From: Streptomyces pristinaespiralis
Lineage (GTDB): Bacteria; Actinomycetota; Actinomycetes; Streptomycetales; Streptomycetaceae
Assembly (NCBI RefSeq): GCF_001278075.1
Contig: NZ_CP011340.1
Location: 7,685,501-7,749,500 of the forward strand
Reading direction: 5' to 3'
Length of the DNA stretch: 64,000 nt
Numbering within the stretch: the stretch's first letter is position 1; the number at the start of each line of letters is the position of its first letter. Shown in pieces: positions 1 through 64,000 of this stretch. The position numbers and the translations under genes are program-made. The notes beneath the pieces were generated by a model. It did no database searches. It worked only from the letters and a program-made list of their open reading frames with translations, and had not been told where the DNA came from.

Positions 1-1
1 C

Positions 2-1216
2 GGCATGCTGCTCGTCATCGGCGCGGTGTTCCTCGGCATGGGGCTGTGGCAGGTCCGCTGGCAGCGCAGGCTGGTGGAACTCTCCAACAAGCTCAACAAC
101 CAGGCGTTCCAGACCCTGCGGGGTCTGCCCAAGCTGCGGGTCGCCGCGGCGGAGAGCTTCGCGTACGCGGCCTGGGCGCGGCAGTTCGCCCGCTCCCGTG
201 AACTCCAGCAGCGGGTGGGCCGGATCAGGAACCTGACCACGGTACTGGACGCGGTCTATCTGCCGCTCTGCTCGCTCATCATGTTCATGCTGCTGGCGGG
301 GCCGGCCCGCGGCTCCATGTCGGCGGCCGAGTTCCTCACCTTCAGCACCGCCGTCACCATGCTGCTGACCTCCGTCACCCAGGTCACCGGCGTGCTGGTG
401 TCGGCCGCCGCCGCCCTGCCCATGTTCGAGCAGGTGCGCCCCATCCTCGACGAGGCCACCGAAGTACGCGGAGCGAGCGCGCAGCCCGGCACCCTCTCCG
501 GTGCGATCGAGGCAAGGAAGCTCACCTTCCGGTACGCCGACGACGGCCCCCCGGTCCTCGACGACGTGTCGCTCCAGGTCCGGCAGGGCGAGTTCGTGGC
601 GATCGTCGGCCCGAGCGGATGCGGCAAGTCGACCCTGCTGCGGCTGCTCATCGGCTTCGACCGGCCCGCCTCGGGCACGGTCCTCTACGACGGCCAGGAC
701 CTGGCCGCGCTGGACCCCGCCGCCGTGCGCCGGCAGTGCGGTGTGGTGCTCCAGAACGCCCAGCCGCTCACCGGCTCGATCCTCGACTGCATCTGCGGCG
801 CGGAGACCTTCTCGCAGGACGAGGTCTGGGAGGCCGCGGAGATGGCGGGGCTGGCGGAGGACATCAAGCGGATGCCGATGGGCCTGCACACACTGATCTC
901 GTCCGGCGGCGCCATATCCGGCGGCCAGCGGCAACGGCTGATGATCGCCCAGGCCCTGGTGCGGCGGCCGCGCATCCTCTTCTTCGACGAGGCCACCAGC
1001 GCGCTCGACAACGAGACGCAGCGCGTCGTCATCGAGAGCACCCGCCGGCTGGACGCCACCAGGATCGTCATCGCCCACCGGCTGTCCACCGTGATGGACG
1101 CGGACCGGGTGATCGTGATGGAGGAGGGCCGGGTCGTCGAGGAGGGCCGGCCCGCCGACCTGCTCGCCGACGCGGGCGGCCGGCTCCACGGACTGGTACG
1201 GCGGCAACTGGCGTGA
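2..1216 (+). CDS. NHLP/NHLM-type peptide exporter ABC transporter, C-terminal part (5' end outside window)
   Basis: The frame is open from the window edge, so the N-terminus is missing. The visible part holds the last transmembrane helices of an exporter-type membrane domain (hydrophobic stretches near visible residues 1-15 and 80-130), then an ABC ATPase. Visible motifs are Walker A GPSGCGKST near residue 202, the signature ISGGQRQR, Walker B RILFFDEATS and the switch IAHRLS. The linker segment NNQAFQTLRGLPKLRVAAAE resembles the NHLM bacteriocin-system transporters, which export ribosomally made peptides with nitrile-hydratase-like leaders. The partner peptidase-containing transporter and any precursor gene would lie upstream, outside the window. 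It converges on the next gene with 31 bp between them. The ABC exporter call is secure; the NHLM subfamily is likely. Confidence 0.85.
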   Translation, partial: GMLLVIGAVFLGMGLWQVRWQRRLVELSNKLNNQAFQTLRGLPKLRVAAAESFAYAAWARQFARSRELQQRVGRIRNLTTVLDAVYLPLCSLIMFMLLAGPARGSMSAAEFLTFSTAVTMLLTSVTQVTGVLVSAAAALPMFEQVRPILDEATEVRGASAQPGTLSGAIEARKLTFRYADDGPPVLDDVSLQVRQGEFVAIVGPSGCGKSTLLRLLIGFDRPASGTVLYDGQDLAALDPAAVRRQCGVVLQNAQPLTGSILDCICGAETFSQDEVWEAAEMAGLAEDIKRMPMGLHTLISSGGAISGGQRQRLMIAQALVRRPRILFFDEATSALDNETQRVVIESTRRLDATRIVIAHRLSTVMDADRVIVMEEGRVVEEGRPADLLADAGGRLHGLVRRQLA

Positions 1217-1247
1217 GCGGGGGCGGGCGGGCCCGCGGCCCGGTGGG

Positions 1248-1631
1248 CTACCGCCGGCGGTGCGTGCCGCCGCCCGTGACGAGGGCGTCGCCGACGAGCC
1301 TGACCCCGCGGGCCAGCCGGCCGAGCTGCTCGAGCTCGACCGCGTACAGCCGGATCGTGTTCTCGATGACGGTCTCCGCCACGCCCAGCGGCGGCAGTTC
1401 GCACCGGGAGGTCTGCAGGGCGGCCCGTACCGCCCGCATCTCGTGCTGTATCTGGAGCTGTGCGTGCCGGGCGAGCAATACGGGATGCCGGTTGAGCGTG
1501 GAGTAGCCGGCGTAACGGGCCGGCAGCAGATCGCGCAGCCAACGGGCGGCGGTCCGCTCCCAGTCGTGGCTGCCGGGGGCCTTCACCTGGCAGGGCCAGT
1601 CCGGATCGACCGGGGAGAGGGTTCGGGACAT
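1248..1631 (-). CDS. small hypothetical protein (127 aa)
   Basis: I do not recognise a named family. ATG at 1631 is chosen because CGGAG sits about 9 nt upstream on the minus strand and because the longer in-frame extension looks non-coding. The protein is soluble, with no signal peptide or membrane segment. It has a Trp/Arg-rich middle part (HDWERTAARWLRDLLPARYAGY), two likely long helices with many Arg/Leu/Glu residues, and a basic tail ending GGGTHRRR. The gene lies downstream of a MurR/RpiR regulator on the same strand, with a 330-bp gap that carries a TGAAA/TTTCA palindrome, so it is a candidate target of that regulator. Function unknown. Confidence 0.6.
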   Translation of the reverse strand: MSRTLSPVDPDWPCQVKAPGSHDWERTAARWLRDLLPARYAGYSTLNRHPVLLARHAQLQIQHEMRAVRAALQTSRCELPPLGVAETVIENTIRLYAVELEQLGRLARGVRLVGDALVTGGGTHRRR

Positions 1632-1961
1632 TCGTCGTCGCTCCGGGTGGTGCCGATGAACTCTGATCGAGAGATGTGCGGCGGTCCCGGCCCAGGGGTT
1701 GACCGGGACCGCCGAGGGCGTCCGCGGCGGAATGCGGAGCCCGGATTGAACACCGGAGGGCGGCGCGAGGAGGGAGCGCCGTACCCCGGGTGTTCGGTTG
1801 GGGAGGGCTCGGGTGCGGCCCTCATGGCAACGGAGGACACCGGCGCCAGGAGCAGTAAATATATATACCGTCGAGTACGCAAGGGTATGAAAAATTTCAT
1901 GCACCGCTGGGCATGAAAAATACCGGTAAGAGACCGGTTCGAGCACCGAAAGCCAGGCGGT
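1632..1961. promoter_or_regulatory. 330-bp regulatory gap with AT-rich island and TGAAA/TTTCA operator-like palindrome
   Basis: No gene is seen here. The core is unusually AT-rich for this genome (1856-1924). ATGAAA-AA-TTTCAT at 1887-1900 is an inverted repeat with 6-bp arms, and a second copy of the half-site, GCATGAAAAATACC, lies at 1911-1924. Read on the minus strand, TTGCGT followed by TATATATATTTACT could be a promoter for the gene starting at 1631. MurR/RpiR regulators commonly bind TGAAA-N-TTTCA type palindromes, and such a regulator is encoded immediately to the right. The binding assignment is inference. Confidence 0.5.
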
Positions 1962-2930
1962 TCAGTCGTCGAGGAAGAAGTCGTGCTGATCCGCGACCTG
2001 CTCGTAGCCCTCCAGCCGCACCTGCGTCCGCTCCGGGTCGGCGTCCGCCATCGCCTGCAGCACCGCGGCGGACAGCACCCCGGGCGCCGCGTACGAGTCG
2101 AACACCAGCCGCGACCCCGTCCCCGCCGTGAGCGTCACATCGGCCTCCTCGACCAGCGGCCCCAGCGTCAGGTCGGTGATCAGCGCGACCCGCAGGCCGG
2201 TGCGGCGGGCCGCCCGCAGCGCCGCCAGCGTCTCGTTGGCGTGCCGGGGCATCGCGAAGGCCAGCACCCAGGTCCCGCCCGCCTCCCGGGACTGAAGCAG
2301 CGCGTCGTAGGCCACGCTGCCGCCACGGGTCACCAGCCGCACATCCGGATGGATACGGCGGGCCGCGTACGCGAAGTACTCCGCGAGCGAGACGGAGATC
2401 CGCAGCCCGAGAACCGTCAGGGGCATCGAGAGGGCCAGCTCCCGGCCGATGCCGAGCACCCGGTCGGTGTCGGCCAGCACCCGCCGCAGGTTCTCCAGGT
2501 TCTGGATCTCGGCGTCGACGGCCGCCTGCAGCTCGTTGCGGCGGATCTCCGCACGGGTCTCCGGCGAACCGGCCACCGCGCTCAGCGCGATCGGCTGCAA
2601 CGCCTCCCGCAGCGCCGGGTAGCCGCTGTAGCCGAGGGACGTCGCGAACCGGGTCACCGACGGCTGGCTGACCCCGACCCGCTCCGCGAGGTCGGTGATC
2701 GACAGGAACGCGGCCTCGGTGAGGTGGTCGATGATGTACTGGGCGATGCGCCGCTGACCGGGGGAGAGGCGGTGGCCGCCGAGCAGTGCGAGCACCCGCT
2801 CGGCCGGAGCGGGCTGCTGCTCCTCGGGCGGCCCGCCCGGGGTGATCGCGGCGGCCTGCGCACGTTCCTGCTGCCCTGATGGCACCGGTGTGCCCCCTTC
2901 TATGTCCAACTGCTGCTCAACATAGCCCAC
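1962..2930 (-). CDS. MurR/RpiR family transcriptional regulator
   Basis: This 322-aa protein has the two-domain RpiR architecture. The N-terminal helix-turn-helix region (about residues 45-125) contains LSPGQRRIAQYIIDH and the recognition-helix part GVSQPSVTRFATSLGYSGY. The C-terminal SIS-type sugar-phosphate-binding domain (about 150-300) contains TVLGLRISVSLAEYFAYAARR and the later stretch VALITDLTLGPLVEEADVTL. These proteins are DNA-binding regulators whose SIS domain senses phosphosugars or related metabolites. The ATG at 2930 gives a sensible N-terminus, MGYVEQQLDIEGG. It is divergent from the SpoIIE phosphatase gene and upstream of the 127-aa gene on the same strand. Ligand and regulon cannot be read from the sequence; the palindrome at 1887-1924 is the obvious candidate operator. 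Confidence 0.9.
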   Translation of the reverse strand: MGYVEQQLDIEGGTPVPSGQQERAQAAAITPGGPPEEQQPAPAERVLALLGGHRLSPGQRRIAQYIIDHLTEAAFLSITDLAERVGVSQPSVTRFATSLGYSGYPALREALQPIALSAVAGSPETRAEIRRNELQAAVDAEIQNLENLRRVLADTDRVLGIGRELALSMPLTVLGLRISVSLAEYFAYAARRIHPDVRLVTRGGSVAYDALLQSREAGGTWVLAFAMPRHANETLAALRAARRTGLRVALITDLTLGPLVEEADVTLTAGTGSRLVFDSYAAPGVLSAAVLQAMADADPERTQVRLEGYEQVADQHDFFLDD

Positions 2931-3032
2931 CGGCCGCGCCGGTCAGGGTGCTCGTCCACGCGGGCGCCGGCCCGCCGCCGGCCCCGGAACGAGGAGATGC
3001 GCCGCCCGCACGGCCGGGAGCATGCTGGCAGG

Positions 3033-5567
3033 GTGACCCGGTACGGCGACGACGTGCCCGAGGCCCCCGCCGAGGACGGCCCGGACCCCGTGCACACGCA
3101 CGGTCGCGATCCGCAGGCGGACGAACTGGTCATGGTCCTCGCCCAGGCCGAGGTGAGCGCCATCGAGGCCGTGGGCGGCTTCGCGGGCGGCCTCTACCTA
3201 CGGTCCGCCGCACCCGAACTGCTGCGCCTGGCGGTGATCGCCGGACTGCCCTCGAAGCTCTTCCGGCACTGGTGGGGCATGCATGTGAACCGTCCGTTCC
3301 CCCACTCGGACGTCTACCGCACCGGCCAGCCCGTCTACCTCGGCGACACGGAAGAGGCCATGCGCCGCTACCCCCAGCTCATGGCGGGCCTGCCGTTCCC
3401 CTTCGGATCGCTGTACGTGCCGATCTCGCACGACCGCGAGTGCTTCGGCGTCCTCGCCGTGCTGCGTCCGGCCACTCCCGGGCAGCCGGTCGCCGAGGCC
3501 GACCGGCGGCGCATCCACGAGGTCGGTGACCGGCTCGGCGCGACGCTGGCCGCCATGGCGGCCGACCGGCCGCGCATCGAGTGGGACGCCGAACCGCTGG
3601 CCGTGACCCTCCAGTCGCTCACCGCGCCGCCCCTGCGGATCGGCGCTTTCGACTGGAACCTCGAGGCGGGCACCGTGACAGGCGACGAGGGCTGGTGCGC
3701 CATCCTCGGCACCGATCCCGCCAGGCTCCCGCTCACCGCGGAGGCGGTGGCCGCGCGGATCGAACCGGAGGACGCCTACGGGCTGTGGGCCCTGGCCCGC
3801 CGGTCGGCCGAGTCGGACCGGCCGGTCACCCGCAGACTGCGCCTCCAGGGCGCCGACGGCCGGCCTCACCTGCTCGAACTCACCGGCCGCCGCAGACGCC
3901 CCACGGACGCGGCCGCGGCCACGCACCTGACCGGGTACCTGGTCGACCTCGGCGCCGGCCCGGTCGTCCCGGAGGCCGCCGACCGGCTCCCGGTGGGCAT
4001 CTGCTCCGTCGACCGCCTCGGACGCATCTCGTACATGAACGAGCGCGCGGAGAGACTTCTCGGACAGCCACGGGCCGATCTGATCGGGCGTGTCCTGTGG
4101 GAGGCCGTCGACTCGTTCGGGCAGGCCGCCCACGAGGACCACTACCGGGCGGCACTGCTGTCGCCCGACCCGGTCCACTTCCTGCTCAGAGGGACCGACG
4201 AATGGCTGTCCGTCACCCTCCACTCGAGCCTCGACGGCCTCACCCTCACCCTCGACGCGGGCGCGCAGCCCACCTACGCCCCGGGATCCGTGGCCGAGCC
4301 CGGCGCCGGTCTCGGCTCACCGGCGGACCGGGCCGTGGCCCTGTACCGCCCGGTCGCCCTCGCCATCGCGCTCACCGAGGCGGTCACGGCCCGGCAGGTC
4401 TCCGCCGTGGTCACCGAGGAGCTGCTGCCCGCGTTCGGCGGCCGTCAGCTGGCGATCTACATGCTCAGTAACCGTCATCTGTACCTGGCCTGGGAGACCG
4501 GGTTCCCCCGGGGCTTCCTCAACCGCTTCGACGGGGTGGGTCTCGACACCAAACTGCCCGGCGTCGAGACCCTCACCTCCGGACGGCCCCTGTTCTTCGA
4601 GTCGATGCAGAAACTCGCCGCCGCCTACCCCGGCATCCCCATGGACGCGCACGTCGGCGCCAGAGCCTTCCTGCCGCTGATCGCCTCCGGCCGCCCCGTC
4701 GGTTCGTGCATCCTCGGCTTCGACCGGCCCCGGGGATTCAGCCCCGAGGAGCGCACCGTCCTCACCGCGCTCGCCGGACTCATCGCCCAGGCCCTCGAAC
4801 GGGCCCGCCGGTACGACTCGGAGGCGGCGCTCGCCCGCGGCCTCCAGGACGCCCTGCTGCCGCACCGGCTGCCCGCCGTGGAAGGGCTCGACACGGTGGC
4901 CCGGCACCTTCCCGGCACCCAGGGCATGGAGGTCGGCGGCGACTGGTACGACGTCATCGACACCGGCCGGGGGATGGCGCTCATCATCGGGGACGTACAG
5001 GGCCACGGTGTCCAGGCGGCCGCCACCATGGGGCAACTGCGCAGCGCGGTAAGGGCCCTCGCCGTCAGCGGCCACACCCCCGTGGAGGTGATGACGGGCA
5101 CCAACCGGCTGCTGATCGACCTCGACCCGGGCCTCTTCGCCAGCTGCTGCTACATCGTGCTCGACCCGGCCACCGGCCGCGCCGACGCCGTCCGCGCCGG
5201 CCATCTCCAGCCCCTGCTGCGTCACCCGGACGGCCGCACCGATGTGCTCGCCCTGCCGGGCGGAGTGGTCCTCGGGGTGGACGCCCGCGCCGTCTACCCC
5301 GTCACGGAACTGTTCCTGGAGCCCGGCGCGGTGCTCGCCCTGTTCACCGACGGCCTCGTCGAACAGCCGGGCGTCGACATCGACCTGGGCATCGAAAGAC
5401 TGCGGCTCACGTTCTCCGAACTGGGTTACGCCCCGCTGTCGGACACCGCGGACCGCCTCATCAACGAGGCCCGACAGACCCCCGACCGCCCCGACGACAT
5501 CGCCCTGCTGCTGGCCGCGCGGTGGTCGCAGCCCGCCGGGACGGCGGACGGCGTCCCCGTACCGTGA
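3033..5567 (+). CDS. GAF/PAS sensor with C-terminal SpoIIE-type PP2C phosphatase
   Basis: This is an 844-aa multidomain serine/threonine phosphatase of the RsbU/SpoIIE class, which usually dephosphorylates anti-anti-sigma factors. In order it has a GAF-like domain (about 20-165), a PAS-like segment (IGAFDWNLEAG...WCAILG, about 200-300), a second PAS (LPVGICSVDRLGRISYMNERAERLLG, about 320-410), a second GAF (about 430-600) and a PP2C domain (about 620-840). The metal-binding acidic residues are visible in EVGGDWYDVI, GDVQGHG, LFTDGLVE and RPDDIALL. GTG 3033 is preferred: CATGCT ending 6 nt upstream looks like a leaderless -10 element. The in-frame ATG at 2997 abuts its GAGGAG with no spacing. 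No anti-sigma gene is adjacent. The sensory ligand is unknown. Confidence 0.9.
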   Translation: MTRYGDDVPEAPAEDGPDPVHTHGRDPQADELVMVLAQAEVSAIEAVGGFAGGLYLRSAAPELLRLAVIAGLPSKLFRHWWGMHVNRPFPHSDVYRTGQPVYLGDTEEAMRRYPQLMAGLPFPFGSLYVPISHDRECFGVLAVLRPATPGQPVAEADRRRIHEVGDRLGATLAAMAADRPRIEWDAEPLAVTLQSLTAPPLRIGAFDWNLEAGTVTGDEGWCAILGTDPARLPLTAEAVAARIEPEDAYGLWALARRSAESDRPVTRRLRLQGADGRPHLLELTGRRRRPTDAAAATHLTGYLVDLGAGPVVPEAADRLPVGICSVDRLGRISYMNERAERLLGQPRADLIGRVLWEAVDSFGQAAHEDHYRAALLSPDPVHFLLRGTDEWLSVTLHSSLDGLTLTLDAGAQPTYAPGSVAEPGAGLGSPADRAVALYRPVALAIALTEAVTARQVSAVVTEELLPAFGGRQLAIYMLSNRHLYLAWETGFPRGFLNRFDGVGLDTKLPGVETLTSGRPLFFESMQKLAAAYPGIPMDAHVGARAFLPLIASGRPVGSCILGFDRPRGFSPEERTVLTALAGLIAQALERARRYDSEAALARGLQDALLPHRLPAVEGLDTVARHLPGTQGMEVGGDWYDVIDTGRGMALIIGDVQGHGVQAAATMGQLRSAVRALAVSGHTPVEVMTGTNRLLIDLDPGLFASCCYIVLDPATGRADAVRAGHLQPLLRHPDGRTDVLALPGGVVLGVDARAVYPVTELFLEPGAVLALFTDGLVEQPGVDIDLGIERLRLTFSELGYAPLSDTADRLINEARQTPDRPDDIALLLAARWSQPAGTADGVPVP

Positions 5568-5581
5568 CGCCCGGCCTTCAC

Positions 5582-5600
5582 ACCTGCCGCACCGGCAGGT
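5582..5600. terminator. short hairpin after the SpoIIE gene
   Basis: ACCTGCCG and CGGCAGGT form an 8-bp perfect stem with a 3-nt loop, starting 15 nt after the stop codon at 5567. There is no U-run, as is usual in this genome. It is plausible as an intrinsic or processing hairpin. Confidence 0.4.
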
Positions 5601-5632
5601 CCGCCCGTCCCGGTCTCCTGGCCGCCCCGGAC

Positions 5633-5638
5633 TAACGT
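5633..5638 (+). promoter_or_regulatory. leaderless -10 element (TAACGT) for the UDG gene
   Basis: TAACGT lies 6 nt upstream of ATG 5645, and no Shine-Dalgarno sequence is present. TANNNT followed by 6-8 nt and the start codon is the usual arrangement of leaderless transcripts in streptomycetes. Inference from position and consensus. Confidence 0.5.
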
Positions 5639-5644
5639 GGCTCC

Positions 5645-6418
5645 ATGGACAGGCACGAGGCGACCGGCCCCCCGCCCGAGGACCCCGGCTTCCCGGCGCG
5701 GACCGCGCCCCGGTGCGGCGGACTCGGGGAACTGGACGAGGCCGTCAGCCGGTGCCGTGCCTGTCCGAGACTCGTCGCCTGGCGGGAACAGGTGGCCACG
5801 GACCGGCGTGCGGCCTTCTTCGGCTGGGAGTACTGGGGCCGGCCGGTGCCGGGCTTCGGCCCCGCCGACGCGTCGCTCGCCGTCGTCGGCCTCGCCCCCG
5901 CCGCCCACGGCGGTAACCGCACCGGCCGCATGTTCACCGGGGACGACTCCGGTGACCTTCTGTTCGCCGCACTCCACGAGGTGGGCCTCGCCTCGCAGCC
6001 CACGTCCACGCACCCCGGCGACGGCCTTGTCCTGCACGGCGTACGCGTCACCGCGCCCGTCCACTGTGCCCCGCCGCAGAACAGGCCCACGACCACCGAG
6101 CGGGACACCTGCCGTCCCTGGCTCGCGACCGAGCTGTCGCTGCTGACGGACCTGCGCGCGATCGTCGTCCTCGGCGGCTTCGGGTGGCAGGCACTGCTGC
6201 CCGTCCTCGAGGCCACCGGACGCCGACTGCCCAGGCCGCGCCCCGTGTTCGGGCACGGCGCCCATGTCGTCCTGCCGGACGACGGTGAACGGCCGGAGCT
6301 CCATCTGTTCGGGAGCTACCACCCCAGCAGGCGCAACGTCTCCACCCGGCTGATGAACTCGTCCATGCTCGTCGAGGTGCTCCGCGAGGCCGCCGGCGTC
6401 AGCGGTCCCGGTCGCTGA
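5645..6418 (+). CDS. type-5 (UdgB-like) uracil-DNA glycosylase, 4Fe-4S
   Basis: This 257-aa DNA repair enzyme removes uracil and some other deaminated bases from DNA. The family-5 signature GLAPAAHGGNRTGRMFTGD is at residues 82-100; the acidic residue of family 4 is replaced by Ala, as is normal for UDGb. Four cysteines (C37, C40, C141, C156) match the 4Fe-4S ligands, and the second catalytic motif is the later SYHPSRRN. The N-terminal 25 residues are Pro-rich and variable. There is no ribosome-binding site before the ATG, and a -10-like TAACGT lies 6 nt upstream, so the mRNA is probably leaderless. The 3' end overlaps the convergent molybdenum-hydroxylase gene by 20 bp. Confidence 0.93.
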   Translation: MDRHEATGPPPEDPGFPARTAPRCGGLGELDEAVSRCRACPRLVAWREQVATDRRAAFFGWEYWGRPVPGFGPADASLAVVGLAPAAHGGNRTGRMFTGDDSGDLLFAALHEVGLASQPTSTHPGDGLVLHGVRVTAPVHCAPPQNRPTTTERDTCRPWLATELSLLTDLRAIVVLGGFGWQALLPVLEATGRRLPRPRPVFGHGAHVVLPDDGERPELHLFGSYHPSRRNVSTRLMNSSMLVEVLREAAGVSGPGR

Positions 6419-8525
6419 GGGCCGGCGCCCCCTCGAGCGCCTGCACCAGCTTGTCGGGGGTCAGGGGCAGTTCCCTGAACCGGACGCCCGTCGCGTGGTG
6501 CACCGCGTTCGCCACCGCCGCCGCCGTGCCGACGATGCCGATCTCACCGATGCCCTTGCTGCCCATCGGGTTGAGGTGCGGGTCGTCCTCCTCGATCCAC
6601 TGCGCCTCGACGGAGCGCACGTCGGCGCAGACAGGCACGTGGTACGAGGCGAGATCGCACTCCGCGTAGTCCCCGAAGCGCTCGTCCATGGTGCTGCCCT
6701 CCATCAGCGCCATGCCGATGCCCATCGTCATCCCACCGATGAACTGGGACCGCGCGGTACGGGCGTTGAGGATGCGGCCCGCGGCGAACACACCGAGCAT
6801 CCGGCGCACCGCCACCTCGCCCGTCACCGTGTCCACCTGCGCCTCGCAGAAGACGGCGCCGAAGGCGTGCCGCGCGTGGGCGGGCTCCCGGCCGGTCTCC
6901 TCCTTGGTGTCGGCCGACGCGGTCAGTCCCTCCGCCGGCAGCGGGCCGCGGTGGTCCGCGAGGCGCTTGGCGAGAAGGGTGCAGGCCTTGTGGACGGCCC
7001 AGCCCCAGGAGGCCGTTCCGCACGATCCCCCGGCCAGCGGCGCCGCGGGCAGGTCGGAGCTGCCGATCTCGACGGTCACCGTCTCCAGCGGTGTGTCCAG
7101 GGCCTCGGCGGCGATCTGCGCCAGCACGGTCCTGGCGCCGGTGCCGATGTCGGTGGCGTTGACCCGGATGCGGTGGACGCCGTCGGCGCCGAGGTGGGCG
7201 GTGGCCCTGGAGGGGGCGATCAGCACCGGGTACGTGCTCGCCGCGACGCCGGTGCCGAGCAGCAGGCCGCCCTCCCTGGTGACGCCCGGACGCGGGTCGC
7301 GTTCCTCCCAGCCGAAGACTTCGGCGCCGCGGCGCAGGCACGCGGCGAGGTTCCTGCTGCTGAAGGGGAGTCCCGAGTCGGGCTCGGTCGCCGGTTCGTT
7401 GCGCAGCCGCAGCTCGACCGGGTCCAGCCCGGTGGCGACGGCGAGCTCGTCCATCGCCGACTCCAGGGCGTACATCCCGGGCGCCTCGCCGGGGGCGCGC
7501 ATCCACGACGGGGTCGGCACGTCGAGTGCCACCACCCGGTGGACGGTCCGGCTGTTGGGGGAGACGTACATGACCCGGGCCGGGACGGCGGCCTGCTCCA
7601 CGAACTCCTTCACCCGCGAGGTCTGGGTGACCACGTCGTGGGCGAGAGCCGTGATCCTGCCGTCGGCGCCAGCGCCCAGGCGGACATGATGCAGTGTCGG
7701 AGCCCGGTGGCCCACGACCGCGGGCATCTGACGGCGCGGCAGGGACACCTTCACGGGGCGCCCGGTGTGCCGTGCGGCCATCGCGGCCAGCACCACCGGC
7801 GGCCGGGGCGTCCCCTTCGAGCCGAAGCCGCCGCCGACGTGCTCGGACACCGCGGTGATCTGCTTCCTGTCCAGCCCGAACAGCTGGGCCAGGGTGTCCC
7901 TGACCGGTCCGGAACCCTGGCTCGAGTCCCACACCGTCAGCCGGCCGTCGCCCCACTGCGCGGTGGCCGCGTGCGGCTCCATCGGGTGGTTGTGCAGCGC
8001 GGTGAGACGGTAGGAGGCGTCCACGCGGACGTCGGCCGCCGCGTAGGCGCCCTCGAAGTCGCCCCTCTCGCGCACGGCGGGGTGGCCGCCGTTGGCCTCC
8101 TCGGGTGTGTAGATGTCCGGGCGGTCGCCGGTGAGCCTCACGTCGTGCTCCTCGGCCTCGTACCCGACGCGCAGGGCGGCGGCGCCCGCGCGGGCGTTCT
8201 CCAGGGTGTCGGCCACGACGAGGGCGATGTACCAGCCCCTGTGCGGTACGCGGTCGTCCTGGAGGAGACGGAGGGTCGGGTCGTCGGGCTGTCCGAGGCG
8301 GGGGGCGTTCTCGTGGGTGAGCACCGCCAGCACGCCGGGCATCTCCAGCACCTCCGCCGTGCCGAGCGCCGTGACCCGGCCGCGGGGGACCGCGGCGGGC
8401 ACCGGCCAGCCGTACACGCAGCCCGACGGGGTGTGTTCGGCGGCGTAGCGCGCGGCGCCGGCGGCCTTCTCCACGGCCTCCCGGCGGACGGCGGGCGCAC
8501 CGAGCACGGTGACCGGCCGGCTCAT
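6399..8525 (-). CDS. molybdenum hydroxylase large subunit (PaoC/YagR-like, xanthine dehydrogenase family)
   Basis: This 708-aa subunit binds the molybdenum cofactor and carries the substrate-hydroxylating active site of a heterotrimeric aldehyde/xanthine oxidase-type enzyme. The a/b-hammerhead part is at the N-terminus (LGAPAVRREAVEKAAGAARYAAE). Cofactor-binding segments include GGGFGSKGTPRPP and the later GSCGTASWGW. The catalytic general-base glutamate is E661 in GSKGIGEIG. ATG 8525 overlaps the stop of the FAD-subunit gene as ATGA, implying translational coupling. It is the last gene of a three-gene operon (2Fe-2S, FAD, Mo), as in E. coli paoABC. No XdhC/PaoD-type maturation chaperone is encoded next to it. 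The physiological substrate is unknown; aromatic or aliphatic aldehydes are the family precedent. Confidence 0.92.
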   Translation of the reverse strand: MSRPVTVLGAPAVRREAVEKAAGAARYAAEHTPSGCVYGWPVPAAVPRGRVTALGTAEVLEMPGVLAVLTHENAPRLGQPDDPTLRLLQDDRVPHRGWYIALVVADTLENARAGAAALRVGYEAEEHDVRLTGDRPDIYTPEEANGGHPAVRERGDFEGAYAAADVRVDASYRLTALHNHPMEPHAATAQWGDGRLTVWDSSQGSGPVRDTLAQLFGLDRKQITAVSEHVGGGFGSKGTPRPPVVLAAMAARHTGRPVKVSLPRRQMPAVVGHRAPTLHHVRLGAGADGRITALAHDVVTQTSRVKEFVEQAAVPARVMYVSPNSRTVHRVVALDVPTPSWMRAPGEAPGMYALESAMDELAVATGLDPVELRLRNEPATEPDSGLPFSSRNLAACLRRGAEVFGWEERDPRPGVTREGGLLLGTGVAASTYPVLIAPSRATAHLGADGVHRIRVNATDIGTGARTVLAQIAAEALDTPLETVTVEIGSSDLPAAPLAGGSCGTASWGWAVHKACTLLAKRLADHRGPLPAEGLTASADTKEETGREPAHARHAFGAVFCEAQVDTVTGEVAVRRMLGVFAAGRILNARTARSQFIGGMTMGIGMALMEGSTMDERFGDYAECDLASYHVPVCADVRSVEAQWIEEDDPHLNPMGSKGIGEIGIVGTAAAVANAVHHATGVRFRELPLTPDKLVQALEGAPALSDRDR

Positions 8526-9525
8526 GACCGCTCCTCGCCGCCGTCGTCCCCGTCCGCGAGCCCGGCGAGGACGTCGACGGCGAGATCGCGCGCGAGCCGC
8601 ACCTTGAAGGCGTTGTCCCGCAGCGGCTCCGCCACCGCGAGCTCCGCCTCCGCCGCGGCGGCGAAGGCCTCGCGGCCGGCCGGCCCGCCGACGAGCAGTT
8701 CCTCCGCCCTGCGGGCCCGCCACGGCCGGTGGGCGAGACCGCCGAACGCCAGACCCACGTGCTGGACCCGGCCGCCCTCGACGGTGAGGACCGCGGCGAC
8801 GGAGGCAAGGGCGAAGGCGTAGGAGGCACGGTCGCGGGCCTTGCGGTACGCCGACCGCGCCCCGGTGGGCACGGGCGGCAGCTCCACGCCCGTGATCAGC
8901 TCGCCGGGCCTCAGCTCGGTGTCCACGTCCGGGCGGTCACCAGGGAGCCGGTGGAAGTCGCTGACCGCCAGCGACCGGTCGCCGTCGGTGGAGTGCAGAT
9001 GGACCGTGGCGTCGAACGCGGCGAGGGCGACCGCCATGTCGGAGGGGTGTGTGGCGACGCAGTGTTCCGAGTGGCCCAGTACGGCGAGGTCGCGGTGGAC
9101 ACCCGCCCGCGCGGGACAGCCGGTGCCCGGCGCACGCTTGTTGCAGGGCTTGGAGATGTCCTGGAAGTAGGTGCAGCGGGTGCGCTGGAGCAGGTTCCCG
9201 CCGGTGGTCGCCGCGTTCCGCAACTGCCCGGAGGCCCCGGCGAGCAGCGCCTGCGACAGCGCGAAATAGCGTGTCCGGACGGCCGGATGGGCCGCGAGAT
9301 CACTGTTGCGCACGGCGGCGCCGATCAGGAGCCCGCCTCCCGGCACGCCCTCGACCGTGCCGTGGGGCAGCCGGCTCACGTCGATGAGCACGTCGGGTGT
9401 CGCGACACCCAGCTTCATCAGATCGACGAGGTTCGTGCCGCCCGCGAGGTACTGCGCCCCGGTGTGCGCGGCGTACGCGGCGACGGCCTCCGCGGCCGTG
9501 CCGGGTCGGACATAGGCGAAGGGTT

Positions 9526-9529
<4 letters not shown>
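8522..9529 (-). CDS. molybdenum hydroxylase FAD subunit with 4Fe-4S insertion (PaoB/YagS-like)
   Basis: This 335-aa subunit transfers electrons from the iron-sulfur subunit to FAD. The FAD pyrophosphate-binding motif is [14 protein letters not shown] (residues 26-39), and [13 protein letters not shown] follows at 107-119. Four cysteines (C119, C129, C138, C157) lie in an insertion ([19 protein letters not shown] and onward) that in E. coli PaoB holds an extra 4Fe-4S cluster absent from classical xanthine dehydrogenases. GTG 9529 is chosen because it overlaps the upstream stop as GTGA and because the longer frame adds an arginine-rich extension with no homology feel. A C-terminal CO-dehydrogenase-flavoprotein-like domain follows. 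Second gene of the operon. Confidence 0.92.
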
Positions 9530-10092
<563 letters not shown>

Positions 10093-10170
10093 GCCGCAGC
10101 CCTTTCGCGTCGGATGACATGCTTCGATCTACTTCCTACCAGCCTGCGGTGCGATGCGCGGTTCGGCCGC

Positions 10171-11787
10171 TCATGAGCCCTCGGGCCCGTCGACGTTCCG
10201 CTGTTCGAGGGGCCGCAGCGCCGGACCCTGGAGTACGGAGCCGTCGACCCCGAACCGGGAGCCGTGGCAGGGGCAGTCCCAGCTGCGCTCCGCCTCGTTG
10301 AACGCCACCACGCAGCCCAGATGGGTGCAGCGGGCGGACACCGCGTGGCAGCCGCCGTCGTCGTCGCGGTACACGGCGCAGCGCTGCCCGTTCAGACGCA
10401 CGACCGCGCCCGTGCCCGGTGCGATGTCGGACGCGGAGTCCACATGGGTGGTGCGCAGCCGGTCACCGACGAAGTGCTTGCCGACCTCGGCCTGCTGCGA
10501 CAGCAGGGTGGGTGCCTCCCGCACGGTGCTCCAGATCCGCCGCGGATCGTAGAGGTCCGCCCACGGGGCCTTGACGGCGCAGATCGTGCCCGCCAGCAGC
10601 CGTCCCGCCAGCACGCCGCTGCTCATGCCCCAGCCGCCGAACCCCGTGGCGACGTACGTGTGCCTGGCACCCGGATGGAAGGGCCCGATCAGCGGCACGG
10701 TGTCGCTCGCGTCGTTGTCCTGCGCCGCCCAGCGGTACATGGTCTCCTCCACCGGGAAGTGCGTGTGCATCCACTCGTCGAGGCGCTCGATCCGCTCGGG
10801 GACGTCCACCGTGCCGGGGGTGAACGTCTCCCCGGTCACGATCAGCAGCCGGCGGCCGTCGCCCAGCGGGGCCGTGCGCACCGACCGTTTGGTGCCCTCC
10901 TCGCAGATGTACATCCCTGCCGGATCCCGGTCGGCCGGCAGCGGCGCCGCCACCACCAGCTCACGGCGCGGCGACATCCGGGCGAAGAGCAGCGCCCGGT
11001 CGAACACCGGGAAGTGCGTGGCGATCACGACATCGCGCGCGGTCACGGTCCGGCCGTTCTCCGTGGTGAGCCGGCAGGGCGAGCCCTCGTGCAGGCCGGT
11101 GACCCGTGTCCGCTCGTGGATCTTGTTGCCGTAGGCGGTGAGGTCCCGTGCCAGACCGAGGAGGTACTTGCGCGGATGGAACTGTGCCTGCTCCTCCATC
11201 CGCACCGCTCCGGCGACGTCGAAGGGCAGCCCGGTGTCCTCGACGTACGCGGCCTGGAGACCCGCTTCCGCGGCGGCCTCGGCCTCGGCCTTGAGCGCGT
11301 CGCGCTCGGCGCCGTCCCGTGAGTAGACGTACGACGGGCTGCGCTCGAACTCGCAGTCGATGCCGAGCGCGGCGGAGACCTCGGCGACGCGTTCCACCGC
11401 CGCCTGCTGGGAGCGGGCGTAGAGCCGGGCCCCCTCGCCGCCCCTGGTCCGGCGCAGCCGGTCGTAGATCAGGCCGTGCTGTGCCGTCACCTTCGCCGTG
11501 GTGAACCCCGTGACGCCCGTCGCGATGCGGTCGGCCTCCAGGACCACCACGGAGCGTCCGCCCTCCCGGGTCAGTTCCCACGCGGTGCTCAGCCCGGCGA
11601 TGCCGCCGCCCACCACGGCCACGTCGACGGTGATGTCCTCGGTGAGCGGAGGGTGGTCCGTGGCGTCGGTGGTGCGTATCCAGTGCGAATCCGTCGTGCG
11701 CGGGTGCGTGGCGCCGGCCGTGTGCGGTGCGTGAGATTCGTTCGACATGCGGTCCGGGTGCCCGGCGACAGGCCGGTGAAGCCTCAT
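10171..11787 (-). CDS. FAD-dependent oxidoreductase with C-terminal Rieske domain
   Basis: This is a 538-aa, probably cytoplasmic, redox protein. The N-terminal part is a DAO-type flavoprotein with the dinucleotide motif VDVAVVGGGIAGLSTAWEL and the GYGWGM-like late FAD contact GFGGWGMSSGVLAGRLL. The C-terminal 100 residues are a Rieske 2Fe-2S domain with ligands in ARCTHLGC and CPCHGS. ATG 11787 has GAGG 5 nt upstream. ATG 11748 (MSNESHAPH) is the alternative but lacks a good ribosome-binding site; the two differ by 13 residues. It is separated from the molybdenum-hydroxylase operon by 78 bp and has the same orientation. Such two-domain proteins are common in actinomycetes, but their substrates are mostly unknown. 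Confidence 0.88.
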   Translation of the reverse strand: MRLHRPVAGHPDRMSNESHAPHTAGATHPRTTDSHWIRTTDATDHPPLTEDITVDVAVVGGGIAGLSTAWELTREGGRSVVVLEADRIATGVTGFTTAKVTAQHGLIYDRLRRTRGGEGARLYARSQQAAVERVAEVSAALGIDCEFERSPSYVYSRDGAERDALKAEAEAAAEAGLQAAYVEDTGLPFDVAGAVRMEEQAQFHPRKYLLGLARDLTAYGNKIHERTRVTGLHEGSPCRLTTENGRTVTARDVVIATHFPVFDRALLFARMSPRRELVVAAPLPADRDPAGMYICEEGTKRSVRTAPLGDGRRLLIVTGETFTPGTVDVPERIERLDEWMHTHFPVEETMYRWAAQDNDASDTVPLIGPFHPGARHTYVATGFGGWGMSSGVLAGRLLAGTICAVKAPWADLYDPRRIWSTVREAPTLLSQQAEVGKHFVGDRLRTTHVDSASDIAPGTGAVVRLNGQRCAVYRDDDGGCHAVSARCTHLGCVVAFNEAERSWDCPCHGSRFGVDGSVLQGPALRPLEQRNVDGPEGS

Positions 11788-11895
11788 CCGCGCCTCGTCG
11801 GACACGGGTGACTGAGCGGCGGCGGACGGGGTACCCGGGACAAGGCAACCCGGCGCCACGAACGTGCCGGTACGACGATCAAGGAGGTGTCAGCC

Positions 11896-12048
11896 GTGGA
11901 GACCCGGGCCGACACCGGCAGCACCACCCGTCGCATCCCGGAGACGGAACGGATACGCACCTGCAGGCCCGCGGTCCTGTCAGGGCGTGAATCCGACCGG
12001 CAGGGGGAGAGCAACCCGGAGAGCAACATCTTCCGGGGCGAGGACTGA
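11896..12048 (+). CDS. small hypothetical protein (50 aa)
   Basis: This short gene is supported by a strong ribosome-binding site, AAGGAGG, 8 nt before GTG 11896, and by G/C-rich third positions. The product is hydrophilic and charged, begins METRADTGSTTRRIPE and ends NPESNIFRGED, and contains one Cys. No domain is recognised. It stands at the head of a forward run of small genes (DUF3040-like, DUF6328-like) and is divergent from the Rieske protein. Translation from GTG to TGA is uninterrupted. Confidence 0.6.
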   Translation: METRADTGSTTRRIPETERIRTCRPAVLSGRESDRQGESNPESNIFRGED

Positions 12049-12082
12049 ACCGACCGTCTGAAAGCGTACGGAGGCGCCAGCC

Positions 12083-12442
12083 ATGGACGGATCCGGACTC
12101 TCCGAACCGGAACGGCTGATCCTCGCCGAGATCGAACAGGATCTACGGGCCGACGAATTCCTCGACCGGCGGCTGCGGACCATGAGTCCCGGACCGCCGC
12201 TCGCGAGGATGACCCACCGGTTCCGGTCGCACCTTCTCGCCGCCGCCGTCGGCGTCCTCGCGGCACTGACGTTCGTCCTGCTCGCCATGGCGGCATCCAC
12301 CTCACAGCCCGGCCTGATCTGGGCGTTCTCCGGCACATGGGCGCTGACCCTGGTCGGACTGCTCACGCTCGCCTGCCGCTGGTCCGAGCGGCTGGCGCAC
12401 CGCCGCCACGCTAGGGGCCGCCGGGGTGCGGGACCGCCTTGA
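12083..12442 (+). CDS. DUF3040-like small membrane protein
   Basis: This 119-aa protein opens with LSEPERLILAEIEQDLRADE, the typical DUF3040 amphipathic start. Two transmembrane helices follow (about residues 50-70 and 78-98) and the tail is basic. DUF3040 proteins are small actinobacterial membrane proteins of unknown role. The start ATG is preceded by GGAGGCGCC about 7 nt away. The 3' end overlaps the next gene's GTG start by 17 nt, so the two are probably co-translated. Confidence 0.85.
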   Translation: MDGSGLSEPERLILAEIEQDLRADEFLDRRLRTMSPGPPLARMTHRFRSHLLAAAVGVLAALTFVLLAMAASTSQPGLIWAFSGTWALTLVGLLTLACRWSERLAHRRHARGRRGAGPP

Positions 12443-13109
12443 TCGGCGGCCGGCCATGAGGATAGCGAGGACCGGTCCCGGCAAGCGCCGGGAGACACCT
12501 CAACAACGGCTGGACCGGCTGTGGGGCGAACTTCTCCGTGAGGTGAGGGTCGCCCTCGCCGGCGTGCAGCTGCTCTTCGTCTTTCTGCTCGCCGTCGCCT
12601 TCACCCCGCTCTTCCCGCGTCTCGGCGAGAGCGACCGGCTCATGTACGTGGTGTGTCTGCTCCTCGGGGCGGCCGCCACCGGCCTGCTGACGGCGCCCGT
12701 GAGCATCCACCGCATGGTCACAGGACGCGGGATGAAGTACGAGGCGGTCACCTGGGCCTCGCGGTTCACCATCGCCGGGCTGGCGATCCTTCTGTGCATG
12801 GTGGCGCTCGGCCTGCTGCTCGTGCTGCGCAGCGTGACCGCTCTGAGTGACAGGACCGCGCTGATCCTGGACGTGGCCGTCGTCGGCGGGCTCACCCTGT
12901 GCTGGCTGGTGCCGGCGGTCCTGATGCGCCGCGGAAGCACTCCCACGTCCGTAGCAGACCCCGAAGAGCACGGGCAGGACGCCCCGGAGCCGCCCTCACC
13001 CGGGCTGCCGGAGCCCCGCCAGGGTCCGGAGGCAGGCCCGGGCAGCGACGAGTACCGCCGGCCCGGAGGGGCCGGCGGTACTCGTCGGGGCGGGTCTCAG
13101 CCCCCGTGA
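12426..13109 (+). CDS. DUF6328-like integral membrane protein
   Basis: This 227-aa protein has four predicted transmembrane helices between about residues 40 and 170, including LAGVQLLFVFLLAVAF, VVCLLLGAAATGLLTAPVS and LAILLCMVALGLLLVLRSV. A conserved cytosolic front, PQQRLDRLWGELLREVRVA, precedes them. This matches a family annotated as DUF6328, sometimes loosely called sodium:proton antiporter-like; transport has not been shown to my knowledge. GTG 12426 has AGGGG 8 nt upstream inside the preceding gene; ATG 12456 is an alternative. The last 20 or so residues are low-complexity Gly/Arg/Pro and are encoded by a perfect 18-bp hairpin (13046-13087), so the C-terminus is dictated by a terminator rather than by protein constraint. 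Confidence 0.8.
   Translation: MRDRLDRRPAMRIARTGPGKRRETPQQRLDRLWGELLREVRVALAGVQLLFVFLLAVAFTPLFPRLGESDRLMYVVCLLLGAAATGLLTAPVSIHRMVTGRGMKYEAVTWASRFTIAGLAILLCMVALGLLLVLRSVTALSDRTALILDVAVVGGLTLCWLVPAVLMRRGSTPTSVADPEEHGQDAPEPPSPGLPEPRQGPEAGPGSDEYRRPGGAGGTRRGGSQPP
13046..13087. terminator. perfect 18-bp inverted repeat between convergent genes
   Basis: CGACGAGTACCGCCGGCC (13046-13063) and its exact complement (13070-13087) flank a 6-nt loop. The hairpin lies inside the last codons of the forward gene and 10 bp beyond the stop of the reverse gene ending at 13097. It could therefore terminate both transcripts. Confidence 0.85.
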
Positions 13110-13489
13110 CCGCCGCTGCCGAAGGCGCCGCCGCTCTCGTCCGAGTCACGGGGCGGCTTGCTCTCGGGTGCGGGCCGGGAGCCCATGTTGCCGTAGCCGT
13201 GGAGCTCGTGAGGTGTCAGGCGCCCCGGCACCTCGTGTCCCTCGGTGACGTCGAACTCGTCCGGCTCCAGGCGGCTCTCGTAATGGGTCTGGTGATCGGG
13301 CCGCACCGGCTGCTCCTCGGGTCCCGGTGGGGCATCGCGCCGCCGCCGCGCGCCCACCTGCCAGACCACATAGACGAGCAGGACGATGAGACCGACCACG
13401 ATCAGTCCGAACACGATGACCGCGGGTGCTCCCTCACCGGCCGCGAGGACAGTGGCGACGTCCCCCGCCGGCTCGTTGATAGTGACCAT
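13097..13489 (-). CDS. DUF6479-like single-pass membrane protein
   Basis: This 130-aa protein has a short outside segment, one strong transmembrane helix (about residues 24-45, AVIVFGLIVVGLIVLLVYVVW), an Arg-rich stop-transfer (GARRRRD) and a hydrophilic cytosolic tail. The tail contains GRLTPHELHGYGNMGSR and ends in Gly-rich sequence. This fits the DUF6479 family of streptomycetes, whose function is unknown. Its 3' end overlaps the convergent membrane-protein gene by 13 bp, and the two share the hairpin at 13046-13087. Confidence 0.75.
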   Translation of the reverse strand: MVTINEPAGDVATVLAAGEGAPAVIVFGLIVVGLIVLLVYVVWQVGARRRRDAPPGPEEQPVRPDHQTHYESRLEPDEFDVTEGHEVPGRLTPHELHGYGNMGSRPAPESKPPRDSDESGGAFGSGGHGG

Positions 13490-13571
13490 GTCTACCGGGT
13501 ACCCAATCTGGCCGGTATATCCGCCGGTGAGCGGCCGGACCCCCGAATGGACCCGATTTCAGGACCCCCTT

Positions 13572-13715
13572 TCAGGCGGCGGTGCGGTCCGCCGCGGTGA
13601 GGGCCTTCAGCAGCTCGTCCCGCTTCATCGTGGACCGGCCCGGGATGCCGAGGTCGGTGGCGCGGGCGTAGAGCTCCTTCTCGCCGAGCCCGGCCAGGTC
13701 CGCGCTCGTTCGCAC
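13572..13715 (-). CDS. small protein with Rho-N/SAP-like helix-extended-loop-helix motif (47 aa)
   Basis: On the minus strand GTG 13715 has GAGG 5 nt upstream and opens a 47-codon frame. The frame includes LAGLGEKELYARATDLGIPG, then RSTMKRDELLKALTA. The pattern 'KELY.RA..L.I.GRS.M.KDEL..AL' is the Rho-termination-N / SAP-like fold often found in ChaB-related and plasmid-stabilisation-type small proteins, which usually bind nucleic acid. The frame stays open upstream (DHHDTYEDRVRTSADL), so this may be the remnant of a longer gene truncated by the neighbouring response-regulator gene. It could also be a stand-alone domain. Function inferred only. Confidence 0.6.
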   Translation of the reverse strand: MRTSADLAGLGEKELYARATDLGIPGRSTMKRDELLKALTAADRTAA

Positions 13716-13758
13716 CCGGTCCTCGTACGTGTCGTGGTGGTCCTCGGGCCGCTCGGCA

Positions 13759-14427
13759 TCAGTGGCCGCGCGGGGTGACCAGGCCGGATTCGTAGGCGAG
13801 GATCACGAGCTGGGCGCGGTCACGGGCGTGGAGTTTGGCCATGGCCCGGTTGACGTGCGTCTTCGCGGTGAGCGGGCTGATCACCATGCGGTCGGCGATC
13901 TGCTCGTTGGACAGGCCCTGCGCCACCAGGGCGACGGCCTCGCGCTCACGGTTGGTGAGCTCCTCGAGCCCCGTGCCGTTGCCGGAGCCGGTGTGGAGCG
14001 GCTGGTTGACGTACCGGTCGATCAGCTTGCGGGTGATCGACGGTGCGAGCAGGGCGTCGCCGCGGGCCGCGACCCGGACGGCGTGGAGGAAGTCCTCCGG
14101 CACGATGTCCTTGACGAGGAATCCGGCCGCGCCGGCGCGCAGCGCCTCGAAGACGTACTCGTCGAAGCCGTAGTTGGTCAGGATGACGACGTGCACGCCG
14201 GCCAGGGCCGGGTCCGCGGCGATGCGCCGGGTCGCCTCGATGCCGTCGACGACCGGCATCTGGATGTCGATGAGAGCGATGTCCGGCAGGTGCTGCCTGG
14301 CCAGTGCCACGCCCTCCAGCCCGTCGCCGGCCTCGCCGACCACCTCGATGTCGTCCTCGAGGTCGAGCAGCGCGCGGAATCCGCTGCGCAGGAGCCGCTG
14401 GTCGTCGACGAGCAGGACACGGATCAT
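13759..14427 (-). CDS. NarL/FixJ-type response regulator
   Basis: This 222-aa regulator has a receiver domain (residues 1-120) with the acidic pocket VDD at 8-9, phospho-acceptor D54 in ALIDIQMP and a switch Lys in GFLVKDI. A LuxR-type helix-turn-helix follows (about 150-215; LTNREREAVALVAQGLSNEQ, then SPLTAKTHVNRAM). It is the output of the two-component pair with the upstream kinase gene; ATG 14427 overlaps the kinase stop as ATGA. Targets unknown. Confidence 0.94.
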   Translation of the reverse strand: MIRVLLVDDQRLLRSGFRALLDLEDDIEVVGEAGDGLEGVALARQHLPDIALIDIQMPVVDGIEATRRIAADPALAGVHVVILTNYGFDEYVFEALRAGAAGFLVKDIVPEDFLHAVRVAARGDALLAPSITRKLIDRYVNQPLHTGSGNGTGLEELTNREREAVALVAQGLSNEQIADRMVISPLTAKTHVNRAMAKLHARDRAQLVILAYESGLVTPRGH

Positions 14428-15548
14428 GACGTCTGCTCCACGGGGAGTTCGGCCTGGACGGTGAAGCCGCCCTCGCCGCGCGGTTCGGCGCGCAGCCGTC
14501 CGCCGAGGGCCGTGACCCGTTCGCGCATGCCGAGCAGCCCGACGCCCGGCACCGGGGCGGAGCCAGGTGCGGCCTTGCCGTCGTCGTCGATGCGTATCTT
14601 CAGGGCGTCCGGACGGCAGTCGATCCGGACCGACGCGGTGCCGGCGCAGGCGTGCCGGGCGATGTTGGTGAGCGACTCCTGCACGATCCGGTAGACCGTC
14701 CGGTCCACGGCGGCGGGCACGTCGGGCCGTGGCCCCTCGATGGTCAGCGTCGCGTCCAGGCCGGTGGAACGGGCCCGTTCCACCAGCTCCTTGACGTGGT
14801 CGAGCCCCCGTGGCGGGGTGGTGTCGTCGTCGCGCAGCGCCTCCAGCGTCGCGCGCAGCTCCCGGGTCGCCTCACGTCCGGCCTCCTGGATCGCGAGCAG
14901 GGCCTCCGGCACCTGCTCACCGCGCCTGCGGGCCACATGGACGGCGACCTCGGCCTGGACCTTGATGATCGAGATCTGGTGGGTGAGTGAATCGTGCAGC
15001 TCCCGCGCGATGTGCAGCCGCTCCTCGTCAGCACGGCGCCGCGCGGTCTCCTCACGGGTGCGCTCGGCCTCGTCCGCCCGCCGCTCGGCCTGCCGCAGCG
15101 CTTCACCCGCGGCGCCGGCGGCGATCAGCCAGGCGATCTCGAGGGCGCCCCGGGCCTGCGCGAACGCCTCGCCCGCGGACAGCCCGGAGACCAGGCCCGC
15201 GAGGGGGAGGGAGGCCAGCATGACCACGCTCGCCACCACCGTGAGCGTGCGGTGACCGGCCCGTACGGCCGCGTACACCGCGAACAGGTAGGCGACGGCG
15301 GGTACGTCGAGACCGGCCGCCTGGTACCCCACCGCGCACAGCCCGGTGACGGCCAGGACGGGGACCGGGGCCCGGCGGCGCGCTGCCAGTCCCAGGCCGC
15401 CGGCCGCCAGCAGCGCGTAGCCGAGCAGGTCGAGGTCCGAGGCGGCGTGCCGCCCGGACAACCCGGTGATCAGCAGCGCCGCCGCCACACCGACGGCGAT
15501 CGCCCAGTCTGTGACACCGGCCCTGACACGGGACCGCGCTGTACTCAT
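14424..15548 (-). CDS. NarX/DesK-type sensor histidine kinase
   Basis: This 374-aa membrane kinase has about five N-terminal hydrophobic helices (residues 15-150). A coiled-coil-like Arg/Glu segment follows (EALRQAERRADEAERTREE). The HisKA_3 dimerisation domain carries the phospho-histidine in ARELHDSLTHQISI, and the HATPase_c domain contains QESLTNIARHA, DDDGK and GLLGMRERV. It lacks an obvious extracellular sensor domain, so the membrane part may be the sensor. First gene of the pair with the response regulator, overlapping it by 4 nt. Confidence 0.93.
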   Translation of the reverse strand: MSTARSRVRAGVTDWAIAVGVAAALLITGLSGRHAASDLDLLGYALLAAGGLGLAARRRAPVPVLAVTGLCAVGYQAAGLDVPAVAYLFAVYAAVRAGHRTLTVVASVVMLASLPLAGLVSGLSAGEAFAQARGALEIAWLIAAGAAGEALRQAERRADEAERTREETARRRADEERLHIARELHDSLTHQISIIKVQAEVAVHVARRRGEQVPEALLAIQEAGREATRELRATLEALRDDDTTPPRGLDHVKELVERARSTGLDATLTIEGPRPDVPAAVDRTVYRIVQESLTNIARHACAGTASVRIDCRPDALKIRIDDDGKAAPGSAPVPGVGLLGMRERVTALGGRLRAEPRGEGGFTVQAELPVEQTS

Positions 15549-15665
15549 GCGCGCACCTTAGCCGGGTGCCGCCACGGCGCGAGTCACCCTTGCGGACCAG
15601 TGACCGGCTACCGCGCGCGCAGTACCTTCGCGCTGCTTAGCGCGTGCGCCGTTCCGTTGCCGTTG

Positions 15666-15708
<43 letters not shown>

Positions 15709-15753
15709 AGGGCGGCCCGTGCGAGCCGGTCGGTTCTCCGCCTGCCGCAGTCG

Positions 15754-16737
15754 CTACCAGCGGCTGTGCACCTGCGCGCGGATGCGCCGGTCGTACAGGT
15801 CGCGGACCGCGTCCAGGGTGCTGTGGGACAGCGGCGGCTCGTCCGCCGCCGCGGCGTTGGCGCGGGCCTGGCCGGCGGAGCGCGCTCCGGGGATCACGCT
15901 GGTCACGCCCGGCTGCTGGATGATCCAGCGCAGCGCCGTGCGCGCCGGTGTGCTGTCCGGCCCCGCGAGCTCCGCGAACTCGGCGGCGGCCTCGACGCCC
16001 GTCGCGAAGTCGACGCCGGAGAAGGTCTCACCCTGGTCGAACGCCTCGCCGTGCCGGTTGTACGTGCGGTGGTCGTCGGCGGCGAAGACGGTGTCCTTGG
16101 TGTACTTGCCCGACAGCAGCCCGGAAGCGAGCGGCACCCGCGCGATGATGCCCACGCCCGCCTCCGCCGCCGCGGGCAGGACCTCTTCGAGCGGCTTCAG
16201 CCGGAAGGGGTTGAGGATGATCTGGACGCTGGCGGTGCCGGGCCTGGCGATGGCGGCGAGCGCCTCCTCGCAGGTCTCCACGCTCACGCCGTACGCGGCG
16301 ATCCGCTGTTCGGCGACGAGCGTGTCGAGGGCGTCGAAGACCTCGTCCGAGGAGTAGACGGCGGTGGGCGGGCAGTGCAGCTGGACCAGGTCGAGCGTGT
16401 CCACGCCGAGGTTCTTGCGCGAACGGTCGTTCCAGGCGCGGAAGTTGTCCAGTACGTAGTTCTCCGGGAGCTGGTCGACGCGCCGGCCCATCTTGGTCGC
16501 CACGAACACGTCCGCGTCCGGCCGCTCGCTCAGATAGCGGCCGATGAGCTGCTCACTGCGCCCGTCGCCGTACACATCGGCCGTGTCGAAGAAGGTGACG
16601 CCCGACTCGACGGCCGCGTCGAGGACGGTGATCGCGTCCTCGTCGGCGACCTCACCCCAGTCGGCGCCGAGCTGCCAGGTGCCGAGTCCCACCACGGAGA
16701 CGTTCCTGCCGGTCCTGCCCAATACCCGCTGTTCCAT
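15754..16737 (-). CDS. aldo/keto reductase
   Basis: This 327-aa NAD(P)H-dependent oxidoreductase has a TIM barrel. Catalytic residues are visible: Asp and Tyr in VTFFDTADVYGDGRSE, Lys in FVATKMGRR and His in DLVQLHCPP. The C-terminal cofactor part is TSVIPGARSAGQARANAAAA. ATG 16737 has AGGA 8 nt upstream and is preferred over ATG 16746. It belongs to the AKR subfamily that reduces a broad range of carbonyls; the substrate is unknown. It lies downstream of, and parallel to, the LacI regulator gene, 30 bp away, so it could be co-transcribed with it. Confidence 0.92.
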   Translation of the reverse strand: MEQRVLGRTGRNVSVVGLGTWQLGADWGEVADEDAITVLDAAVESGVTFFDTADVYGDGRSEQLIGRYLSERPDADVFVATKMGRRVDQLPENYVLDNFRAWNDRSRKNLGVDTLDLVQLHCPPTAVYSSDEVFDALDTLVAEQRIAAYGVSVETCEEALAAIARPGTASVQIILNPFRLKPLEEVLPAAAEAGVGIIARVPLASGLLSGKYTKDTVFAADDHRTYNRHGEAFDQGETFSGVDFATGVEAAAEFAELAGPDSTPARTALRWIIQQPGVTSVIPGARSAGQARANAAAADEPPLSHSTLDAVRDLYDRRIRAQVHSRW

Positions 16738-16767
16738 GTGGCGCATCCTATGCCGCGCACCTGCGGG

Positions 16768-17838
16768 TCAGCGGGGCGGTGCGGTGCTCTCCCGCTCGAT
16801 CAGCTCCGGCAGCGGCACGTGGACGGAGCGGGCGGCGCCGCCGTCCAGCAGGGCGGTCAGCTCCTGGGCGGCGGTCCGCCCGAAGGTCACCGGGTCGCGG
16901 GAGAGGGCGGTGAGGAACGGATGGACCATGCGGCACAGCACCGAGTCCTCCCACGACACGACCGACACATCGCCCGGGACCGAGAGACCGAGGCCGGCGA
17001 CGACCGCCGCGCCGGCGGCCGCCATCACGTCGTTGTCGTACACCAGCGCCGTGGGCCGGCTGCCGGAGGTGAGGACCCGGCGTGTCACCGCCGCGCCCTG
17101 GGTGTCGGAGTAGTCGGTGGTCACCGAGCGGACCTCGGCCAGGCCGCGGCGCTCGGCCTCCGCGCGCAGTGAGCGGATACGCCGGTCGGTGTGGGCGAGC
17201 GAGGACAGGCCCGCGATGTGCACGATCCGGCGGTGGCCGAGCTCGTGCAGGCGGCCCACCACGTGGGCCATGGCCCCGGTGTCGTCGGCCCGCACCTGGG
17301 ACAGGTTCGGGTGCTCCTCCGGGAGGCCGCCGATGACGACGCCGGGCAGGCCGAGCTCGTCCAGCAGCGCGGGCCGGGGGTCGTCGGTACGGGGGTCGAC
17401 GACGAGAACGCCGTCGACCCGGTGCTCCGCCCACCAGCGGCGGTAGACCGCGCACTCGGCGTCCACGTCCTCCACCACCTGGAACAGCAGGCCGAGTTGG
17501 CGTTCGGAGAGGACCTCCTGGATGCCGGAGATCAGCTGGAGGAAGAACGAGTCCACGCCCAGGGTGGTGGCGGGCCGCGCGAGGACCAGCCCGACCGTCG
17601 CCGCGCCTTCCCCGGACAGTGCGCGGGCGGCGGTGCTCGGCCGCCAGCCCAGCTGCTCGGCGACCCGGCGGACCCGGTCCCTGGTGATCTCGGAGACGCC
17701 GGGGCGGTCGTTGAGCGCGAAGGAGACCGCGCTCTCCGAGACCCCGGCGCGCCGGGCGATGTCCTTCATCGTCGGCCGCCGCGCGGGTGCGCGTCTGCTC
17801 GGCGGAGTGTCCTTGGCGGACGGGGTGCTGGCAGTCAC
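16768..17838 (-). CDS. LacI-family regulator of the adjacent N-glycan operon
   Basis: This 356-aa repressor-type protein has an N-terminal helix-turn-helix (TMKDIARRAGVSESAVSFAL, then NDRPGVSEITRDRVRRVAEQLGW with GWRPSTAARALSG). A periplasmic-binding-protein-like sensor domain follows (VGLVLARPATTLG, then VDGVLVVDPRTDDPR and the C-terminal WEDSVLCRMVHP). GTG 17838 has AAAGGGG upstream; the longer frame to 17913 adds a non-homologous stretch. The gene is divergent from the ABC importer and glycosidase genes, with two inverted AATGCGCTT-type half-palindromes between them. Autoregulation and control of the operon by an oligosaccharide inducer are inferred. Confidence 0.92.
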   Translation of the reverse strand: MTASTPSAKDTPPSRRAPARRPTMKDIARRAGVSESAVSFALNDRPGVSEITRDRVRRVAEQLGWRPSTAARALSGEGAATVGLVLARPATTLGVDSFFLQLISGIQEVLSERQLGLLFQVVEDVDAECAVYRRWWAEHRVDGVLVVDPRTDDPRPALLDELGLPGVVIGGLPEEHPNLSQVRADDTGAMAHVVGRLHELGHRRIVHIAGLSSLAHTDRRIRSLRAEAERRGLAEVRSVTTDYSDTQGAAVTRRVLTSGSRPTALVYDNDVMAAAGAAVVAGLGLSVPGDVSVVSWEDSVLCRMVHPFLTALSRDPVTFGRTAAQELTALLDGGAARSVHVPLPELIERESTAPPR

Positions 17839-17936
17839 CCGGACCCCTTTCCCGTGTTCCCCCGGCCCGTCGGCGAACCGGGCCGGGAGCATCCTATGGC
17901 CTGCGGCGGGCAAGGCCGAACGGTCGTCGCCCGATG

Positions 17937-17976
17937 ACTAATGCGCTTGAGTCCTTGGAGCCTAAAGCGCATTAGT
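17937..17976. promoter_or_regulatory. paired inverted LacI-type operators in the divergent promoter
   Basis: ACTAATGCGCTT (17937-17948) and its exact complement AAGCGCATTAGT (17965-17976) are separated by 16 bp. Each arm has the GCGC centre of a LacI-family operator, so this looks like two operators in mirror orientation 28 bp apart. It lies in the 333-bp gap (17839-18171) that holds nothing else recognisable except a -35-like TTGACT at 18054-18059 reading toward the importer genes. Confidence 0.75.
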
Positions 17977-18171
17977 AGATCAACGCAAGGCGCCTTACAA
18001 AGGGCTCTGACCTGTACTGATGCTCGCCCATAGGGATTAGGTCGGCGAATCTGTTGACTTTCTCCGGCGGTGCAATGCAAGGTCTGCTGGGCAAACGGCC
18101 GCCGCCCGCTTCGGCGGTGCGGTCCGCCGCTGCCCGTCACGCGTCTGGTCCGAGCAAAGGAGCCGTTCACC

Positions 18172-19455
18172 GTGCGCATCAACCGCAGGGCAGTCGCCGC
18201 TGCCGCCGTCATCGCCGTCGTCCTGCCGCTGAGTGCCTGCGGGGGCTCCGAGGCGGGTTCGTCCGACGCCTCCGGCAAGGTGGCGGGCAAGATCACCTTC
18301 CAGACCTGGAACCTCCAGGCCAACTTCAAGGACTACTTCAACGGGCTCATCGCCGACTTCGAGAAGCAGCACCCGGGCACCGACGTGAAGTGGGTCGACC
18401 GGCCGGCCGAGGGGTACGCGGACAAGATCAGCGCCGACGCCGCCGGCGGCACCCTGCCCGACGTCGTGAACGTCTCGCCGGACCTGGTCGCGCCGCTGGC
18501 GAAGGCGGGCCTCGCGCTCGACCTGGACAAGGCCGCACCGCAGTACAAGAAGGAGTACCTGCCGGGTGCCTGGGACGCGCACCGCGTACCGGGCGCGGAG
18601 GGCACCTACGCCTTCCCCTGGTACCTCAACACCGGCCCCCTGTTCTACAACAAGCGTCTCCTGAAGGACGCCGGCCTCGACCCCGAGAAGCCGCCGACGA
18701 CGTACGACGAGGTCTTCGACGCCGGACTCACGATGGCGCGGCAGAGCAAGGGCAAGGTCGCCGCCCTCGCCAACGTGCCCACCATCGAGGACTTCGGCCG
18801 CTACGGAGTCCCGCTGATGAACGAGGACGGCACGGCCTTCTCCTTCAACGACCCCAAGGGCGTCGAACTGCTCACCCGCTACAAGGAGTTGTACGACGCC
18901 AAGGCGCTCGACCCCCAGGCGCTCACGGCCACCCCCGAGTCCTCCGGGCACAAGTTCCTCACCGAGTCCGTGGCCATGAACCCGGGCAGCGCGCTCGACC
19001 TCGCCAACTTCAAGAAGCAGGCCCCGAGCCTCTACAAGAACATCGGCATCACCGACCAGATCACCAGCACCGGCAAGGCCAACATGTACGTCATGGGCGT
19101 CATGGTGAACGCGCGGAGCAAGCAGAAGCCCGCCGCCGTGGCCTTCGCCCACTTCGTCACCGACGCCACCCGGCAGATGGAGTTCGCCAAGCAGGTGGCG
19201 ATCTTCCCCAGCACCGCGGGCTCCCTCGACGACCCCTACTTCACCGAGGAGGACGGCACCGACGAGACCCGGGTGAGGGTCGCGGCCGCCAAGTCCCTGA
19301 AGACGGCCGTCAATTACACGCCTGTGCTGTTCAGCGAGCAGATGAAGACCGAGCTGCGCAACGCCGTCGCCCGGGCGCTGCAGGGGAAGCAGAGCCCCGA
19401 GGAAGCGCTTGACAACGCTGTCAAGGCCTGCGACCGGCTGCTCCGGCAGAGCTGA
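18172..19455 (+). CDS. ABC sugar importer, solute-binding lipoprotein
   Basis: This 427-aa family-1 (CUT1) extracellular binding protein is the first gene of the glycan operon. A lipoprotein signal is clear: [20 protein letters not shown] followed by Cys, with the lipobox ending LSAC. The mature part shows typical features such as FPWYLNTGPLFYNKRLLKDA and FLTESVAMNPGSALDLANFK. GTG 18172 has AAAGGAG 9 nt upstream; longer starts would destroy the signal peptide. It would deliver oligosaccharides to the two permeases encoded next, 12 bp downstream. The bound sugar is inferred from the downstream GH85, GH38 and GH5 genes to be an N-glycan-derived mannooligosaccharide. Confidence 0.92.
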   Translation: MRINRRAVAAAAVIAVVLPLSACGGSEAGSSDASGKVAGKITFQTWNLQANFKDYFNGLIADFEKQHPGTDVKWVDRPAEGYADKISADAAGGTLPDVVNVSPDLVAPLAKAGLALDLDKAAPQYKKEYLPGAWDAHRVPGAEGTYAFPWYLNTGPLFYNKRLLKDAGLDPEKPPTTYDEVFDAGLTMARQSKGKVAALANVPTIEDFGRYGVPLMNEDGTAFSFNDPKGVELLTRYKELYDAKALDPQALTATPESSGHKFLTESVAMNPGSALDLANFKKQAPSLYKNIGITDQITSTGKANMYVMGVMVNARSKQKPAAVAFAHFVTDATRQMEFAKQVAIFPSTAGSLDDPYFTEEDGTDETRVRVAAAKSLKTAVNYTPVLFSEQMKTELRNAVARALQGKQSPEEALDNAVKACDRLLRQS

Positions 19456-19467
19456 TCGGCCCTTGTC

Positions 19468-20451
19468 ATGAAGACTTCCACCGCCTCCGGCACGACCACC
19501 TCCGACCTCGTCCCGGCCGGCCCGCCACTTCATGGCCCCGGCCACGGAACGGGCTCCGAGGGGCGCCGCCCGCGCCGCGGCATCCGGCGCCATCTGCCGT
19601 ACAGCCCCTGGCTGTTCGCGGCGCCCGGACTGCTCGTCGTCGGCGCGTTCAGCCTGTACCCGTTCCTGAGCACCCTCGTCAACGCGTTCACCGACCGCCG
19701 CACCCTCGTCCCCGGCGAGTTCGTCGGTCTGGCGAACTTCCGCGAGCTGCTCGACGACGAGATGTTCTGGATCGGCCTGCGCAACAGCAGCCTGTACGTG
19801 CTCGGCGTCGTACCCGCGCTGGTGATCCTGCCGCTGCTGCTGGCCATGCTCGTCCAGCGCCAGATCCCCGGCATCACCTTCTTCCGCTCCGCCTTCTACA
19901 CCCCGGTCGTCGCCTCGATCGTCGTGGTGGGGCTGATCTGGGTCTGGATGCTCGACGACCGGGGCCTGGTCAACTCGGTGCTGGAGGCGGTGGGAGTCGG
20001 CCGCGTCGGATTCCTGAGCGACCAGTGGCTCCTGCTGCTGAGCGCCATGGGCGTCACGGTGTGGAAGGGCCTCGGCTATTACATGATCATCTACCTGGCG
20101 GCGCTGGCGAACGTCCCGCGAGAACTGCACGAGGCCGCCGCCGTCGACGGCGCCGGCCCCGTACGCCGGTTCTTCACCGTCACCGTTCCCGCCGTCCGCT
20201 CCACCATGGTCCTCGTCGGGGCCCTGTCCTCGGTCGCCGCGTTCAAGGTGTTCTCCGAGGTCTACCTGATGGCGGGTCCCTCCGGCGGACCGGCCGGCGA
20301 GGACACCACGCTGGTGATGCTCGTCCAGCGCGTCGGCACCGGCCTGTCGGGCCGCGTCGGTTACGCCTCCGCGATCTCCGTCGTCGTCTTCGTCGTCACC
20401 GTCGCGCTGATGCTGCTCGTGCTGCGCGCCGACCGCAAGGAGGACGCGTGA
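19468..20451 (+). CDS. ABC sugar importer permease 1 (CUT1)
   Basis: This 327-aa inner-membrane permease has about six transmembrane helices after a Pro/Gly-rich N-terminal 40 residues. The first helix is PWLFAAPGLLVVGAFSLYPF. The EAA coupling loop that contacts the ATPase is HEAAAVDGAGPVRRFFTVTV. It pairs with the next permease, whose GTG start overlaps its stop as GTGA. No ABC ATPase gene is present anywhere in the operon, so a shared MsiK-type ATPase encoded elsewhere is expected, as for other streptomycete CUT1 importers. Confidence 0.93.
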   Translation: MKTSTASGTTTSDLVPAGPPLHGPGHGTGSEGRRPRRGIRRHLPYSPWLFAAPGLLVVGAFSLYPFLSTLVNAFTDRRTLVPGEFVGLANFRELLDDEMFWIGLRNSSLYVLGVVPALVILPLLLAMLVQRQIPGITFFRSAFYTPVVASIVVVGLIWVWMLDDRGLVNSVLEAVGVGRVGFLSDQWLLLLSAMGVTVWKGLGYYMIIYLAALANVPRELHEAAAVDGAGPVRRFFTVTVPAVRSTMVLVGALSSVAAFKVFSEVYLMAGPSGGPAGEDTTLVMLVQRVGTGLSGRVGYASAISVVVFVVTVALMLLVLRADRKEDA

Positions 20452-21308
20452 GCGTCATCAACGTCACCGACGCCGACGGCAAGCGGATCCCCGTCACCGG
20501 GCTCGCGGTGCGGTACGTGCTGCTGCTCGCCGTGCTCGCGCTGACCGTCGGCCCGTTCCTGTGGCAGTTGTCCACCTCGCTCAAGGGCCCGCACGAGGAC
20601 ATCTTCAGCTCCCCGCCGAAGTTCCTCCCCGGCGAACCGACCCTCGACAACTACACCCGCGTCGCGCAGACCATCCCCGTCTGGGACTACGCGCTCAACT
20701 CGCTGAAGGTCGCCGCCGCCAACGTCGTCACCAACTGTGTGGGAGCCGCCCTCGCCGGCTACGCGCTGGCCAGGATGCGCTACCGGGGGCGCAGGGCCGC
20801 CACGCTGGCGTTCATCCTCGCCATGCTCGTCCCCGTCGAGGGCATCATCATCGCCCAGTTCACCACCATGCGGGACCTCGGCCTGAACAACACCCTCCTC
20901 GGGGTGCTGCTGCCCGGCTCCATCGGCGCCATGAACGTCCTGCTGATGCGCAACGCCTTCCTGAACCTGCCGAACGAGGTCGAGGAAGCGGCGTACGTGG
21001 ACGGGGCGAACGTCTGGCAGCGGTTCCTGCGCATCGCCCTGCCCTCGGTCAAGGGCACCCTCGCCGTCGTGGCCATCTTCGCGTTCATGGGGGCCTGGGA
21101 CGACTTCCTGTGGCCGCTGATCGTGCTCAGCGACCCGGAGAACTTCACCCTCACCATCGGCCTCAACTACCTCCACGGCACCTTCGCCAACGACGAACGC
21201 CTGGTCGCCGCGGGCACGATCATCGCCGTGCTCCCGCTGATCGTCCTCTTCGCCTGCCTCCAGCGGTTCTTCTTCCGCGGCGTCGGCGAAGGCGCCGTCA
21301 AGGGCTGA
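20448..21308 (+). CDS. ABC sugar importer permease 2 (CUT1)
   Basis: This 286-aa permease partner of the preceding gene has six helices. It opens with VRYVLLLAVLALTVGPFLWQ, then the CUT1-typical STSLKGPHEDIFSSPPKFLP. The EAA loop is EVEEAAYVDGANVWQRFLRI. GTG 20448 overlaps the upstream stop and has AAGGAGG just before it, so translation is coupled. The frame extends far upstream of this GTG inside permease 1, which is an artefact of GC-rich coding. A 91-bp spacer follows before the first glycosidase gene. Confidence 0.93.
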   Translation: MSVINVTDADGKRIPVTGLAVRYVLLLAVLALTVGPFLWQLSTSLKGPHEDIFSSPPKFLPGEPTLDNYTRVAQTIPVWDYALNSLKVAAANVVTNCVGAALAGYALARMRYRGRRAATLAFILAMLVPVEGIIIAQFTTMRDLGLNNTLLGVLLPGSIGAMNVLLMRNAFLNLPNEVEEAAYVDGANVWQRFLRIALPSVKGTLAVVAIFAFMGAWDDFLWPLIVLSDPENFTLTIGLNYLHGTFANDERLVAAGTIIAVLPLIVLFACLQRFFFRGVGEGAVKG

Positions 21309-21399
21309 CACCGGCGCGCGTGGCACGGCCCCTTGGGCGCAGCGCGCGGCCGAACGGCCTTCCGACCCACACCCCACGAGACTTGGACGTCGCCGCCTC

Positions 21400-22686
21400 A
21401 TGAGCTCCGCCCCGCCGCGCTTCGGCGCCAACTACACCCCCAGCCAGGGCTGGTTCCACCACTGGCTGGACTTCGACCTCGACGAGGTGCGTGCCGACCT
21501 CGACTCGATCGCCGGCCTCGGTCTCGACCACATCCGCGTCTTCCCGCTCTGGCCGCTGTTCCAGCCCAACCGCACCCTCGTCCGCCCCCGCGCCGTCGAA
21601 CAGCTCGTACAGCTCGCCGACGCCGCGGCCGAGCGCGGCCTGGACGTCAACGTCGACGGCCTCCAGGGCCATCTGTCCAGCTTCGACTTCCTGCCCGCCT
21701 GGACCCGGACCTGGCACCGGCGGAACATCTTCACCGACCCGGACGTCGTCGCCGGACAGGCCGAGTACCTCAGGACCCTGGCCGCGGCCCTCGCCGACCG
21801 GCCCAACTTCATCGGCATGACCGTCGGCAACGAGATCGCGCAGTTCGCCGCCGCGCCGCACCCCGATCCCGACCGCATCACCCCCGCTCAGGCCGGCAGC
21901 TGGCTCGACCGCCTGCTCGCCGCCTGCGAGGAGGGCGCGCCCGGCCGGATGCACCTGCACGCCGAGTACGACGCCTCCTGGTACCAGGACGACCAGCCCT
22001 TCACCCCCGCCCACGCCGCCCGGACCGGCGCGGTCACCGCCGTGCACTCCTGGGTCTTCAACGGCACCGCGCAGCGGCACGGCGCCACCGCCACGGCCAC
22101 CGAGCACCACGCCGCCTACCTCGTCGAACTGTCGAAGGCCTGGGCGCTGGAGCCGCACCGCCCGGTGTGGCTCCAGGAGGTCGGTGCGCCCGCGCCGCAC
22201 ATCCCGCCGGAGCACGCCGCCGCGTTCACCGCGGCCACCGTCGCGAACGCCCTCGACTGCCCGGACCTGTGGGGCGTCACCTGGTGGTGCTCCCACGACG
22301 TGTCCCGCTCGCTCGCCGACTTCCCCGAACTCGAGTACACCCTCGGCCTGCTGACCAACGACCGCCGCGTCAAGCCGGCCGGGCAGGCCGTCGCCCGGAT
22401 CGCCGCGCAGTGGCGTGACCGCGAGCACCGGCCCGCCCCACGGACCTGTGCCCTCGTCGTCGACGCCGGCGACGAGGAGACCGCGCCCCGGCGCTCCGTC
22501 TGCGCCCCCGGCGGCCCCGTATTCGAGGCCTTCGCCCGGCTCACCGCCGACGGCGCCCGCCCCACCACCGTCCTCGCGAGCCGCGCCGATGACACGGACC
22601 ACCTCGCCGCCCGCGGCATCACCGAGGTCGTCACCCCCGAACAGGCCGGTCTCCCCGCGAGGCCGGCCACCCGCACCGCACCGTAA
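21400..22686 (+). CDS. GH5-type glycosidase, probable GH5_18 beta-mannosidase of N-glycan core
   Basis: This 428-aa cytoplasmic glycoside hydrolase has no signal peptide. A clan-A TIM barrel is indicated by RFGANYTPSQGWFHHWLDF, HIRVFPLWPLFQPN and VDGLQGHLSSFDFLPAW. The predicted acid/base is E145 in MTVGNEIAQF and the nucleophile is E260 in WLQEVGAP. This combination resembles the GH5_18 subgroup, where bifidobacterial members cleave the Man-beta-1,4-GlcNAc left after N-glycan trimming. The last 70 residues are a small extra domain. It lies between importer and GH85 genes, which fits cleavage of an imported core disaccharide. Subfamily assignment and substrate are inferred; a generic beta-mannanase or endoglucanase is the alternative. 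Confidence 0.8.
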   Translation: MSSAPPRFGANYTPSQGWFHHWLDFDLDEVRADLDSIAGLGLDHIRVFPLWPLFQPNRTLVRPRAVEQLVQLADAAAERGLDVNVDGLQGHLSSFDFLPAWTRTWHRRNIFTDPDVVAGQAEYLRTLAAALADRPNFIGMTVGNEIAQFAAAPHPDPDRITPAQAGSWLDRLLAACEEGAPGRMHLHAEYDASWYQDDQPFTPAHAARTGAVTAVHSWVFNGTAQRHGATATATEHHAAYLVELSKAWALEPHRPVWLQEVGAPAPHIPPEHAAAFTAATVANALDCPDLWGVTWWCSHDVSRSLADFPELEYTLGLLTNDRRVKPAGQAVARIAAQWRDREHRPAPRTCALVVDAGDEETAPRRSVCAPGGPVFEAFARLTADGARPTTVLASRADDTDHLAARGITEVVTPEQAGLPARPATRTAP

Positions 22687-22717
22687 GCCGTCCACGACAC
22701 GATACGGAGCACACGAC

Positions 22718-24757
22718 ATGGCCCCCCACCTCAGCAGACGAGGCATCCTCAAGGCATCCGCCGCGGCGGCCCTCGTCCCCGCCCTCGCACCGGCCACGGC
22801 CGCCGCCGCGAAGCGGAAGTCGCTCGGCGCGCCGTACGCCTCCTACTGGTACCCGGACTCGCTGCCTCCCGGCACCCCGGGGGAGGGCATCACCTGGCGC
22901 AGCCTGAAGACCTGGCGCGCGGAGGACGACGCCGACCTGCCGTTCAACAAGGCGTCGGTCCCGGCGGCGCGCCGGTTCACCCCGCCCCCCGTCAACGCCA
23001 CGGCCCGTGCGGACAGGGCCCGGATCCAGTCCCTCGTCTCCTTCGCGCCCACGGCCTCGAACCCGCCCCAGGGCGCACCCACCGCCGACTACTACGCCAC
23101 GACCCACTGGGGATACGTGGACGAACTGGTCTTCTGGGGCGGCTCCTCCGGCGAGGGCCTGATCCTCGCGCCCAACGCCCCCGTCGTCGACGCCGCCCAC
23201 CGCCACGGCGTGCCCGTGCTCGGCAACGTCTTCCTGCCGCCCGTGGCCTACGGCGGCGATCTGCGCTGGACCCGGGACCTCGTGCAGAAGGACTCCTTCG
23301 GACGTTTCCCGCTCGCCGCGCAACTCGTCGCCGTCGCCGTGGCGTACGGCTTCGACGGCTGGTTCGTCAACGCCGAGACCGGCGGCGGCGACAGCACCCT
23401 CGCCGCCGACATGCGCGGCTTCCTCACGGAACTGAGGAGTCTCGGCACAGCGAAGGGCCTGAGGGTCACCTGGTACGACTCGATGACCGTGAACGGCTCC
23501 GTGAGCTGGCAGGGCGCGCTCAACGAGCTCAACCGTCCGTTCTTCGAGGCGGCCGACTCCATGTTCGTCGACTTCCGCTGGTCGCGTTCCACCCTCGGCT
23601 CCTCCGGGCAGCTGGCCGACCGGATCGGACGCAGCCGCTACGAGCTGTGGGCCGGCGTCGACGTCGAGGCGAGCGGCTGGAACAAGTCCGTCGACTGGGA
23701 CGCCATCGTCCCCTCGAACGGCGACGCCGTCGTCTCGCTCGGCATCTACCGCCCCGAATGGACCCGCAACCACCTGCCCGCCGGTCGCACCCCGGAGCAG
23801 TTCCACGCGGCCGACGACCGCTTCTGGAGCGGCCGCTCGCTCGACCCGTCTCGTCCCGACACCTCCGACCCCTGGCGTGCCCCGGCCCTCACCGTGGCCG
23901 ACCGCTCCACCGTGTCCGGCCTGCCGTTCGCCACCGTCTTCAACACCGGCCACGGACTGCGCTGGTACGAGCAGGGCAAGGCGGTCTCGGACACCGGATG
24001 GAACCACCTCGGGCTCCAGGACCGGATGCCCTCCCGCCAGTGGGTCGTGCGGACCACGGGGAGCCGGCCCCACGTCGCCTTCGACTTCGCCGACGCCTGG
24101 CACGGCGGCAGCAGCCTCCTCGTCGACGGTTCCCCCGACGCCCCCGTCACCGTCGACCTGTACGCCACCCGGCTGCCGCTCGGTGCCGACACGGTCGTCG
24201 AACTCACCCACCGGGCCGACGCGGGACGGGTCACCGTCGAACTCGCGGTCGCCACGGCGGAACCCGCCGCCCCCGGCGAACCCCACCCGTACACCTACCT
24301 CCCCGTCGCGGCGGCCGAGGACGGGTGGACCACCCGGACCGTACGGCTCGGCGGCCTGTCCGGCACCGTGCACGCCCTCGGCGTCCGGCTCACCGGTGAC
24401 GGCGGCCCCGTGCGCTGGCGTCTCGGCGCGCTCGCCGTGCACGACGGCGGCGGACAGATACCGGCCGCGCCCTTCGCACCGCGGATCACCGACGCGACGG
24501 ACGAGGGCATGCGCTTCGTCTGGCAGGCCGCACCCGGCGCCGCCGGCGGGGCGACGGCGCCGGCCACCCGCCACTACACCCTCCACCGGCTGCTGCCCGA
24601 CGGCACACGGCGCTTCCTCGGCGCCACCTGCCAGCGCGCCTTCTTCGCCCGTGGCCTCCTGCCCGAACAGGGCGAGCAGTCCGCCCGGTTCGAAGTGCGC
24701 GCCGTGGGGGAGCTCTACACCACGTCCGCCCCCGCGACCGTCGTCCGTCCCTGGTAA
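22718..24757 (+). CDS. Tat-secreted GH85 endo-beta-N-acetylglucosaminidase
   Basis: This 679-aa enzyme cuts the GlcNAc-beta-1,4-GlcNAc bond of N-linked glycans outside the cell. The N-terminus has a twin-arginine signal (HLSRRGILKASAAAALVPA, cut near residue 30). The GH85 barrel shows ASYWYPDSL, VLGNVFLPPVAYGG, the catalytic pair N218/E220 in GWFVNAETGGGDS and the following RVTWYDSMT. A beta-sandwich carbohydrate-binding-like region (about 400-560) and a fibronectin-like tail (about 580-679) follow. ATG 22718 has GGAG 8 nt upstream; the frame is open further back inside the GH5 gene. The context with GH38 and an importer supports N-glycan foraging. Confidence 0.92.
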   Translation: MAPHLSRRGILKASAAAALVPALAPATAAAAKRKSLGAPYASYWYPDSLPPGTPGEGITWRSLKTWRAEDDADLPFNKASVPAARRFTPPPVNATARADRARIQSLVSFAPTASNPPQGAPTADYYATTHWGYVDELVFWGGSSGEGLILAPNAPVVDAAHRHGVPVLGNVFLPPVAYGGDLRWTRDLVQKDSFGRFPLAAQLVAVAVAYGFDGWFVNAETGGGDSTLAADMRGFLTELRSLGTAKGLRVTWYDSMTVNGSVSWQGALNELNRPFFEAADSMFVDFRWSRSTLGSSGQLADRIGRSRYELWAGVDVEASGWNKSVDWDAIVPSNGDAVVSLGIYRPEWTRNHLPAGRTPEQFHAADDRFWSGRSLDPSRPDTSDPWRAPALTVADRSTVSGLPFATVFNTGHGLRWYEQGKAVSDTGWNHLGLQDRMPSRQWVVRTTGSRPHVAFDFADAWHGGSSLLVDGSPDAPVTVDLYATRLPLGADTVVELTHRADAGRVTVELAVATAEPAAPGEPHPYTYLPVAAAEDGWTTRTVRLGGLSGTVHALGVRLTGDGGPVRWRLGALAVHDGGGQIPAAPFAPRITDATDEGMRFVWQAAPGAAGGATAPATRHYTLHRLLPDGTRRFLGATCQRAFFARGLLPEQGEQSARFEVRAVGELYTTSAPATVVRPW

Positions 24758-24792
24758 CACGCCCCACCCCCGAGAATCCCGGAGCACCCCTC

Positions 24793-27700
24793 ATGCATGA
24801 CGACCGCACCCTCGTCGAAGCCCGCCTCAGGCGTGTCCTCGACGAACGCATCCGCCCCGCCGTGTACCCCGAGTCCGTGCCGCTCGACGTCCTGGTGTGG
24901 AACGCGCCGGGCGAGCCCGTCCCGGTCGAGGAAGGTCTCGCCGCCACGCCGGAGCCGGTCGCGGTGGGCGACATGTGGGGTGCTCCGTGGGGCACCAGCT
25001 GGTTCACCGTCACCGGCACGGTCCCCGGCCGGTGGGCGGGCCGTACCGTCGAGGCGATCCTCGACCTCGGCTTCGACGAGAACATGCCCGGCTTCCAGTG
25101 CGAAGGCCTCGTGTACCGTCCCGACGGCACCCCGGTGAAGGGCCTCAACCCGCGCAACCAGTGGGTCCGCGTCGCGGCGCCCGCCGAGGGCGGGGAAGAG
25201 GTCCGCCTGCACATCGAGGCCGCTTCGAACCCCGTCATCCTCGACTACCACCCCTTCGTGCCGACGCGGCTCGGCGACAAGGAGACCGCGGGCAGCGCCC
25301 CGCAGTACCGGCTCGCCCGCATGGACCTCGCCGTCTTCGACGAGACCGTGTGGCAGCTCGTCCTCGACCTCGAGGTGCTCGGCGAGCTGATGCACGAACT
25401 GCCCGCGGACGGCGCCCGCCGCCACGACATCCTCCGCGCCGTCGCCCGCGCCCTCGACCGGGTCGACCTCCAGGACGTGGGCGGCAGCGCGGCCGCCGCC
25501 CGTGCCGAGCTCGCCGGCGTCCTCGCCACCCCCGCGCGGCCCTCCGCGCACCGCATCAGCGCCGTCGGCCACGCCCACATCGACTCCGCCTGGCTGTGGC
25601 CGCTGCGCGAGACCGTACGCAAGGTCGCCCGTACGACGGCCAACATGACCGCCCTGCTGGAGGACGAGCCGGACTTCGTCTTCGCGATGTCCCAGGCCCA
25701 GCAGTTCGCCTGGATCAAGGAGCACCGCCCGGAGGTCTACGCCAAGGTCAAGAAGGCGGTCACGGACGGCAGGTTCGTCCCCGCCGGCGGGATGTGGGTC
25801 GAGTCCGACACCAACATGCCCGGCTCGGAGGCGATGGCCCGTCAGTTCGTGCACGGCAAGCGGTTCTTCCTCGACGAGTTCGGCATCGAGAACGACGAGG
25901 CCTGGCTGCCCGACACCTTCGGCTTCGCCGCCGGACTGCCGCAGATCATCAAGGCGGCGGGCTCCAAGTGGCTGCTGACGCAGAAGATCTCCTGGTCGCA
26001 GACGAACAAGTTCCCCCACCACACCTTCCAGTGGGAGGGCATCGACGGCACCCGGATCTTCACCCACTTCCCGCCCGTCGACACCTACAACTGCTCCATG
26101 AAGGGCAGCGAGATCGCCCACGCGGAGAGGAACTTCAAGGACAAGGGGATGGCCAGGCACTCGCTCGCGCCGACCGGCTGGGGCGACGGAGGCGGCGGCA
26201 CCACCCGCGAGATGGTCGCCAAGGCGGCCCGCCTGCGCGACCTCGAAGGCTCGGCGACGGTGCAGTGGGAGACCCCCGCGGAGTTCTTCACCAAGGCGGA
26301 GGCCGAGTACGCCCACCCGCCGGTGTGGGTCGGCGAGCTCTACCTCGAACTGCACCGCGCCACCCTCACCAGCCAGGCGAAGACCAAGCAGGGCAACCGG
26401 CGCAGCGAACACCTGCTGCGCGAGGCCGAACTGTGGGCGGCGACGGCCGCCGTCCGCACGGGCTCCGACTACCCGTACGAGCGGCTCGACCGGATCTGGA
26501 AGACGGTGCTGCTGCACCAGTTCCACGACATCCTGCCCGGCTCCTCCATCGCCTGGGTGCACCGCGAGGCGGAGAAGACGTACGCCGCCGTCGCGGCCGA
26601 GCTGAACGACATCATCGGCGCGGCCCAGCGCGCCCTCGCGGGTGATGCCGGCGGCGGCGAGCTGGTGTTCAACGCCGCCCCGCACCAGCGGCACGGCGTC
26701 GCCGCCGGCGGCGCGGCCCCCGCCGCGGAGGGCGGCACCGCACAGCTCACCGAGCGGGACGGCGGCGGCTTCGTCCTCGACAACGGTCTCCTCCAGGTCG
26801 AGATCGACGGCCGCGGCCTGGTCGTCTCCGTCTACGACATCGGCGCCGAGCGGGAGACCCTGGCACCGGGCAGCGCCGCGAACCTGCTCCAGATCCACCC
26901 CGACTTCCCCAACATGTGGGACGCCTGGGACGTCGACGCCTTCTACCGCAACACCGTCACCGACCTCACGGACGCCGACGAGGTCACCGCGGCCGGCCCG
27001 GGAACGGCCGCGGCGGTCCGCGTGGTCCGCTCCTTCGGCGACTCGAAGGTCACCCAGCTGATCGGCCTCGCCCCGGGCGCCAAGCGCCTCGACATCGACA
27101 CGGAGGTCGACTGGCACGAGACGGAGAAGTTCCTCAAGGCGTCCTTCCCGCTGGACATCCACGCCGAGCGGTACGCCTCGGAGACCCAGTTCGGCCACTT
27201 CCACCGGGCCACCCACACCAACACCAGCTGGGAGGCCGCCAAGTTCGAGGCGTGCAACCACCGCTTCGTCCACATGGAGGAGCCGGGCTGGGGTGTCGCC
27301 CTCGTCAACGACTCGACCTACGGGCACGACGTCACGCGCACCGTCCGCACCTCCGACGCGGGGACCACGACCACCCTGCGCGTGTCCCTGCTGCGCGCGC
27401 CGCGTTTCCCCGACCCGGAGACCGACCAGGGCGTCCACCGCTTCCGCCACGCCCTCGTCCCCGGCGCCTCGATCGGCGACGCGGTACGGGAGGGCTACCG
27501 CATCAACCTCCCCGAGCGCCGCGTCCCCGGTGACGCCGAGGTCGCGCCGCTGGTCACCGTCGACAACGACGCGGTCGTCGTCAGCGCGGTCAAGCTCGCC
27601 GACGACGGCAGTGGCGACGTGGTGGTGCGGCTGTACGAGGCGACGGGCGGGCGGGCCCGGGCGCGGGTCACGCCCGGCTTTCCGGCCGCCGGGGTTCTGG

Positions 27701-27819
27701 CCACGGACCTCCTGGAGCGGACCCTCGACGACGTGCCCGCTCCAGAACTGGTCGACGGTTCGGTCCCGTTGAGCCTGCGCCCGTTCGAACTGGTCACCCT
27801 GCGACTGGCCCGCGCCTGA
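24793..27819 (+). CDS. GH38 alpha-mannosidase
   Basis: This 1008-aa zinc-dependent retaining alpha-mannosidase has no signal peptide and is therefore cytoplasmic. The catalytic domain has zinc ligands H262 and D264 in GHAHIDSAW, nucleophile D374 in WLPDTFGF (also a ligand) and a further His, H578, in FHDILPGSSIAW. N-terminal and C-terminal beta domains are typical of bacterial family members of this length. ATG 24793 has CGGAG 9 nt upstream and lies 35 bp after the GH85 gene. It would remove alpha-linked mannoses from the imported glycan. It is the last gene of the operon, followed by a hairpin. Confidence 0.95.
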   Translation: MHDDRTLVEARLRRVLDERIRPAVYPESVPLDVLVWNAPGEPVPVEEGLAATPEPVAVGDMWGAPWGTSWFTVTGTVPGRWAGRTVEAILDLGFDENMPGFQCEGLVYRPDGTPVKGLNPRNQWVRVAAPAEGGEEVRLHIEAASNPVILDYHPFVPTRLGDKETAGSAPQYRLARMDLAVFDETVWQLVLDLEVLGELMHELPADGARRHDILRAVARALDRVDLQDVGGSAAAARAELAGVLATPARPSAHRISAVGHAHIDSAWLWPLRETVRKVARTTANMTALLEDEPDFVFAMSQAQQFAWIKEHRPEVYAKVKKAVTDGRFVPAGGMWVESDTNMPGSEAMARQFVHGKRFFLDEFGIENDEAWLPDTFGFAAGLPQIIKAAGSKWLLTQKISWSQTNKFPHHTFQWEGIDGTRIFTHFPPVDTYNCSMKGSEIAHAERNFKDKGMARHSLAPTGWGDGGGGTTREMVAKAARLRDLEGSATVQWETPAEFFTKAEAEYAHPPVWVGELYLELHRATLTSQAKTKQGNRRSEHLLREAELWAATAAVRTGSDYPYERLDRIWKTVLLHQFHDILPGSSIAWVHREAEKTYAAVAAELNDIIGAAQRALAGDAGGGELVFNAAPHQRHGVAAGGAAPAAEGGTAQLTERDGGGFVLDNGLLQVEIDGRGLVVSVYDIGAERETLAPGSAANLLQIHPDFPNMWDAWDVDAFYRNTVTDLTDADEVTAAGPGTAAAVRVVRSFGDSKVTQLIGLAPGAKRLDIDTEVDWHETEKFLKASFPLDIHAERYASETQFGHFHRATHTNTSWEAAKFEACNHRFVHMEEPGWGVALVNDSTYGHDVTRTVRTSDAGTTTTLRVSLLRAPRFPDPETDQGVHRFRHALVPGASIGDAVREGYRINLPERRVPGDAEVAPLVTVDNDAVVVSAVKLADDGSGDVVVRLYEATGGRARARVTPGFPAAGVLATDLLERTLDDVPAPELVDGSVPLSLRPFELVTLRLARA

Positions 27820-27846
27820 CCGGACGCGCGGGAGTCACACCGCGAC

Positions 27847-27879
27847 GGACCGCCGGCCCGCCACCTCGGGCGGCGGTCC
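27847..27879. terminator. hairpin at the end of the N-glycan operon
   Basis: GGACCGCC at 27847-27854 pairs with GGCGGTCC at 27872-27879, and further GC pairs in between close around a small loop. It is followed by three GCGGTCCG-like units. It sits 28 bp after the GH38 stop and before the convergent hydrolase gene. Confidence 0.65.
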
Positions 27880-27917
27880 GGCGGTCCGGCGGTCCGGCAG
27901 GGCATGCGGCTGACGTC

Positions 27918-29354
27918 CTAACCGCGGCCGAGGGAGCACTCGGTCAGCGGGTCGTCGCCGGCGCCGGGCATGGCCACGGTGTGTCCGGCGGCGGGCTTCC
28001 TGTCCTGCCCGATCCACTCCTCCATGGCCGTGAACGCCGAACGGTGACAGGGCGTCAGCGGCCGGAGCCGGTCCGGGAACACGTCGTACAGCGAGTCGAC
28101 GTGGGTCCCGCCCTCGACGCGGTAGTAGCGGAAGAGGCTGTCACGGCCGGCCTCGCGCACCATGCGCGCGTAGACGTCCGACCCCTCACCGATGGGCAGC
28201 AGCACGTCCAGCGTGCCGTGCAGCGTGATGAGCGGCTTCCCGATCCGGCCCGTCAGCGCGATCCGGTCCACGGCCCTGTGCACCTCGGGCGGGCGGGAAG
28301 CGTAGTCGTAGTCGGCGTCGCACGCCGGTGTCCCCGGAGCGCAGAACGGCGTCCCGGCCTCCGTGGCTCCGTCGAAGGCGGGGTCCAGTTCCTCGCGGTA
28401 GATCCGCTGTGTCAGGTCCCAGTAGTACTGGTGGTGGAACGGCCACAGGAACTCCGAGCCCGCCGGGTACCCGGCCGCGACCATCTCCCGGTGCGCCTGC
28501 CCGGCGCCGACGCCGCCGGCGGCGTAGACCGGATAGCTGCGCAGCGCGGGCGGCAGGAACGTCAGCAGGTTCGGGCCCTCCGTGCGCCACAGCGTGCCCT
28601 CCCAGTCCACCCCGCCGTCGTACAGCTCGGGGTGGTTCTCCAGCTGCCAGCGCACCAGATAGCCGCCGTTCGACATGCCGGTGGCGAGTGTGTGCCGCGG
28701 CGGCCGGTGGTAGCGCTGGGCCACGACCGCGCGGGCGGCCCTGGTCAGTTGGGTGACCCGGTCGTTCCACTCGGCGACGGCCTCCCCGGGCCGCCGGCCG
28801 TCCCGGTGGAACGCCGCCCCGGTGTTGCCCTTGTCGGTCGCGGCGAAGGCGTAGCCGCGGGACAGTACCCAGTCCGAGACGGCCCGGTCGTTGGCGTACT
28901 GCTCACGCACCCCGGGGGAGCCCGCGATCACCAGGCCGCCGTTCCACCGGTCGGGGAGCCGGATGACGAACTGGGAGTCGTGATTCCAGCCGTGGTTGGT
29001 GTTGCCCGCCGAGTCGTCGGGGAAGTAGCCGTCGATCTGGATGCCCGGCACACCGCTGGGCGTGGCGAGCCCGGCCGGGGTGAGCCCCGCCCAGTCGGCC
29101 TGGTCCGTGTGCCCCGACGCGATCGTCCCGGCCGTCGTCAACTCGTCCAGGCACGAGAGTTCCTGGTGCCCGGCGCCGGGCACCCGCAGTGTCTGCTGCC
29201 GTGCGCAGTGGCCCGGCTCGCCGGCCTCCGCGGCGGGGACGGCGGTCAGGCCGAGGAGCAGCGCGGCCCCTGCGACCACCCGTACGGCGCGGCCGAGCGG
29301 GCCGGTGCGTCCGCGGTGCTCGGGTGAGATGCCTGGCGGCAGGACGAACGGCAC
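27918..29354 (-). CDS. secreted alpha/beta hydrolase (tannase/feruloyl-esterase-like or 3HB-oligomer hydrolase-like)
   Basis: This 478-aa exported esterase has a signal peptide formed by GRAVRVVAGAALLLGLTAVP followed by AAEAG. The alpha/beta-hydrolase core shows nucleophile Ser in ATGMSNGGYLVRWQLE, acid Asp in LHGTLDVLLP and His in VEGGTHVDSLYD. Several Cys could form disulfides. GTG 29354 is fixed by AGGAGG 7 nt upstream. The gene follows the PHB depolymerase gene on the same strand with 83 bp between them, which suggests a role on products of polyester breakdown. A tannase/feruloyl-esterase-type substrate is equally possible from sequence alone. Confidence 0.75.
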   Translation of the reverse strand: MPFVLPPGISPEHRGRTGPLGRAVRVVAGAALLLGLTAVPAAEAGEPGHCARQQTLRVPGAGHQELSCLDELTTAGTIASGHTDQADWAGLTPAGLATPSGVPGIQIDGYFPDDSAGNTNHGWNHDSQFVIRLPDRWNGGLVIAGSPGVREQYANDRAVSDWVLSRGYAFAATDKGNTGAAFHRDGRRPGEAVAEWNDRVTQLTRAARAVVAQRYHRPPRHTLATGMSNGGYLVRWQLENHPELYDGGVDWEGTLWRTEGPNLLTFLPPALRSYPVYAAGGVGAGQAHREMVAAGYPAGSEFLWPFHHQYYWDLTQRIYREELDPAFDGATEAGTPFCAPGTPACDADYDYASRPPEVHRAVDRIALTGRIGKPLITLHGTLDVLLPIGEGSDVYARMVREAGRDSLFRYYRVEGGTHVDSLYDVFPDRLRPLTPCHRSAFTAMEEWIGQDRKPAAGHTVAMPGAGDDPLTECSLGRG

Positions 29355-29394
29355 GGAAGGGCCTCCTGTGGTGAAGTGGCGGGAAGGGTGGACA

Positions 29395-29418
29395 TCCGGG
29401 CACCCGCGGGTGCCCGGA
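29395..29418. terminator. 24-bp perfect palindrome between the two esterase genes
   Basis: The sequence from 29395 to 29418 is its own reverse complement (core GGGCACCCGCGGGTGCCC). It lies 20 bp after the PHB depolymerase stop and 41 bp before the start of the next esterase gene. It may be a terminator, an attenuator between the two genes or an operator; a perfect palindrome without a loop is also typical of dimeric repressor sites. Confidence 0.6.
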
Positions 29419-29437
29419 CGGTTCAAGGTGCTGGAGA

Positions 29438-30931
29438 TCAGGGGCAGTTGCCGTCGGCGATGACGTAGTGGCCGGCCGGTGACTCCTTGAGCGTGTGCGT
29501 GACGAAGGTGTTGTAGAGGCCCATGTTCTGGCCGGACCCCTTGGCGTACGTGTAGCCGCCGGTGGTCGTCGCCCGGCCCGCGCGGACGTGCGCGTAGTTG
29601 CTGCCCGTCCAGCAGACCGCCGCCGCCCCTGTGGTGGACGCGGTGATCTGGGCCGACCGGGCGCCCTCCGTCCCGGCCGCGTCACGCGCGGCGACCCGGT
29701 AGGCGTGCGTGGAGCCCGCGGCGAGAGGGGTGTCGGTGAACGAGGGGCCCAGCGGGGTGGCGACCCGGGTCCCGTCGCGGTAGACGGCGTAGTCCGAGGC
29801 GCCGTCCACCGCCTGCCAGGCGAGGGCGATCGAGGTGTCGTCGCTGCCGGTCACCGTGAGGCCGGCCGGGGCGGGCAGACCACCGGGATCCGGGTCTCCG
29901 CCCGCCAGTCCGAAGAATCCGGCCACCCAGTGGCTGGAGCAGATCGAGTCGATGAAGTGCGCCGTGCCCGTACGGCCGCACTGCTCGGGGCCGCTTCCCG
30001 GGTCGACGGGCGTCCCGTGCCCGATCGACGGCACCCGGTCCACCTCGACGGCGACCTTTCCGCTCCCGTCCAGATACTGCTCCCTGCGCGTGCCGTTGGC
30101 GCCGATCGTCGACGTCCGGTCCGGGGTCTGATCGATCCCGTGCATGGCGGTCCACTGGTCCCTGAGCTCGGCCGCGTTCATCGGGGCGACCGTGGAGTCG
30201 TTGTCGCCGTGCCACACGGCCACCCGCGGCCACGGTCCGGTGTACGACGGGTAGGCGTCCCGGACCCGCTGCGCCCACACGGCCGGCGTACGGTCCGTGC
30301 CCGGATTCATGCAGACGAACGGGCCGGTGTCCCGGGTGCAGTCGTACGGCATGCCCGCGATCACGGCGCCCGCTTCGAAGACGTCCGGGTAGGCGGCGAG
30401 CATGACCGACGTCATCGCGCCGCCCGCGGACAGACCGGTGACGAACGTACGCCCCGCGTCGGCGCCGTACGCGGACTCGGCGTGGGCCACCATCTGCCGC
30501 ACGGAGGCGGCCTCGCCCTGTCCGCGCCGGTTGTCCGACGTCTGGAACCAGTTGAAGCAACTGTTGGCGTTGTTGGCGGACGTCGTGCCCGCGAGGACCA
30601 CGAGGAAGCCGTGCCGGTCGGCGAGGGTCGTGAGTCCCGAGTTGTCGGCGTACACCTGGGCGCTCTGCGTGCAGCCGTGCAGCGCCACCACGAGGGCCGG
30701 GTCCGGCGCGAGCGACGCCGGCCGGTACACGTACATGTTCAGATTCCCCGGATCGGCACCGAAGTCGGCCACGTGCTCGAGGACGACGGCGGCGTGCGCG
30801 ACCGGAGCGGGCGAGATCAGCAGACCGCCCGCGACGACGGCGAGCGCGGCGCCCAGCCGTCCGGCGGCCCGGCGCAGCCGGCGGACCGTCCGCACGCGCA
30901 CCGGCTCTGGCGTGCTTCCACACAGCGGCAT
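29438..30931 (-). CDS. secreted PHB depolymerase with FN3 linker and substrate-binding domain
   Basis: This 497-aa extracellular poly(3-hydroxybutyrate) depolymerase has a signal peptide ending near AHA (residue 47). The catalytic domain (about 50-340) has oxyanion His in VVALHGCTQS, lipase-box S168 in TGLSAGGAMTS, Asp in WHGDNDST and His in SIGHGTP. An FN3 module (about 350-435, PAPAGLTVTGSDDTSIALAW) is followed by a 60-residue C-terminal module with two Cys (VCWTGSNYAHVRAG...DGNCP), typical of PHB-binding domains. ATG 30931 has GGGAGG 5 nt upstream. It probably acts with the downstream esterase. It is divergent from the LtrA gene across a 296-bp gap with no gene. Confidence 0.92.
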   Translation of the reverse strand: MPLCGSTPEPVRVRTVRRLRRAAGRLGAALAVVAGGLLISPAPVAHAAVVLEHVADFGADPGNLNMYVYRPASLAPDPALVVALHGCTQSAQVYADNSGLTTLADRHGFLVVLAGTTSANNANSCFNWFQTSDNRRGQGEAASVRQMVAHAESAYGADAGRTFVTGLSAGGAMTSVMLAAYPDVFEAGAVIAGMPYDCTRDTGPFVCMNPGTDRTPAVWAQRVRDAYPSYTGPWPRVAVWHGDNDSTVAPMNAAELRDQWTAMHGIDQTPDRTSTIGANGTRREQYLDGSGKVAVEVDRVPSIGHGTPVDPGSGPEQCGRTGTAHFIDSICSSHWVAGFFGLAGGDPDPGGLPAPAGLTVTGSDDTSIALAWQAVDGASDYAVYRDGTRVATPLGPSFTDTPLAAGSTHAYRVAARDAAGTEGARSAQITASTTGAAAVCWTGSNYAHVRAGRATTTGGYTYAKGSGQNMGLYNTFVTHTLKESPAGHYVIADGNCP

Positions 30932-31227
30932 CCGGACCTCCCACGGGTGACGAGACGATTCCGGTCACAGTAGGAACGCCCCGTGCGCCGAGGAATGGTG
31001 ACGCCACCCATAGCCGCGCCCGCCGACGGCGGTTCGCGCCCTCTTGCGCCGACGGTGCCCCGGCTGCTAGGCGGCGTCCCTCTTCGGCGACGTACGCCCC
31101 GTGGTTGCCGACGGCCGCGTTAGGGAGGGACGGCGGACGGGCACACATGCGACCGGTCGCCCCGCCGTGAGGAACCAGCACACGGGAGGGCGCCAGGCCC
31201 GTCGCCGAGGCACAGGAGAGCCCGAAC

Positions 31228-32397
31228 ATGAGCAGCGTGCCCGAGCCGACGCGGCTGCGGCGCCAGGTTTCGCCTCTGGAGCTCTTCTACGACCTGGTCT
31301 TCGTCTTCGCGGTCTCGCAGCTCTCCCACCACCTTCTGGAACACCTCACGTGGCGGGGCGCCGCGGAGACGGCGGTCCTGTTGGTCGCCGTCTTCGGTTC
31401 CTGGGCCTACACGAGTCTGGAGGCGACGTTCCTCGACATCGGCCGGCTGGTGACGCGGTGGATGGTCGTCGTCGCCATGGGCCTCGGGCTCTTCATGAAC
31501 TCGGCGATCTCCCGGGCCTTCGCCGACCGGGCCTGGGCCTTCGTCGTCCCGCTGCTGGCGATCCTGTTCGTCGCGAACGCGGTCACGGCCCTGGCCGCCC
31601 GGAACGACGCGCTGCGCGAGCACTTCCGCCGCACCCTCGTCTGGACGGCCGTCTCCGCACCGCTGTGGCTCGTCGGGGCCACGGTCGGCTCCGGGCCCCG
31701 GCTGTGGTGGTGGGCCGCGGCCGCACTCGTCGACCTCACCGGCACCTGGCTCGCCCATCCGCTGCCCGGCCGCAGGCTCATCAGCCGGGAGATGGAATTC
31801 GACGCCGAGCACATGGTCGAACGCCTCCGGCTCTTCTTCATCATCCTGCTCGGCGAGACCGTCCTCACCGCCGGCCGCGCGCTGACCGACTCTCCCTTCG
31901 ACGCCGCCGGCGTGGTGGCGACCGCCGGTGTCTTCGTCGCCCTGGTGTGCCTGTGGGCCGCCTACTTCGGCGGTGGCGAGAACGTCGTCACGACAACCGT
32001 CGCCGCCACGGGTGGCGACGCGTTGCGGACGGTTCGCTTCGGGGTGAACAGCGCCTACCTCGTCGTGGCGGCCCTGGTCGCTCTCGCCGTCGGCAGTGAA
32101 CTGCTCATCGCCCACCCCACCGGCCACGGCTCCGTCACCCTCGCCCTGCTCCTCTTCGGCGGCCCCCTCCTCTACTTCGCCACCACCGCCTGGTTCTTCC
32201 AGGCCACCGCCCGCGGCGCCTGGGTGGAACGTCTGATCACGTGTGTCGCCCTCATCGACGGAGGCATCGCGGCGATCTGGCTGCCCCCGCTCGTCTCCCT
32301 CGCCTTCCTCGACGCCATCCTCATCGCGGCTGCCGCGGTCCTGGCCCGCTCACACCGCAAGCTCGCCCGCTCGCTCGAGGACGCCTCGGCGACCTGA
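31228..32397 (+). CDS. low-temperature-requirement protein A (LtrA) family membrane protein
   Basis: This 389-aa polytopic membrane protein has about ten to twelve helices. The LtrA hallmark is visible at the start: VSPLELFYDLVFVFAVSQLSHHL, then the charged central element FDAEHMVERLRLFFIILLGE. The family is widespread in actinobacteria and named after a Listeria cold-growth locus; the biochemical role is unresolved. ATG 31228 is preceded by AGGAGAG. It ends 15 bp before the convergent CGNR-protein gene. Confidence 0.92.
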   Translation: MSSVPEPTRLRRQVSPLELFYDLVFVFAVSQLSHHLLEHLTWRGAAETAVLLVAVFGSWAYTSLEATFLDIGRLVTRWMVVVAMGLGLFMNSAISRAFADRAWAFVVPLLAILFVANAVTALAARNDALREHFRRTLVWTAVSAPLWLVGATVGSGPRLWWWAAAALVDLTGTWLAHPLPGRRLISREMEFDAEHMVERLRLFFIILLGETVLTAGRALTDSPFDAAGVVATAGVFVALVCLWAAYFGGGENVVTTTVAATGGDALRTVRFGVNSAYLVVAALVALAVGSELLIAHPTGHGSVTLALLLFGGPLLYFATTAWFFQATARGAWVERLITCVALIDGGIAAIWLPPLVSLAFLDAILIAAAAVLARSHRKLARSLEDASAT

Positions 32398-32412
32398 ACA
32401 CCGGCCCCGCCG

Positions 32413-33066
32413 TCACCGGTGCACGGCCGCGTCGCGAGGAACGCTCGGTCGTGGAGCGTCGTCCGGAGCGCGGCTGCGCCGGGCGTAGGCGCGGGCGGCG
32501 CGGGCACGGTCGCCGCAGCGGGTGGAGCACCAGTGGCGTCGGCCGTGGGTGCGCAGGAGGAACCGGTCGCAGGGGGCGGAGCCGCAGGCTGCGAGGAGGT
32601 CGGCGTCGGGGCCGGTGAGCAGGTCGGCGGCATCGGCGGCGAGGGTCGCCAGCGCGTGGTTGACGGCCTGGTCGGTGGGGTGGGCCTGGACGCGGCGTGG
32701 GCCCTGTGCGCCGTCCCAGGCGAGCAGGGGCGCGGTGGGCAGGGCCGTGAGCGCCTCGTTCACGGCCCGCAGGGACTTCTCGGGCGGGGTGGTGCCGTCG
32801 ACGCGCGCGGTGAACAGGGCCCGCACGTGGTCGCGCAGGGTGCGCATCCGCTGCGCGCACACCTCGTACAGCCGCACCTCCGGGGTGGTCAGGTCGTGCA
32901 GCGCGAGCCAGCGCATGGCCGAGTCGGGGGCGGCGAGCAGGTCGTAGCTCTGGCCGGCGGGCAGGGTCGCGGTGGTGTCGGCGAAGTCCAGGGAGGTGTG
33001 CCGGTCGGCGCCCGGAGCCGGTGGCAGAGCGGCTCCTCGGGCGTCGGTAACCACGGTCTCGTTCAT
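32413..33066 (-). CDS. ABATE/CGNR zinc-finger putative regulator
   Basis: This 217-aa protein has an N-terminal ABATE (putative stress-induced regulator) domain, including TSLDFADTTATLP and the helical middle. The C-terminal CGNR zinc finger is CGSAPCDRFLL, then RRHWCSTRCGDRARAARAYA, with four Cys as metal ligands. In this copy CGNR itself reads CGDR. Such proteins are presumed DNA-binding regulators. TACCAT lies 6 nt upstream of ATG 33066 on the minus strand, suggesting a leaderless mRNA. It is divergent from the metallo-hydrolase gene, with a TCACGGAAAA inverted repeat covering both promoters, so autoregulation plus control of the hydrolase is likely. Confidence 0.88.
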   Translation of the reverse strand: MNETVVTDARGAALPPAPGADRHTSLDFADTTATLPAGQSYDLLAAPDSAMRWLALHDLTTPEVRLYEVCAQRMRTLRDHVRALFTARVDGTTPPEKSLRAVNEALTALPTAPLLAWDGAQGPRRVQAHPTDQAVNHALATLAADAADLLTGPDADLLAACGSAPCDRFLLRTHGRRHWCSTRCGDRARAARAYARRSRAPDDAPRPSVPRDAAVHR

Positions 33067-33082
33067 GCCCTCATGGTATCGC

Positions 33083-33125
33083 TTGCGTTTTTCCGTGACA
33101 CCGACCTACGCTGCATCACGGAAAA
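33083..33125. promoter_or_regulatory. divergent promoter with TTTTCCGTGA/TCACGGAAAA operator
   Basis: Perfect 10-bp arms at 33089-33098 and 33116-33125 flank 17 bp; a third half-site ATCCGTGAG follows near 33136. A forward promoter candidate is TTGCGT (33083-33088), 18 bp, TACGCT (33107-33112). A reverse leaderless -10, TACCAT, lies at 33073-33078. The palindrome overlaps both, as expected for a repressor site. Confidence 0.7.
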
Positions 33126-33161
33126 CATGGAATTAATCCGTGAGAACGAGGAGTCATGAGC

Positions 33162-33953
33162 ATGCCTCAGCACGACACCGAGCAGATCCAGGTCCGCACG
33201 TTCGGCGGCCCCACCGCCCTCTTCGAGTACGGCGGCCTGCGCTTTCTGACCGACCCGACCTTCGACGGCCCCGGCGACTACCCCTCGGCCGGCCCGACCC
33301 TGGTCAAGACGGCGCCCGCGACCGCCGCCCCCGCCGACCTCGGCCCCGTCGACGTGGTCCTGCTCTCGCACGACGAACACGCGGACAACCTCGACACCTC
33401 CGGTCGCGCCCTGCTCGACGACGTACCGCTGACCCTCACCACGCCCGGCGGCGGACAGCGCCTGGGGAAGAAGGCCAAGGGCCTGGCCGACTGGGAGTCG
33501 GTCGAGCTGGACCGTCCGGACGGTGGCGGCACGGTGACCGTGACCGGCGTCCCCGCCGTCCACGGCCCCGGGCCTCGTGAGAAGGTCGAGCCGTTCACCG
33601 GCCAGGTCGTCGGCTTCGTCCTGACCGGCCAGGGCCTGCCCACCGTCTACGTCAGCGGCGACAACGCCTCCCTCGACGCGGTCAAGGAGACGGCCCAGCG
33701 CTTCGGCCCGGTGGACACCGCCATCCTCTTCGCCGGAGCGCCCCGCTTCCCCATGCTCTTCGACGGCGGGCTGCTCGTCCTGGACAGCGCCCAGGCCGCG
33801 GAAGCCGCCCGGATCCTCGGCGCACGCCGCGTCGTCCCCGTCCACCACGACAGCTGGACCCACTTCACCGAGGGCCGCGACCAACTGGAAGCCGCCTTCA
33901 CCGCCGCGGGCCTGGCCGACCGCCTGGACCGGGACTGGCTCCGGCGCGCCTGA
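33162..33953 (+). CDS. MBL-fold metallo-hydrolase
   Basis: This 263-aa metallo-beta-lactamase-fold hydrolase resembles the UlaG/RomA-like group. The zinc motif is SHDEHADNLD, followed by VYVSGDNASL with the bridging Asp and the C-terminal PVHHDSWTHF. There is no signal peptide. ATG 33162 is 8 nt from GAGGAG; ATG 33156 would leave only 2 nt, so 33162 is preferred. It is divergent from the CGNR regulator and probably controlled by it. The substrate is unknown; cyclic phosphoesters, lactones or N-acyl-ethanolamine-type lipids are family precedents only. Confidence 0.9.
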   Translation: MPQHDTEQIQVRTFGGPTALFEYGGLRFLTDPTFDGPGDYPSAGPTLVKTAPATAAPADLGPVDVVLLSHDEHADNLDTSGRALLDDVPLTLTTPGGGQRLGKKAKGLADWESVELDRPDGGGTVTVTGVPAVHGPGPREKVEPFTGQVVGFVLTGQGLPTVYVSGDNASLDAVKETAQRFGPVDTAILFAGAPRFPMLFDGGLLVLDSAQAAEAARILGARRVVPVHHDSWTHFTEGRDQLEAAFTAAGLADRLDRDWLRRA

Positions 33954-34076
33954 CCCGCCGGGCCGGCGGCGACGGCCGCGGCCCGCGGTGACGCGACCGA
34001 TGCGTCAGGACCTCCGGGCCCTGCCGGGAAGTCGTCGCTCCCGCACCCCTGCTGGGGGACGCGCAAGCGGCAGACC

Positions 34077-35417
34077 TTAGATCAGCACCGATCCGAGGAC
34101 GACCGGAGCCCGTGCCGGCGCACCGGGGGCGAGGCCGGACGTGCTGCCCGGCTGCTGCGGGGCGGGCTCCTCCGGCGCGTCGGGTGCCGGCCCGTCCGGG
34201 GATTCTTCGCCCGAGTCGGGGGCGGGTTCGGAAGGGGGTTCCTCCGGCTCCGACGGAGGATCGGCGGGGGCCGGCTCCGATCCGGGCGGCGGTGCCGGCG
34301 GCGATTCCTGCGACGGGGGCTCGGGCGGGGGCGGGGCCTTGGGCTTCTCCGACGGCGGCCTGCCGCCGTCCGGAGGGGAGGCGTCCTTGGAGGGGGCGGG
34401 CTCCCGGGAGGGAGCCTTGGTCTCCTTGTCACGGGTCCCGGTGTCGCCGGCCGGCCGCTTGATCCACTTGTCGTCGTCGCGGAGCACGAAGCTCTTGACG
34501 GGCTTGTCCGCGGGAGCGACGACGATGACCTTCGAGGGGTGGTAGCCGGGCCATGCGTCCCCGATGGCGCGGGGGGTGTCCTTCTGTGCGACGGGCGGGA
34601 GCAGGGGGTTGCCGCAGGCGCAGCGCACCCGCGGCACCCCGCGGTCGTCGACCAGCACCGCGGTTCCCGCCTGCAGCACGGCCTGGTAGGCCCTCGGTCC
34701 GCCGTCCTTGAAGCCGTGGTTCGTCACCCGGGTGTCCATCCGCAGCTGCACCGGGGTCAGCGAGCGCAGGAAGTCCGGGACGCGGGACGGTTCGATCCGG
34801 TGGACCTGCGCGAAGGCCCGGTTCCTCGCCGGATCCGCGCCGAGCGCGGTGATCTGCTTCTCGACGTCGCAGCTGGCCGCCTTGCGGGTGCCTTCGTACA
34901 GTCCCGGCGCCGAGCCCTCGACGCTGCGGGTCACGTTGGGGGACGTGGTCCGGTCTCCGTCCGGCTCGGCGGCCGGTGTCGACGCCGGCGGCGAACTCTC
35001 CTTCGCCGTCGACTCGGTGAAAGGATCGGGCCCGGTCGAGCCGGCGGCCTGGAGGAACACCTCACTACCGCCGCCGCCGGCCCCGCCGGAGCCGCTGCCG
35101 CCCGGGCGGGTCAGCACGACGGCGAGCACCACGGCGGCCACCAGCGCGACGGCGACCGTCGCGATCCGGGGGACTGACCGCCACCAGGGCCGCCCCGGGC
35201 CCTCGTGCGAACCGGTGGGGCCACCGCCGCCGGGCACGGGACCTGCGGGGCCGTCCGGACCGCTCGGCGGACCGGCGGCGCCGCCCGAAGCGCTGCTGCC
35301 CGTGGGACCGCCGGGCGGGGGCGGCGGTGTGGGACCGCCCGGCTGCGAGGGACCGGAGAGCGGACCCGGAGGCGGGCCTGTCGGGCGACCGGAGGACGGC
35401 GGCGGTTCGGCACTCAC
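34077..35417 (-). CDS. DUF6777 single-pass membrane protein
   Basis: This 446-aa protein has a Pro/Gly-rich cytosolic N-terminus (residues 1-75) and one transmembrane helix (about 83-102, IATVAVALVAAVVLAVVLT). The extracytoplasmic domain is of DUF6777 type (SEVFLQAAGSTGPDPFT, then YEGTRKAASCDVEKQITALG and VRCACGNPLLPPVA) and has three Cys. The last 110 residues are a long Pro/Glu/Ser-rich tail. The start is GTG 35417 with GAAGAAGAG upstream. DUF6777 proteins are Streptomyces surface proteins of unknown role. It is divergent from the streptophobe gene. Confidence 0.85.
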   Translation of the reverse strand: MSAEPPPSSGRPTGPPPGPLSGPSQPGGPTPPPPPGGPTGSSASGGAAGPPSGPDGPAGPVPGGGGPTGSHEGPGRPWWRSVPRIATVAVALVAAVVLAVVLTRPGGSGSGGAGGGGSEVFLQAAGSTGPDPFTESTAKESSPPASTPAAEPDGDRTTSPNVTRSVEGSAPGLYEGTRKAASCDVEKQITALGADPARNRAFAQVHRIEPSRVPDFLRSLTPVQLRMDTRVTNHGFKDGGPRAYQAVLQAGTAVLVDDRGVPRVRCACGNPLLPPVAQKDTPRAIGDAWPGYHPSKVIVVAPADKPVKSFVLRDDDKWIKRPAGDTGTRDKETKAPSREPAPSKDASPPDGGRPPSEKPKAPPPPEPPSQESPPAPPPGSEPAPADPPSEPEEPPSEPAPDSGEESPDGPAPDAPEEPAPQQPGSTSGLAPGAPARAPVVLGSVLI

Positions 35418-35564
35418 AAGCTCTTCTTCCCGGGCGTAGGAAGGCGGAAGGCGCGATCACTTCCGTTCTGTCACTTGATGTGCCTATTGTCTGCCCGCCA
35501 CCCCGGAGACCCGCAAGCCGACGCGGTCGGCCCCGCCCGGGGAGCGTGCCCCGGCCGCCGTGCA

Positions 35565-35570
35565 TAGCGT
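35565..35570 (+). promoter_or_regulatory. leaderless -10 element (TAGCGT)
   Basis: TAGCGT ends 6 nt before GTG 35577, and no Shine-Dalgarno sequence is present, so the streptophobe gene probably has a leaderless mRNA. Confidence 0.45.
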
Positions 35571-35576
35571 GGCAGC

Positions 35577-36860
35577 GTGAGTCAGCAGGCATCGAGCAGC
35601 CCCGCCGGCGCGACCCGGCCGCCCCACGGCTGGATCCACGCGCTCGCCGCGGTACTCGCCGGCCTCGTCGTCATGGCCGCCGTCGCGGCGCTGGGTCTGT
35701 GGACGGCCGGCGCGGCGGACCTGCCCGACGGCGGCTTCCTGCCGGTGGTCGCGGCCGTCGTCGTGATGGCGGCCGGCGGCACCGTGGAGGTCGCCGGGGA
35801 CGCGGGAGCGATCGCGGAGACACGGGCCGGACTCACGGCGCTGCCCCTCTCCGTGGCACTGGCCGGAGCGCTCGTCCTGGCCGCCGGATTCCTCCGGCCG
35901 CTGCGCCACAGGGCCGTCGCCTCGGCCGGTGAACTCGTGGGCTGGGCCGCCCGGCTGGCCTTCCTCTGGCTGCTCGCCCTCATCGGCCTCGGCGCGCTCG
36001 CCCGCCACACCTTCACGATCCCGGTCGAGGATCCCACGGGCGGATTCCTCGAGGAGTTCCTGGACATCAGCCCTCGCGTGGGGTTCCGCACCGATGTCCC
36101 GCTCACCCTCCTGTTCGGCCTGCTGTGGCTGGCTGGTGTCCTGGCTCTCGCCGTGGCCGTGTCGCGCGGCAGCCCGCTCCCCGCCCGGCTGCTGCGTTTC
36201 CAGGAGTCGGTCCGGCCGGCCGCGTACGCCATGGTCGCCCTGCTCCTCGCGTACGTCGCGGTCGGCGTGGTCATCGGCATCGTCGTGGCCCTGACCCGCG
36301 ACAGCACCGCCGACACCTTCGCCGTGATCTTCCTCGGGCTGCCCAACCTCGTCTGGCTGGCTTTCACACTCGGTCTCGGCGCCTCCTGGGAGGGCAAGGT
36401 CGAGGGGCCCTTCGGCCTGCCCATGCCGAAGCTCCTCGACGAGGTGCTGCGCAGCGGCGACATGTCGACACTCGACCTCGCGGCCCTCGTCGAACGAGAC
36501 GGGCGCGCGTGGTGGCTGCTCGTCGCCGCGGTGGTACTCGTGACGGGCGCGGCCTTCCTGATGGCCGTCCGCTCACCGGCCGGAACGCGGCTCTGGCAGC
36601 ACGCCCTCCACATGGCCGTCGCCCTCGTACTGACCGTGCTGACCGTCTGTCTGCTCGTCAGGCTCTACGCGCACTACGGACTCTCCCTGCTCGGTATCGG
36701 CGACCTCGGTGGCGACCTGACCGGAGAGGTGGCGCTGCGCCCGAACCTGTGGCCCGCCCTCGGCCTCGCCGCCGCGTGGGGGCTGGTCACCGGGGCGATC
36801 GGCGGGCTCCTGGCGACGCGCGTCCACCGGCGCGGCCAGACCGCCGCCCCACGTCACTGA
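35577..36860 (+). CDS. streptophobe-family integral membrane protein
   Basis: This 427-aa highly hydrophobic protein has about ten transmembrane helices. Its layout matches the streptophobe family of Streptomyces: an N-terminal HGWIHALAAVLAGLVVMAAV helix, the conserved loop around FLGLPNLVWLAFTLGLGASW and GLPMPKLLDEVL, and a C-terminal helix pair. The function is unknown; many members sit beside kinase genes or serine/threonine-kinase-like modules, as here, where it converges on a Ser/Thr kinase with a 7-bp overlap. Start GTG 35577 is supported by the upstream leaderless -10 motif. Confidence 0.85.
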   Translation: MSQQASSSPAGATRPPHGWIHALAAVLAGLVVMAAVAALGLWTAGAADLPDGGFLPVVAAVVVMAAGGTVEVAGDAGAIAETRAGLTALPLSVALAGALVLAAGFLRPLRHRAVASAGELVGWAARLAFLWLLALIGLGALARHTFTIPVEDPTGGFLEEFLDISPRVGFRTDVPLTLLFGLLWLAGVLALAVAVSRGSPLPARLLRFQESVRPAAYAMVALLLAYVAVGVVIGIVVALTRDSTADTFAVIFLGLPNLVWLAFTLGLGASWEGKVEGPFGLPMPKLLDEVLRSGDMSTLDLAALVERDGRAWWLLVAAVVLVTGAAFLMAVRSPAGTRLWQHALHMAVALVLTVLTVCLLVRLYAHYGLSLLGIGDLGGDLTGEVALRPNLWPALGLAAAWGLVTGAIGGLLATRVHRRGQTAAPRH

Positions 36861-37879
36861 CGACCGGTCCCGGCGGTGCCGGGGAAGACCGGCAGCGCCC
36901 ACCGCGGCGGATCCGGCGGGGGAGGGGTCCCAGGAGGCGGGAGCGTGCCGTGGGCGCCCACCCCCGTCGCCGGCCGGCCGCCCTCGCCCGGTCCCCTGGA
37001 CACGGCGGACGCCGCCGCACGCAGGGCCGCCACGAACTCGCCGCAGGAGTCGTAGCGGTCGTCCGGGCTCTTGGCGAGCGCCCTGGCCATGACGGTGTCG
37101 ACGGCTTCGGGGAGATCGGGCCGCTCCGCGGTCAGCGGCGGCGCCGGATCGTACTGATGCGCCCACAACAGGGCCATGTCGTCGTCACGCCTGAACGGCG
37201 GACCGCCGGTCAGCGTCTCGAACACGACGCAGCCGAGGCTGTAGACGTCGCACCGCCCGTCGACCGGCCGGCCGGAGATCTGCTCCGGGGCCACGTAGTC
37301 GAGCGTGCCGACGAACTGCCCGACGGTGGTGAACCCGGTCAGCGACAGGGACTTCTTCGTCAGACCGAAGTCGGTCAGATAGACGTGCTCGGGGTGGTCG
37401 CTGTCGGTGCCCTCCGCGACCAGGATGTTGCCGGGTTTGACGTCCCTGTGCACCAGGTCGTGCGCATGCGCGGCGTCCAGCGCGGACGCCACCTGCGCGG
37501 CGATGCGGCCCGCCGTGACGGCGGGCAGCGGACCCTTGCGGTCGAGCAGCACCCGCAGATCCTGCCCGGCGACGTAGCGCATGGCGATGTAGAGCAGGCC
37601 GTCCGTCTCACCCGCCTCGAAGACCGGCACGATGTGCGGGTGGTCGATCGACGCGGCGACACGTGACTCGTGGGTGAACCGCTTGCGGAACGTGTCGTTG
37701 CGGGCCAGTTCGGGAGCGAGCAGCTTCAGGGCGACGGTGCGGTCCAGACGCAGGTCCCGCGCGCGGTAGACCACCGCCATGCCGCCCCGGCCGATCTCCC
37801 GCTCCACCAGATAGCTGGCCACCTCCTTGCCGACCAGCTCGGACGGCCTGCCGCCGGGCATCCCGGGAAGCGGCGTCAT
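36854..37879 (-). CDS. eukaryotic-type Ser/Thr protein kinase
   Basis: This 341-aa soluble Hanks-type kinase has glycine loop GRGGMAVVYRA, Lys in VALKLL, catalytic loop VHRDVKPGN, metal-binding LTDFGL, an activation segment with several Ser/Thr (SLSLTGFTTVGQFVGTLDYV) and APE as APEQIS. It ends in a Pro-rich tail (about 290-341) without a transmembrane helix or PASTA repeats. ATG 37879 overlaps the stop of the repeat-protein gene as ATGA. It is the last gene of the operon FHA-ABC exporter, repeat protein, kinase, which argues that it phosphorylates Thr residues read by the FHA domains. Confidence 0.95.
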   Translation of the reverse strand: MTPLPGMPGGRPSELVGKEVASYLVEREIGRGGMAVVYRARDLRLDRTVALKLLAPELARNDTFRKRFTHESRVAASIDHPHIVPVFEAGETDGLLYIAMRYVAGQDLRVLLDRKGPLPAVTAGRIAAQVASALDAAHAHDLVHRDVKPGNILVAEGTDSDHPEHVYLTDFGLTKKSLSLTGFTTVGQFVGTLDYVAPEQISGRPVDGRCDVYSLGCVVFETLTGGPPFRRDDDMALLWAHQYDPAPPLTAERPDLPEAVDTVMARALAKSPDDRYDSCGEFVAALRAAASAVSRGPGEGGRPATGVGAHGTLPPPGTPPPPDPPRWALPVFPGTAGTGRQ

Positions 37880-38709
37880 CGACGCTCACCACCACGAGCG
37901 GACGGCCCTTCGGGACGGTCCACGATCCGGGTGGCGTCGGGTGATTCGGGGTGGTCGACCACGTGCGTCGGGTCGGGCGGGGCTTCGGGGTGGTCGACGA
38001 CGCGGGTGGGGTCGGGCGGGGCTTCGGGGTGGTCGACGACGCGGGTGGGGTCGGGCGGGGATTCGGGGTGGTCGACGACGCGGGTGGGGTCCGGGCCGGG
38101 CGCCGGCGTCGCGACCACCTGTGTCGGTTCCGGCAGGGCCGGGACGGGGCCGGGCGCTGCGGAACCGCCGCCCGCGTCCGCGTCACCCTTCGCCTCCGAC
38201 GCCCCCTCCGCCTTCGGCTTCGACGCCGGGCCGTGCGAGGTCGCGAACGTGCTCAGGCCGAGTCCGTCGCAGTAGACCCACCGCTCGTGTTCGGCGTCGT
38301 ACAGCCATACCTCTTCGCCGTCCACGACCACGCCCGCCCGCAGCCCTCTTGTCCGGCCGCGGAAGGACTCGCCGTCGGACAGGCCGTCCGCCAGGTCGTC
38401 GGCGGCACGCCGGTAGCGGGCGAGCGTCTCGGCGGCGCGGGTGAGCAGCGACCGGGGGTCCGCGGTCCGGGACGGGGGCCGGCCGACGGCCGGCGGCTCC
38501 TGCGGCACGGCGACGAGCAGACGTCCGTCGACCCACGCGGACCAGCCGTTGGCGCACACGATCTGCCCCCAGTCGCCGCGCCGCTCGGCCAGCTGGACCG
38601 GCAGCAGCGGGTCGAGCGGTGTCGTGGGCCGGGACACGTCGGGCGTCTCCCATGCGGGCATGCCCCAGGGCGGCACGACATGCGTGGCGCGGAACTCCCA
38701 TGCAGCCAT
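37876..38709 (-). CDS. kinase-operon protein with Thr-containing tandem-repeat tail
   Basis: This 277-aa protein is not a recognised named family. Residues 1-150 form a globular part with SRPTTPLDPLLPVQLAERR, CANGWSAWVDGRLLVAVP and an aromatic stretch EEVWLYDAEHERWVYCDGLG. Residues about 195-270 are a Pro/Asp-rich tail built from a 13-residue repeat, PDPTRVVDHPEAP. It contains six copies of T-x-[VI]-V (PTQVV, PTRVV three times, PTHVV, ATRIV). It lies between the FHA-domain exporter gene (12 bp upstream) and the kinase gene (4-nt overlap). I infer that the tail Thr residues are kinase targets and FHA ligands. Confidence 0.8.
   Translation of the reverse strand: MAAWEFRATHVVPPWGMPAWETPDVSRPTTPLDPLLPVQLAERRGDWGQIVCANGWSAWVDGRLLVAVPQEPPAVGRPPSRTADPRSLLTRAAETLARYRRAADDLADGLSDGESFRGRTRGLRAGVVVDGEEVWLYDAEHERWVYCDGLGLSTFATSHGPASKPKAEGASEAKGDADAGGGSAAPGPVPALPEPTQVVATPAPGPDPTRVVDHPESPPDPTRVVDHPEAPPDPTRVVDHPEAPPDPTHVVDHPESPDATRIVDRPEGPSARGGERR
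37945..38100. repeat. 39-bp tandem repeat, four copies, in-frame in the kinase-operon protein
   Basis: Units start at 37945, 37984, 38023 and 38062, each beginning TTCGGGGTGGTCGAC. Units 2 and 3 are nearly identical; unit 1 differs in the middle. The period is 13 codons, so copy-number change would keep the frame. Confidence 0.92.
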
Positions 38710-38721
38710 GGCGGACCCGGC

Positions 38722-41130
38722 CTACTTCCGCATCACGGCGGGCTCGTGCCGCCGCAGCAGACGGGCGACCAGGAGACAGAAGAGCGCCGACAGCACCAGC
38801 AGCATTCCCATGTCGAGCAGCCACACCCCCGCCGAGTGCTCGAAGAGCGGATCGGCCGTCAACTCGCCGGGGACGATACGGCCCAGGCCGATCGTGCCCG
38901 CCATCGCCCCGAGGGCCCACCGGGACGGGACCAGCCACGCCAGCTGCTCGATCACCGCCACGCCGTCCAGCTTCAGCAGCGCGCCGCAGAAGACGACCTG
39001 CACGATCGCGAGGAGCACCAGCAGCGGCATGGTGACCTCCTCCTTGCGTACCAGGGCGGAGATCAGCAGGCCCAGCATCATCGCGGTGAACGACAGCAGT
39101 GCGACGGCCAGGGTGAGCTCCGGCAGTGGCGGCAGCAGCACGCCTTCGCCGCCGGGCGCGCCGAGGTCGACCCCGGCCAGGGCCACGAGGGTCAGCACGA
39201 TGGCCTGGAGCACCGTGATCGTCCCGAGGACCACCACCTTGGACATCAGGTACGCGGACCTGGACAGGCCGACGGCCCGTTCCCGCTGATAGATCGGCCG
39301 TTCCTTGACCAGCTCGCGCACCGCGTTCGCCGCGCCCGTCAGCACGGCCCCGACGCACAGGATCAGCAGGGCGTTCAGCGCCGTCTCCCGGTCGAGCCGG
39401 CCGCCGGCCAGCGCGCGGGCCATCGCCCCCATGACGAACGGCAACGCGATCATGATGACGAGGAAGGTGCGGTCCGCGCTCAGCGCGGCCGTGTACCGCC
39501 GCACCAGCGTCAGCAGCTGCGCACTCCAGCTCTGCGTCTTGGGCGGCGGCGGTACGGGGCCCGGGGCACGGCCGGCGGGCAGCCGCGGCTGGGCGGTGGC
39601 GCCGACGATGTACTGCGAGTTGAAGCGGGATCCGCGGTACATCTCCGCCCAGTCCCTGCCCCGGTCGCTCTCGAAGGCCTCGAACGCCTCGGGCCATTCG
39701 GCGAAGCCGAAGAAGCCGAGGGCCTGCCCGGGCGGACCGTAGTAGGCGATCCTCCCGCCGGGCGCGAGGACGAGCAGCCGGTCGCAGACGTCCAGGCTGA
39801 GCACGCTGTGGGTCACCACGACGACCGTGCGCCCGTCGTCGGCCAGGCCCCGGAGCATGTGCATCACGGAGCGGTCCATGCCGGGGTCGAGCCCGGACGT
39901 CGGCTCGTCGAGGAAGAGCAGGGAAGGCTTGGTCAGCAGCTCGAGCGCCACGCTGACACGCTTGCGCTGGCCGCCGGAGAGGGAGTGGATGGGCTGGCCG
40001 GCCCGCTGATCGAGCCCGAGCTCGCGGATCACCTCCGCCACCCTGGCCTCCCGCTCCGACCGTTCGGTGTCCTGGGGGAAGCGCAGCTCCGCGGCGTAGG
40101 AGAGGGCGCGGCGGACGGTCAGCTGGGCGTGCAGGATGTCGTCCTGCGGCACGAGTCCGATGCGCCGGCGCAACTCGGCGTAGTCGCGGTAGAGGTCGCG
40201 CCCGTCGTACAGGACGGTTCCCCGCTGCGCGGGCCGCAGCCCGGTGAGCGCGTTCAGCAGGGTGGACTTTCCCGCGCCGCTCGGCCCGACCACGGCGAGC
40301 AGGCACTTCTCGCCGACGGGGAAGGAGACGTGGTCCAGGAGGGTCTTGCGGCCCCCGTCCACGGAGACCGTCAGGTCCTGCACGTCGAGCGAGACCTCGC
40401 CGGTGTCGACGAACTCCTGGAGTTCGTCGCCGACCAGCACGAACGCGGAGTGCCCCACGCCGACGATGTCGCCTGCCCGCACCGGCGCCCGGTCGACGGG
40501 CATGCCGTTGAGGTAGGTGCCGTTGTGGCTGCCGAGGTCGACGATCTCGTACGTGCCGTCGGGCCCGGTGCGCAGTTCCGCGTGCCGCCGGGAGACCACC
40601 AGGTCGTCGACGACGAGCTCGTTGTCGGGTGACCTGCCGATGCGCACGGTGCGGGCGGGCAGCGGCCGCACACTGGTCGGTCTGCGGAAGGTCCCGGTCG
40701 CGGCGGGCATCGACACGACGGGCGGCGGCCCGGGTTGCGCGGCCGGCGGTGCGAGCGCAGGTGACGGGACGACCGGTGGTTCGACGGCCGGTGCTTCGAC
40801 GGCCGGTGGTGCCAGGTCGGCGAGCACGGCCCGCGGGCCGTCGGCGGCGCTCCCGAAGCGGAGGACACTGCCGGGGCCGACCACCCGCACATGGATCCGA
40901 CGGCCCTCCGCGTAGGTGCCGTTGGTGCTGTTCTCGTCGGCCACCGTCCAGTGGCCGTCGTCGGCCCGTAGCACGGCGTGGTGCCAGGAGACGCGCGGGT
41001 CGTCGATCACGATGTCGCTCAGGGGATCACGCCCGACGTGGTACGCCCGGGTCGGATCCATCACCGTGGAGCCGCTGTCGGTCTCCATGACGAGGGCGGG
41101 CGCAGTCGGCGTGCCAGGCCGCTCTGCCAT
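38722..41130 (-). CDS. ABC-2 exporter with two N-terminal FHA domains
   Basis: This 802-aa fusion has FHA domain 1 (about 20-100; HVGRDPLSDIVIDDPRVSWH, then NSTNGTY), a Pro-rich linker, and FHA domain 2 (about 160-235; RIGRSPDNELVVDDLVVSRR, then GSHNGTYLNG). An ABCG-type ATPase follows (about 250-480; Walker A GPSGAGKST, signature LSGGQRKRV, Walker B LLFLDEPTSGLD). The ABC-2 membrane domain has six helices (about 560-800). FHA domains bind phospho-threonine, so activity is probably set by the kinase in the same operon. A TAGAAT element 6 nt before ATG 41130 suggests a leaderless first gene. Cargo unknown. Confidence 0.94.
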   Translation of the reverse strand: MAERPGTPTAPALVMETDSGSTVMDPTRAYHVGRDPLSDIVIDDPRVSWHHAVLRADDGHWTVADENSTNGTYAEGRRIHVRVVGPGSVLRFGSAADGPRAVLADLAPPAVEAPAVEPPVVPSPALAPPAAQPGPPPVVSMPAATGTFRRPTSVRPLPARTVRIGRSPDNELVVDDLVVSRRHAELRTGPDGTYEIVDLGSHNGTYLNGMPVDRAPVRAGDIVGVGHSAFVLVGDELQEFVDTGEVSLDVQDLTVSVDGGRKTLLDHVSFPVGEKCLLAVVGPSGAGKSTLLNALTGLRPAQRGTVLYDGRDLYRDYAELRRRIGLVPQDDILHAQLTVRRALSYAAELRFPQDTERSEREARVAEVIRELGLDQRAGQPIHSLSGGQRKRVSVALELLTKPSLLFLDEPTSGLDPGMDRSVMHMLRGLADDGRTVVVVTHSVLSLDVCDRLLVLAPGGRIAYYGPPGQALGFFGFAEWPEAFEAFESDRGRDWAEMYRGSRFNSQYIVGATAQPRLPAGRAPGPVPPPPKTQSWSAQLLTLVRRYTAALSADRTFLVIMIALPFVMGAMARALAGGRLDRETALNALLILCVGAVLTGAANAVRELVKERPIYQRERAVGLSRSAYLMSKVVVLGTITVLQAIVLTLVALAGVDLGAPGGEGVLLPPLPELTLAVALLSFTAMMLGLLISALVRKEEVTMPLLVLLAIVQVVFCGALLKLDGVAVIEQLAWLVPSRWALGAMAGTIGLGRIVPGELTADPLFEHSAGVWLLDMGMLLVLSALFCLLVARLLRRHEPAVMRK

Positions 41131-41136
41131 GTTCGA

Positions 41137-41142
41137 ATTCTA
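41137..41142 (-). promoter_or_regulatory. leaderless -10 element (TAGAAT) of the kinase operon
   Basis: On the minus strand TAGAAT is followed by 6 nt and ATG 41130, with no Shine-Dalgarno sequence. It is close to the TANNNT consensus. The 226-bp gap up to the divergent gene at 41357 holds no other gene. Confidence 0.55.
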
Positions 41143-41356
41143 GCCATATGCCCGGTTCCGCGCCCTGTGGCCGCGTTCAGGGGGTTCCGGATCCGTCGCG
41201 GCGAGTCCCGGACGTCCAGCAGGCCGTTGGGGTCGCGTGTTGCGGTGAACGGGTGGCCGGTGCACTCTGATGGTTACCCAGAAGCGACACAGGCTCACTC
41301 TTCGTACTCGGGGGCCACATACGAATGACGGGCCGTCGCGGTGAGGAGCCACGGTC

Positions 41357-41869
41357 ATGAACGTTCCGGTTGCCTGCCAGTACAGAATCGAAGTACCGGC
41401 CTCCCCAGAGCGCATTCCTCAGATCCGGCGCATTCTCGCAGCGCATCTGAAGTACTGGGGCCTCGACGCCCATGTCATGCCGGTCTGCAGCGCCGTCGAC
41501 GAACTCGTCGGCAATGTGGTCCAGCATGTCGAGGGTGACAAGACATGTGTGGTGGAGGTGCGTTGGGCAGGGCGCCATCTCAACACGTCGGTCTCCGACC
41601 GCGACAGCACCCTTCCGCGGCTGCACACGTCGTCCCCCGCCAAAGGCGGACTCGCCAGGGTCGCGATGCTCAGCGACAGCTGGGGCACCTGTGCGACCGA
41701 GCACGGCAAGGTGATCTGGTTCAGCCGTCGCGTGAAGGAGCCGCAGCGCGTCATGTCCGGCCCGCAGGTGCCCCAGCCGCCGGTCCGGGAGTTCCGGCCG
41801 CTGCCGCTGGAGGCGGTGCCCGCCGACCCGTTCGAAGCGCCCTCGCTCGCCGTGCCGGCCGGGCGGTGA
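41357..41869 (+). CDS. ATP-binding anti-sigma-like (HATPase_c) regulatory protein
   Basis: This 170-aa protein has a single GHKL ATPase fold. The N-box is CSAVDELVGNVVQHV and later segments are TSVSDRDSTLPRL and KGGLARVAMLSDSWG, followed by a Pro-rich tail. It belongs to the large streptomycete set related to the SpoIIAB/RsbW serine kinases, which bind sigma factors or anti-anti-sigma factors. It could be a partner of a SpoIIE phosphatase such as the one at 3033-5567, but that is inference. ATG 41357 is 8 nt from GAGGAG. The G-box Asp is weak (SVSDRD), so kinase activity is uncertain. Confidence 0.88.
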   Translation: MNVPVACQYRIEVPASPERIPQIRRILAAHLKYWGLDAHVMPVCSAVDELVGNVVQHVEGDKTCVVEVRWAGRHLNTSVSDRDSTLPRLHTSSPAKGGLARVAMLSDSWGTCATEHGKVIWFSRRVKEPQRVMSGPQVPQPPVREFRPLPLEAVPADPFEAPSLAVPAGR

Positions 41870-41901
41870 CGCGCGGATGTCCCCTCCCGCGCAGACGCCG
41901 C

Positions 41902-41921
41902 CGGACACCGCCGGGTGTCCG
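41902..41921. terminator. hairpin after the HATPase gene
   Basis: CGGACACC and GGTGTCCG form an 8-bp stem with a 4-nt loop, 33 bp after the stop codon at 41869. Confidence 0.55.
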
Positions 41922-42278
41922 ACGCGGCACAGCGGTCGGAGAACGCCGGTGCCGCGCGAACGGTCCGTGTGTGTGCCGGACCTGCCCCGCGCGATGCCTC
42001 ACGGCCATGGGGCCTGCCCATGAACGCGACCCTGCCCATGGCGGCAGGGGTCCCGGCGTACCGGACGTGTCCGGACCGCGGGCCGTCCCCGGCCGTCGCT
42101 GACGGCAGGGCGTGCCTGTCGCCGGTCCGGACTCCGCAGCGACTTCGAGGTCCTTGAAGCAGCCGGTCGCCCTTGAGCGGCCGGTCGTGCCCGGCGCGCG
42201 ACCCGTACTTCGCCACGGGGATCCGCTGTGCCGGCGGACCGGCCCCGGCCCCGGACCGGCGCCGGTGCACCGGGCAAG
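41922..42278. other. intergenic stretch without a convincing gene
   Basis: Open frames exist on both strands, but none has a ribosome-binding site together with protein-like composition. A small CCCTGCC/GGCAGGG inverted repeat is at 42030-42049. Nothing else is recognised. Confidence 0.5.
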
Positions 42279-42311
42279 GGCCCCCGCCCGGGTGCGTCCC
42301 GGGCGGGGGCC
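42279..42311. terminator. strong 14-bp GC hairpin after the 77-aa gene
   Basis: GGCCCCCGCCCGGG (42279-42292) pairs perfectly with CCCGGGCGGGGGCC (42298-42311) around a TGCGT loop. It lies 9 bp beyond the stop of the minus-strand gene ending at 42320. Confidence 0.85.
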
Positions 42312-42319
42312 GTCGCCGT

Positions 42320-42553
42320 TCACGCGGCCCTCCTGCCCTCCCGTTCCGCGGGATGCAGCGTCGCGAGGAGCCGGAAGAAGTCCGCCTCGTTGCCGGCCAG
42401 GCCGACCGCGCGCAGGGCGTCGTCGGCCTCCGCCATCGGGACCGTCAGCAGCGGGACCGCGAGCGGCGCCTGCTGCGGGTCGGCGAGCACGGCCCTGGTG
42501 GTCTGGAGCAGGCGTACGTATGCCTGCGCGGCGGCGATCTCGGAATCGTTCAT
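42320..42553 (-). CDS. small hypothetical protein (77 aa)
   Basis: The start ATG 42553 has AGGAGGGG about 8 nt upstream. The product is mostly helical and soluble, beginning MNDSEIAAAQAYVRLLQTTR and ending LATLHPAEREGRRAA. No domain or function is recognised. It is a monocistronic gene bounded by the strong hairpin 42279-42311 and lies 121 bp beyond the streptogrisin 3' end on the same strand. Confidence 0.7.
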   Translation of the reverse strand: MNDSEIAAAQAYVRLLQTTRAVLADPQQAPLAVPLLTVPMAEADDALRAVGLAGNEADFFRLLATLHPAEREGRRAA

Positions 42554-42618
42554 CTCGCGGTTCCCCTCCTTGAGGTGTCGGACCGTCAAGCATCCACCGA
42601 GCCACTGACAACGACGGA

Positions 42619-42655
42619 GGCCGGCGGTCCGCCCAGGGGTGGCGGACCGCCGGCC
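42619..42655. terminator. 15-bp perfect hairpin after the streptogrisin gene
   Basis: GGCCGGCGGTCCGCC (42619-42633) pairs with its exact complement (42641-42655) around a 7-nt loop, 19 bp after the protease stop on the minus strand. Confidence 0.88.
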
Positions 42656-42674
42656 GAAGGCCGTGGGGGAAGGC

Positions 42675-43592
42675 CTAGAAGACGCTCACGCCGTACGCGC
42701 TCAGCGCCTCGGTGACGGGCTGGAAGAACGTGGTGCCGCCCGACGAGCAGTTGCCGCTGCCGCCGGAGGTGAGGCCGAGGGCCGTGCTGCCGGAGAACAG
42801 GGCGCCGCCGCTGTCGCCCGGCTCGGCGCAGACGTTGGTCTGGATCATGCCGTAGACGACGTCGCCGCTACCGTAGTTGACGGTCGCGTTGAGGCCGGTG
42901 ACCCGGCCGCTGTGCAGACCGGTGGTGCTGCCGCTGCGCTGGACGGTCTGGCCGACGTAGGCGTTGCCGGCGCCGGTGATGTCCCGGTAGCTGCCGTTGT
43001 AGAGGTAGACACGGCCGTCCGCCGCCGAGGCGTTGGAGTGGCGGATGATGCCGTAGTCGTTGTTCGGGAAGCTGGAACCGGTCCGCGTGCCGAGCACCGT
43101 GGTGTTGGCGGAGTTTGTGTACCAGGTCGAGCCGATGTTGGTGCAGTGACCGGCCGTCAGGGCGTAGTAGGTGCTGCCGCTGCGGACGTTGAAGCCGAGG
43201 GAGCAGCGTCCGCCGCCCGCGTAGATGGCCTGGCCGCCCGCGATGAGCTTGTTGAAGGTGCCGGGGGTGCGCTTGATCTCGAGGGCGCCGGCGCGCTCGC
43301 CCGCCGCCTTCTTGATCTTGGCGATCTCGGCGGCGGAGACGGTGGAGTCCGCCGTGACGACGACCTTGCCGGTCTCCTTGTCGGTGTACCAGGCGGTGCC
43401 GGCCACGTCGGCGCCGAGCACCGCGTCGTCGACCTGGGCGAGCTGCGCCGTGGTGGCCCGCGCGGAGTCGGCCTGGTCGGCCAGCGCGGACGGTGCCGCG
43501 AGCGCGGAGACGGTCACGAGTGCGGCGGCGACGGCGGTCAGCCGTGCGGCTCTCGAGACGCCGGTGAGGGGGGCGAAGCGCTTGATCTTCAC
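42675..43592 (-). CDS. secreted streptogrisin-type serine protease (S1, SGPB-like)
   Basis: This 305-aa preproprotease has a signal peptide ([20 protein letters not shown]), an alpha-lytic-type prodomain (about 40-115) and a mature chymotrypsin-fold enzyme starting near [20 protein letters not shown]. The catalytic triad is visible in LTAGHC (His), FPNNDYGI (Asp) and [11 protein letters not shown] (Ser), and paired Cys match streptogrisins A/B. The mature part is close to S. griseus protease B in length and motifs. GTG 43592 is fixed by GGAGG 5 nt upstream. It digests extracellular protein. No inhibitor gene is adjacent. Confidence 0.95.
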
Positions 43593-43945
43593 TACATCCT
43601 CCGTGGGGGATTTTGGAGCCCGCTGGGTGGGCGGGCCCGTCCTGCGCCGGCTGCCGGACCCTGACGGAACGTTCAACGTCATGAGCCTGACAACCGCCGC
43701 GGAACGAATCCTCCGGCTCCCGGGAGTCGCGCGGCAAGATCGCCTTTCGGCCGCTCTACGCGCGTCCGGCCACCGGGGCGGCGGCGGTGGTTCCCGTCGG
43801 CACCGGCGGGGGCCCGCGGTCGGGTGCCCGGCGGCCCTGGACGCAGCGCGGGGCGGAGCCGTGCGCGGTGGGAGAGCAAATGCTGCGAACCATTTGCTGA
43901 CGCTCTGTCAGGGGTGCGGGGCGTCCGTCGGGGAGACGGCGCCAT

Positions 43946-43959
43946 CGGGAGCGCTCCCG
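43946..43959. promoter_or_regulatory. CebR-like LacI operator (CGGGAGCGCTCCCG)
   Basis: This is a perfect 14-bp palindrome with the same 12-bp core, GGGAGCGCTCCC, as the cellobiose-responsive CebR boxes of Streptomyces (outer T/A replaced by C/G). It lies about 355 bp upstream of the streptogrisin start, in a gene-poor gap. Confidence 0.5.
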
Positions 43960-44056
43960 CACGACAAGCGGAATGGCGCACGTCATTTTGGCTGCTCAGT
44001 GTCGATGGGAGGTGATCCAGGGGTGATGTGCGGCGGCGCCGCCCCCGCGATCTTGC

Positions 44057-44098
44057 CCACTGCAACGTTTCAGTCCGGCCGTGAGTGCGTTGCAGTGG
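44057..44098. promoter_or_regulatory. inverted repeat CCACTGCAACG/CGTTGCAGTGG containing a LacI-like site
   Basis: Perfect 11-bp arms at 44057-44067 and 44088-44098 flank 20 bp. The left arm overlaps CTGCAACGTTTCAG (44060-44073), a LacI/GalR-type palindrome with central CG and one mismatch pair. No gene start lies within 500 bp on either side that I can support. Confidence 0.5.
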
Positions 44099-44760
44099 CT
44101 CCCGCACATCGCGGCCGCCCGCCTGCCCGGCCGCCGCCCCCGGTGCGCCCCGCACCCCGGGGCCGTGTCGTGGCTCCGCCGTCCGGCGGCGGGCGCACCC
44201 TCCGGAGCGGCCGAGGTGGGAGCCCGGCACTCCTTTATGCCTCAATCACTCCTGTTCGCCCAGCGCCCCCGGGTGTCCGGATCCCGACCGTCGTGGCGCG
44301 AGCAGCCGGCGCTCGCGTGGACGGCCATCTCTTGGGCGGCGTCGTCGTCGCGGCCGTAGGCACTGTCGCCTCCTGCCGCGGGCGCCGCGTGATCCGCCCC
44401 GCCGCGTTGCCCGCTGCCGCTCGGGCGCCGGTCGGGTCGTCGCGTCGGTGAAGTGGCGCTCCTGCGGCGGGAAGAGGCCCGCCGTCGCCCGCAGGGGGCG
44501 TGACTGCATGTGAGGGGGATCGTCGTCGTGCCGCCCCGGCTGCTCCGTTTCCACGGGGCGGGCTGAGTCCTCGCCACCTGGGGAACAGGACGACATGGTC
44601 CACCCGGCCGATCGCCGTGCCGGCACTCGTCGGCACCCCCGCGACCATGGACGAGCCGGGGTTCGGCCACCGATCGCGCGGAGAATGACCGGCCGCCCCT
44701 CCTCGCCGCCGTACGCCTTCTGGTCGAAGGCAGGGGGCGGGCGTGCCTGTCGCGAGGTGA

Positions 44761-46212
44761 CTACCTCTGTGGGCCATCGCCCGGCCGGCCCTGCCCTGCC
44801 GCGTCACGGCCCGCAGCAGGTGCGGGGGTACGGGGAAGGCGGGCCGCGGCGGCCAGGCCGCCCAGCCCGACGACCGCCAGGACGGCCATCGCGGCGGCGT
44901 AGGCGTTCTTCGACAGGCCGGCGACGAGGATGGTGCCGGCGATGGCCGTGCCGAAGGACGAGCCGAGGTTGGAGATGCTGCGGGAGACGCCGGAGATCTC
45001 TCCCTGGCGCTGTTCGGGGAAGGCGGATTGCACGACGTTGACCGAGGGGGTCAGCATCACGCCCAGGCCGAGGCCGATCAGCAGCAGGCCCGGGGCGAAT
45101 GCCCATGGTCCGGCAGAGCCGGCGACGAGAGCGATCAGTACGGCGATCCCGGCAACGGCGATCACGAAACCGGTCATGATCAGGAAGCGCTGGGACGCCC
45201 GCGTCGCGAGGCGCTCGGCGGCGAGTGAGGACGCGAGCAGGCCGAGGGTGGCCGCGGTGAAGATGACTCCTGTCTCGATGGCGTCGTAGCCGCGGACGGC
45301 TTGCAGGAAAGCGGCGACGGTGAACGACGTGCCCATGAGCAGCAGCCATTGGGCGTTCTGGGTGATCAGGCCGAGGTTGGAGGTGCGGTTGCGGAACAGG
45401 TCGCTCGACAGCAACGGATCCCGCCCCGCCCTCTCCTCGCGGTTCACCCGGCGCAGGAACCGGAGCAGGACGAGCGCCCCGGTCGTCAGGAGGGCGGCCG
45501 TCAGCCACAGGTTGTTGTCCGCGGCGAGGATGCCCGTGACGATCAGCGCCAGGCCGGCCGCGGAGAGAACGGCGCCGGGGACGTCGAAGTGCCGGCCGGG
45601 GTCGGGCGGCAGCGGGTCCTCGAGCGTGAGGCTCAGGATGATGATCAGTACGACGATCAGGGCCTGGAAGACGAACGCCGCGCGCCAGCTGATCGCCGAG
45701 GTGATCAGTCCGCCGATGAGCGGGCCCGCTGCCGCGCCGACGCCGCCGGCGGCCATGACGATGCCGAAGGCGCGGGCGCGGGAGGTGAGGTCGGTGAAGA
45801 GAAGGGTGGTGAGGATGTAGACAGGCGGGATCAGCAGGGCGGTCCCGACGCCTTCGAGGATTGAGTTACCGAGGATCAGTACGCCGAGCCCGGGGGATAC
45901 CGCGCTGAGCACGGCCCCGGCCCCGTACACGACGAGACCGGCCAGGAAGCAGCGCTTACGGCCGAGGATGTCGCTCAGTTTGCCGCCGGGGATCATCAAC
46001 GCGGCCATGACCAGCAGGAAGATTGTGATGGCGACCTGGACGCCCTGGACCGTCGTGCCGAGGTCGTGGCTGATGTCGTTGATCATCACGTTCATGTTCG
46101 ACCCGGCGAAGCTGCAGATGAACTGCGCGAGGGCGAGCGGGGCGAGGATCCGGCGGCGGGAGCCGGCATCCGGCGGGGGGCGGGGGCCGGCGGGGGGTGC
46201 CTGTTCGGGCAT
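44761..46212 (-). CDS. MFS transporter, DHA2-type (14 helices)
   Basis: This 483-aa major-facilitator protein has about 14 transmembrane helices. The motif-A-like loop is GGKLSDILGRKRCFLAG and motif C-like glycines are in GGVGAAAGPLIGGLI. Such proteins export drugs or metabolites by proton antiport. ATG 46212 follows the GH15 gene by 39 bp on the same strand, so it is probably the last gene of a long stress operon (from 51275 or 50469 downward). Substrate unknown. Confidence 0.9.
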   Translation of the reverse strand: MPEQAPPAGPRPPPDAGSRRRILAPLALAQFICSFAGSNMNVMINDISHDLGTTVQGVQVAITIFLLVMAALMIPGGKLSDILGRKRCFLAGLVVYGAGAVLSAVSPGLGVLILGNSILEGVGTALLIPPVYILTTLLFTDLTSRARAFGIVMAAGGVGAAAGPLIGGLITSAISWRAAFVFQALIVVLIIILSLTLEDPLPPDPGRHFDVPGAVLSAAGLALIVTGILAADNNLWLTAALLTTGALVLLRFLRRVNREERAGRDPLLSSDLFRNRTSNLGLITQNAQWLLLMGTSFTVAAFLQAVRGYDAIETGVIFTAATLGLLASSLAAERLATRASQRFLIMTGFVIAVAGIAVLIALVAGSAGPWAFAPGLLLIGLGLGVMLTPSVNVVQSAFPEQRQGEISGVSRSISNLGSSFGTAIAGTILVAGLSKNAYAAAMAVLAVVGLGGLAAAARLPRTPAPAAGRDAAGQGRPGDGPQR

Positions 46213-46251
46213 GGTCTCTCCGCAGCGTCTGTCCTGTCGTGGCGACGGTCG

Positions 46252-48099
46252 TCATCGGCCTCTGGATTCTGCCCGGTCGAGTTCCTCGTCGAGCGCGATG
46301 GCGGCGTCGACGAGGGCCAGGTGGGTGAATGCCTGGGGGAAGTTCCCCAGTTGCTCGCCGGAAGGCCCGATCTCCTCGGCGAAGAGACCGACGTGGTTGG
46401 CATAAGTGAGCATCTTGTCGAAGGCGTAACGGGCCTGGTCGACGCGGCCGGCCTTGGCGAGGGCCTGGACGTAGAGGAAGCTGCACAGATTGAAGGTGCC
46501 CTCGGAGCCCTGCAGCCCGTCGGGGGAAGCGGCCGGGTCGTAGCGGTAGACGAGGCTGTCGCTGACGAGTTCCTCGTCCATGGCGTCGAGGGTGGTCAGC
46601 CAGTCGGGGTCGTTCGGGGCGAGGAATCCGACGCGGGGCATGAGGAGCAGGGAGGCGTCGAGGACGTCCGAGTCGTAGTTCTGGACGAAGGCGCGGCGCT
46701 TCTCGCTCCAGCCACGGTCCACGATCTGACGGAAGACGGTGTCGCGGACGGCGGCCCAGTGGCCGAGGTCGGCCGGGCGGGAGTGGGTGGTGGCGAGCTT
46801 GACGCCGCGGTCGAAGGCCACCCAGGTCATGAGGCGGCTGTAGGTGAAGTCCTGGCGGCCGCCGCGGGTCTCCCAGATGCCCTCGTCGGGGCGGTCCCAG
46901 TGGTCGGCCAGCCAGTCCAGGAGGCCGGCGAAGGCCTTCCAGCCGCGGATGCCGCCGATGTCGCCGACCTGGGCGAGCGCGTAGGCGGCCTCGCCGTAGA
47001 TGTCGAGCTGGATCTGGTCGGCGGCGGCGTTTCCGGCCCTCACCGGTGCGGACAGACGGTATCCCTCCAGGTGTCCGAGATCCTCTTCCGTCAGGTGGGG
47101 TTCGCCGTCGACGCGGTACATGATCTGGAGTGGTTCGCCGGACGCGGTGGCCGTGGCGTCGAGGCGTTCGCGCAGCCAGCGGCGGTAGGCCTGTGCCTCG
47201 TCGGTGAAACCGAGGTCGATCAGCGCGCGGACGGAGAGGGAGGCGTCGCGGATCCAGGTGTAGCGGTAGTCCCAGTTGCGTTCGCCGCCGATCTGCTCGG
47301 GGAGGCCCATCGTGGGGGCGGCGATCGGGGCGCCGGTGGGGGCGTAGGTGAGGAGTTTGAGGGTGATCGCGGATCGTACGACCATCTCGTGCCAGCGGCC
47401 GCGGTAGCGGCATGAGCGCAGCCAGGTCAGCCAGAACGCGCGGCAGGCGTCGAAGACGGTGGTGATCGCCTCGTCGTCGGGGGCCGGGCCGCCGGGGCGC
47501 CCGCTGCGGCCGGCGGCGTCGCCGCTGTCGCTGGTGAGGACGATCGCTGCCCGTTCGCCGGCGTGCAGGGTGAAGCGGGCGGTGACATCGGTGCCGTCCG
47601 GGCGGAGGGCGATCGGGGCGGTGGCCTGAAGGTGGAGGTCCGTGTCGGGGCCGTGGAAGACGACTGATCCGTCGTCGAGGTGGTCCAGGGAGTGCACGGC
47701 GCGGCCGTAGTCGAAGCGCGGCCGGCAGATCAGTTCGAACGGCAGACTGCCGCGCACCACCCGCGCCACCCGCACCAGGCGGTGCTGGGCGGAGGGGGTC
47801 GTGGAGGGGTCGGGCTCCATGAAGTCGAGGACTTCGCCGACGCCGTCCGGGGCCATGTAACGGGTCACCAGGACGGCGGTGTCCGGCATGTACAGCTGGC
47901 GGACGGTGACCTTGTCGTCGACGTCGACGGCCAGCCGGCAGTGGCCGCCGCGGTCGCTGTCGAGGAGCGAGGCGAACACGCTCGGAGAGTCGAACCTCGG
48001 GGTGCACCACCAGTCGACCGTGCCGTCGGCGGCGATCAGTGCGGCGGTCTGCAGGTCGCCGACGAGCCCGTGGTCGGCGATCGGGGGGTAGTTGCTCAT
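46252..48099 (-). CDS. glycoside hydrolase family 15 (glucoamylase/trehalase-like)
   Basis: This 615-aa cytoplasmic enzyme begins with the DUF5911-type N-terminal beta domain (YPPIADHGLVGDLQTAALIA, then GTVDWWCTPRFDSPSVFA). The (alpha/alpha)6 barrel follows, with RNWDYRYTWIRDASLSVRAL, the acidic EGIWETRGG and the late glutamate region AEEIGPSGEQLGNFPQAFTH. Bacterial members of this type hydrolyse trehalose or alpha-glucans. ATG 48099 has GAGG 7 nt upstream and overlaps the end of the lipid-kinase gene by 4 nt. Trehalose turnover would fit the osmotic/stress context; the substrate is inferred. Confidence 0.9.
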   Translation of the reverse strand: MSNYPPIADHGLVGDLQTAALIAADGTVDWWCTPRFDSPSVFASLLDSDRGGHCRLAVDVDDKVTVRQLYMPDTAVLVTRYMAPDGVGEVLDFMEPDPSTTPSAQHRLVRVARVVRGSLPFELICRPRFDYGRAVHSLDHLDDGSVVFHGPDTDLHLQATAPIALRPDGTDVTARFTLHAGERAAIVLTSDSGDAAGRSGRPGGPAPDDEAITTVFDACRAFWLTWLRSCRYRGRWHEMVVRSAITLKLLTYAPTGAPIAAPTMGLPEQIGGERNWDYRYTWIRDASLSVRALIDLGFTDEAQAYRRWLRERLDATATASGEPLQIMYRVDGEPHLTEEDLGHLEGYRLSAPVRAGNAAADQIQLDIYGEAAYALAQVGDIGGIRGWKAFAGLLDWLADHWDRPDEGIWETRGGRQDFTYSRLMTWVAFDRGVKLATTHSRPADLGHWAAVRDTVFRQIVDRGWSEKRRAFVQNYDSDVLDASLLLMPRVGFLAPNDPDWLTTLDAMDEELVSDSLVYRYDPAASPDGLQGSEGTFNLCSFLYVQALAKAGRVDQARYAFDKMLTYANHVGLFAEEIGPSGEQLGNFPQAFTHLALVDAAIALDEELDRAESRGR

Positions 48100-49478
48100 G
48101 GCTTTTCCTCACGGTTCGGAGGGACGAGCGCGTCAGGCACGGCCGGGCTCGGAGGCGCGGCGGGGCGGCCGAGCGCCAGTCGTGCCACGCGTGGCCAGTC
48201 GGCCGCCGCTCCGCTCGTGCGTGGCGTACCGGGGCGATGCCGCGGCAGATGGACGCGGAGCACTCCGGGCGCGCTGTGGCATACGACGGGTGCGGGCAGC
48301 ACGGTGTGTTCCCCGTCGATGCCGACGGGGAGGGTGGCCGTGTCGGCTTCGACGACGACGTTTTCCGCGCTCAGCCGGACGAGTCCCCCGGCGCGCGGGC
48401 CGCGGACCATGCGCGCCGCCTGAGCGGCGCTGTCGACCCGCACGCACACCACGCCGAGCCGCCCCGAGTCGAGCCGCTCCCTGCGTCCGGGGCGGGCCGC
48501 GTCGACGGCACGCCCGTACGCGTTGTTGCTGACGAGCAGCGCCTGGAGCCCTTCGGTGTACGTCCCGTCCGCCCGCATCCGCAGTCTGGACGGGTCGACT
48601 CCCCTGAGGAGGCCGGGGAGGGCCTGGGAAACCGTGTGGGCCTTCGCGTTCCGGTATGCGGGGTCGGCGACGACGGATGCGTACGTTCCGAAGGACGCGT
48701 TGTTGACGAACACCCGGTTCGCGGCGTAGCCGAGGTCGACGCGGATCTCGACCGCGTCGGTGAGGGCCTCCAGGGCCGCCGCCGGATCGTCGCGGTCGAG
48801 GCCGAGATCGAGGGCGAAGTGATTGCGCGTCCCGGCGGGGATCACCACGAACGGCAGGTCGTTGCGCGCGGCGACCTCGGCCACGAGTGCCTGGGTGCCG
48901 TCACCGCCCGCCACCGCCAGCAGGTCGGCTCCCTCGTCGACGGCCTGCTGCGCCAGTGCGGCGACGTCCTGGTGTCCGTCGAGGAGGGCAACCCGGCAGT
49001 GTGCCGCCCGGGCCTTCTCCACGAGGCGGAATCGGCCCACCTTTCCGCCGCCGGAGCGCGGATTCATGAGGATCCAGGGCTGCTGGGGCGCCTTGGCCAC
49101 CGGCTGTTCGACGACGCTGGGCCCGGGTGCCAGGGCAGTACGCGCAAGGGCGACGGCCAGCACCCACAGGGCCAGGGACAAGCAGGCCGCCCACAGCATG
49201 CCGGATGTCGCATACAGGGCGAGCACCGTCACCGGCGCTCCCACCGACAGAACGACCCCGAGGGCCTTGACCGCACCGGTGTGCGCCAGGGCCCACCACA
49301 CTCCCATGGCGGCGAGGGCCGATCCGGCGAGGCCGACCAGCACCCACAGCACGCTCCGCAGACCGGCCGTGACGAGCGGCACCAGGATGCTTCCCAGCAG
49401 AACGAGGACGGCAAGGCGAGCCCGTCCGGTACTGCCCTGCGGCCATCCGCTCCTGCCCTCTCGGGGGTTGTCGTTCAT
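48096..49478 (-). CDS. diacylglycerol-kinase-family lipid kinase with membrane N-terminus
   Basis: This 460-aa protein has four N-terminal transmembrane helices (about 20-125) fused to a DAGK catalytic domain (about 133-430). Motifs are ILMNPRSGGGKVGRF, the nucleotide-binding GGDGTQALVAEVAARNDLPF, IPAGTRNHFALDLGL and the C-terminal VGIDGEHTVLPAP. The enzyme would phosphorylate a membrane lipid such as diacylglycerol or a related sphingoid/isoprenoid lipid. It is coupled to the GH15 gene by a 4-nt overlap. A strong palindrome lies 38 bp upstream of the start. Confidence 0.9.
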   Translation of the reverse strand: MNDNPREGRSGWPQGSTGRARLAVLVLLGSILVPLVTAGLRSVLWVLVGLAGSALAAMGVWWALAHTGAVKALGVVLSVGAPVTVLALYATSGMLWAACLSLALWVLAVALARTALAPGPSVVEQPVAKAPQQPWILMNPRSGGGKVGRFRLVEKARAAHCRVALLDGHQDVAALAQQAVDEGADLLAVAGGDGTQALVAEVAARNDLPFVVIPAGTRNHFALDLGLDRDDPAAALEALTDAVEIRVDLGYAANRVFVNNASFGTYASVVADPAYRNAKAHTVSQALPGLLRGVDPSRLRMRADGTYTEGLQALLVSNNAYGRAVDAARPGRRERLDSGRLGVVCVRVDSAAQAARMVRGPRAGGLVRLSAENVVVEADTATLPVGIDGEHTVLPAPVVCHSAPGVLRVHLPRHRPGTPRTSGAAADWPRVARLALGRPAAPPSPAVPDALVPPNREEKP

Positions 49479-49515
49479 GGGCCACCGTGCCCTTCCCTCT
49501 GCCGGGCGCCCTCTC

Positions 49516-49539
49516 CGCTCACCTGTCGCCAGGTGAGCG
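49516..49539. promoter_or_regulatory. TCACC..GGTGA palindrome, site A
   Basis: CGCTCACCTG and CAGGTGAGCG are perfect 10-bp arms around TCGC, giving TCACC-N8-GGTGA. It overlaps the stop codon of the DUF7144 gene (49519) and lies 38 bp upstream of the lipid-kinase start. It may be an operator shared with sites B-D, or simply a hairpin. Confidence 0.55.
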
Positions 49540-49965
49540 ACGGTGGGTGTCGAAGGACTCGTCGCGCCGGACCACGCACAGTGCCCAGATGATGAAGGCC
49601 GACATCGCGATCATCACGACGGACCAGATCGGGTAGTACGGCAGGGACAGGAAGTTCGCGATGATGACGAGTGCGGCGATGGCGACGCCGGCGATGCGTG
49701 CCCACGTCGCGGCGCGGACCAGCCCGAGGCTGATGAGCACGGCGAGCGCGCCCAGGGCGACGTGGATCCAGCCCCAGCCGGTCAGGTCGAACTCGAAGAC
49801 GTAGTCGGGTGTGGTGACGAAGATGTCGTCCTCGGCGATCGCCATGATGCCCCGACAGATGTCGAGCACACCGACGATCATGAGCAGGACGCCCCCGACC
49901 ACTGTCAGACCGCTCGCGACTTCCTGCTTCGTGCTGTCTGCCTGTCGTGTGTGTGTCGCGGTCAT
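49519..49965 (-). CDS. DUF7144-like four-helix membrane protein
   Basis: This 148-aa membrane protein has four helices: LTVVGGVLLMIVGVLDICRG, then GWGWIHVALGALAVLISLGL, IAGVAIAALVIIANFLSLP and a final one. The conserved FDLTGWGWIH loop matches the actinobacterial family DUF7144. The function is unknown; members are usually linked to stress genes. ATG 49965 has GAGGAG 7 nt upstream. It lies 30 bp after the PLDc_N-SHOCT gene and is likely in the same operon. Confidence 0.85.
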   Translation of the reverse strand: MTATHTRQADSTKQEVASGLTVVGGVLLMIVGVLDICRGIMAIAEDDIFVTTPDYVFEFDLTGWGWIHVALGALAVLISLGLVRAATWARIAGVAIAALVIIANFLSLPYYPIWSVVMIAMSAFIIWALCVVRRDESFDTHRRSPGDR

Positions 49966-49995
49966 GCCGGTGCTCCTCGTGTCGTCCGCACGCGT

Positions 49996-50469
49996 TCAGC
50001 GTCCGGAGGTGGTGGCCCGCGTGGCGCTGTCCGGGCCTCCGGCCGGCCCATGGCCGGTCAGGATCAGGTCCTTGGCCCTGCTGAACTCCTCGTCCGTGAT
50101 GTCGCCGCGGGCGCGGATCTCGGACAGCCTGGAGAGTTCGTCGACGCTGCTGGGACGGCCCTTGCCGCCCGCAGCCTCCCTGACGTAGGTGTCGAACGCT
50201 TCCCGTTGGGCTCGGGCGTGCTCCGTCTCCCGGCGGCCCATGTTCCTGCCGCGCGCGATCACGTAGACGAAGACGCCCAGGAAGGGCAGGAGGACGGTGA
50301 ACACCAGCCAGCCGGCCTTCGCCCACCCGCTCAGCGCGTCGTCACGGAAGATGTCGGTGACGATGCGGAAGAGCAGGACGAACCACATGATCCACAGGAA
50401 GAAGACGAGCATGCTCCAGAAGACGCTCAGCAGGGGATAGTCGTACGCCAGGTAGGTCTGCGCGCTCAT
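49996..50469 (-). CDS. PLDc_N membrane protein with C-terminal SHOCT domain
   Basis: This 157-aa protein has two transmembrane helices (SVFWSMLVFFLWIMWFVLLF and KAGWLVFTVLLPFLGVFVYV) forming the PLDc_N motif. A hydrophilic linker follows, then a SHOCT module, SVDELSRLSEIRARGDITDE followed by EFSRAKDLIL. SHOCT modules are oligomerisation or localisation elements. ATG 50469 is fixed by GGAGGAGAG 5 nt upstream; the long upstream frame has no protein-like content. The gene follows palindrome site B by about 80 bp. Function unknown; envelope stress suspected. Confidence 0.88.
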   Translation of the reverse strand: MSAQTYLAYDYPLLSVFWSMLVFFLWIMWFVLLFRIVTDIFRDDALSGWAKAGWLVFTVLLPFLGVFVYVIARGRNMGRRETEHARAQREAFDTYVREAAGGKGRPSSVDELSRLSEIRARGDITDEEFSRAKDLILTGHGPAGGPDSATRATTSGR

Positions 50470-50547
50470 GTCTCTCCTCCGTCCCGGGCGCTCGCCGGCG
50501 GCCCGTCGCGTGCTGTCTTCAGCGTGGACACGGCCAGGGCCGGGGGC

Positions 50548-50566
50548 CTCACCCGACGCGGGTGAG
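50548..50566. promoter_or_regulatory. TCACC-N7-GGTGA palindrome, site B
   Basis: CTCACCCG-ACG-CGGGTGAG, centred about 88 bp upstream of ATG 50469. It lies between the HdeD gene end and the PLDc_N-SHOCT gene. Confidence 0.6.
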
Positions 50567-50612
50567 CTGCGCGGCCCGGCGTCCTTGTCCTGGTGCGGCG
50601 GCAGTTCGGGTT

Positions 50613-51275
50613 TCAGGCCGCTGCGGCAGGACCGTGCGTGCTTGTCGTGCTCGCCTTTCTGAGCGCGCCCCGCCACGCGAGGGCGACCGCCCCCTCGGCG
50701 AGGCCGAGCAGGACGAGCCACAGGCCGAGCAGCCGGGTCAGGGCGCGGGCCGACTCCATGGGCAGGGCGAGCACCACGATCCCCGCGACGATGCCGAGGA
50801 CCGCGAGGACCAGGACGACGCCGCGGTGGGGGAGGTCCCTGGCGGTGATGGCCGTGTAGAGGGTCAGGACACCGGAAACGAGCCAGACACCGCCGACGAT
50901 CAGCGAGAGAGCGGCGATGGTCTGCAGCGGGTTCCGCAGGCACAGCACCCCGGCCAGGATGTACAGAATCGCTACGAGCAGCCCGACGAGCCGTTCACCG
51001 TGCTCCTCCCGCCCGAAGACGGCCACGAACCGGAACGCCCCGGTGACCAGCAAATACAGGCCGATGAGGACCGCCACGACGTGCAGGGTCCCCTCCGGCC
51101 ACACCAGTACGAGGACACCGGGCACCAGCGTCGCCGCCGCGGAGCCCAGGAGCCAGGTCCACGAACGGCCGAGGCGTGCCAGCACGGTCGCGGGGTCGCC
51201 CGCCGGGCGGGGGATCTCCGTGCCTGCCATGTGTTCCGGTCCGGTGCGCGGTGCCGGATCAGGCGATGCGGTCAT
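50613..51275 (-). CDS. HdeD-family (DUF308) acid-stress membrane protein
   Basis: This 220-aa protein has six transmembrane helices arranged as DUF308 repeats. Examples are SAAATLVPGVLVLVWPEGTL, VVAVLIGLYLLVTGAFRFVA, LYILAGVLCLRNPLQTIAAL and LVLAVLGIVAGIVVLALPME. E. coli HdeD contributes to acid resistance at high cell density; in actinomycetes the role is unproven. ATG 51275 has GAGGAG 6 nt upstream. Palindrome site C lies about 100 bp upstream, between this gene and the divergent K+ channel gene. Confidence 0.9.
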   Translation of the reverse strand: MTASPDPAPRTGPEHMAGTEIPRPAGDPATVLARLGRSWTWLLGSAAATLVPGVLVLVWPEGTLHVVAVLIGLYLLVTGAFRFVAVFGREEHGERLVGLLVAILYILAGVLCLRNPLQTIAALSLIVGGVWLVSGVLTLYTAITARDLPHRGVVLVLAVLGIVAGIVVLALPMESARALTRLLGLWLVLLGLAEGAVALAWRGALRKASTTSTHGPAAAA

Positions 51276-51372
51276 GGCGTACTCCTCGCGCGGTCGAGCG
51301 ATCGCTTCCGACCGCCGGTGGGGCTGCGTGCCCGAACGTCAGCGATTCAGTGTTCCGCGCCCCGTCGGCAGC

Positions 51373-51397
51373 CGGATCACCCATGGCGGGTGATCCG
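51373..51397. promoter_or_regulatory. TCACC-N7-GGTGA palindrome, site C
   Basis: CGGATCACCC-ATGGC-GGGTGATCCG has perfect 10-bp arms. It is in the 236-bp divergent gap between the HdeD gene and the K+ channel gene, about 100-115 bp from both starts, so it could serve both directions. Confidence 0.65.
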
Positions 51398-51511
51398 TCG
51401 GGGGTCACCGGGGCGGTGGGGTGGGAACCGGAGGCGTTCGTCGGCCGTGCGGCGAAGCGGCGTACGCCGACACGGAGCGGACCGCGGCCGGAACGAAACG
51501 AAAGTCACGTG

Positions 51512-52150
51512 ATGAGCGATCCCGAGGCAGCCCGGACGGATCACATCCGACCGGTATCCGTCACGGGCCGGCGCGGTCGGCGGCTCCGCCCCGATCGGCG
51601 GGCCGCGGTCGCGGCCCTCGCCCGTGCGGTGTTCATCGTCGCCGCCCTCCTCACGGCCTACTTCCTGCTGCCTTTGAAGGAGCGCGGCACGGCCGGTGGG
51701 GCGGCGCTGTTCGCATGCGGACTCCTGGCGCTCCTGCTGGTGTTCGCGGGGGAGGTGCGGATGATCGTGCGATCGCCCTACCCGCGCCTGAAGGCCGTCG
51801 AGGCCCTGGCTGCCACGCTGGTGTTGTTCCTGGTCCTCTTCGCCGGTGGCTACTACCTGCTGGACGACTCCAGCCCGGGGTCCTTCAGCGAGCCGCTGAC
51901 CAGGACGGACGCCCTGTACTTCGCGCTGACCACGTTCAGCACCGTCGGCTTCGGGGACATCAACGCACGCTCCCAGGCCGGGCGGGTGATGACGATGCTG
52001 CAGATGGCGGGAGGGCTGCTGCTCGTGGGCGTCGCCGCACGGGTGCTGGCGAGCGCGGTTCAGGCCGGGCTGCTCCGGCAGCGCCGTGAACCGCCGGGGG
52101 AGCCGGATGCCGGAGCAGACACGACGACCGAGCGAGAGGCCGGACCATGA
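51512..52150 (+). CDS. two-helix potassium channel-type protein
   Basis: This 212-aa membrane protein has an N-terminal helical pair (AVFIVAALLTAYFLLPL and FACGLLALLLVFAGEV), then a classic pore unit: outer helix ATLVLFLVLFAGGYYLL, pore loop YFALTTFSTVGFGDI with selectivity filter TVGFGD, and inner helix. There is no RCK/TrkA domain. ATG 51512 is chosen from context; the frame is open upstream and the ribosome-binding site is weak (GAAAG). It overlaps the DUF2252 gene as ATGA. A role in K+ flux during osmotic stress is inferred. Confidence 0.9.
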   Translation: MSDPEAARTDHIRPVSVTGRRGRRLRPDRRAAVAALARAVFIVAALLTAYFLLPLKERGTAGGAALFACGLLALLLVFAGEVRMIVRSPYPRLKAVEALAATLVLFLVLFAGGYYLLDDSSPGSFSEPLTRTDALYFALTTFSTVGFGDINARSQAGRVMTMLQMAGGLLLVGVAARVLASAVQAGLLRQRREPPGEPDAGADTTTEREAGP

Positions 52151-53550
52151 CCGTACCCAGTGGTTTCACCGCGTCCCTGCCCCTGTCCGAGCGGGCGGCC
52201 CACGGCAGGAACGCGCGCAGGCGGGCATCACGTTCATGCCACGGCTGGTACGAGACGGCACGGCAACGACCGGATCCCATCGAGGTGATAGAGCAGCAAT
52301 CAAAGGAGCGCGTACCGGAGTTGGTGCCGATCCGCTACGGCCGCATGCTGGAGTCGCCCTTCCGTTTCTACCGCGGCGCGGCAGCGATCATGGCGGCGGA
52401 CCTGGCACCCCTTCCGAACACAGGGCTGCAGGTGCAGCTCTGCGGGGACGCCCATCCGCTGAACTTCAGACTGCTCGCTTCGCCGGAGCGACGTCTGGTC
52501 TTCGACATCAACGACTTCGACGAGACCCTGCCCGGGCCGTTCGAATGGGACGTCAAGCGCCTGGCGGCCGGCTTCGTGACGGCGGCACGGGCGAACGGCT
52601 TCTCGGTCAAGGAGCAGAACAGAACGGTGCGGGCATGCGTGAGCGCGTACCGGGAGCGGATGAGCGAGTTCGCCGGCAAGCGCACCCTGGACGTCTGGTA
52701 CGCCCAGGACGACGCCGACCATCTGCGGGAACTGATGGCCTCGTCGATGGACAAGGAGGCCGGGCGCCGTACCGACGAGGCCACGGCGCGCGCCCGCACG
52801 CGTACGCATCTGAGGGCGTTCGCGAAGCTCACCCGCGTCACGGCCGAGGGCCGGCGCATCGCACCGGACCCGCCGCTGATCACTCCGCTCGGTCAGCTCG
52901 ACGCGTCCGGGACCGGGCGGGAGGTGGAGCTCCAGAGCCTCGTGGACGGGTACGCACGCACCTTGCCGTACGAACGCCGCCACCTGTTGCGGCACTACCG
53001 TCTGGTGGACATGGCCCGGAAGGTGGTGGGCGTCGGCAGTGTCGGCACGCGCTGCTGGGTGCTGCTTCTGCTCGGCAGGGACGACGACGATCCCCTGCTG
53101 CTGCAGGCCAAGGAGGCCCAGGAGTCGGTCCTGGCCCCCCACGTGGGCGGCGAACGCTACGACAACCAGGGCCGCCGGGTGGTGACCGGCCAGCGCCTGA
53201 TGCAGACGGCCGGCGACATCTTCCTGGGCTGGACCCACGTCGTGGGCCTCGACGGGCAGGGCCGCGACTTCTACGTGCGCCAGCTGTGGGACTGGAAGGG
53301 CATCGCACGGCCGGAGACGATGGGACCGGGTCTGCTCTCCCTCTTCGGCCGCTTGTGCGGGGCGTCCCTGGCGCGGGCCCACGCCCGGTCGGGAGATCCC
53401 GTCGCCATCGCCGCCTATCTGGGCGGCAGCGACCGCTTCGACCGTGCGCTCACCGAGTTCGCCCAGGGCTACGCCGACCAGAACGAGCGGGACTTCGGGG
53501 CGATGGAGGTCGCCTGCCGCTCCGGCAGGATCAGGGCGGAAAGTCTTTAG
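52147..53550 (+). CDS. DUF2252 family protein
   Basis: This 467-aa soluble protein has the DUF2252 signature: FYRGAAAIMAADLA, CGDAHPLNFR, FDINDFDETLPGPFEWDVKR and ARAHARSGD near the C-terminus. The fold is thought to resemble aminoglycoside-phosphotransferase/protein-kinase-like enzymes, with GDAHPLN and the DINDFD acidic residues placed like catalytic elements; the biochemical function is unknown. ATG 52147 has GAGAGAGG 8 nt upstream and overlaps the channel gene, so the two form an operon. Confidence 0.92.
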   Translation: MTVPSGFTASLPLSERAAHGRNARRRASRSCHGWYETARQRPDPIEVIEQQSKERVPELVPIRYGRMLESPFRFYRGAAAIMAADLAPLPNTGLQVQLCGDAHPLNFRLLASPERRLVFDINDFDETLPGPFEWDVKRLAAGFVTAARANGFSVKEQNRTVRACVSAYRERMSEFAGKRTLDVWYAQDDADHLRELMASSMDKEAGRRTDEATARARTRTHLRAFAKLTRVTAEGRRIAPDPPLITPLGQLDASGTGREVELQSLVDGYARTLPYERRHLLRHYRLVDMARKVVGVGSVGTRCWVLLLLGRDDDDPLLLQAKEAQESVLAPHVGGERYDNQGRRVVTGQRLMQTAGDIFLGWTHVVGLDGQGRDFYVRQLWDWKGIARPETMGPGLLSLFGRLCGASLARAHARSGDPVAIAAYLGGSDRFDRALTEFAQGYADQNERDFGAMEVACRSGRIRAESL

Positions 53551-53596
53551 GCGGCGGTGCCTTCCTGGCTTCAGGCGGAAGGCGGCGGTGCCTTCC
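53550..53596. repeat. 16-bp direct repeat (31-bp period) after DUF2252
   Basis: GGCGGCGGTGCCTTCC occurs at 53550-53565 and 53581-53596, starting on the last base of the DUF2252 stop codon. It looks like a recent small tandem duplication in the 3' flank. Confidence 0.75.
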
Positions 53597-53619
53597 GGGC
53601 GCGGCTCCGGTTCGGCCGA

Positions 53620-53817
53620 TCACTCCGGCAGCTGCCGCATTTCCAGGACACGCAGTCCGAGCGACTGGAAGCGGGCCAACAGCCCGTACAGGTGCGCCTC
53701 GTCCACGATGGGGCCGAACAGGAGCGTCTGGCCCGACATCACCACGTGACCCAGCTCCGGGAAGGCCTGGGCCAGTGTTTCCGACATGTGTCCCTCGACG
53801 CGGATCTCGTAGCGCAT
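53620..53817 (-). CDS. small conserved protein with ACT-like pattern (65 aa)
   Basis: ATG 53817 has GGGAG 8 nt upstream and starts MRYEIRVEGHMSETLAQAFP. The pattern 'YEIRVEGH......F......G.T.L.GP..D.A.L.GLL.R...LGL...' recurs in streptomycete small proteins I recall, and suggests a ferredoxin/ACT-like beta-alpha-beta fold. The function is unknown. It is convergent with the DUF2252 gene and has palindrome site D about 90 bp upstream. Confidence 0.75.
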   Translation of the reverse strand: MRYEIRVEGHMSETLAQAFPELGHVVMSGQTLLFGPIVDEAHLYGLLARFQSLGLRVLEMRQLPE

Positions 53818-53898
53818 GGGCTGTTCTCCCGCGGGCGACATGGGCGGACGGACGGTGCGCTTCACTGCGATCGTCCTTGTTCAGGGCCCGGCTGGGCC

Positions 53899-53915
53899 TC
53901 ACCCGGTACAGGTGA
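53899..53915. promoter_or_regulatory. TCACC-N7-GGTGA palindrome, site D
   Basis: TCACC-CGGTACA-GGTGA lies in the gap between the 65-aa gene (start 53817) and the four-helix gene (end 53946). Spacing from the downstream start is about 90 bp, similar to sites B and C. Confidence 0.6.
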
Positions 53916-53945
53916 CCTGTCGGCCCCGGCGCACCGGTGACCGGT

Positions 53946-54467
53946 TCAGTGCGTCAGAGCGATCTTGAGGGTGATGATCAGCAGACCGAGCAGCAGATTG
54001 ACCGAGGCGGTGACGGTCATGAGACGCCGCGAGGCACCGGCCCGGCGCGCCGCGGCCACGGACCAGCCCACCTGCCCCGCCACGGCGACGGACACCGCCA
54101 GCCACAGGGCGCCCTGAACGTCCAGTCCCAGGAGCGGGCTGACGGCCACCCCGACCGCGGGCGGCACAGCCGCCTTGACGATCGGCCACTCCTCGCGGCA
54201 CACCCGCAATATGGTCCGGCGGTCGAGGGACCGCTGCATCAGGCGTGCTCCGAACAGTTGCGCGTGCACGTGCGCGGCCCAGAACACCGCGCTGGTGAGC
54301 AGCAACAGCAGTACCAGCTCCGTGCGCGGGAAGGATCCCAGGGTGCCGGCGCCGATCACCACGGAGGCCGCGAGCATCGATCCGTAGACGCCGCCCGTGT
54401 AGTCGGCACGAGCTCGACGCTCGGTTCTGACTTCTCTGCCGGTGGCGGGGTTGTTGATCCGGGACAC
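53946..54467 (-). CDS. four-helix membrane protein of unknown function (173 aa)
   Basis: GTG 54467 is fixed by GAGGAGG 5 nt upstream; the longer frame back to 54701 is non-coding in style. A short basic cytosolic N-terminus (NPATGREVRTERRARADYTG) precedes helices such as MLAASVVIGAGTLGSFP, ELVLLLLLTSAVFWAAHVHA and, at the end, LLLGLLIITLKIALTH. It resembles uncharacterised integral membrane proteins of streptomycetes. The location in the stress island suggests an envelope role, not a specific function. Confidence 0.8.
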   Translation of the reverse strand: MSRINNPATGREVRTERRARADYTGGVYGSMLAASVVIGAGTLGSFPRTELVLLLLLTSAVFWAAHVHAQLFGARLMQRSLDRRTILRVCREEWPIVKAAVPPAVGVAVSPLLGLDVQGALWLAVSVAVAGQVGWSVAAARRAGASRRLMTVTASVNLLLGLLIITLKIALTH

Positions 54468-54850
54468 CGGTGCCTCCTCGGGCTCAGGGTCTCGTCGCCC
54501 GGCCGGCGCTCTGTCTCGTGCCGGTGGGCAGGGCTCCCGCGGCGGGTCGGCGCGGGTGCCCGGCATCCCTGGGGAACCGAGCCGTTCCCCGGGACGGTCG
54601 GAGCACACCGGTGTGCAACGTGTCCACCTCGCCGATTCGGCCCGGAGCGTCACCGGAACCGGCCGGACAGCGGCCCGCTCGTGCGCTGCCGCCGCTCCCA
54701 TCGCACCTCAAGGACCCCTTCCCGCACCTCACCCGCCAGGGGGGAGGGCCGGCCGTCCCGGCTTTCGCCGGCGCGTTCCGTCCCGGTCTCGGCGGCCAGG
54801 GGCTCCCGAAGGGCTCTGGCCGCCGCTCGCACGCCGTCCCCGAAGCGGGT
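54468..54850. other. 383-bp gap between the four-helix gene and the LAL regulator
   Basis: No gene is supported. It contains a degenerate copy of the island palindrome (TCACC-CGCCAGG-GGGGA, 54729-54745, one mismatch) and a terminator-like hairpin at 54790-54825. Confidence 0.5.
54790..54825. terminator. hairpin downstream of the LAL regulator gene
   Basis: CGGCGGCCAG (54790-54799) and CTGGCCGCCG (54816-54825) form a perfect 10-bp stem around 16 nt, starting 26 bp beyond the stop of the minus-strand gene. Confidence 0.6.
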
Positions 54851-57529
54851 TCACACCAGGCCCAGCTCGCGCGCGCGGCGCACCGCTTCGTTGCGCCGAC
54901 TCACGGCCAGCTTGCGGTAGACGCTCTTGAGGTGGGTCTTCACCGTGTTCACCGACACATAAAGGTCGGCGGCGATCTCCTCGGTCGACATCATCCGGGC
55001 CAGCCGCTCCAGCACGTCGCGCTCGCGGCCACTCAGCTTCTCCGCGACGAGGGGAGGGGGCGGCACGTCGATCGCGGTCGGTCCGCCGCGTCGCGAGGGA
55101 CCGGGCGTGAGCCAGTCCGCGGCCAGTTCATGGAGAGGCTCGGTGGACAGGAGGGGCCGGATCCATGGGCGGGCATCGAGGAACGGTCTTCTGAGCCGCT
55201 CGCGCCGGGCGTCGAGGAGGGCCTGCTCGACGAGCCTGCGGGCGGTGGCCGTGTCCCCTGCCCCCTCCGCGGCCTGGGCCCTGGCCAGCGCTGCCCGAAC
55301 GGTCACAGCCGGGCCGGTCCGGGCCCCGGTGCGGATGCTGTCCAGCAGACCGAGGGCAGCCCCTGGCCGGCCCGCGGCGAGCAGCATCCGCGCGGCTTCC
55401 ACGGCGCACGCCGGCTGGTCGCCGGACACGTCCTGAAGCACCTCGGCGGCCCTCTCGGGCCGTCCCTCTGCCAGGTGCGCGGCGGAGGCGACCACTGCCT
55501 CATGGCCGGCCGCCCAGGGGGAGGCCACGGCGGCGGGGACGGCCGGGTCCCTCGCCTCGACGGCGGCACGTGCGTTGCCGCGAACCAGCAGGAGAAGATC
55601 CTTTGCGATGGCCCGCCCCGCCGCCGTCACCGGATCGTGCACCGCGGAGGGCAGCCGGGCCGTCTCGTCGAGGAGGGCCTGGGCCCGGCCCAGCTCGTCA
55701 CGGTCGACAGCCACGGCGGCCAGCACCAGAAGCCCGATGCCGGAGGCGCTCGGCTGGGGCAGACCGGACCGCTCGGCCTCGGCGGCACCCGCGAGAGCCT
55801 TGCGCTCCGCCCTGCCGATCCAGCCGTTCAGATAGTCGATCAGTGCCAGGTACCCCATCGCTTCCTGACGTGGCAGCGCGGTCGACGATCCGCCGTGACT
55901 GCCGGTCACGGTGGTCAGCGCGGCACGTGCGTCCTCGAAGCGGCCGGCCCACAGGAGCGTGGAGCCCAGATGCGTCATCAGGAGAGCGTTGAATTCGGGA
56001 TGCTTGTCCAGGAGGTGCCCGGGGACCTCCTGCTGGAGCCGATCGGCGGCCGCCGCGGCGTTCTCGGCCCGTTCGGGAGAACCGGTCAGCCGCGCCGCCA
56101 GGGCCTCCAGCAGCGCACAGCTCAGCTGCGCGGCCGCCGTGTCGGGTGCGTCGCAGGAGAGCCGCTCCTTGGCGTGGTGCAGGTGGAACAGTCCGCGCTC
56201 GGTGTCGTACCGGGACAGGTCGCGGGCCGCCCGGACGAGCTCGGGCGCGGGGCCGGTGGCAGCGGGTTCCATCCCGGAGAACAGCTGGTCGAGGCCGTCC
56301 GAGCGCAGGCCGGTGAAGAGTTGTCCGATCGCCAGGTCGTCGACGAGGGCGCCGGCCGTGAAGCCCCAGTTCCCCGAGGCTGCGCCGTGGGCAAGCGTCT
56401 CCGTGAGGGATCCGGAACGGCGCAGCCACTGCGCGGCCCGTCGGTGGAGTTCGGGCTCGATGCCGGGGAGGCAGACCTGCAGATGGGCCCGGAGTATCTC
56501 CCCGAACAGCGGGTGGAGCCGGTACCACGAGTGCCCGAGGTGCTCGACGAACGCGTTCTCGCGATGCAGCTTGACCAGAATGGTCTCGGCGTCGGTCCGT
56601 CGGGTCAGTGCGTTGGCCAGGCCGGGACAGAATCGCTCCAGGACGCTCACGCGCAGCAGGAGGTCCTGCGTCTCCTGTGTCTGCCGCCTGTGCACCTCGG
56701 CCAGGAGGAAGTCCGCGACGGTACTGTGTCCCGCCTCGAACTCCTTCAGATAGACCTCCGGATCGGCGCTGTCGCGCGCCGCGAGGGCGGACAGGCGCAG
56801 ACCGGCGGCCCAGCCCCCCGTGCGGTCCACCAAGGCGCGCCCGGCGTGGAGGGGCAGGCTCAGACCGTGCAGGTCCAGCAGGGCGACGGCCTCCTCGGGG
56901 GTGAAGGCCAGCTCCGCCGCACGGATCTCCGTCAGCTGACCGGCCGCCCGATAACGGTGCAGCGGAAGCAGTGGCTCGGTGCGGGTGACGATGACCAGGC
57001 GCATGCCCTGACCGGAGTGGTGCAGGACGTACTCCAGTTGCTGAGCGATCTCGGGGTCGGTCACGCGGTCGTACTCATCGAGCACCACGACCACCGGCCG
57101 GTCACGCTCGCTCAGACCGGCGGCGAGCGTGGTCAGCAGCTTGCGGGGCACTTGGGCGGCCTCCGCCGGGATCCCTACCGCGCCGGAGAGCGGCGCACCG
57201 CACGCACGCAGAGCCTGGAGGAGGTACGCCCAGAACATCCCGGGGCCACGGTCCCCCGCTTCAGCGGTCAGCCAGGCGACGGGCTGCCGCAGGCCGGCGG
57301 CCCAGTCGGCGGTCAGCAAGGTCTTGCCCGCGCCGGCGGCTCCGTTGACGAGGGTCAAGGGCGTCCGGAGGGCCTGGTCGAGGTGCCGGACGAGGCGTTG
57401 CCGTCGCAGGTAGGTGGCGGGCCTCGTCGGCAGCGCGATCCGTGTGCGCAGAAACGGGTCCCCCAGAGGATCGGTCCCCGGAGCGATCGGACCGGCCGGT
57501 CCCAGAGCGTTCTCGTCGGTTTCTGCCAC
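54851..57529 (-). CDS. LAL/MalT-type LuxR-family ATP-binding regulator
   Basis: This 892-aa STAND-type transcription regulator has Walker A GAAGAGKT (residues 63-70), Walker B-like VVVLDEYDRV and AAA-lid features such as VTRTEPLLPLHRY. A long helical/TPR-like middle follows (about 350-800). The C-terminal LuxR helix-turn-helix has LSGRERDVLERLARMMSTEE and SVNTVKTHLKSVYRKL. GTG 57529 has GAGGAG just upstream. GTG 57544 lies before that Shine-Dalgarno and is rejected. These proteins respond to a small ligand plus ATP. It is the only large regulator inside the stress island and a candidate reader of the TCACC-N7-GGTGA sites, though nothing proves it. Confidence 0.92.
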   Translation of the reverse strand: MAETDENALGPAGPIAPGTDPLGDPFLRTRIALPTRPATYLRRQRLVRHLDQALRTPLTLVNGAAGAGKTLLTADWAAGLRQPVAWLTAEAGDRGPGMFWAYLLQALRACGAPLSGAVGIPAEAAQVPRKLLTTLAAGLSERDRPVVVVLDEYDRVTDPEIAQQLEYVLHHSGQGMRLVIVTRTEPLLPLHRYRAAGQLTEIRAAELAFTPEEAVALLDLHGLSLPLHAGRALVDRTGGWAAGLRLSALAARDSADPEVYLKEFEAGHSTVADFLLAEVHRRQTQETQDLLLRVSVLERFCPGLANALTRRTDAETILVKLHRENAFVEHLGHSWYRLHPLFGEILRAHLQVCLPGIEPELHRRAAQWLRRSGSLTETLAHGAASGNWGFTAGALVDDLAIGQLFTGLRSDGLDQLFSGMEPAATGPAPELVRAARDLSRYDTERGLFHLHHAKERLSCDAPDTAAAQLSCALLEALAARLTGSPERAENAAAAADRLQQEVPGHLLDKHPEFNALLMTHLGSTLLWAGRFEDARAALTTVTGSHGGSSTALPRQEAMGYLALIDYLNGWIGRAERKALAGAAEAERSGLPQPSASGIGLLVLAAVAVDRDELGRAQALLDETARLPSAVHDPVTAAGRAIAKDLLLLVRGNARAAVEARDPAVPAAVASPWAAGHEAVVASAAHLAEGRPERAAEVLQDVSGDQPACAVEAARMLLAAGRPGAALGLLDSIRTGARTGPAVTVRAALARAQAAEGAGDTATARRLVEQALLDARRERLRRPFLDARPWIRPLLSTEPLHELAADWLTPGPSRRGGPTAIDVPPPPLVAEKLSGRERDVLERLARMMSTEEIAADLYVSVNTVKTHLKSVYRKLAVSRRNEAVRRARELGLV

Positions 57530-57688
57530 GGCGCTCCTCACCACTGTCCGTCAGGGTCGTGTCATGGGGTGCGCTCCCTCACTCAGCTTCCCAGCCTTCC
57601 GGCGCCCGCGCGCGGCTTGCCGGGGCCGGGGGCTTGTTCACAGGGATGCGGGATGCGGGAGCGGCCACTGCCCTCAGCTCGGGCCGGG

Positions 57689-58513
57689 TCATCGACGCGC
57701 CGCGGAGCGGCGTTCCTGGTACATGCGGCCGACGACCACTCCGAGGTGGATGACCACTCCCACCGCCACCAGCCAGGACATGATGATCATGACGACGCCG
57801 ATGGGGCCGTACTTCTCGCTGTTCGCCACGATCGCAGCGGAGAAGTAGCGGGCGGAGAAGAGTCCCAGACCCGTCCAGCACACAGCCGTGACAACGGCCG
57901 AGGGCAGGAGCGAGCGCCACGACACGGCGGGCACGAGGAACACGTACATGGTCGCCCACCAGAAGCAGGTCGCCGTGGCGAGACCGAACAGGCCCCGCGA
58001 TGCGGGCGCATCGAGTGATCCGCCTGCCAGGGCCTGCGCGGCACCGTAGGCCAGCAGGAGCGCGAGCCAGCAGAGCTGTGACGGAAGGTCCCGCCAGCCG
58101 CGGCTCGGTACGTCGAAGAGCCTCTGGTACCAGCTTTGCAGGATGCCGGCGACGGCCACGGCACCGAGGAGCAGCATGGCGACGCCCGCCACGGTGAGGG
58201 AGCCCGGTGGCTCCCCTTCCGGGAAGAGTGACGCCACAGCCTGGGCCGCCTGCCGACTCAGTCCCAGCCAGCCGGCGAGCGTCGTGGCGGCGTCACGTCC
58301 GACCGCGGCCGCCAGGACGATGAGGAAGGGGAAGAAGCACAGCAGTGAGAGAGCGGCGAGCTGGAAGGAGTTGCCGAGGAAGTCGAGCGCGGAGAGCCGG
58401 CTCCACAGCGTGCCCGCCCCGCTGTCCCGTGCACGACGGGCGGCGGTCTTCCACTGCCGGTCCGGAAAACCCCTGCCGTGCGCATCTCTGCCCGGCCTGT
58501 CGCGGCCTGTCAT
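57689..58513 (-). CDS. YihY/BrkB-family membrane protein
   Basis: This 274-aa protein has six to seven helices. The YihY features are DFLGNSFQLAALSLLCFFPF, LTVAGVAMLLLGAVAVAGIL and the C-terminal YGPIGVVMIIMSWLVAVGVV followed by IHLG. It was once called ribonuclease BN in error; the true role is unknown and may be envelope-related transport. ATG 58513 is preferred: TTAACT ends 6 nt upstream and could be a leaderless -10. GTG 58555 lacks any ribosome-binding site. It lies upstream of the LAL gene on the same strand. Confidence 0.88.
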   Translation of the reverse strand: MTGRDRPGRDAHGRGFPDRQWKTAARRARDSGAGTLWSRLSALDFLGNSFQLAALSLLCFFPFLIVLAAAVGRDAATTLAGWLGLSRQAAQAVASLFPEGEPPGSLTVAGVAMLLLGAVAVAGILQSWYQRLFDVPSRGWRDLPSQLCWLALLLAYGAAQALAGGSLDAPASRGLFGLATATCFWWATMYVFLVPAVSWRSLLPSAVVTAVCWTGLGLFSARYFSAAIVANSEKYGPIGVVMIIMSWLVAVGVVIHLGVVVGRMYQERRSAARR

Positions 58514-58686
58514 GAATCCAGTTAAGCCCCGGCGGGGTGCGTCCTTCGCATCCACCGGTTCGCCGGGCTCGTCAAAGGGCTGTTCCCCGGAGGCACCTCG
58601 CCGGCCGTCCGCATGTCCGGCACTCCGCGTCTTCGTCCGTCCGGCCCGGCGTCAGGAGGCCGGCAGCCCCGTGGCACGGGCCCTCG

Positions 58687-60183
58687 CTACGGCCGGACGG
58701 TGACGGCCGCCTGCCGGTCCGGGGTGTCCCCGCCGGAGGCCAGCAGCACCGGCCGCTTCGTCCTGTCGCGGGACGGCAGGAACGAGGCCAGCGCCAGACC
58801 GACGAGCACCGCCGCGGTGGCGATCAGGAACGCGATGCGGAAGCCCTGCATGCTGGGCACCTCCACCGTGCCCGCACGCACCGAGGTGTGGGCGAGCACC
58901 ATCCCGATCACCGCGCTGGACACGGAGGTGCCGATCGAGCGCATCAGCGTGTTCAGGCCGTTGGCCGCCCCCGTCTCCGACGGGTCGACGGCGCCCATGA
59001 TGAGTGTGGGGAGGGAGGAGTAGGCGAGGCCGATGCCCGCGCCCACCACCACCGAGATGACGACCGTCTGCCAGGCCGCGCTCATCATCCAGAGCCCCGC
59101 GCCGTAACCGGCGGCGATGATCAGGAGGCCCAGCATCAGCGAGACCTTCGGACCCCGCCGGGCGGAGATCCGCGCGTACAAGGGGGCCACGAACATCATG
59201 GTGACGCCCAGCGGGGCGACGCACAGGCCGGCCACGACCATCGACATCCCCAGACCGTGTCCCGTGGAGCGGGGCAGCTGGAGCAACTGGGGGAGCACCA
59301 GCGTGATGGCGTAGAACGCGACCCCCACCATGATCGAGGCGAGGTTGGTGAGCAGCACCTCGCGCCTGGCGGTGGTCCGCAGGTCGACCAGCGGCGCGGG
59401 GATGCGCAGCTCCCACACGCCCCACAGGCCGAGCACCAGGACGGCGCCGCCGAACAGGCCGAGCGTCGTGGTGGACGCCCACCCCCAGTCGCCGCCCTTG
59501 GTGACGGGCAGCAGGAGCAGGACCAGACCGGCGCTCAGACCCAGGGCCCCGAGCCGGTCGAAACGCCCGGGCGCCCGCAGCGGCGACTCCGGTACGACGA
59601 GCACGGTCAGCAGCATGGACAGCGCACCCAGGCCGGCCGCGGTGAAGAACAGGGCGTGCCAGTCGGCGTGCTGGGCGATCAGCGCCGCCGCGGGGAGCGC
59701 GAGTCCGCCGCCGACGCCGATCGAGGAGCTCATCAGGCCCATGGCGGAACCCAGCCGCCGAGGGGGCAGCAGATCGCGCATGATGCCGATGCCGAGCGGT
59801 ATCGCGCCCATGCCGAACCCCTGGAGCGCCCGTCCGACGATCATGACCACCAGATCGTCGGTGAATCCGCAGACCAGCGAGCCGGCCACCATGACGGCCA
59901 GGCTCGCCAGCAGCATCCGGCGCTTTCCGTACAGATCGCCGAGGCGGCCCATGATCGGCGTCGCCACCGCGCCCGCCAGCAGAGTGGCCGTCAGCACCCA
60001 GGTCGCGTCGGCGGCCGAGGTGGTGAGCAGCGCCGGCAGATCCTTGATCACCGGGACCAGCAGGGTCTGCATCACCGCGACCGCGATGCCCGCGAACGCC
60101 AGGACCGGCACGACGCCCCTGGTTCTGTGCTCGGGAGCGTCCGCGGACGCTCCCGGGGGCTGGTCGGCTGTCGACTGCGGCAT
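58687..60183 (-). CDS. MFS drug/metabolite exporter (14 helices)
   Basis: This 498-aa major-facilitator protein resembles DHA2/EmrB-type exporters. Motif A is GRLGDLYGKRRMLLASLAVM, followed by GRALQGFGMGAIPLGIGIM and a motif-C-like glycine run in SSSIGVGGGLALPAAALIA. ATG 60183 has GGAGG 8 nt upstream. The leader carries a perfect 13-bp inverted repeat 28 bp upstream of the start, so expression is probably regulated at that site. No TetR or MarR gene is adjacent. Substrate unknown. Confidence 0.9.
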   Translation of the reverse strand: MPQSTADQPPGASADAPEHRTRGVVPVLAFAGIAVAVMQTLLVPVIKDLPALLTTSAADATWVLTATLLAGAVATPIMGRLGDLYGKRRMLLASLAVMVAGSLVCGFTDDLVVMIVGRALQGFGMGAIPLGIGIMRDLLPPRRLGSAMGLMSSSIGVGGGLALPAAALIAQHADWHALFFTAAGLGALSMLLTVLVVPESPLRAPGRFDRLGALGLSAGLVLLLLPVTKGGDWGWASTTTLGLFGGAVLVLGLWGVWELRIPAPLVDLRTTARREVLLTNLASIMVGVAFYAITLVLPQLLQLPRSTGHGLGMSMVVAGLCVAPLGVTMMFVAPLYARISARRGPKVSLMLGLLIIAAGYGAGLWMMSAAWQTVVISVVVGAGIGLAYSSLPTLIMGAVDPSETGAANGLNTLMRSIGTSVSSAVIGMVLAHTSVRAGTVEVPSMQGFRIAFLIATAAVLVGLALASFLPSRDRTKRPVLLASGGDTPDRQAAVTVRP

Positions 60184-60648
60184 ACGTGCGGCCTCCGGGC
60201 GGCGGTCGTGGCGGAGCGCCGGGGGTCCGTCCCGGCGCTCCGCTCGATGAAGGCGGCGGGACACGGCGCCCGCCGCCAAGTGTGTGCACAGTGAACCTTC
60301 TCATCGGCCCCCGTATTCCGGGGCCGGCGCATCGGTTCGATGTTCCGGGCGGCGGCGCCTGGGTACCCGGCGTTCCGCACCGCCCCGTGCGCCGGAAGGG
60401 GCATCCGGCCCAGGCCCGGTCGCACCCGCCCGGCCCCCGGGTCACGCTGGAGGAGGGCCCGGGCGGGGTCGCCGGAGGCCATGACGGCGAGGCGCTGGAG
60501 GAAGAGCGATGGGCGTGCCTGACCTGATCCGCCGCCGGGCAGCCCCGCCGCCGCGCGGACCGTCGGGTGAGCCGGCGAGTGCCCGGCGGTACGCCGGGAA
60601 GCAGGAGCAGCACGCACGGGGGACACGTCCCGACAGACAGGAACAACG
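60184..60648. promoter_or_regulatory. 465-bp divergent regulatory gap with a 13-bp inverted repeat at 60211-60243
   Basis: GCGGAGCGCCGGG (60211-60223) and its exact complement (60231-60243) flank a 7-nt loop, close to the start of the MFS gene and in its transcribed or promoter region. No transcript ends here, so this is an operator or attenuator rather than a terminator. The rest of the gap holds no gene that I can support. Confidence 0.6.
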
Positions 60649-61035
60649 GTGAACAGTGCACAGGAATCCGCGACGTCCGTCGTGGTGGCGCTCAGTGGCT
60701 GCTCCCGGGAGGACGCCGACGCGGTCTTCCGGGCCCTGAGCAGGTCCTTCGAATCGGACCGCGCGAGCGACGACACGCCCCAGTACGTCTCGGAGGGCCA
60801 CGCGACCGTGTGGACCGCGACCTTCGACGTGTCCAGCACGCGCAATCCCGCGGAGCCCGTCCGGCTCGCGGCACCCGTGACGGCCGAGCTCCAGGGCGGC
60901 TACTGGGCGGTGGACCAGATGCAGCTGGCGCTCGCCGCCGCCTTCGACATGGTGGAGGAGGGCATGGCCGCGGGCGACCAGGAGAAGGACGTCCAGCTGC
61001 TCCTCAACAGCGGCGTCCATCAGGAAGAGATCTGA
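60649..61035 (+). CDS. hypothetical protein (128 aa)
   Basis: Start GTG 60649 has AGGA 7 nt upstream. The protein is soluble and mixed alpha/beta with an acidic composition: SVVVALSGCSREDADAVFRA, then ALSRSFESDRASDDTPQYVS, and a helical C-terminal half GGYWAVDQMQLALAAAFDMV. It has one Cys and no domain that I recognise. It is the first gene of a forward run with a semialdehyde dehydrogenase 43 bp downstream. Function unknown. Confidence 0.75.
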   Translation: MNSAQESATSVVVALSGCSREDADAVFRALSRSFESDRASDDTPQYVSEGHATVWTATFDVSSTRNPAEPVRLAAPVTAELQGGYWAVDQMQLALAAAFDMVEEGMAAGDQEKDVQLLLNSGVHQEEI

Positions 61036-61078
61036 CAGCGGCCGTCCCGCCGCACGAGAGCCTGAGGAGGAGGCCTTC

Positions 61079-62482
61079 ATGCCCATCGCCACGGTCAACC
61101 CGGCGACCGGCGAGACACTCGAGACGTTCGACGCGCTGGGCCCCGAGGAGATCGAGCGCCGGCTCGACCTCGCCCGCGCCGCCTTCGGCCGGCACCGCAC
61201 CCGGTCCTTCGGCGAGCGCGCCGCCCTGCTGAACCGGGCCGCTGACCTGCTGGACCAGGAACAGCACGACATCGCCCGGGTGATGACGACCGAGATGGGC
61301 AAGCCGATCGGGGCCGCCCGCGCGGAGGCGGCCAAGTGCGCCAAGGCCATGCGGTGGTACGCGGCCCGGGCGGAGGAGCTGCTGGCCGACGAGCACCCGG
61401 CGGCAGGCGACGTCGAGGACTCCGGAGCCGTACGGGCCACGGTCCGCTACCGGCCCCTCGGCGTGGTCCTCGCCGTCATGCCGTGGAACTTCCCGCTCTG
61501 GCAGGTCGTCCGCTTCGCGGCCCCCGCGCTGATGGCGGGAAACGTCGGACTGCTCAAGCACGCCTCCAACGTGCCCCGGACCGCGCTGTACCTGGAGGAC
61601 CTCTTCACCCGCGCCGGATTCCCCGAAGGATGCTTCCAGACGCTGCTCGTCGGCTCCGACGCCATCGAGTCGCTCCTGCGCGACAGCCGTGTGGCGGCAG
61701 CGACGCTGACCGGCAGCGAGGGCGCCGGACGCGCCGTCGCCTCCGTCGCCGGCGACGAGGTCAAGAAGACCGTGCTGGAACTCGGCGGCAGCGACGCGTA
61801 CATCGTCATGCCGTCCGCCGACCTCGGCCGCGCCGTCGGCACCGCCGTGACGGCCCGCGTCCAGAACAACGGCCAGTCCTGCATCGCCGCCAAGCGCTTC
61901 ATCGTGCACGCGGACGTGTACGACGAGTTCTGCGACCGGTTCACGGCCGCGATGAAGGAGCTGACCGTCGGTGACCCGATGGACGAGTCCACCGACGTCG
62001 GGCCGCTCGCCAGCGAGCGGGGCCGAACCGATCTGGAGGAACTCGTCGACGACGCCGTGGGCCACGGCGCCACGGCACGCTGCGGAGGCCGCCGCCCCGG
62101 ACACCTCGACCGCGGCTGGTACTACGAGCCCACCGTCCTGACCGATGTGTCCGACCGGATGCGCATCCACCGGGAGGAGGCGTTCGGCCCCGTGGCGTCC
62201 GTCTACCGGGTGGCCGACGCGCACGAGGCGCTGGCCGTCGCCAACGACAGCCCCTTCGGCCTCAGTTCGAACGCCTGGACACGCGACCGGTCGGAGGTGG
62301 AGCTCTTCTCACAGGACCTCGAGGCGGGCGGCGTGTTCTTCAACGGCATGACCGCCTCCCATCCGGCGCTGCCCTTCGGCGGCGTCAAACGGTCCGGCTA
62401 CGGACGGGAGCTGTCCGGGCACGGCATCCGGGAGTTCTGCAACGTCACGACCCTGTGGCACGGCGAGGAGACGGAGAAGTAG
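61079..62482 (+). CDS. succinate-semialdehyde dehydrogenase-like aldehyde dehydrogenase
   Basis: This 467-aa NAD(P)-dependent aldehyde dehydrogenase is closest in look to bacterial NADP-type succinate-semialdehyde dehydrogenases. Motifs are ANPATG-like VNPATGETLETF, MPWNFPLWQV, general base E234 in VLELGGSD, nucleophile C268 in NNGQSCIAAKR and the late GVKRSGYGRELS. ATG 61079 has GGAGGAGG 5 nt upstream. It would oxidise a (semi)aldehyde to an acid in the cytoplasm. The F420-type oxidoreductase gene begins 3 bp after its stop, so the two are co-transcribed. Exact substrate not proven by sequence. Confidence 0.92.
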   Translation: MPIATVNPATGETLETFDALGPEEIERRLDLARAAFGRHRTRSFGERAALLNRAADLLDQEQHDIARVMTTEMGKPIGAARAEAAKCAKAMRWYAARAEELLADEHPAAGDVEDSGAVRATVRYRPLGVVLAVMPWNFPLWQVVRFAAPALMAGNVGLLKHASNVPRTALYLEDLFTRAGFPEGCFQTLLVGSDAIESLLRDSRVAAATLTGSEGAGRAVASVAGDEVKKTVLELGGSDAYIVMPSADLGRAVGTAVTARVQNNGQSCIAAKRFIVHADVYDEFCDRFTAAMKELTVGDPMDESTDVGPLASERGRTDLEELVDDAVGHGATARCGGRRPGHLDRGWYYEPTVLTDVSDRMRIHREEAFGPVASVYRVADAHEALAVANDSPFGLSSNAWTRDRSEVELFSQDLEAGGVFFNGMTASHPALPFGGVKRSGYGRELSGHGIREFCNVTTLWHGEETEK

Positions 62483-62485
62483 TCC

Positions 62486-63451
62486 ATGGTGCAGTTCGGA
62501 TACACGATGATGACGGAGCAGGCCGGACCGCGGGACCTGGTCGGCCATGTGGTCGGTGCGGAGGAGGCCGGGTTCGACTTCTCCGTCATCTCCGACCACT
62601 ACTTCCCCTGGCTGGCCTCACAGGGCCACGCCCCGTACGCCTGGAGCGTCCTCGGCGCCGCGGCCCAGGCCACCTCGCGGATCCCGCTGATGACGTACGT
62701 GACCTGCCCGACCACCCGCTACCACCCGGCCGTCGTGGCGCAGAAGGCCGCCACCGTGCAACTGCTGTCCGAGGGGCGCTTCCGCCTCGGACTGGGCTCC
62801 GGCGAGAACCTCAACGAGCATGTCGTGGGCGGCGACTGGCCCGCCGCGCACGTACGGCTGGAGATGCTGGAGGAGGCGGCGGGAATCATCCGCCGGCTCC
62901 TCGACGGTGAGCATGTCACCCACCACGGCGCCCACTTCGACGTCGTCGACGCCAAGCTGTGGGACGTACCCGCCGACCGGGTGCCGATCGGTGTCGCCGT
63001 CTCCGGCGACAAGTCCTGCGCCGTCGCGGGCCGGACCGCCGACCTGGTCATCGCCACCGAGCCGAAGAAGGAACTCCTCGACGCCTTCGACCGTCACGGC
63101 GGCACGGGCAAGCCCCGCGTCGGCCAGCTGCCCGTCTGCTACGACACCGACCGGGACGCCGCGGTGAAACGGGCGCACGACCAGTTCCGCTGGGCCGTCG
63201 GCGGCTGGCGGGTCAACGCGGAACTCCCGGGCCCCAAGTCCTTCGAGCAGGCCACGGAGCTCGTCACGGAGGACGACGTCGCGCGGACCGTCCCGTGCGG
63301 CGACGACGTCGGCGCCTTCGTCGACGCGGTCCGCGCGTACGTCGACGCGGGCTTCACCGAGGTCGCCCTCGTACAGGTCGGCGGCGACCATCAGGAGCCG
63401 TTCCTCGAATGGGCGCGCGGCACACTGCTGCCCGCCCTGCGCGAACTGTGA
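62486..63451 (+). CDS. LLM-class F420-dependent oxidoreductase (FGD-like)
   Basis: This 321-aa luciferase-like TIM-barrel flavin/F420 enzyme matches the glucose-6-phosphate-dehydrogenase-like F420 subgroup. It opens QFGYTMMTEQAGPRDLVGHV, with SVISDHYFPWLASQGHAPYA, then TYVTCPTTRYHPAVVAQKAA and FRLGLGSGENLNEHV. In such enzymes the early SDHYFPW segment contributes catalytic and cofactor contacts. The start is ATG 62486 or GTG 62489. The F420 rather than FMN assignment rests on family likeness. It may supply or use reduced F420 next to the aldehyde dehydrogenase. Confidence 0.88.
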   Translation: MVQFGYTMMTEQAGPRDLVGHVVGAEEAGFDFSVISDHYFPWLASQGHAPYAWSVLGAAAQATSRIPLMTYVTCPTTRYHPAVVAQKAATVQLLSEGRFRLGLGSGENLNEHVVGGDWPAAHVRLEMLEEAAGIIRRLLDGEHVTHHGAHFDVVDAKLWDVPADRVPIGVAVSGDKSCAVAGRTADLVIATEPKKELLDAFDRHGGTGKPRVGQLPVCYDTDRDAAVKRAHDQFRWAVGGWRVNAELPGPKSFEQATELVTEDDVARTVPCGDDVGAFVDAVRAYVDAGFTEVALVQVGGDHQEPFLEWARGTLLPALREL

Positions 63452-63461
63452 GGGTGACGCC

Positions 63462-63773
63462 ATGAACGATGCCGCACACACCGGGTCCCACGCCCCGTCC
63501 GACGAGGAGGTGGCGATGCGCCTCGTACCCGTCTGGCTGGCGGAAGCCGCCCGCAACGACGCCGGCGCCGCCGAGCGGGCCGGCCATGAATGGGAGAGCC
63601 GCGCCCTGTCCGAGGAGTCCGCGCGCGAACTGGCCGACTGGGTCACCGCCCGGGTCACCGACACGGGATTCAACACCGACAAGGGGCCCGCACCGGACGC
63701 CCCCGCGCGGGTCAGCGTCGCCGACAAGACTGCCGTCCACCGGTGGCTGGCCGCCCACGGGCACGACGTGTGA
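63462..63773 (+). CDS. hypothetical protein (103 aa)
   Basis: ATG 63462 has GAGGG about 8 nt upstream and lies 10 bp after the F420 gene, so it belongs to the same operon. The protein is soluble, acidic and helical: DEEVAMRLVPVWLAEAARND, then SEESARELADWVTARVTDTG and ADKTAVHRWLAAHGHDV at the end. No family is recognised. Confidence 0.75.
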   Translation: MNDAAHTGSHAPSDEEVAMRLVPVWLAEAARNDAGAAERAGHEWESRALSEESARELADWVTARVTDTGFNTDKGPAPDAPARVSVADKTAVHRWLAAHGHDV

Positions 63774-63801
63774 CGTCGATCAGGGCCCCGCGAACGGCCG
63801 A

Positions 63802-63829
63802 CGGCCCCGTGCCTTTCCGCACGGGGCCG
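63802..63829. terminator. 11-bp perfect hairpin between convergent genes
   Basis: CGGCCCCGTGC and GCACGGGGCCG form a perfect stem around CTTTCC. It is 28 bp after the forward operon and 23 bp beyond the stop of the reverse partial gene, so it likely serves both. Confidence 0.85.
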
Positions 63830-63852
63830 CCCGCGGGCCGCGGGCCCGCCGG

Positions 63853-64000
63853 TCAGACGTTCGGGACCTTGAGCTTGTCCCAGCTCGTCCTGCCCGGAAT
63901 GCCGTCCGCGTCGCTGCCCGAGTAGCCGAGCTTGCGCTGCCACGCCGCGTACGACTTGCGGTCCGCCTCCGTCCATTCGGGCCCCGGACCCTGCTCGTAG
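63853..64000 (-). CDS. C-terminal fragment of a peptidoglycan-binding-domain protein (cut by window edge)
   Basis: Only the last 49 codons are inside the window. The readable end is YEQGPGPEWTEADRKSYAAW, then QRKLGYSGSDADGIPG and TSWDKLKVPNV before TGA. This is the streptomycete PG_binding_1-like module that ends many secreted lysozyme-, amidase- or endopeptidase-type proteins. The catalytic part would lie outside the window, so the enzyme class is unknown. Confidence 0.8.
   Translation of the reverse strand, partial: YEQGPGPEWTEADRKSYAAWQRKLGYSGSDADGIPGRTSWDKLKVPNV

Follow-up and report, generated by a model that had tools for sequence, protein, structure and literature searches.

Regulators of the LAL family are frequent in Streptomyces: by one count Streptomyces coelicolor has 23 LuxR-family genes, and 14 of these encode LALs (PMC3282765). 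Even for a family member whose binding sites have been footprinted, the literature covered gives no usable consensus operator (PMC9628970). OsdR recognizes the DevR element (PMC5069765). The developmental response regulator BldM has a published Group I consensus, TCACcCgnncGgGTGA, and is mainly an activator (PMC4125116).

The window analyzed here, a 64-kb stretch of Streptomyces pristinaespiralis DNA, carries the inverted repeat TCACC-N7-GGTGA in the promoters of a gene cluster labeled the stress island, a label that is a reading of gene names. We propose that the palindrome is most likely the operator half of a composite, activator-type promoter, and we consider it probable that this promoter is bound by the LAL regulator encoded at 54851..57544 on the minus strand, tying its targets into one regulon. 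The sequences compared show directly the motif and its spacing, how the promoter is laid out, that the element is conserved and that it co-occurs with LAL genes.

Exact copies had been placed at 50549-50565, 51376-51392 and 53899-53915; the outer two (sites B and D, minus strand) lie there, and the middle one, site C, in fact occupies 51377..51393 on the same strand. The window holds no further exact N7 copy. Site B, TCACCCG-N3-CGGGTGA, lies in the promoter of a gene for a PLDc_N-SHOCT small membrane protein (49996..50469, minus strand), behind which a DUF7144 protein is encoded (49519..49965, minus; Pfam), and is followed after 22 bp by the −10-like hexamer CACGCT (50521..50526, minus). Site C separates the divergent genes for an HdeD/DUF308 protein (50613..51275, minus; DUF308 by Pfam, with the HdeD model below its NCBIfam cut-off) and an ion-channel (Ion_trans_2) protein (51512..52150, plus), next to a DUF2252 gene (52147..53550, plus; Pfam). 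Because a strict −10-like hexamer, AACACT at 22 bp (51349..51354, minus), occurs only on the HdeD side, site C most likely serves as the promoter of HdeD, and its control of the channel gene is uncertain. Site D, TCACCTGTACCGGGTGA on the gene strand, precedes the gene for a 65-aa protein (53620..53817, minus), with GACGAT 23 bp after it (53870..53875, minus); a confident structural model of this protein predicts a beta-alpha-beta-beta-alpha-beta order and no HTH. Distances to the start codons, which are themselves predictions, are 80 bp for SHOCT, 82 bp for the 65-aa gene, about 102 bp for HdeD and 119 bp for one chosen start of the K+ channel.

The one-mismatch copy noted earlier is indeed found at 54729..54745 (site E, minus strand, TCCCCCCTGGCGGGTGA), behind LAL and before a membrane-protein gene; its probable target is a 251-aa ORF with an uncertain true start and no Pfam match (53946..54701, minus). 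With a TC[CG]CC-type left half and an intact GGGTGA, site E is a member of a conserved weaker class; TGCGAT is located 23 bp downstream. Site A, the N8 inverted repeat with perfect 10-bp arms that overlaps the DUF7144 stop codon (49516..49539), is likewise present as described. Its membership in the motif did not hold up, and we dropped it from the element: none of 27 DUF7144-DAGK junctions in 80 other loci carries the N8 repeat.

How unusual is the palindrome? Allowing one mismatch, the window contains 4 matches, compared with 3.07 +/- 1.66 in shuffles, and enrichment of this loose form by itself is not significant. Across the 8.53-Mb genome there are 17 copies of the exact form, against 3 for a reversed control. 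This is a rate of about 0.13 per 64 kb, and 3 of the 17 cluster inside 3.4 kb of the island. Among the 14 copies elsewhere, 3 lie in tRNA-Gly genes (L004, L005, L013), 6 within predicted genes (L001, L003, L007, L009, L010, L012), and 3 have no clear assignment (L008, L011, L014). Another, L002, resembles a hairpin terminator by eye. The last, L006, at 5028666-5028682 of the genome, stands 80 bp upstream of a second SHOCT-DUF7144 operon and represents an unlinked target in the same genome. Equal frequency inside genes, or absence from orthologous intergenic regions, would have refuted the promoter reading, and neither test, as far as it could be taken, did so; the exact form is intragenic in 6 of 17 cases, and the refined form TCACCY-N5-GGGTGA occurs at five distinct places, four of them upstream of island-type genes. 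A search at up to two mismatches was discarded as too noisy (114 forward matches versus 72 in the control).

Conservation supports the idea of a dedicated promoter element joining the island into one regulon. Among 80 orthologous loci there are 210 copies with the N7 spacer, at most 22 with any other spacer from 0 to 15 and one of the reversed control; at least one exact copy is found in 73 of the 80, and the element is conserved in orthologous intergenic regions. Of 213 sites in 81 loci, 8 fall inside predicted genes, and the downstream families are SHOCT (71 of the 213), HdeD (67) and the 65-aa family (63). The predicted start is mostly 78-82 bp away for SHOCT and mostly 80-84 bp away for the 65-aa family. 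Seven HdeD loci that lack the motif form one clade, and their lack of it is one evolutionary event. The everted form GGTGA-N9-TCACC is also frequent in the 80 loci (54 copies). We rejected it as an element and take it as a coding effect, because 45 of the 54 lie within the MFS and 451-aa gene families.

A second conserved feature lies downstream of the palindrome. A −10-like nAnnnT hexamer, most commonly [CG]ACG[CA]T, stands 22 or 23 bp past 206 of the 210 sites in the discovery set of 80 loci, compared with 3 of 29 background sites. The same spacing occurs at 28 of 32 sites in the LAL-centered loci of a family draw. Diverged LAL loci show it at 43 of 48 sites, and islands whose LAL is about 33% identical at 13 of 17; two loci (L158, L159) are counted in both of the latter sets, and some genomes recur among sets. 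At SHOCT, 65-aa and HdeD promoters the median for nAnnnT over offsets 0-59 is 0, as opposed to a peak at 22/23 bp. The composite layout would be TCACCYG-N3-CRGGTGA, 22 or 23 bp, and a −10-like hexamer, with the palindrome standing in for the −35 box. If the hexamer spans −12 to −7, the palindrome would cover approximately −52 to −35, from where a bound dimer could contact RNA polymerase in a class II geometry.

The LuxR-type HTH of LAL is the most likely candidate for binding the palindrome. With its large size (897 aa), N-terminal ATP-binding domain (AAA_16 at 48-186, just under the cut-off, and AAA_22 at 63-186), TPR_19 and C-terminal LuxR/GerE HTH (residues 836-891), the protein has the features of LAL/MalT-type STAND regulators. 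The PDB MalT chain 8bob matches residues 34-392, and the score for the NCBIfam MalT equivalog, 272.7 bits, falls below the cut-off of 537. The HTH keeps approximately 77-82% identity in comparisons that give about 29-36% for the full-length protein; HTH sequences of this sort occur widely among LuxR-type proteins. LAL is present in 56 of 81 loci and is the only one among 14 families common to at least 10 loci with a recognized DNA-binding domain. In a test that ignores phylogeny, 29 of 30 HdeD loci from the genus have the palindrome, all in genomes with LAL, and the single palindrome-less locus comes from a genome without it. The refined-motif count (larger strand) is 4.65 in 48 LAL genomes and 1.90 in 93 genomes without LAL, with a control of 0.25. 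All 16 LAL genomes chosen for a search with the composite pattern contain it, with 83 strand matches that include at least one tRNA. Of 14 chosen LAL-less genomes, 8 contain it, and the tRNA-Gly word accounts for 4 of their 11 matches.

The association with LAL spans several genera and survives separation of the target genes. Within flanks of about 1.5 kb, 30 family-level LAL loci from the family draw contain 32 N7 sites under five genus codes, and other spacers from 0 to 12 at most twice each; 10 of the 30 have no N7 site within those flanks, and one locus (L193, G039) has a 45%-identical LAL yet no N7 site across 16 kb. In one genome (G140), LAL and the 65-aa gene lie 5.1 Mb from SHOCT-DUF7144, with sites and hexamers at both places. 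LAL's own promoter has an exact site within 400 bp in just 2 of 53 cases, and one site upstream of LAL (L160) lacks the hexamer. Since LAL and its targets are mostly linked, the co-occurrence is in part linkage. At least four motif matches occur in 12 of the 93 LAL-less genomes; among the 11 viewed (all but G096), 4 hold islands with a distant LAL, and the remainder show no LAL beside the sites in the stretches analyzed. Apart from G048, G059 and G123, six LAL-less genomes have mostly scattered sites, and L182-L186, from four of these six, contain no LAL in the stretch. Three sites inside or beside unrelated genes in LAL-less genomes (L171-L173) were not counted as members. Of the single out-of-island sites in LAL genomes, those before a DAGK copy (L168) and a SHOCT copy (L176) fit the scheme, and three others (L166, L167, L169) have no clear fit.

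We infer direct binding and activation by LAL, the existence of an inducer and the transcription starts, and, by analogy with MalT only, suggest the following model. An inducer would shift the ATPase domain of LAL from the ADP to the ATP form, which would oligomerize, and the paired C-terminal HTH domains would occupy the half-sites. LAL would then activate SHOCT-DUF7144, HdeD, the 65-aa gene and the membrane-protein/transporter gene behind LAL as one regulon.

Could a different protein occupy these sites? An unlinked or unrecognized regulator, with LAL as a neighbor under the same or other control, is an unlikely solution, albeit one in keeping with the rarity of sites at LAL's own promoter, with the separate small LuxR-HTH protein also encoded in islands with a distant LAL, and with four shared families that lack a Pfam match and could hide a DNA binder. 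No other family common to at least 10 loci has a known DNA-binding domain, however, the 65-aa protein is predicted to lack an HTH, and the palindrome keeps company with LAL across genera even when the target genes separate. Somewhat less probable still is a BldM homodimer tolerating one extra spacer base at its Group I box. Over the 210 sites, whose outer five bases were fixed by the search pattern itself, the half-sites read TCACcCg / cGgGTGA, as in the published BldM Group I consensus (PMC4125116). The element was originally not recognized as a named site; it is now partly recognized because it shares this half-site, the BldM spacer being one base shorter. We found neither the 17-bp form nor the regulon described in the mostly open-access literature on OsdR, BldM, HdeD, DUF2252, LAL sites and the MalT box. 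The length argues against BldM: its box is given as 16 bp with two bases between the heptamers (N6), a spacing found 8 times in the 80 loci versus 210 for N7. When one mismatch is allowed, TCACCCG-N2-CGGGTGA is found at 16 places in the same genome (one exact), none in the island. N7 sites also track LAL, whereas BldM, to our knowledge, is expected in every Streptomyces.

It is very improbable that the palindromes act in the transcript as RNA hairpins, be it as terminators or attenuators, or that they arose by chance. Some N7 copies elsewhere do look like hairpins: L177, and L170 in a LAL-less genome, each lie where a hup-like and a murA-like gene converge and resemble terminators, and site A could form a stem with a GCGA loop, as read from the sequence. 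Since the sites lie 22-23 bp before a −10-like hexamer, they are probably upstream of the transcript; the spacer is constant at 7, and conservation in the 80 loci excludes chance.

What is the relevance of a LAL regulon of this kind? We lean towards regarding it as a genus-crossing regulon of a dedicated LAL/STAND ATPase that governs small membrane proteins, in which a strict 17-bp inverted repeat serves as operator, takes over the place of the −35 box at a constant 22-23 bp from the −10-like hexamer and permits genome-wide target prediction. If this is correct, the little-studied LAL family would gain a testable target site, LAL targets would become predictable in genomes from the strict operator and fixed geometry, and a reporter assay for the inducer would be at hand. 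SHOCT, DUF7144, HdeD and the 65-aa protein would be grouped into one response, and a one-base change in spacer could part two circuits with a common half-site, those of BldM and LAL.

Known systems resemble the proposed one in part. The OsdR/DosR (DevR) regulon likewise places Streptomyces stress genes under a DevR-type regulator (PMC5069765). SCO6993 of S. coelicolor belongs to the LAL family and binds palindromes, as proposed for the island LAL; its length is 606 aa, those who footprinted it were unable to predict a consensus, and the protected sequences are unlike the island motif (PMC9628970). The TCACC-N7-GGTGA motif also appears to differ from the DosR box. The candidate binder shares a MalT-like ATPase part and a GerE HTH with MalT of Escherichia coli. 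The island half-site GGGTGA does not match the MalT box, given as 5'-GGA[TG]GA-3', from which it is one base away (PMC9628970), and MalT acts cooperatively at several boxes per promoter (PMC4381067, PMC10427625), whereas each island promoter has one strict inverted repeat. The BldM Group I box of Streptomyces venezuelae shares the half-site TCACC(C)G / CGGGTGA, an inverted repeat for a presumed dimer, and an activator (PMC4125116). It differs in its 16 bp with N6, as against 17 bp with N7, and the targets of BldM, an orphan response regulator, belong to sporulation and include whiB and ssgR, whereas the island targets are small membrane-type and stress-type genes.

The palindrome TCACC-N7-GGTGA, together with a hexamer downstream of it, is almost certainly a real, strictly conserved operator–promoter element serving a dedicated regulon. 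Within the window, exact copies occur only at 50549-50565 (site B, upstream of the SHOCT gene), 51377-51393 (site C, between the HdeD and K+ channel genes, shifted by one base from the original prediction) and 53899-53915 (site D, upstream of the gene for a 65-aa protein). With one mismatch allowed, the four matches in the window compare with 3.07 in shuffles, and hence the case rests on the exact copies. An HdeD search of genome contigs yielded 80 loci, every one titled Streptomyces and extending at most 10 kb per side (1,566,340 bases), in which the palindrome occurs 210 times and its reversed control once; the next most common spacers were N0 (22), N5 (18) and N8 (17), with N6 at 8. The expected conservation in orthologous loci is borne out, with at least one exact copy in 73 of the 80 loci and three copies in 46; of 30 genus loci drawn separately, our own among them, 29 have exact copies. 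With the window added, 213 sites in 81 loci lie upstream of SHOCT (71), HdeD (67) and the 65-aa gene (63), the HdeD site also facing, on its other side, DUF2252 in 27 cases or the K+ channel in 18. Only eight fall inside genes, as called by a simple GC-frame script with approximate start positions. Over the 210 sites, rounded base frequencies give only C or T at position 6 and predominantly G at position 7.

The SHOCT, 65-aa and HdeD promoters serve unrelated genes, yet in nearly all of them an nAnnnT hexamer begins 22 or 23 bases past the palindrome (68 and 32%, 70 and 31%, and 68 and 32%, respectively, against a median of 0 over the full range of offsets). The hexamer was discovered in the 80-locus set, at 206 of 210 sites, and counted afterwards in other sets. 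It is present at 28 of 32 sites in family-level loci centred on the island's MalT-type STAND regulator (LAL), at 43 of the 48 in loci with a diverged LAL and at 13 of 17 in islands whose LAL is about 33% identical (two loci being common to the last two sets), and at only 3 of 29 N7 sites without a LAL nearby. On the K+ channel/DUF2252 side of the HdeD site the strict hexamer is not conserved, and several genomes have a TGAGGT-like hexamer there. We infer from this spacing that the hexamers would be -10 elements and that the palindrome, its centre then lying near -43, would likely serve activation of the class II type.

The one-mismatch copy at 54729-54745 (site E) is not noise, as comparable sites lie upstream of MFS-transporter genes (within 400 bp of 42 of 56, often directly behind LAL) and membrane-protein genes (10 of 65, the window's among them). 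TC[CG]CC replaces TCACC in nearly all of the former, with GGGTGA intact, and in most of the latter. At the place of the hexamer, the weaker sites have TGCNAT at 22 bp (30 of 50) or 23 bp (4 of 50) and nowhere else across offsets 5 to 35; for site E the hexamer is TGCGAT, 23 bp away. Position 54701, listed as the start of the 251-aa protein, lies inside this proposed hexamer (within 54699-54705), and the true start is therefore probably further downstream. The original prediction of one shared operator or promoter element for the island thus holds for sites B, C and D, by strict conservation and promoter geometry, but not for the N8 site A (49516-49539), found at none of 27 DUF7144–DAGK junctions of other loci. 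Site A is an inverted repeat whose 10-bp arms match perfectly around a loop reading GCGA on the gene strand; it overlaps the DUF7144 stop codon and is perhaps an intercistronic RNA hairpin.

The S. pristinaespiralis genome (8,532,592 bases) contains 17 exact copies, against three for the reversed control. Three belong to the island, six lie in predicted genes, three in tRNA-Gly genes (L004, L005 and L013), one (L002) has a terminator-like appearance and three (L008, L011 and L014) are not clearly placed. The copy L006 (5028666-5028682) lies 2.7 Mb from the island, 80 bp upstream of the start of a second SHOCT–DUF7144 operon, with a -10-like CACTCT beginning 23 bp after it; like B, C and D, its hexamer points to a SHOCT, HdeD or 65-aa gene. 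By eye, a protein with a TetR-regulator-like start is encoded upstream of this operon. Elsewhere, palindromes situated where hup-like and murA-like genes converge (L170, 4337-4353; L177, 4052-4068) are probably terminators that feed the background counts, and a near-identical 45-base stretch holding the palindrome (GAGGTTGTG...GCCGAGCAT) in three genomes with and without LAL (G118, G007 and, in two copies, G128) looks like repeated coding or mobile sequence.

Which protein acts at the palindrome? Among 14 gene families common to at least 10 loci, LAL (54851-57544; AAA, TPR and GerE HTH; 56 of 81 loci) alone has a known DNA-binding domain, four families (the 65-aa, membrane, 451-aa and 259-aa proteins) having no Pfam match. 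The 65-aa protein (53620-53817; in 21 of 30 LAL-centred loci) matches nothing in Pfam or NCBIfam. It is predicted to fold as beta-alpha-beta-beta-alpha-beta (mean pLDDT 91.8), a ferredoxin-like order, and is an unlikely binder of the palindrome since the predicted model has no HTH; that it tunes LAL is a guess. The family-level draw of 30 LAL-centred loci (167 kb) holds the N7 palindrome 32 times, in 20 loci spanning five genus codes, and no other spacer between 0 and 12 more than twice. In the 30 genus loci, all 29 with the palindrome come from LAL genomes and the one without from a LAL-less genome (G065). That locus has a solitary HdeD outside the island; similarity ends just before the gene, and the match contains one reported TAG. 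LAL is present in all eight genomes chosen from the 73 with the motif and absent from six of seven without it, the seventh (G153) having LAL elsewhere, with two palindromes next to it. The motif-less HdeD loci form one clade and therefore count as one event.

Across 150 genus genomes, the refined pattern TCACCY-N5-GGGTGA (larger strand count) averages 4.65 in the 48 with a LAL of about 50% identity or more, 2.78 in nine with weaker or partial matches and 1.90 in 93 without LAL (control 0.25; Mann-Whitney p = 6e-14, ignoring phylogeny). LAL-less genomes are thus not free of the pattern, and 12 have four or more matches. For this group, sites were listed for nine genomes and stretches taken from G081 and G032, with G096 left out; the clusters of G081, G048, G059 and G123 are islands made up of the same families of genes, their LAL sharing only about 29-36% identity, and the stretches from the other inspected genomes contain no LAL. 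A second island type (L178-L181, L158-L159) has such a LAL, the same target families and the same palindrome, and also a LuxR-HTH protein of 86-177 aa that is distinct from LAL (43-57% against the HTH of LAL). The palindrome with its downstream hexamer occurs in all 16 chosen LAL genomes (83 strand matches, some sites being counted on both strands and one match being the tRNA word of our own genome) and in eight of the 14 selected genomes that lack LAL (11 matches, four of them the tRNA-Gly word). Most of this association could be explained by linkage within the island. Linkage alone is disfavoured by G140, in which LAL and the 65-aa gene lie 5.1 Mb from SHOCT–DUF7144 with sites and hexamers at both, by a site upstream of a DAGK copy outside the island in G033, and by L006. 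An exact site upstream of LAL itself is rare (2 of 53), and one LAL locus (L193) has no N7 palindrome within 16 kb. From these genomic comparisons, we consider LAL the probable activator acting at N7 palindromes.

The LAL recognition region (STEEIAADLYVSVNTVKTHLKSVYRKL in the window) varies little among aligned LAL proteins, and even the distant group retains about 77-82% identity there; similar helices are common among LuxR-type proteins. The BldM Group I box is TCACcCgnncGgGTGA, 16 bp (PMC4125116), with an identical half-site and a spacer one base shorter, and by length the N7 palindrome falls outside Group I as described there. N6 BldM-type sites occur elsewhere in our genome once exactly and 15 times with one mismatch. 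The MalT box, given as GGA[TG]GA (PMC9628970), is one base away from the half-site GGGTGA, and MalT undergoes inducer-driven multimerisation and then binds cooperatively to its boxes (PMC4381067).
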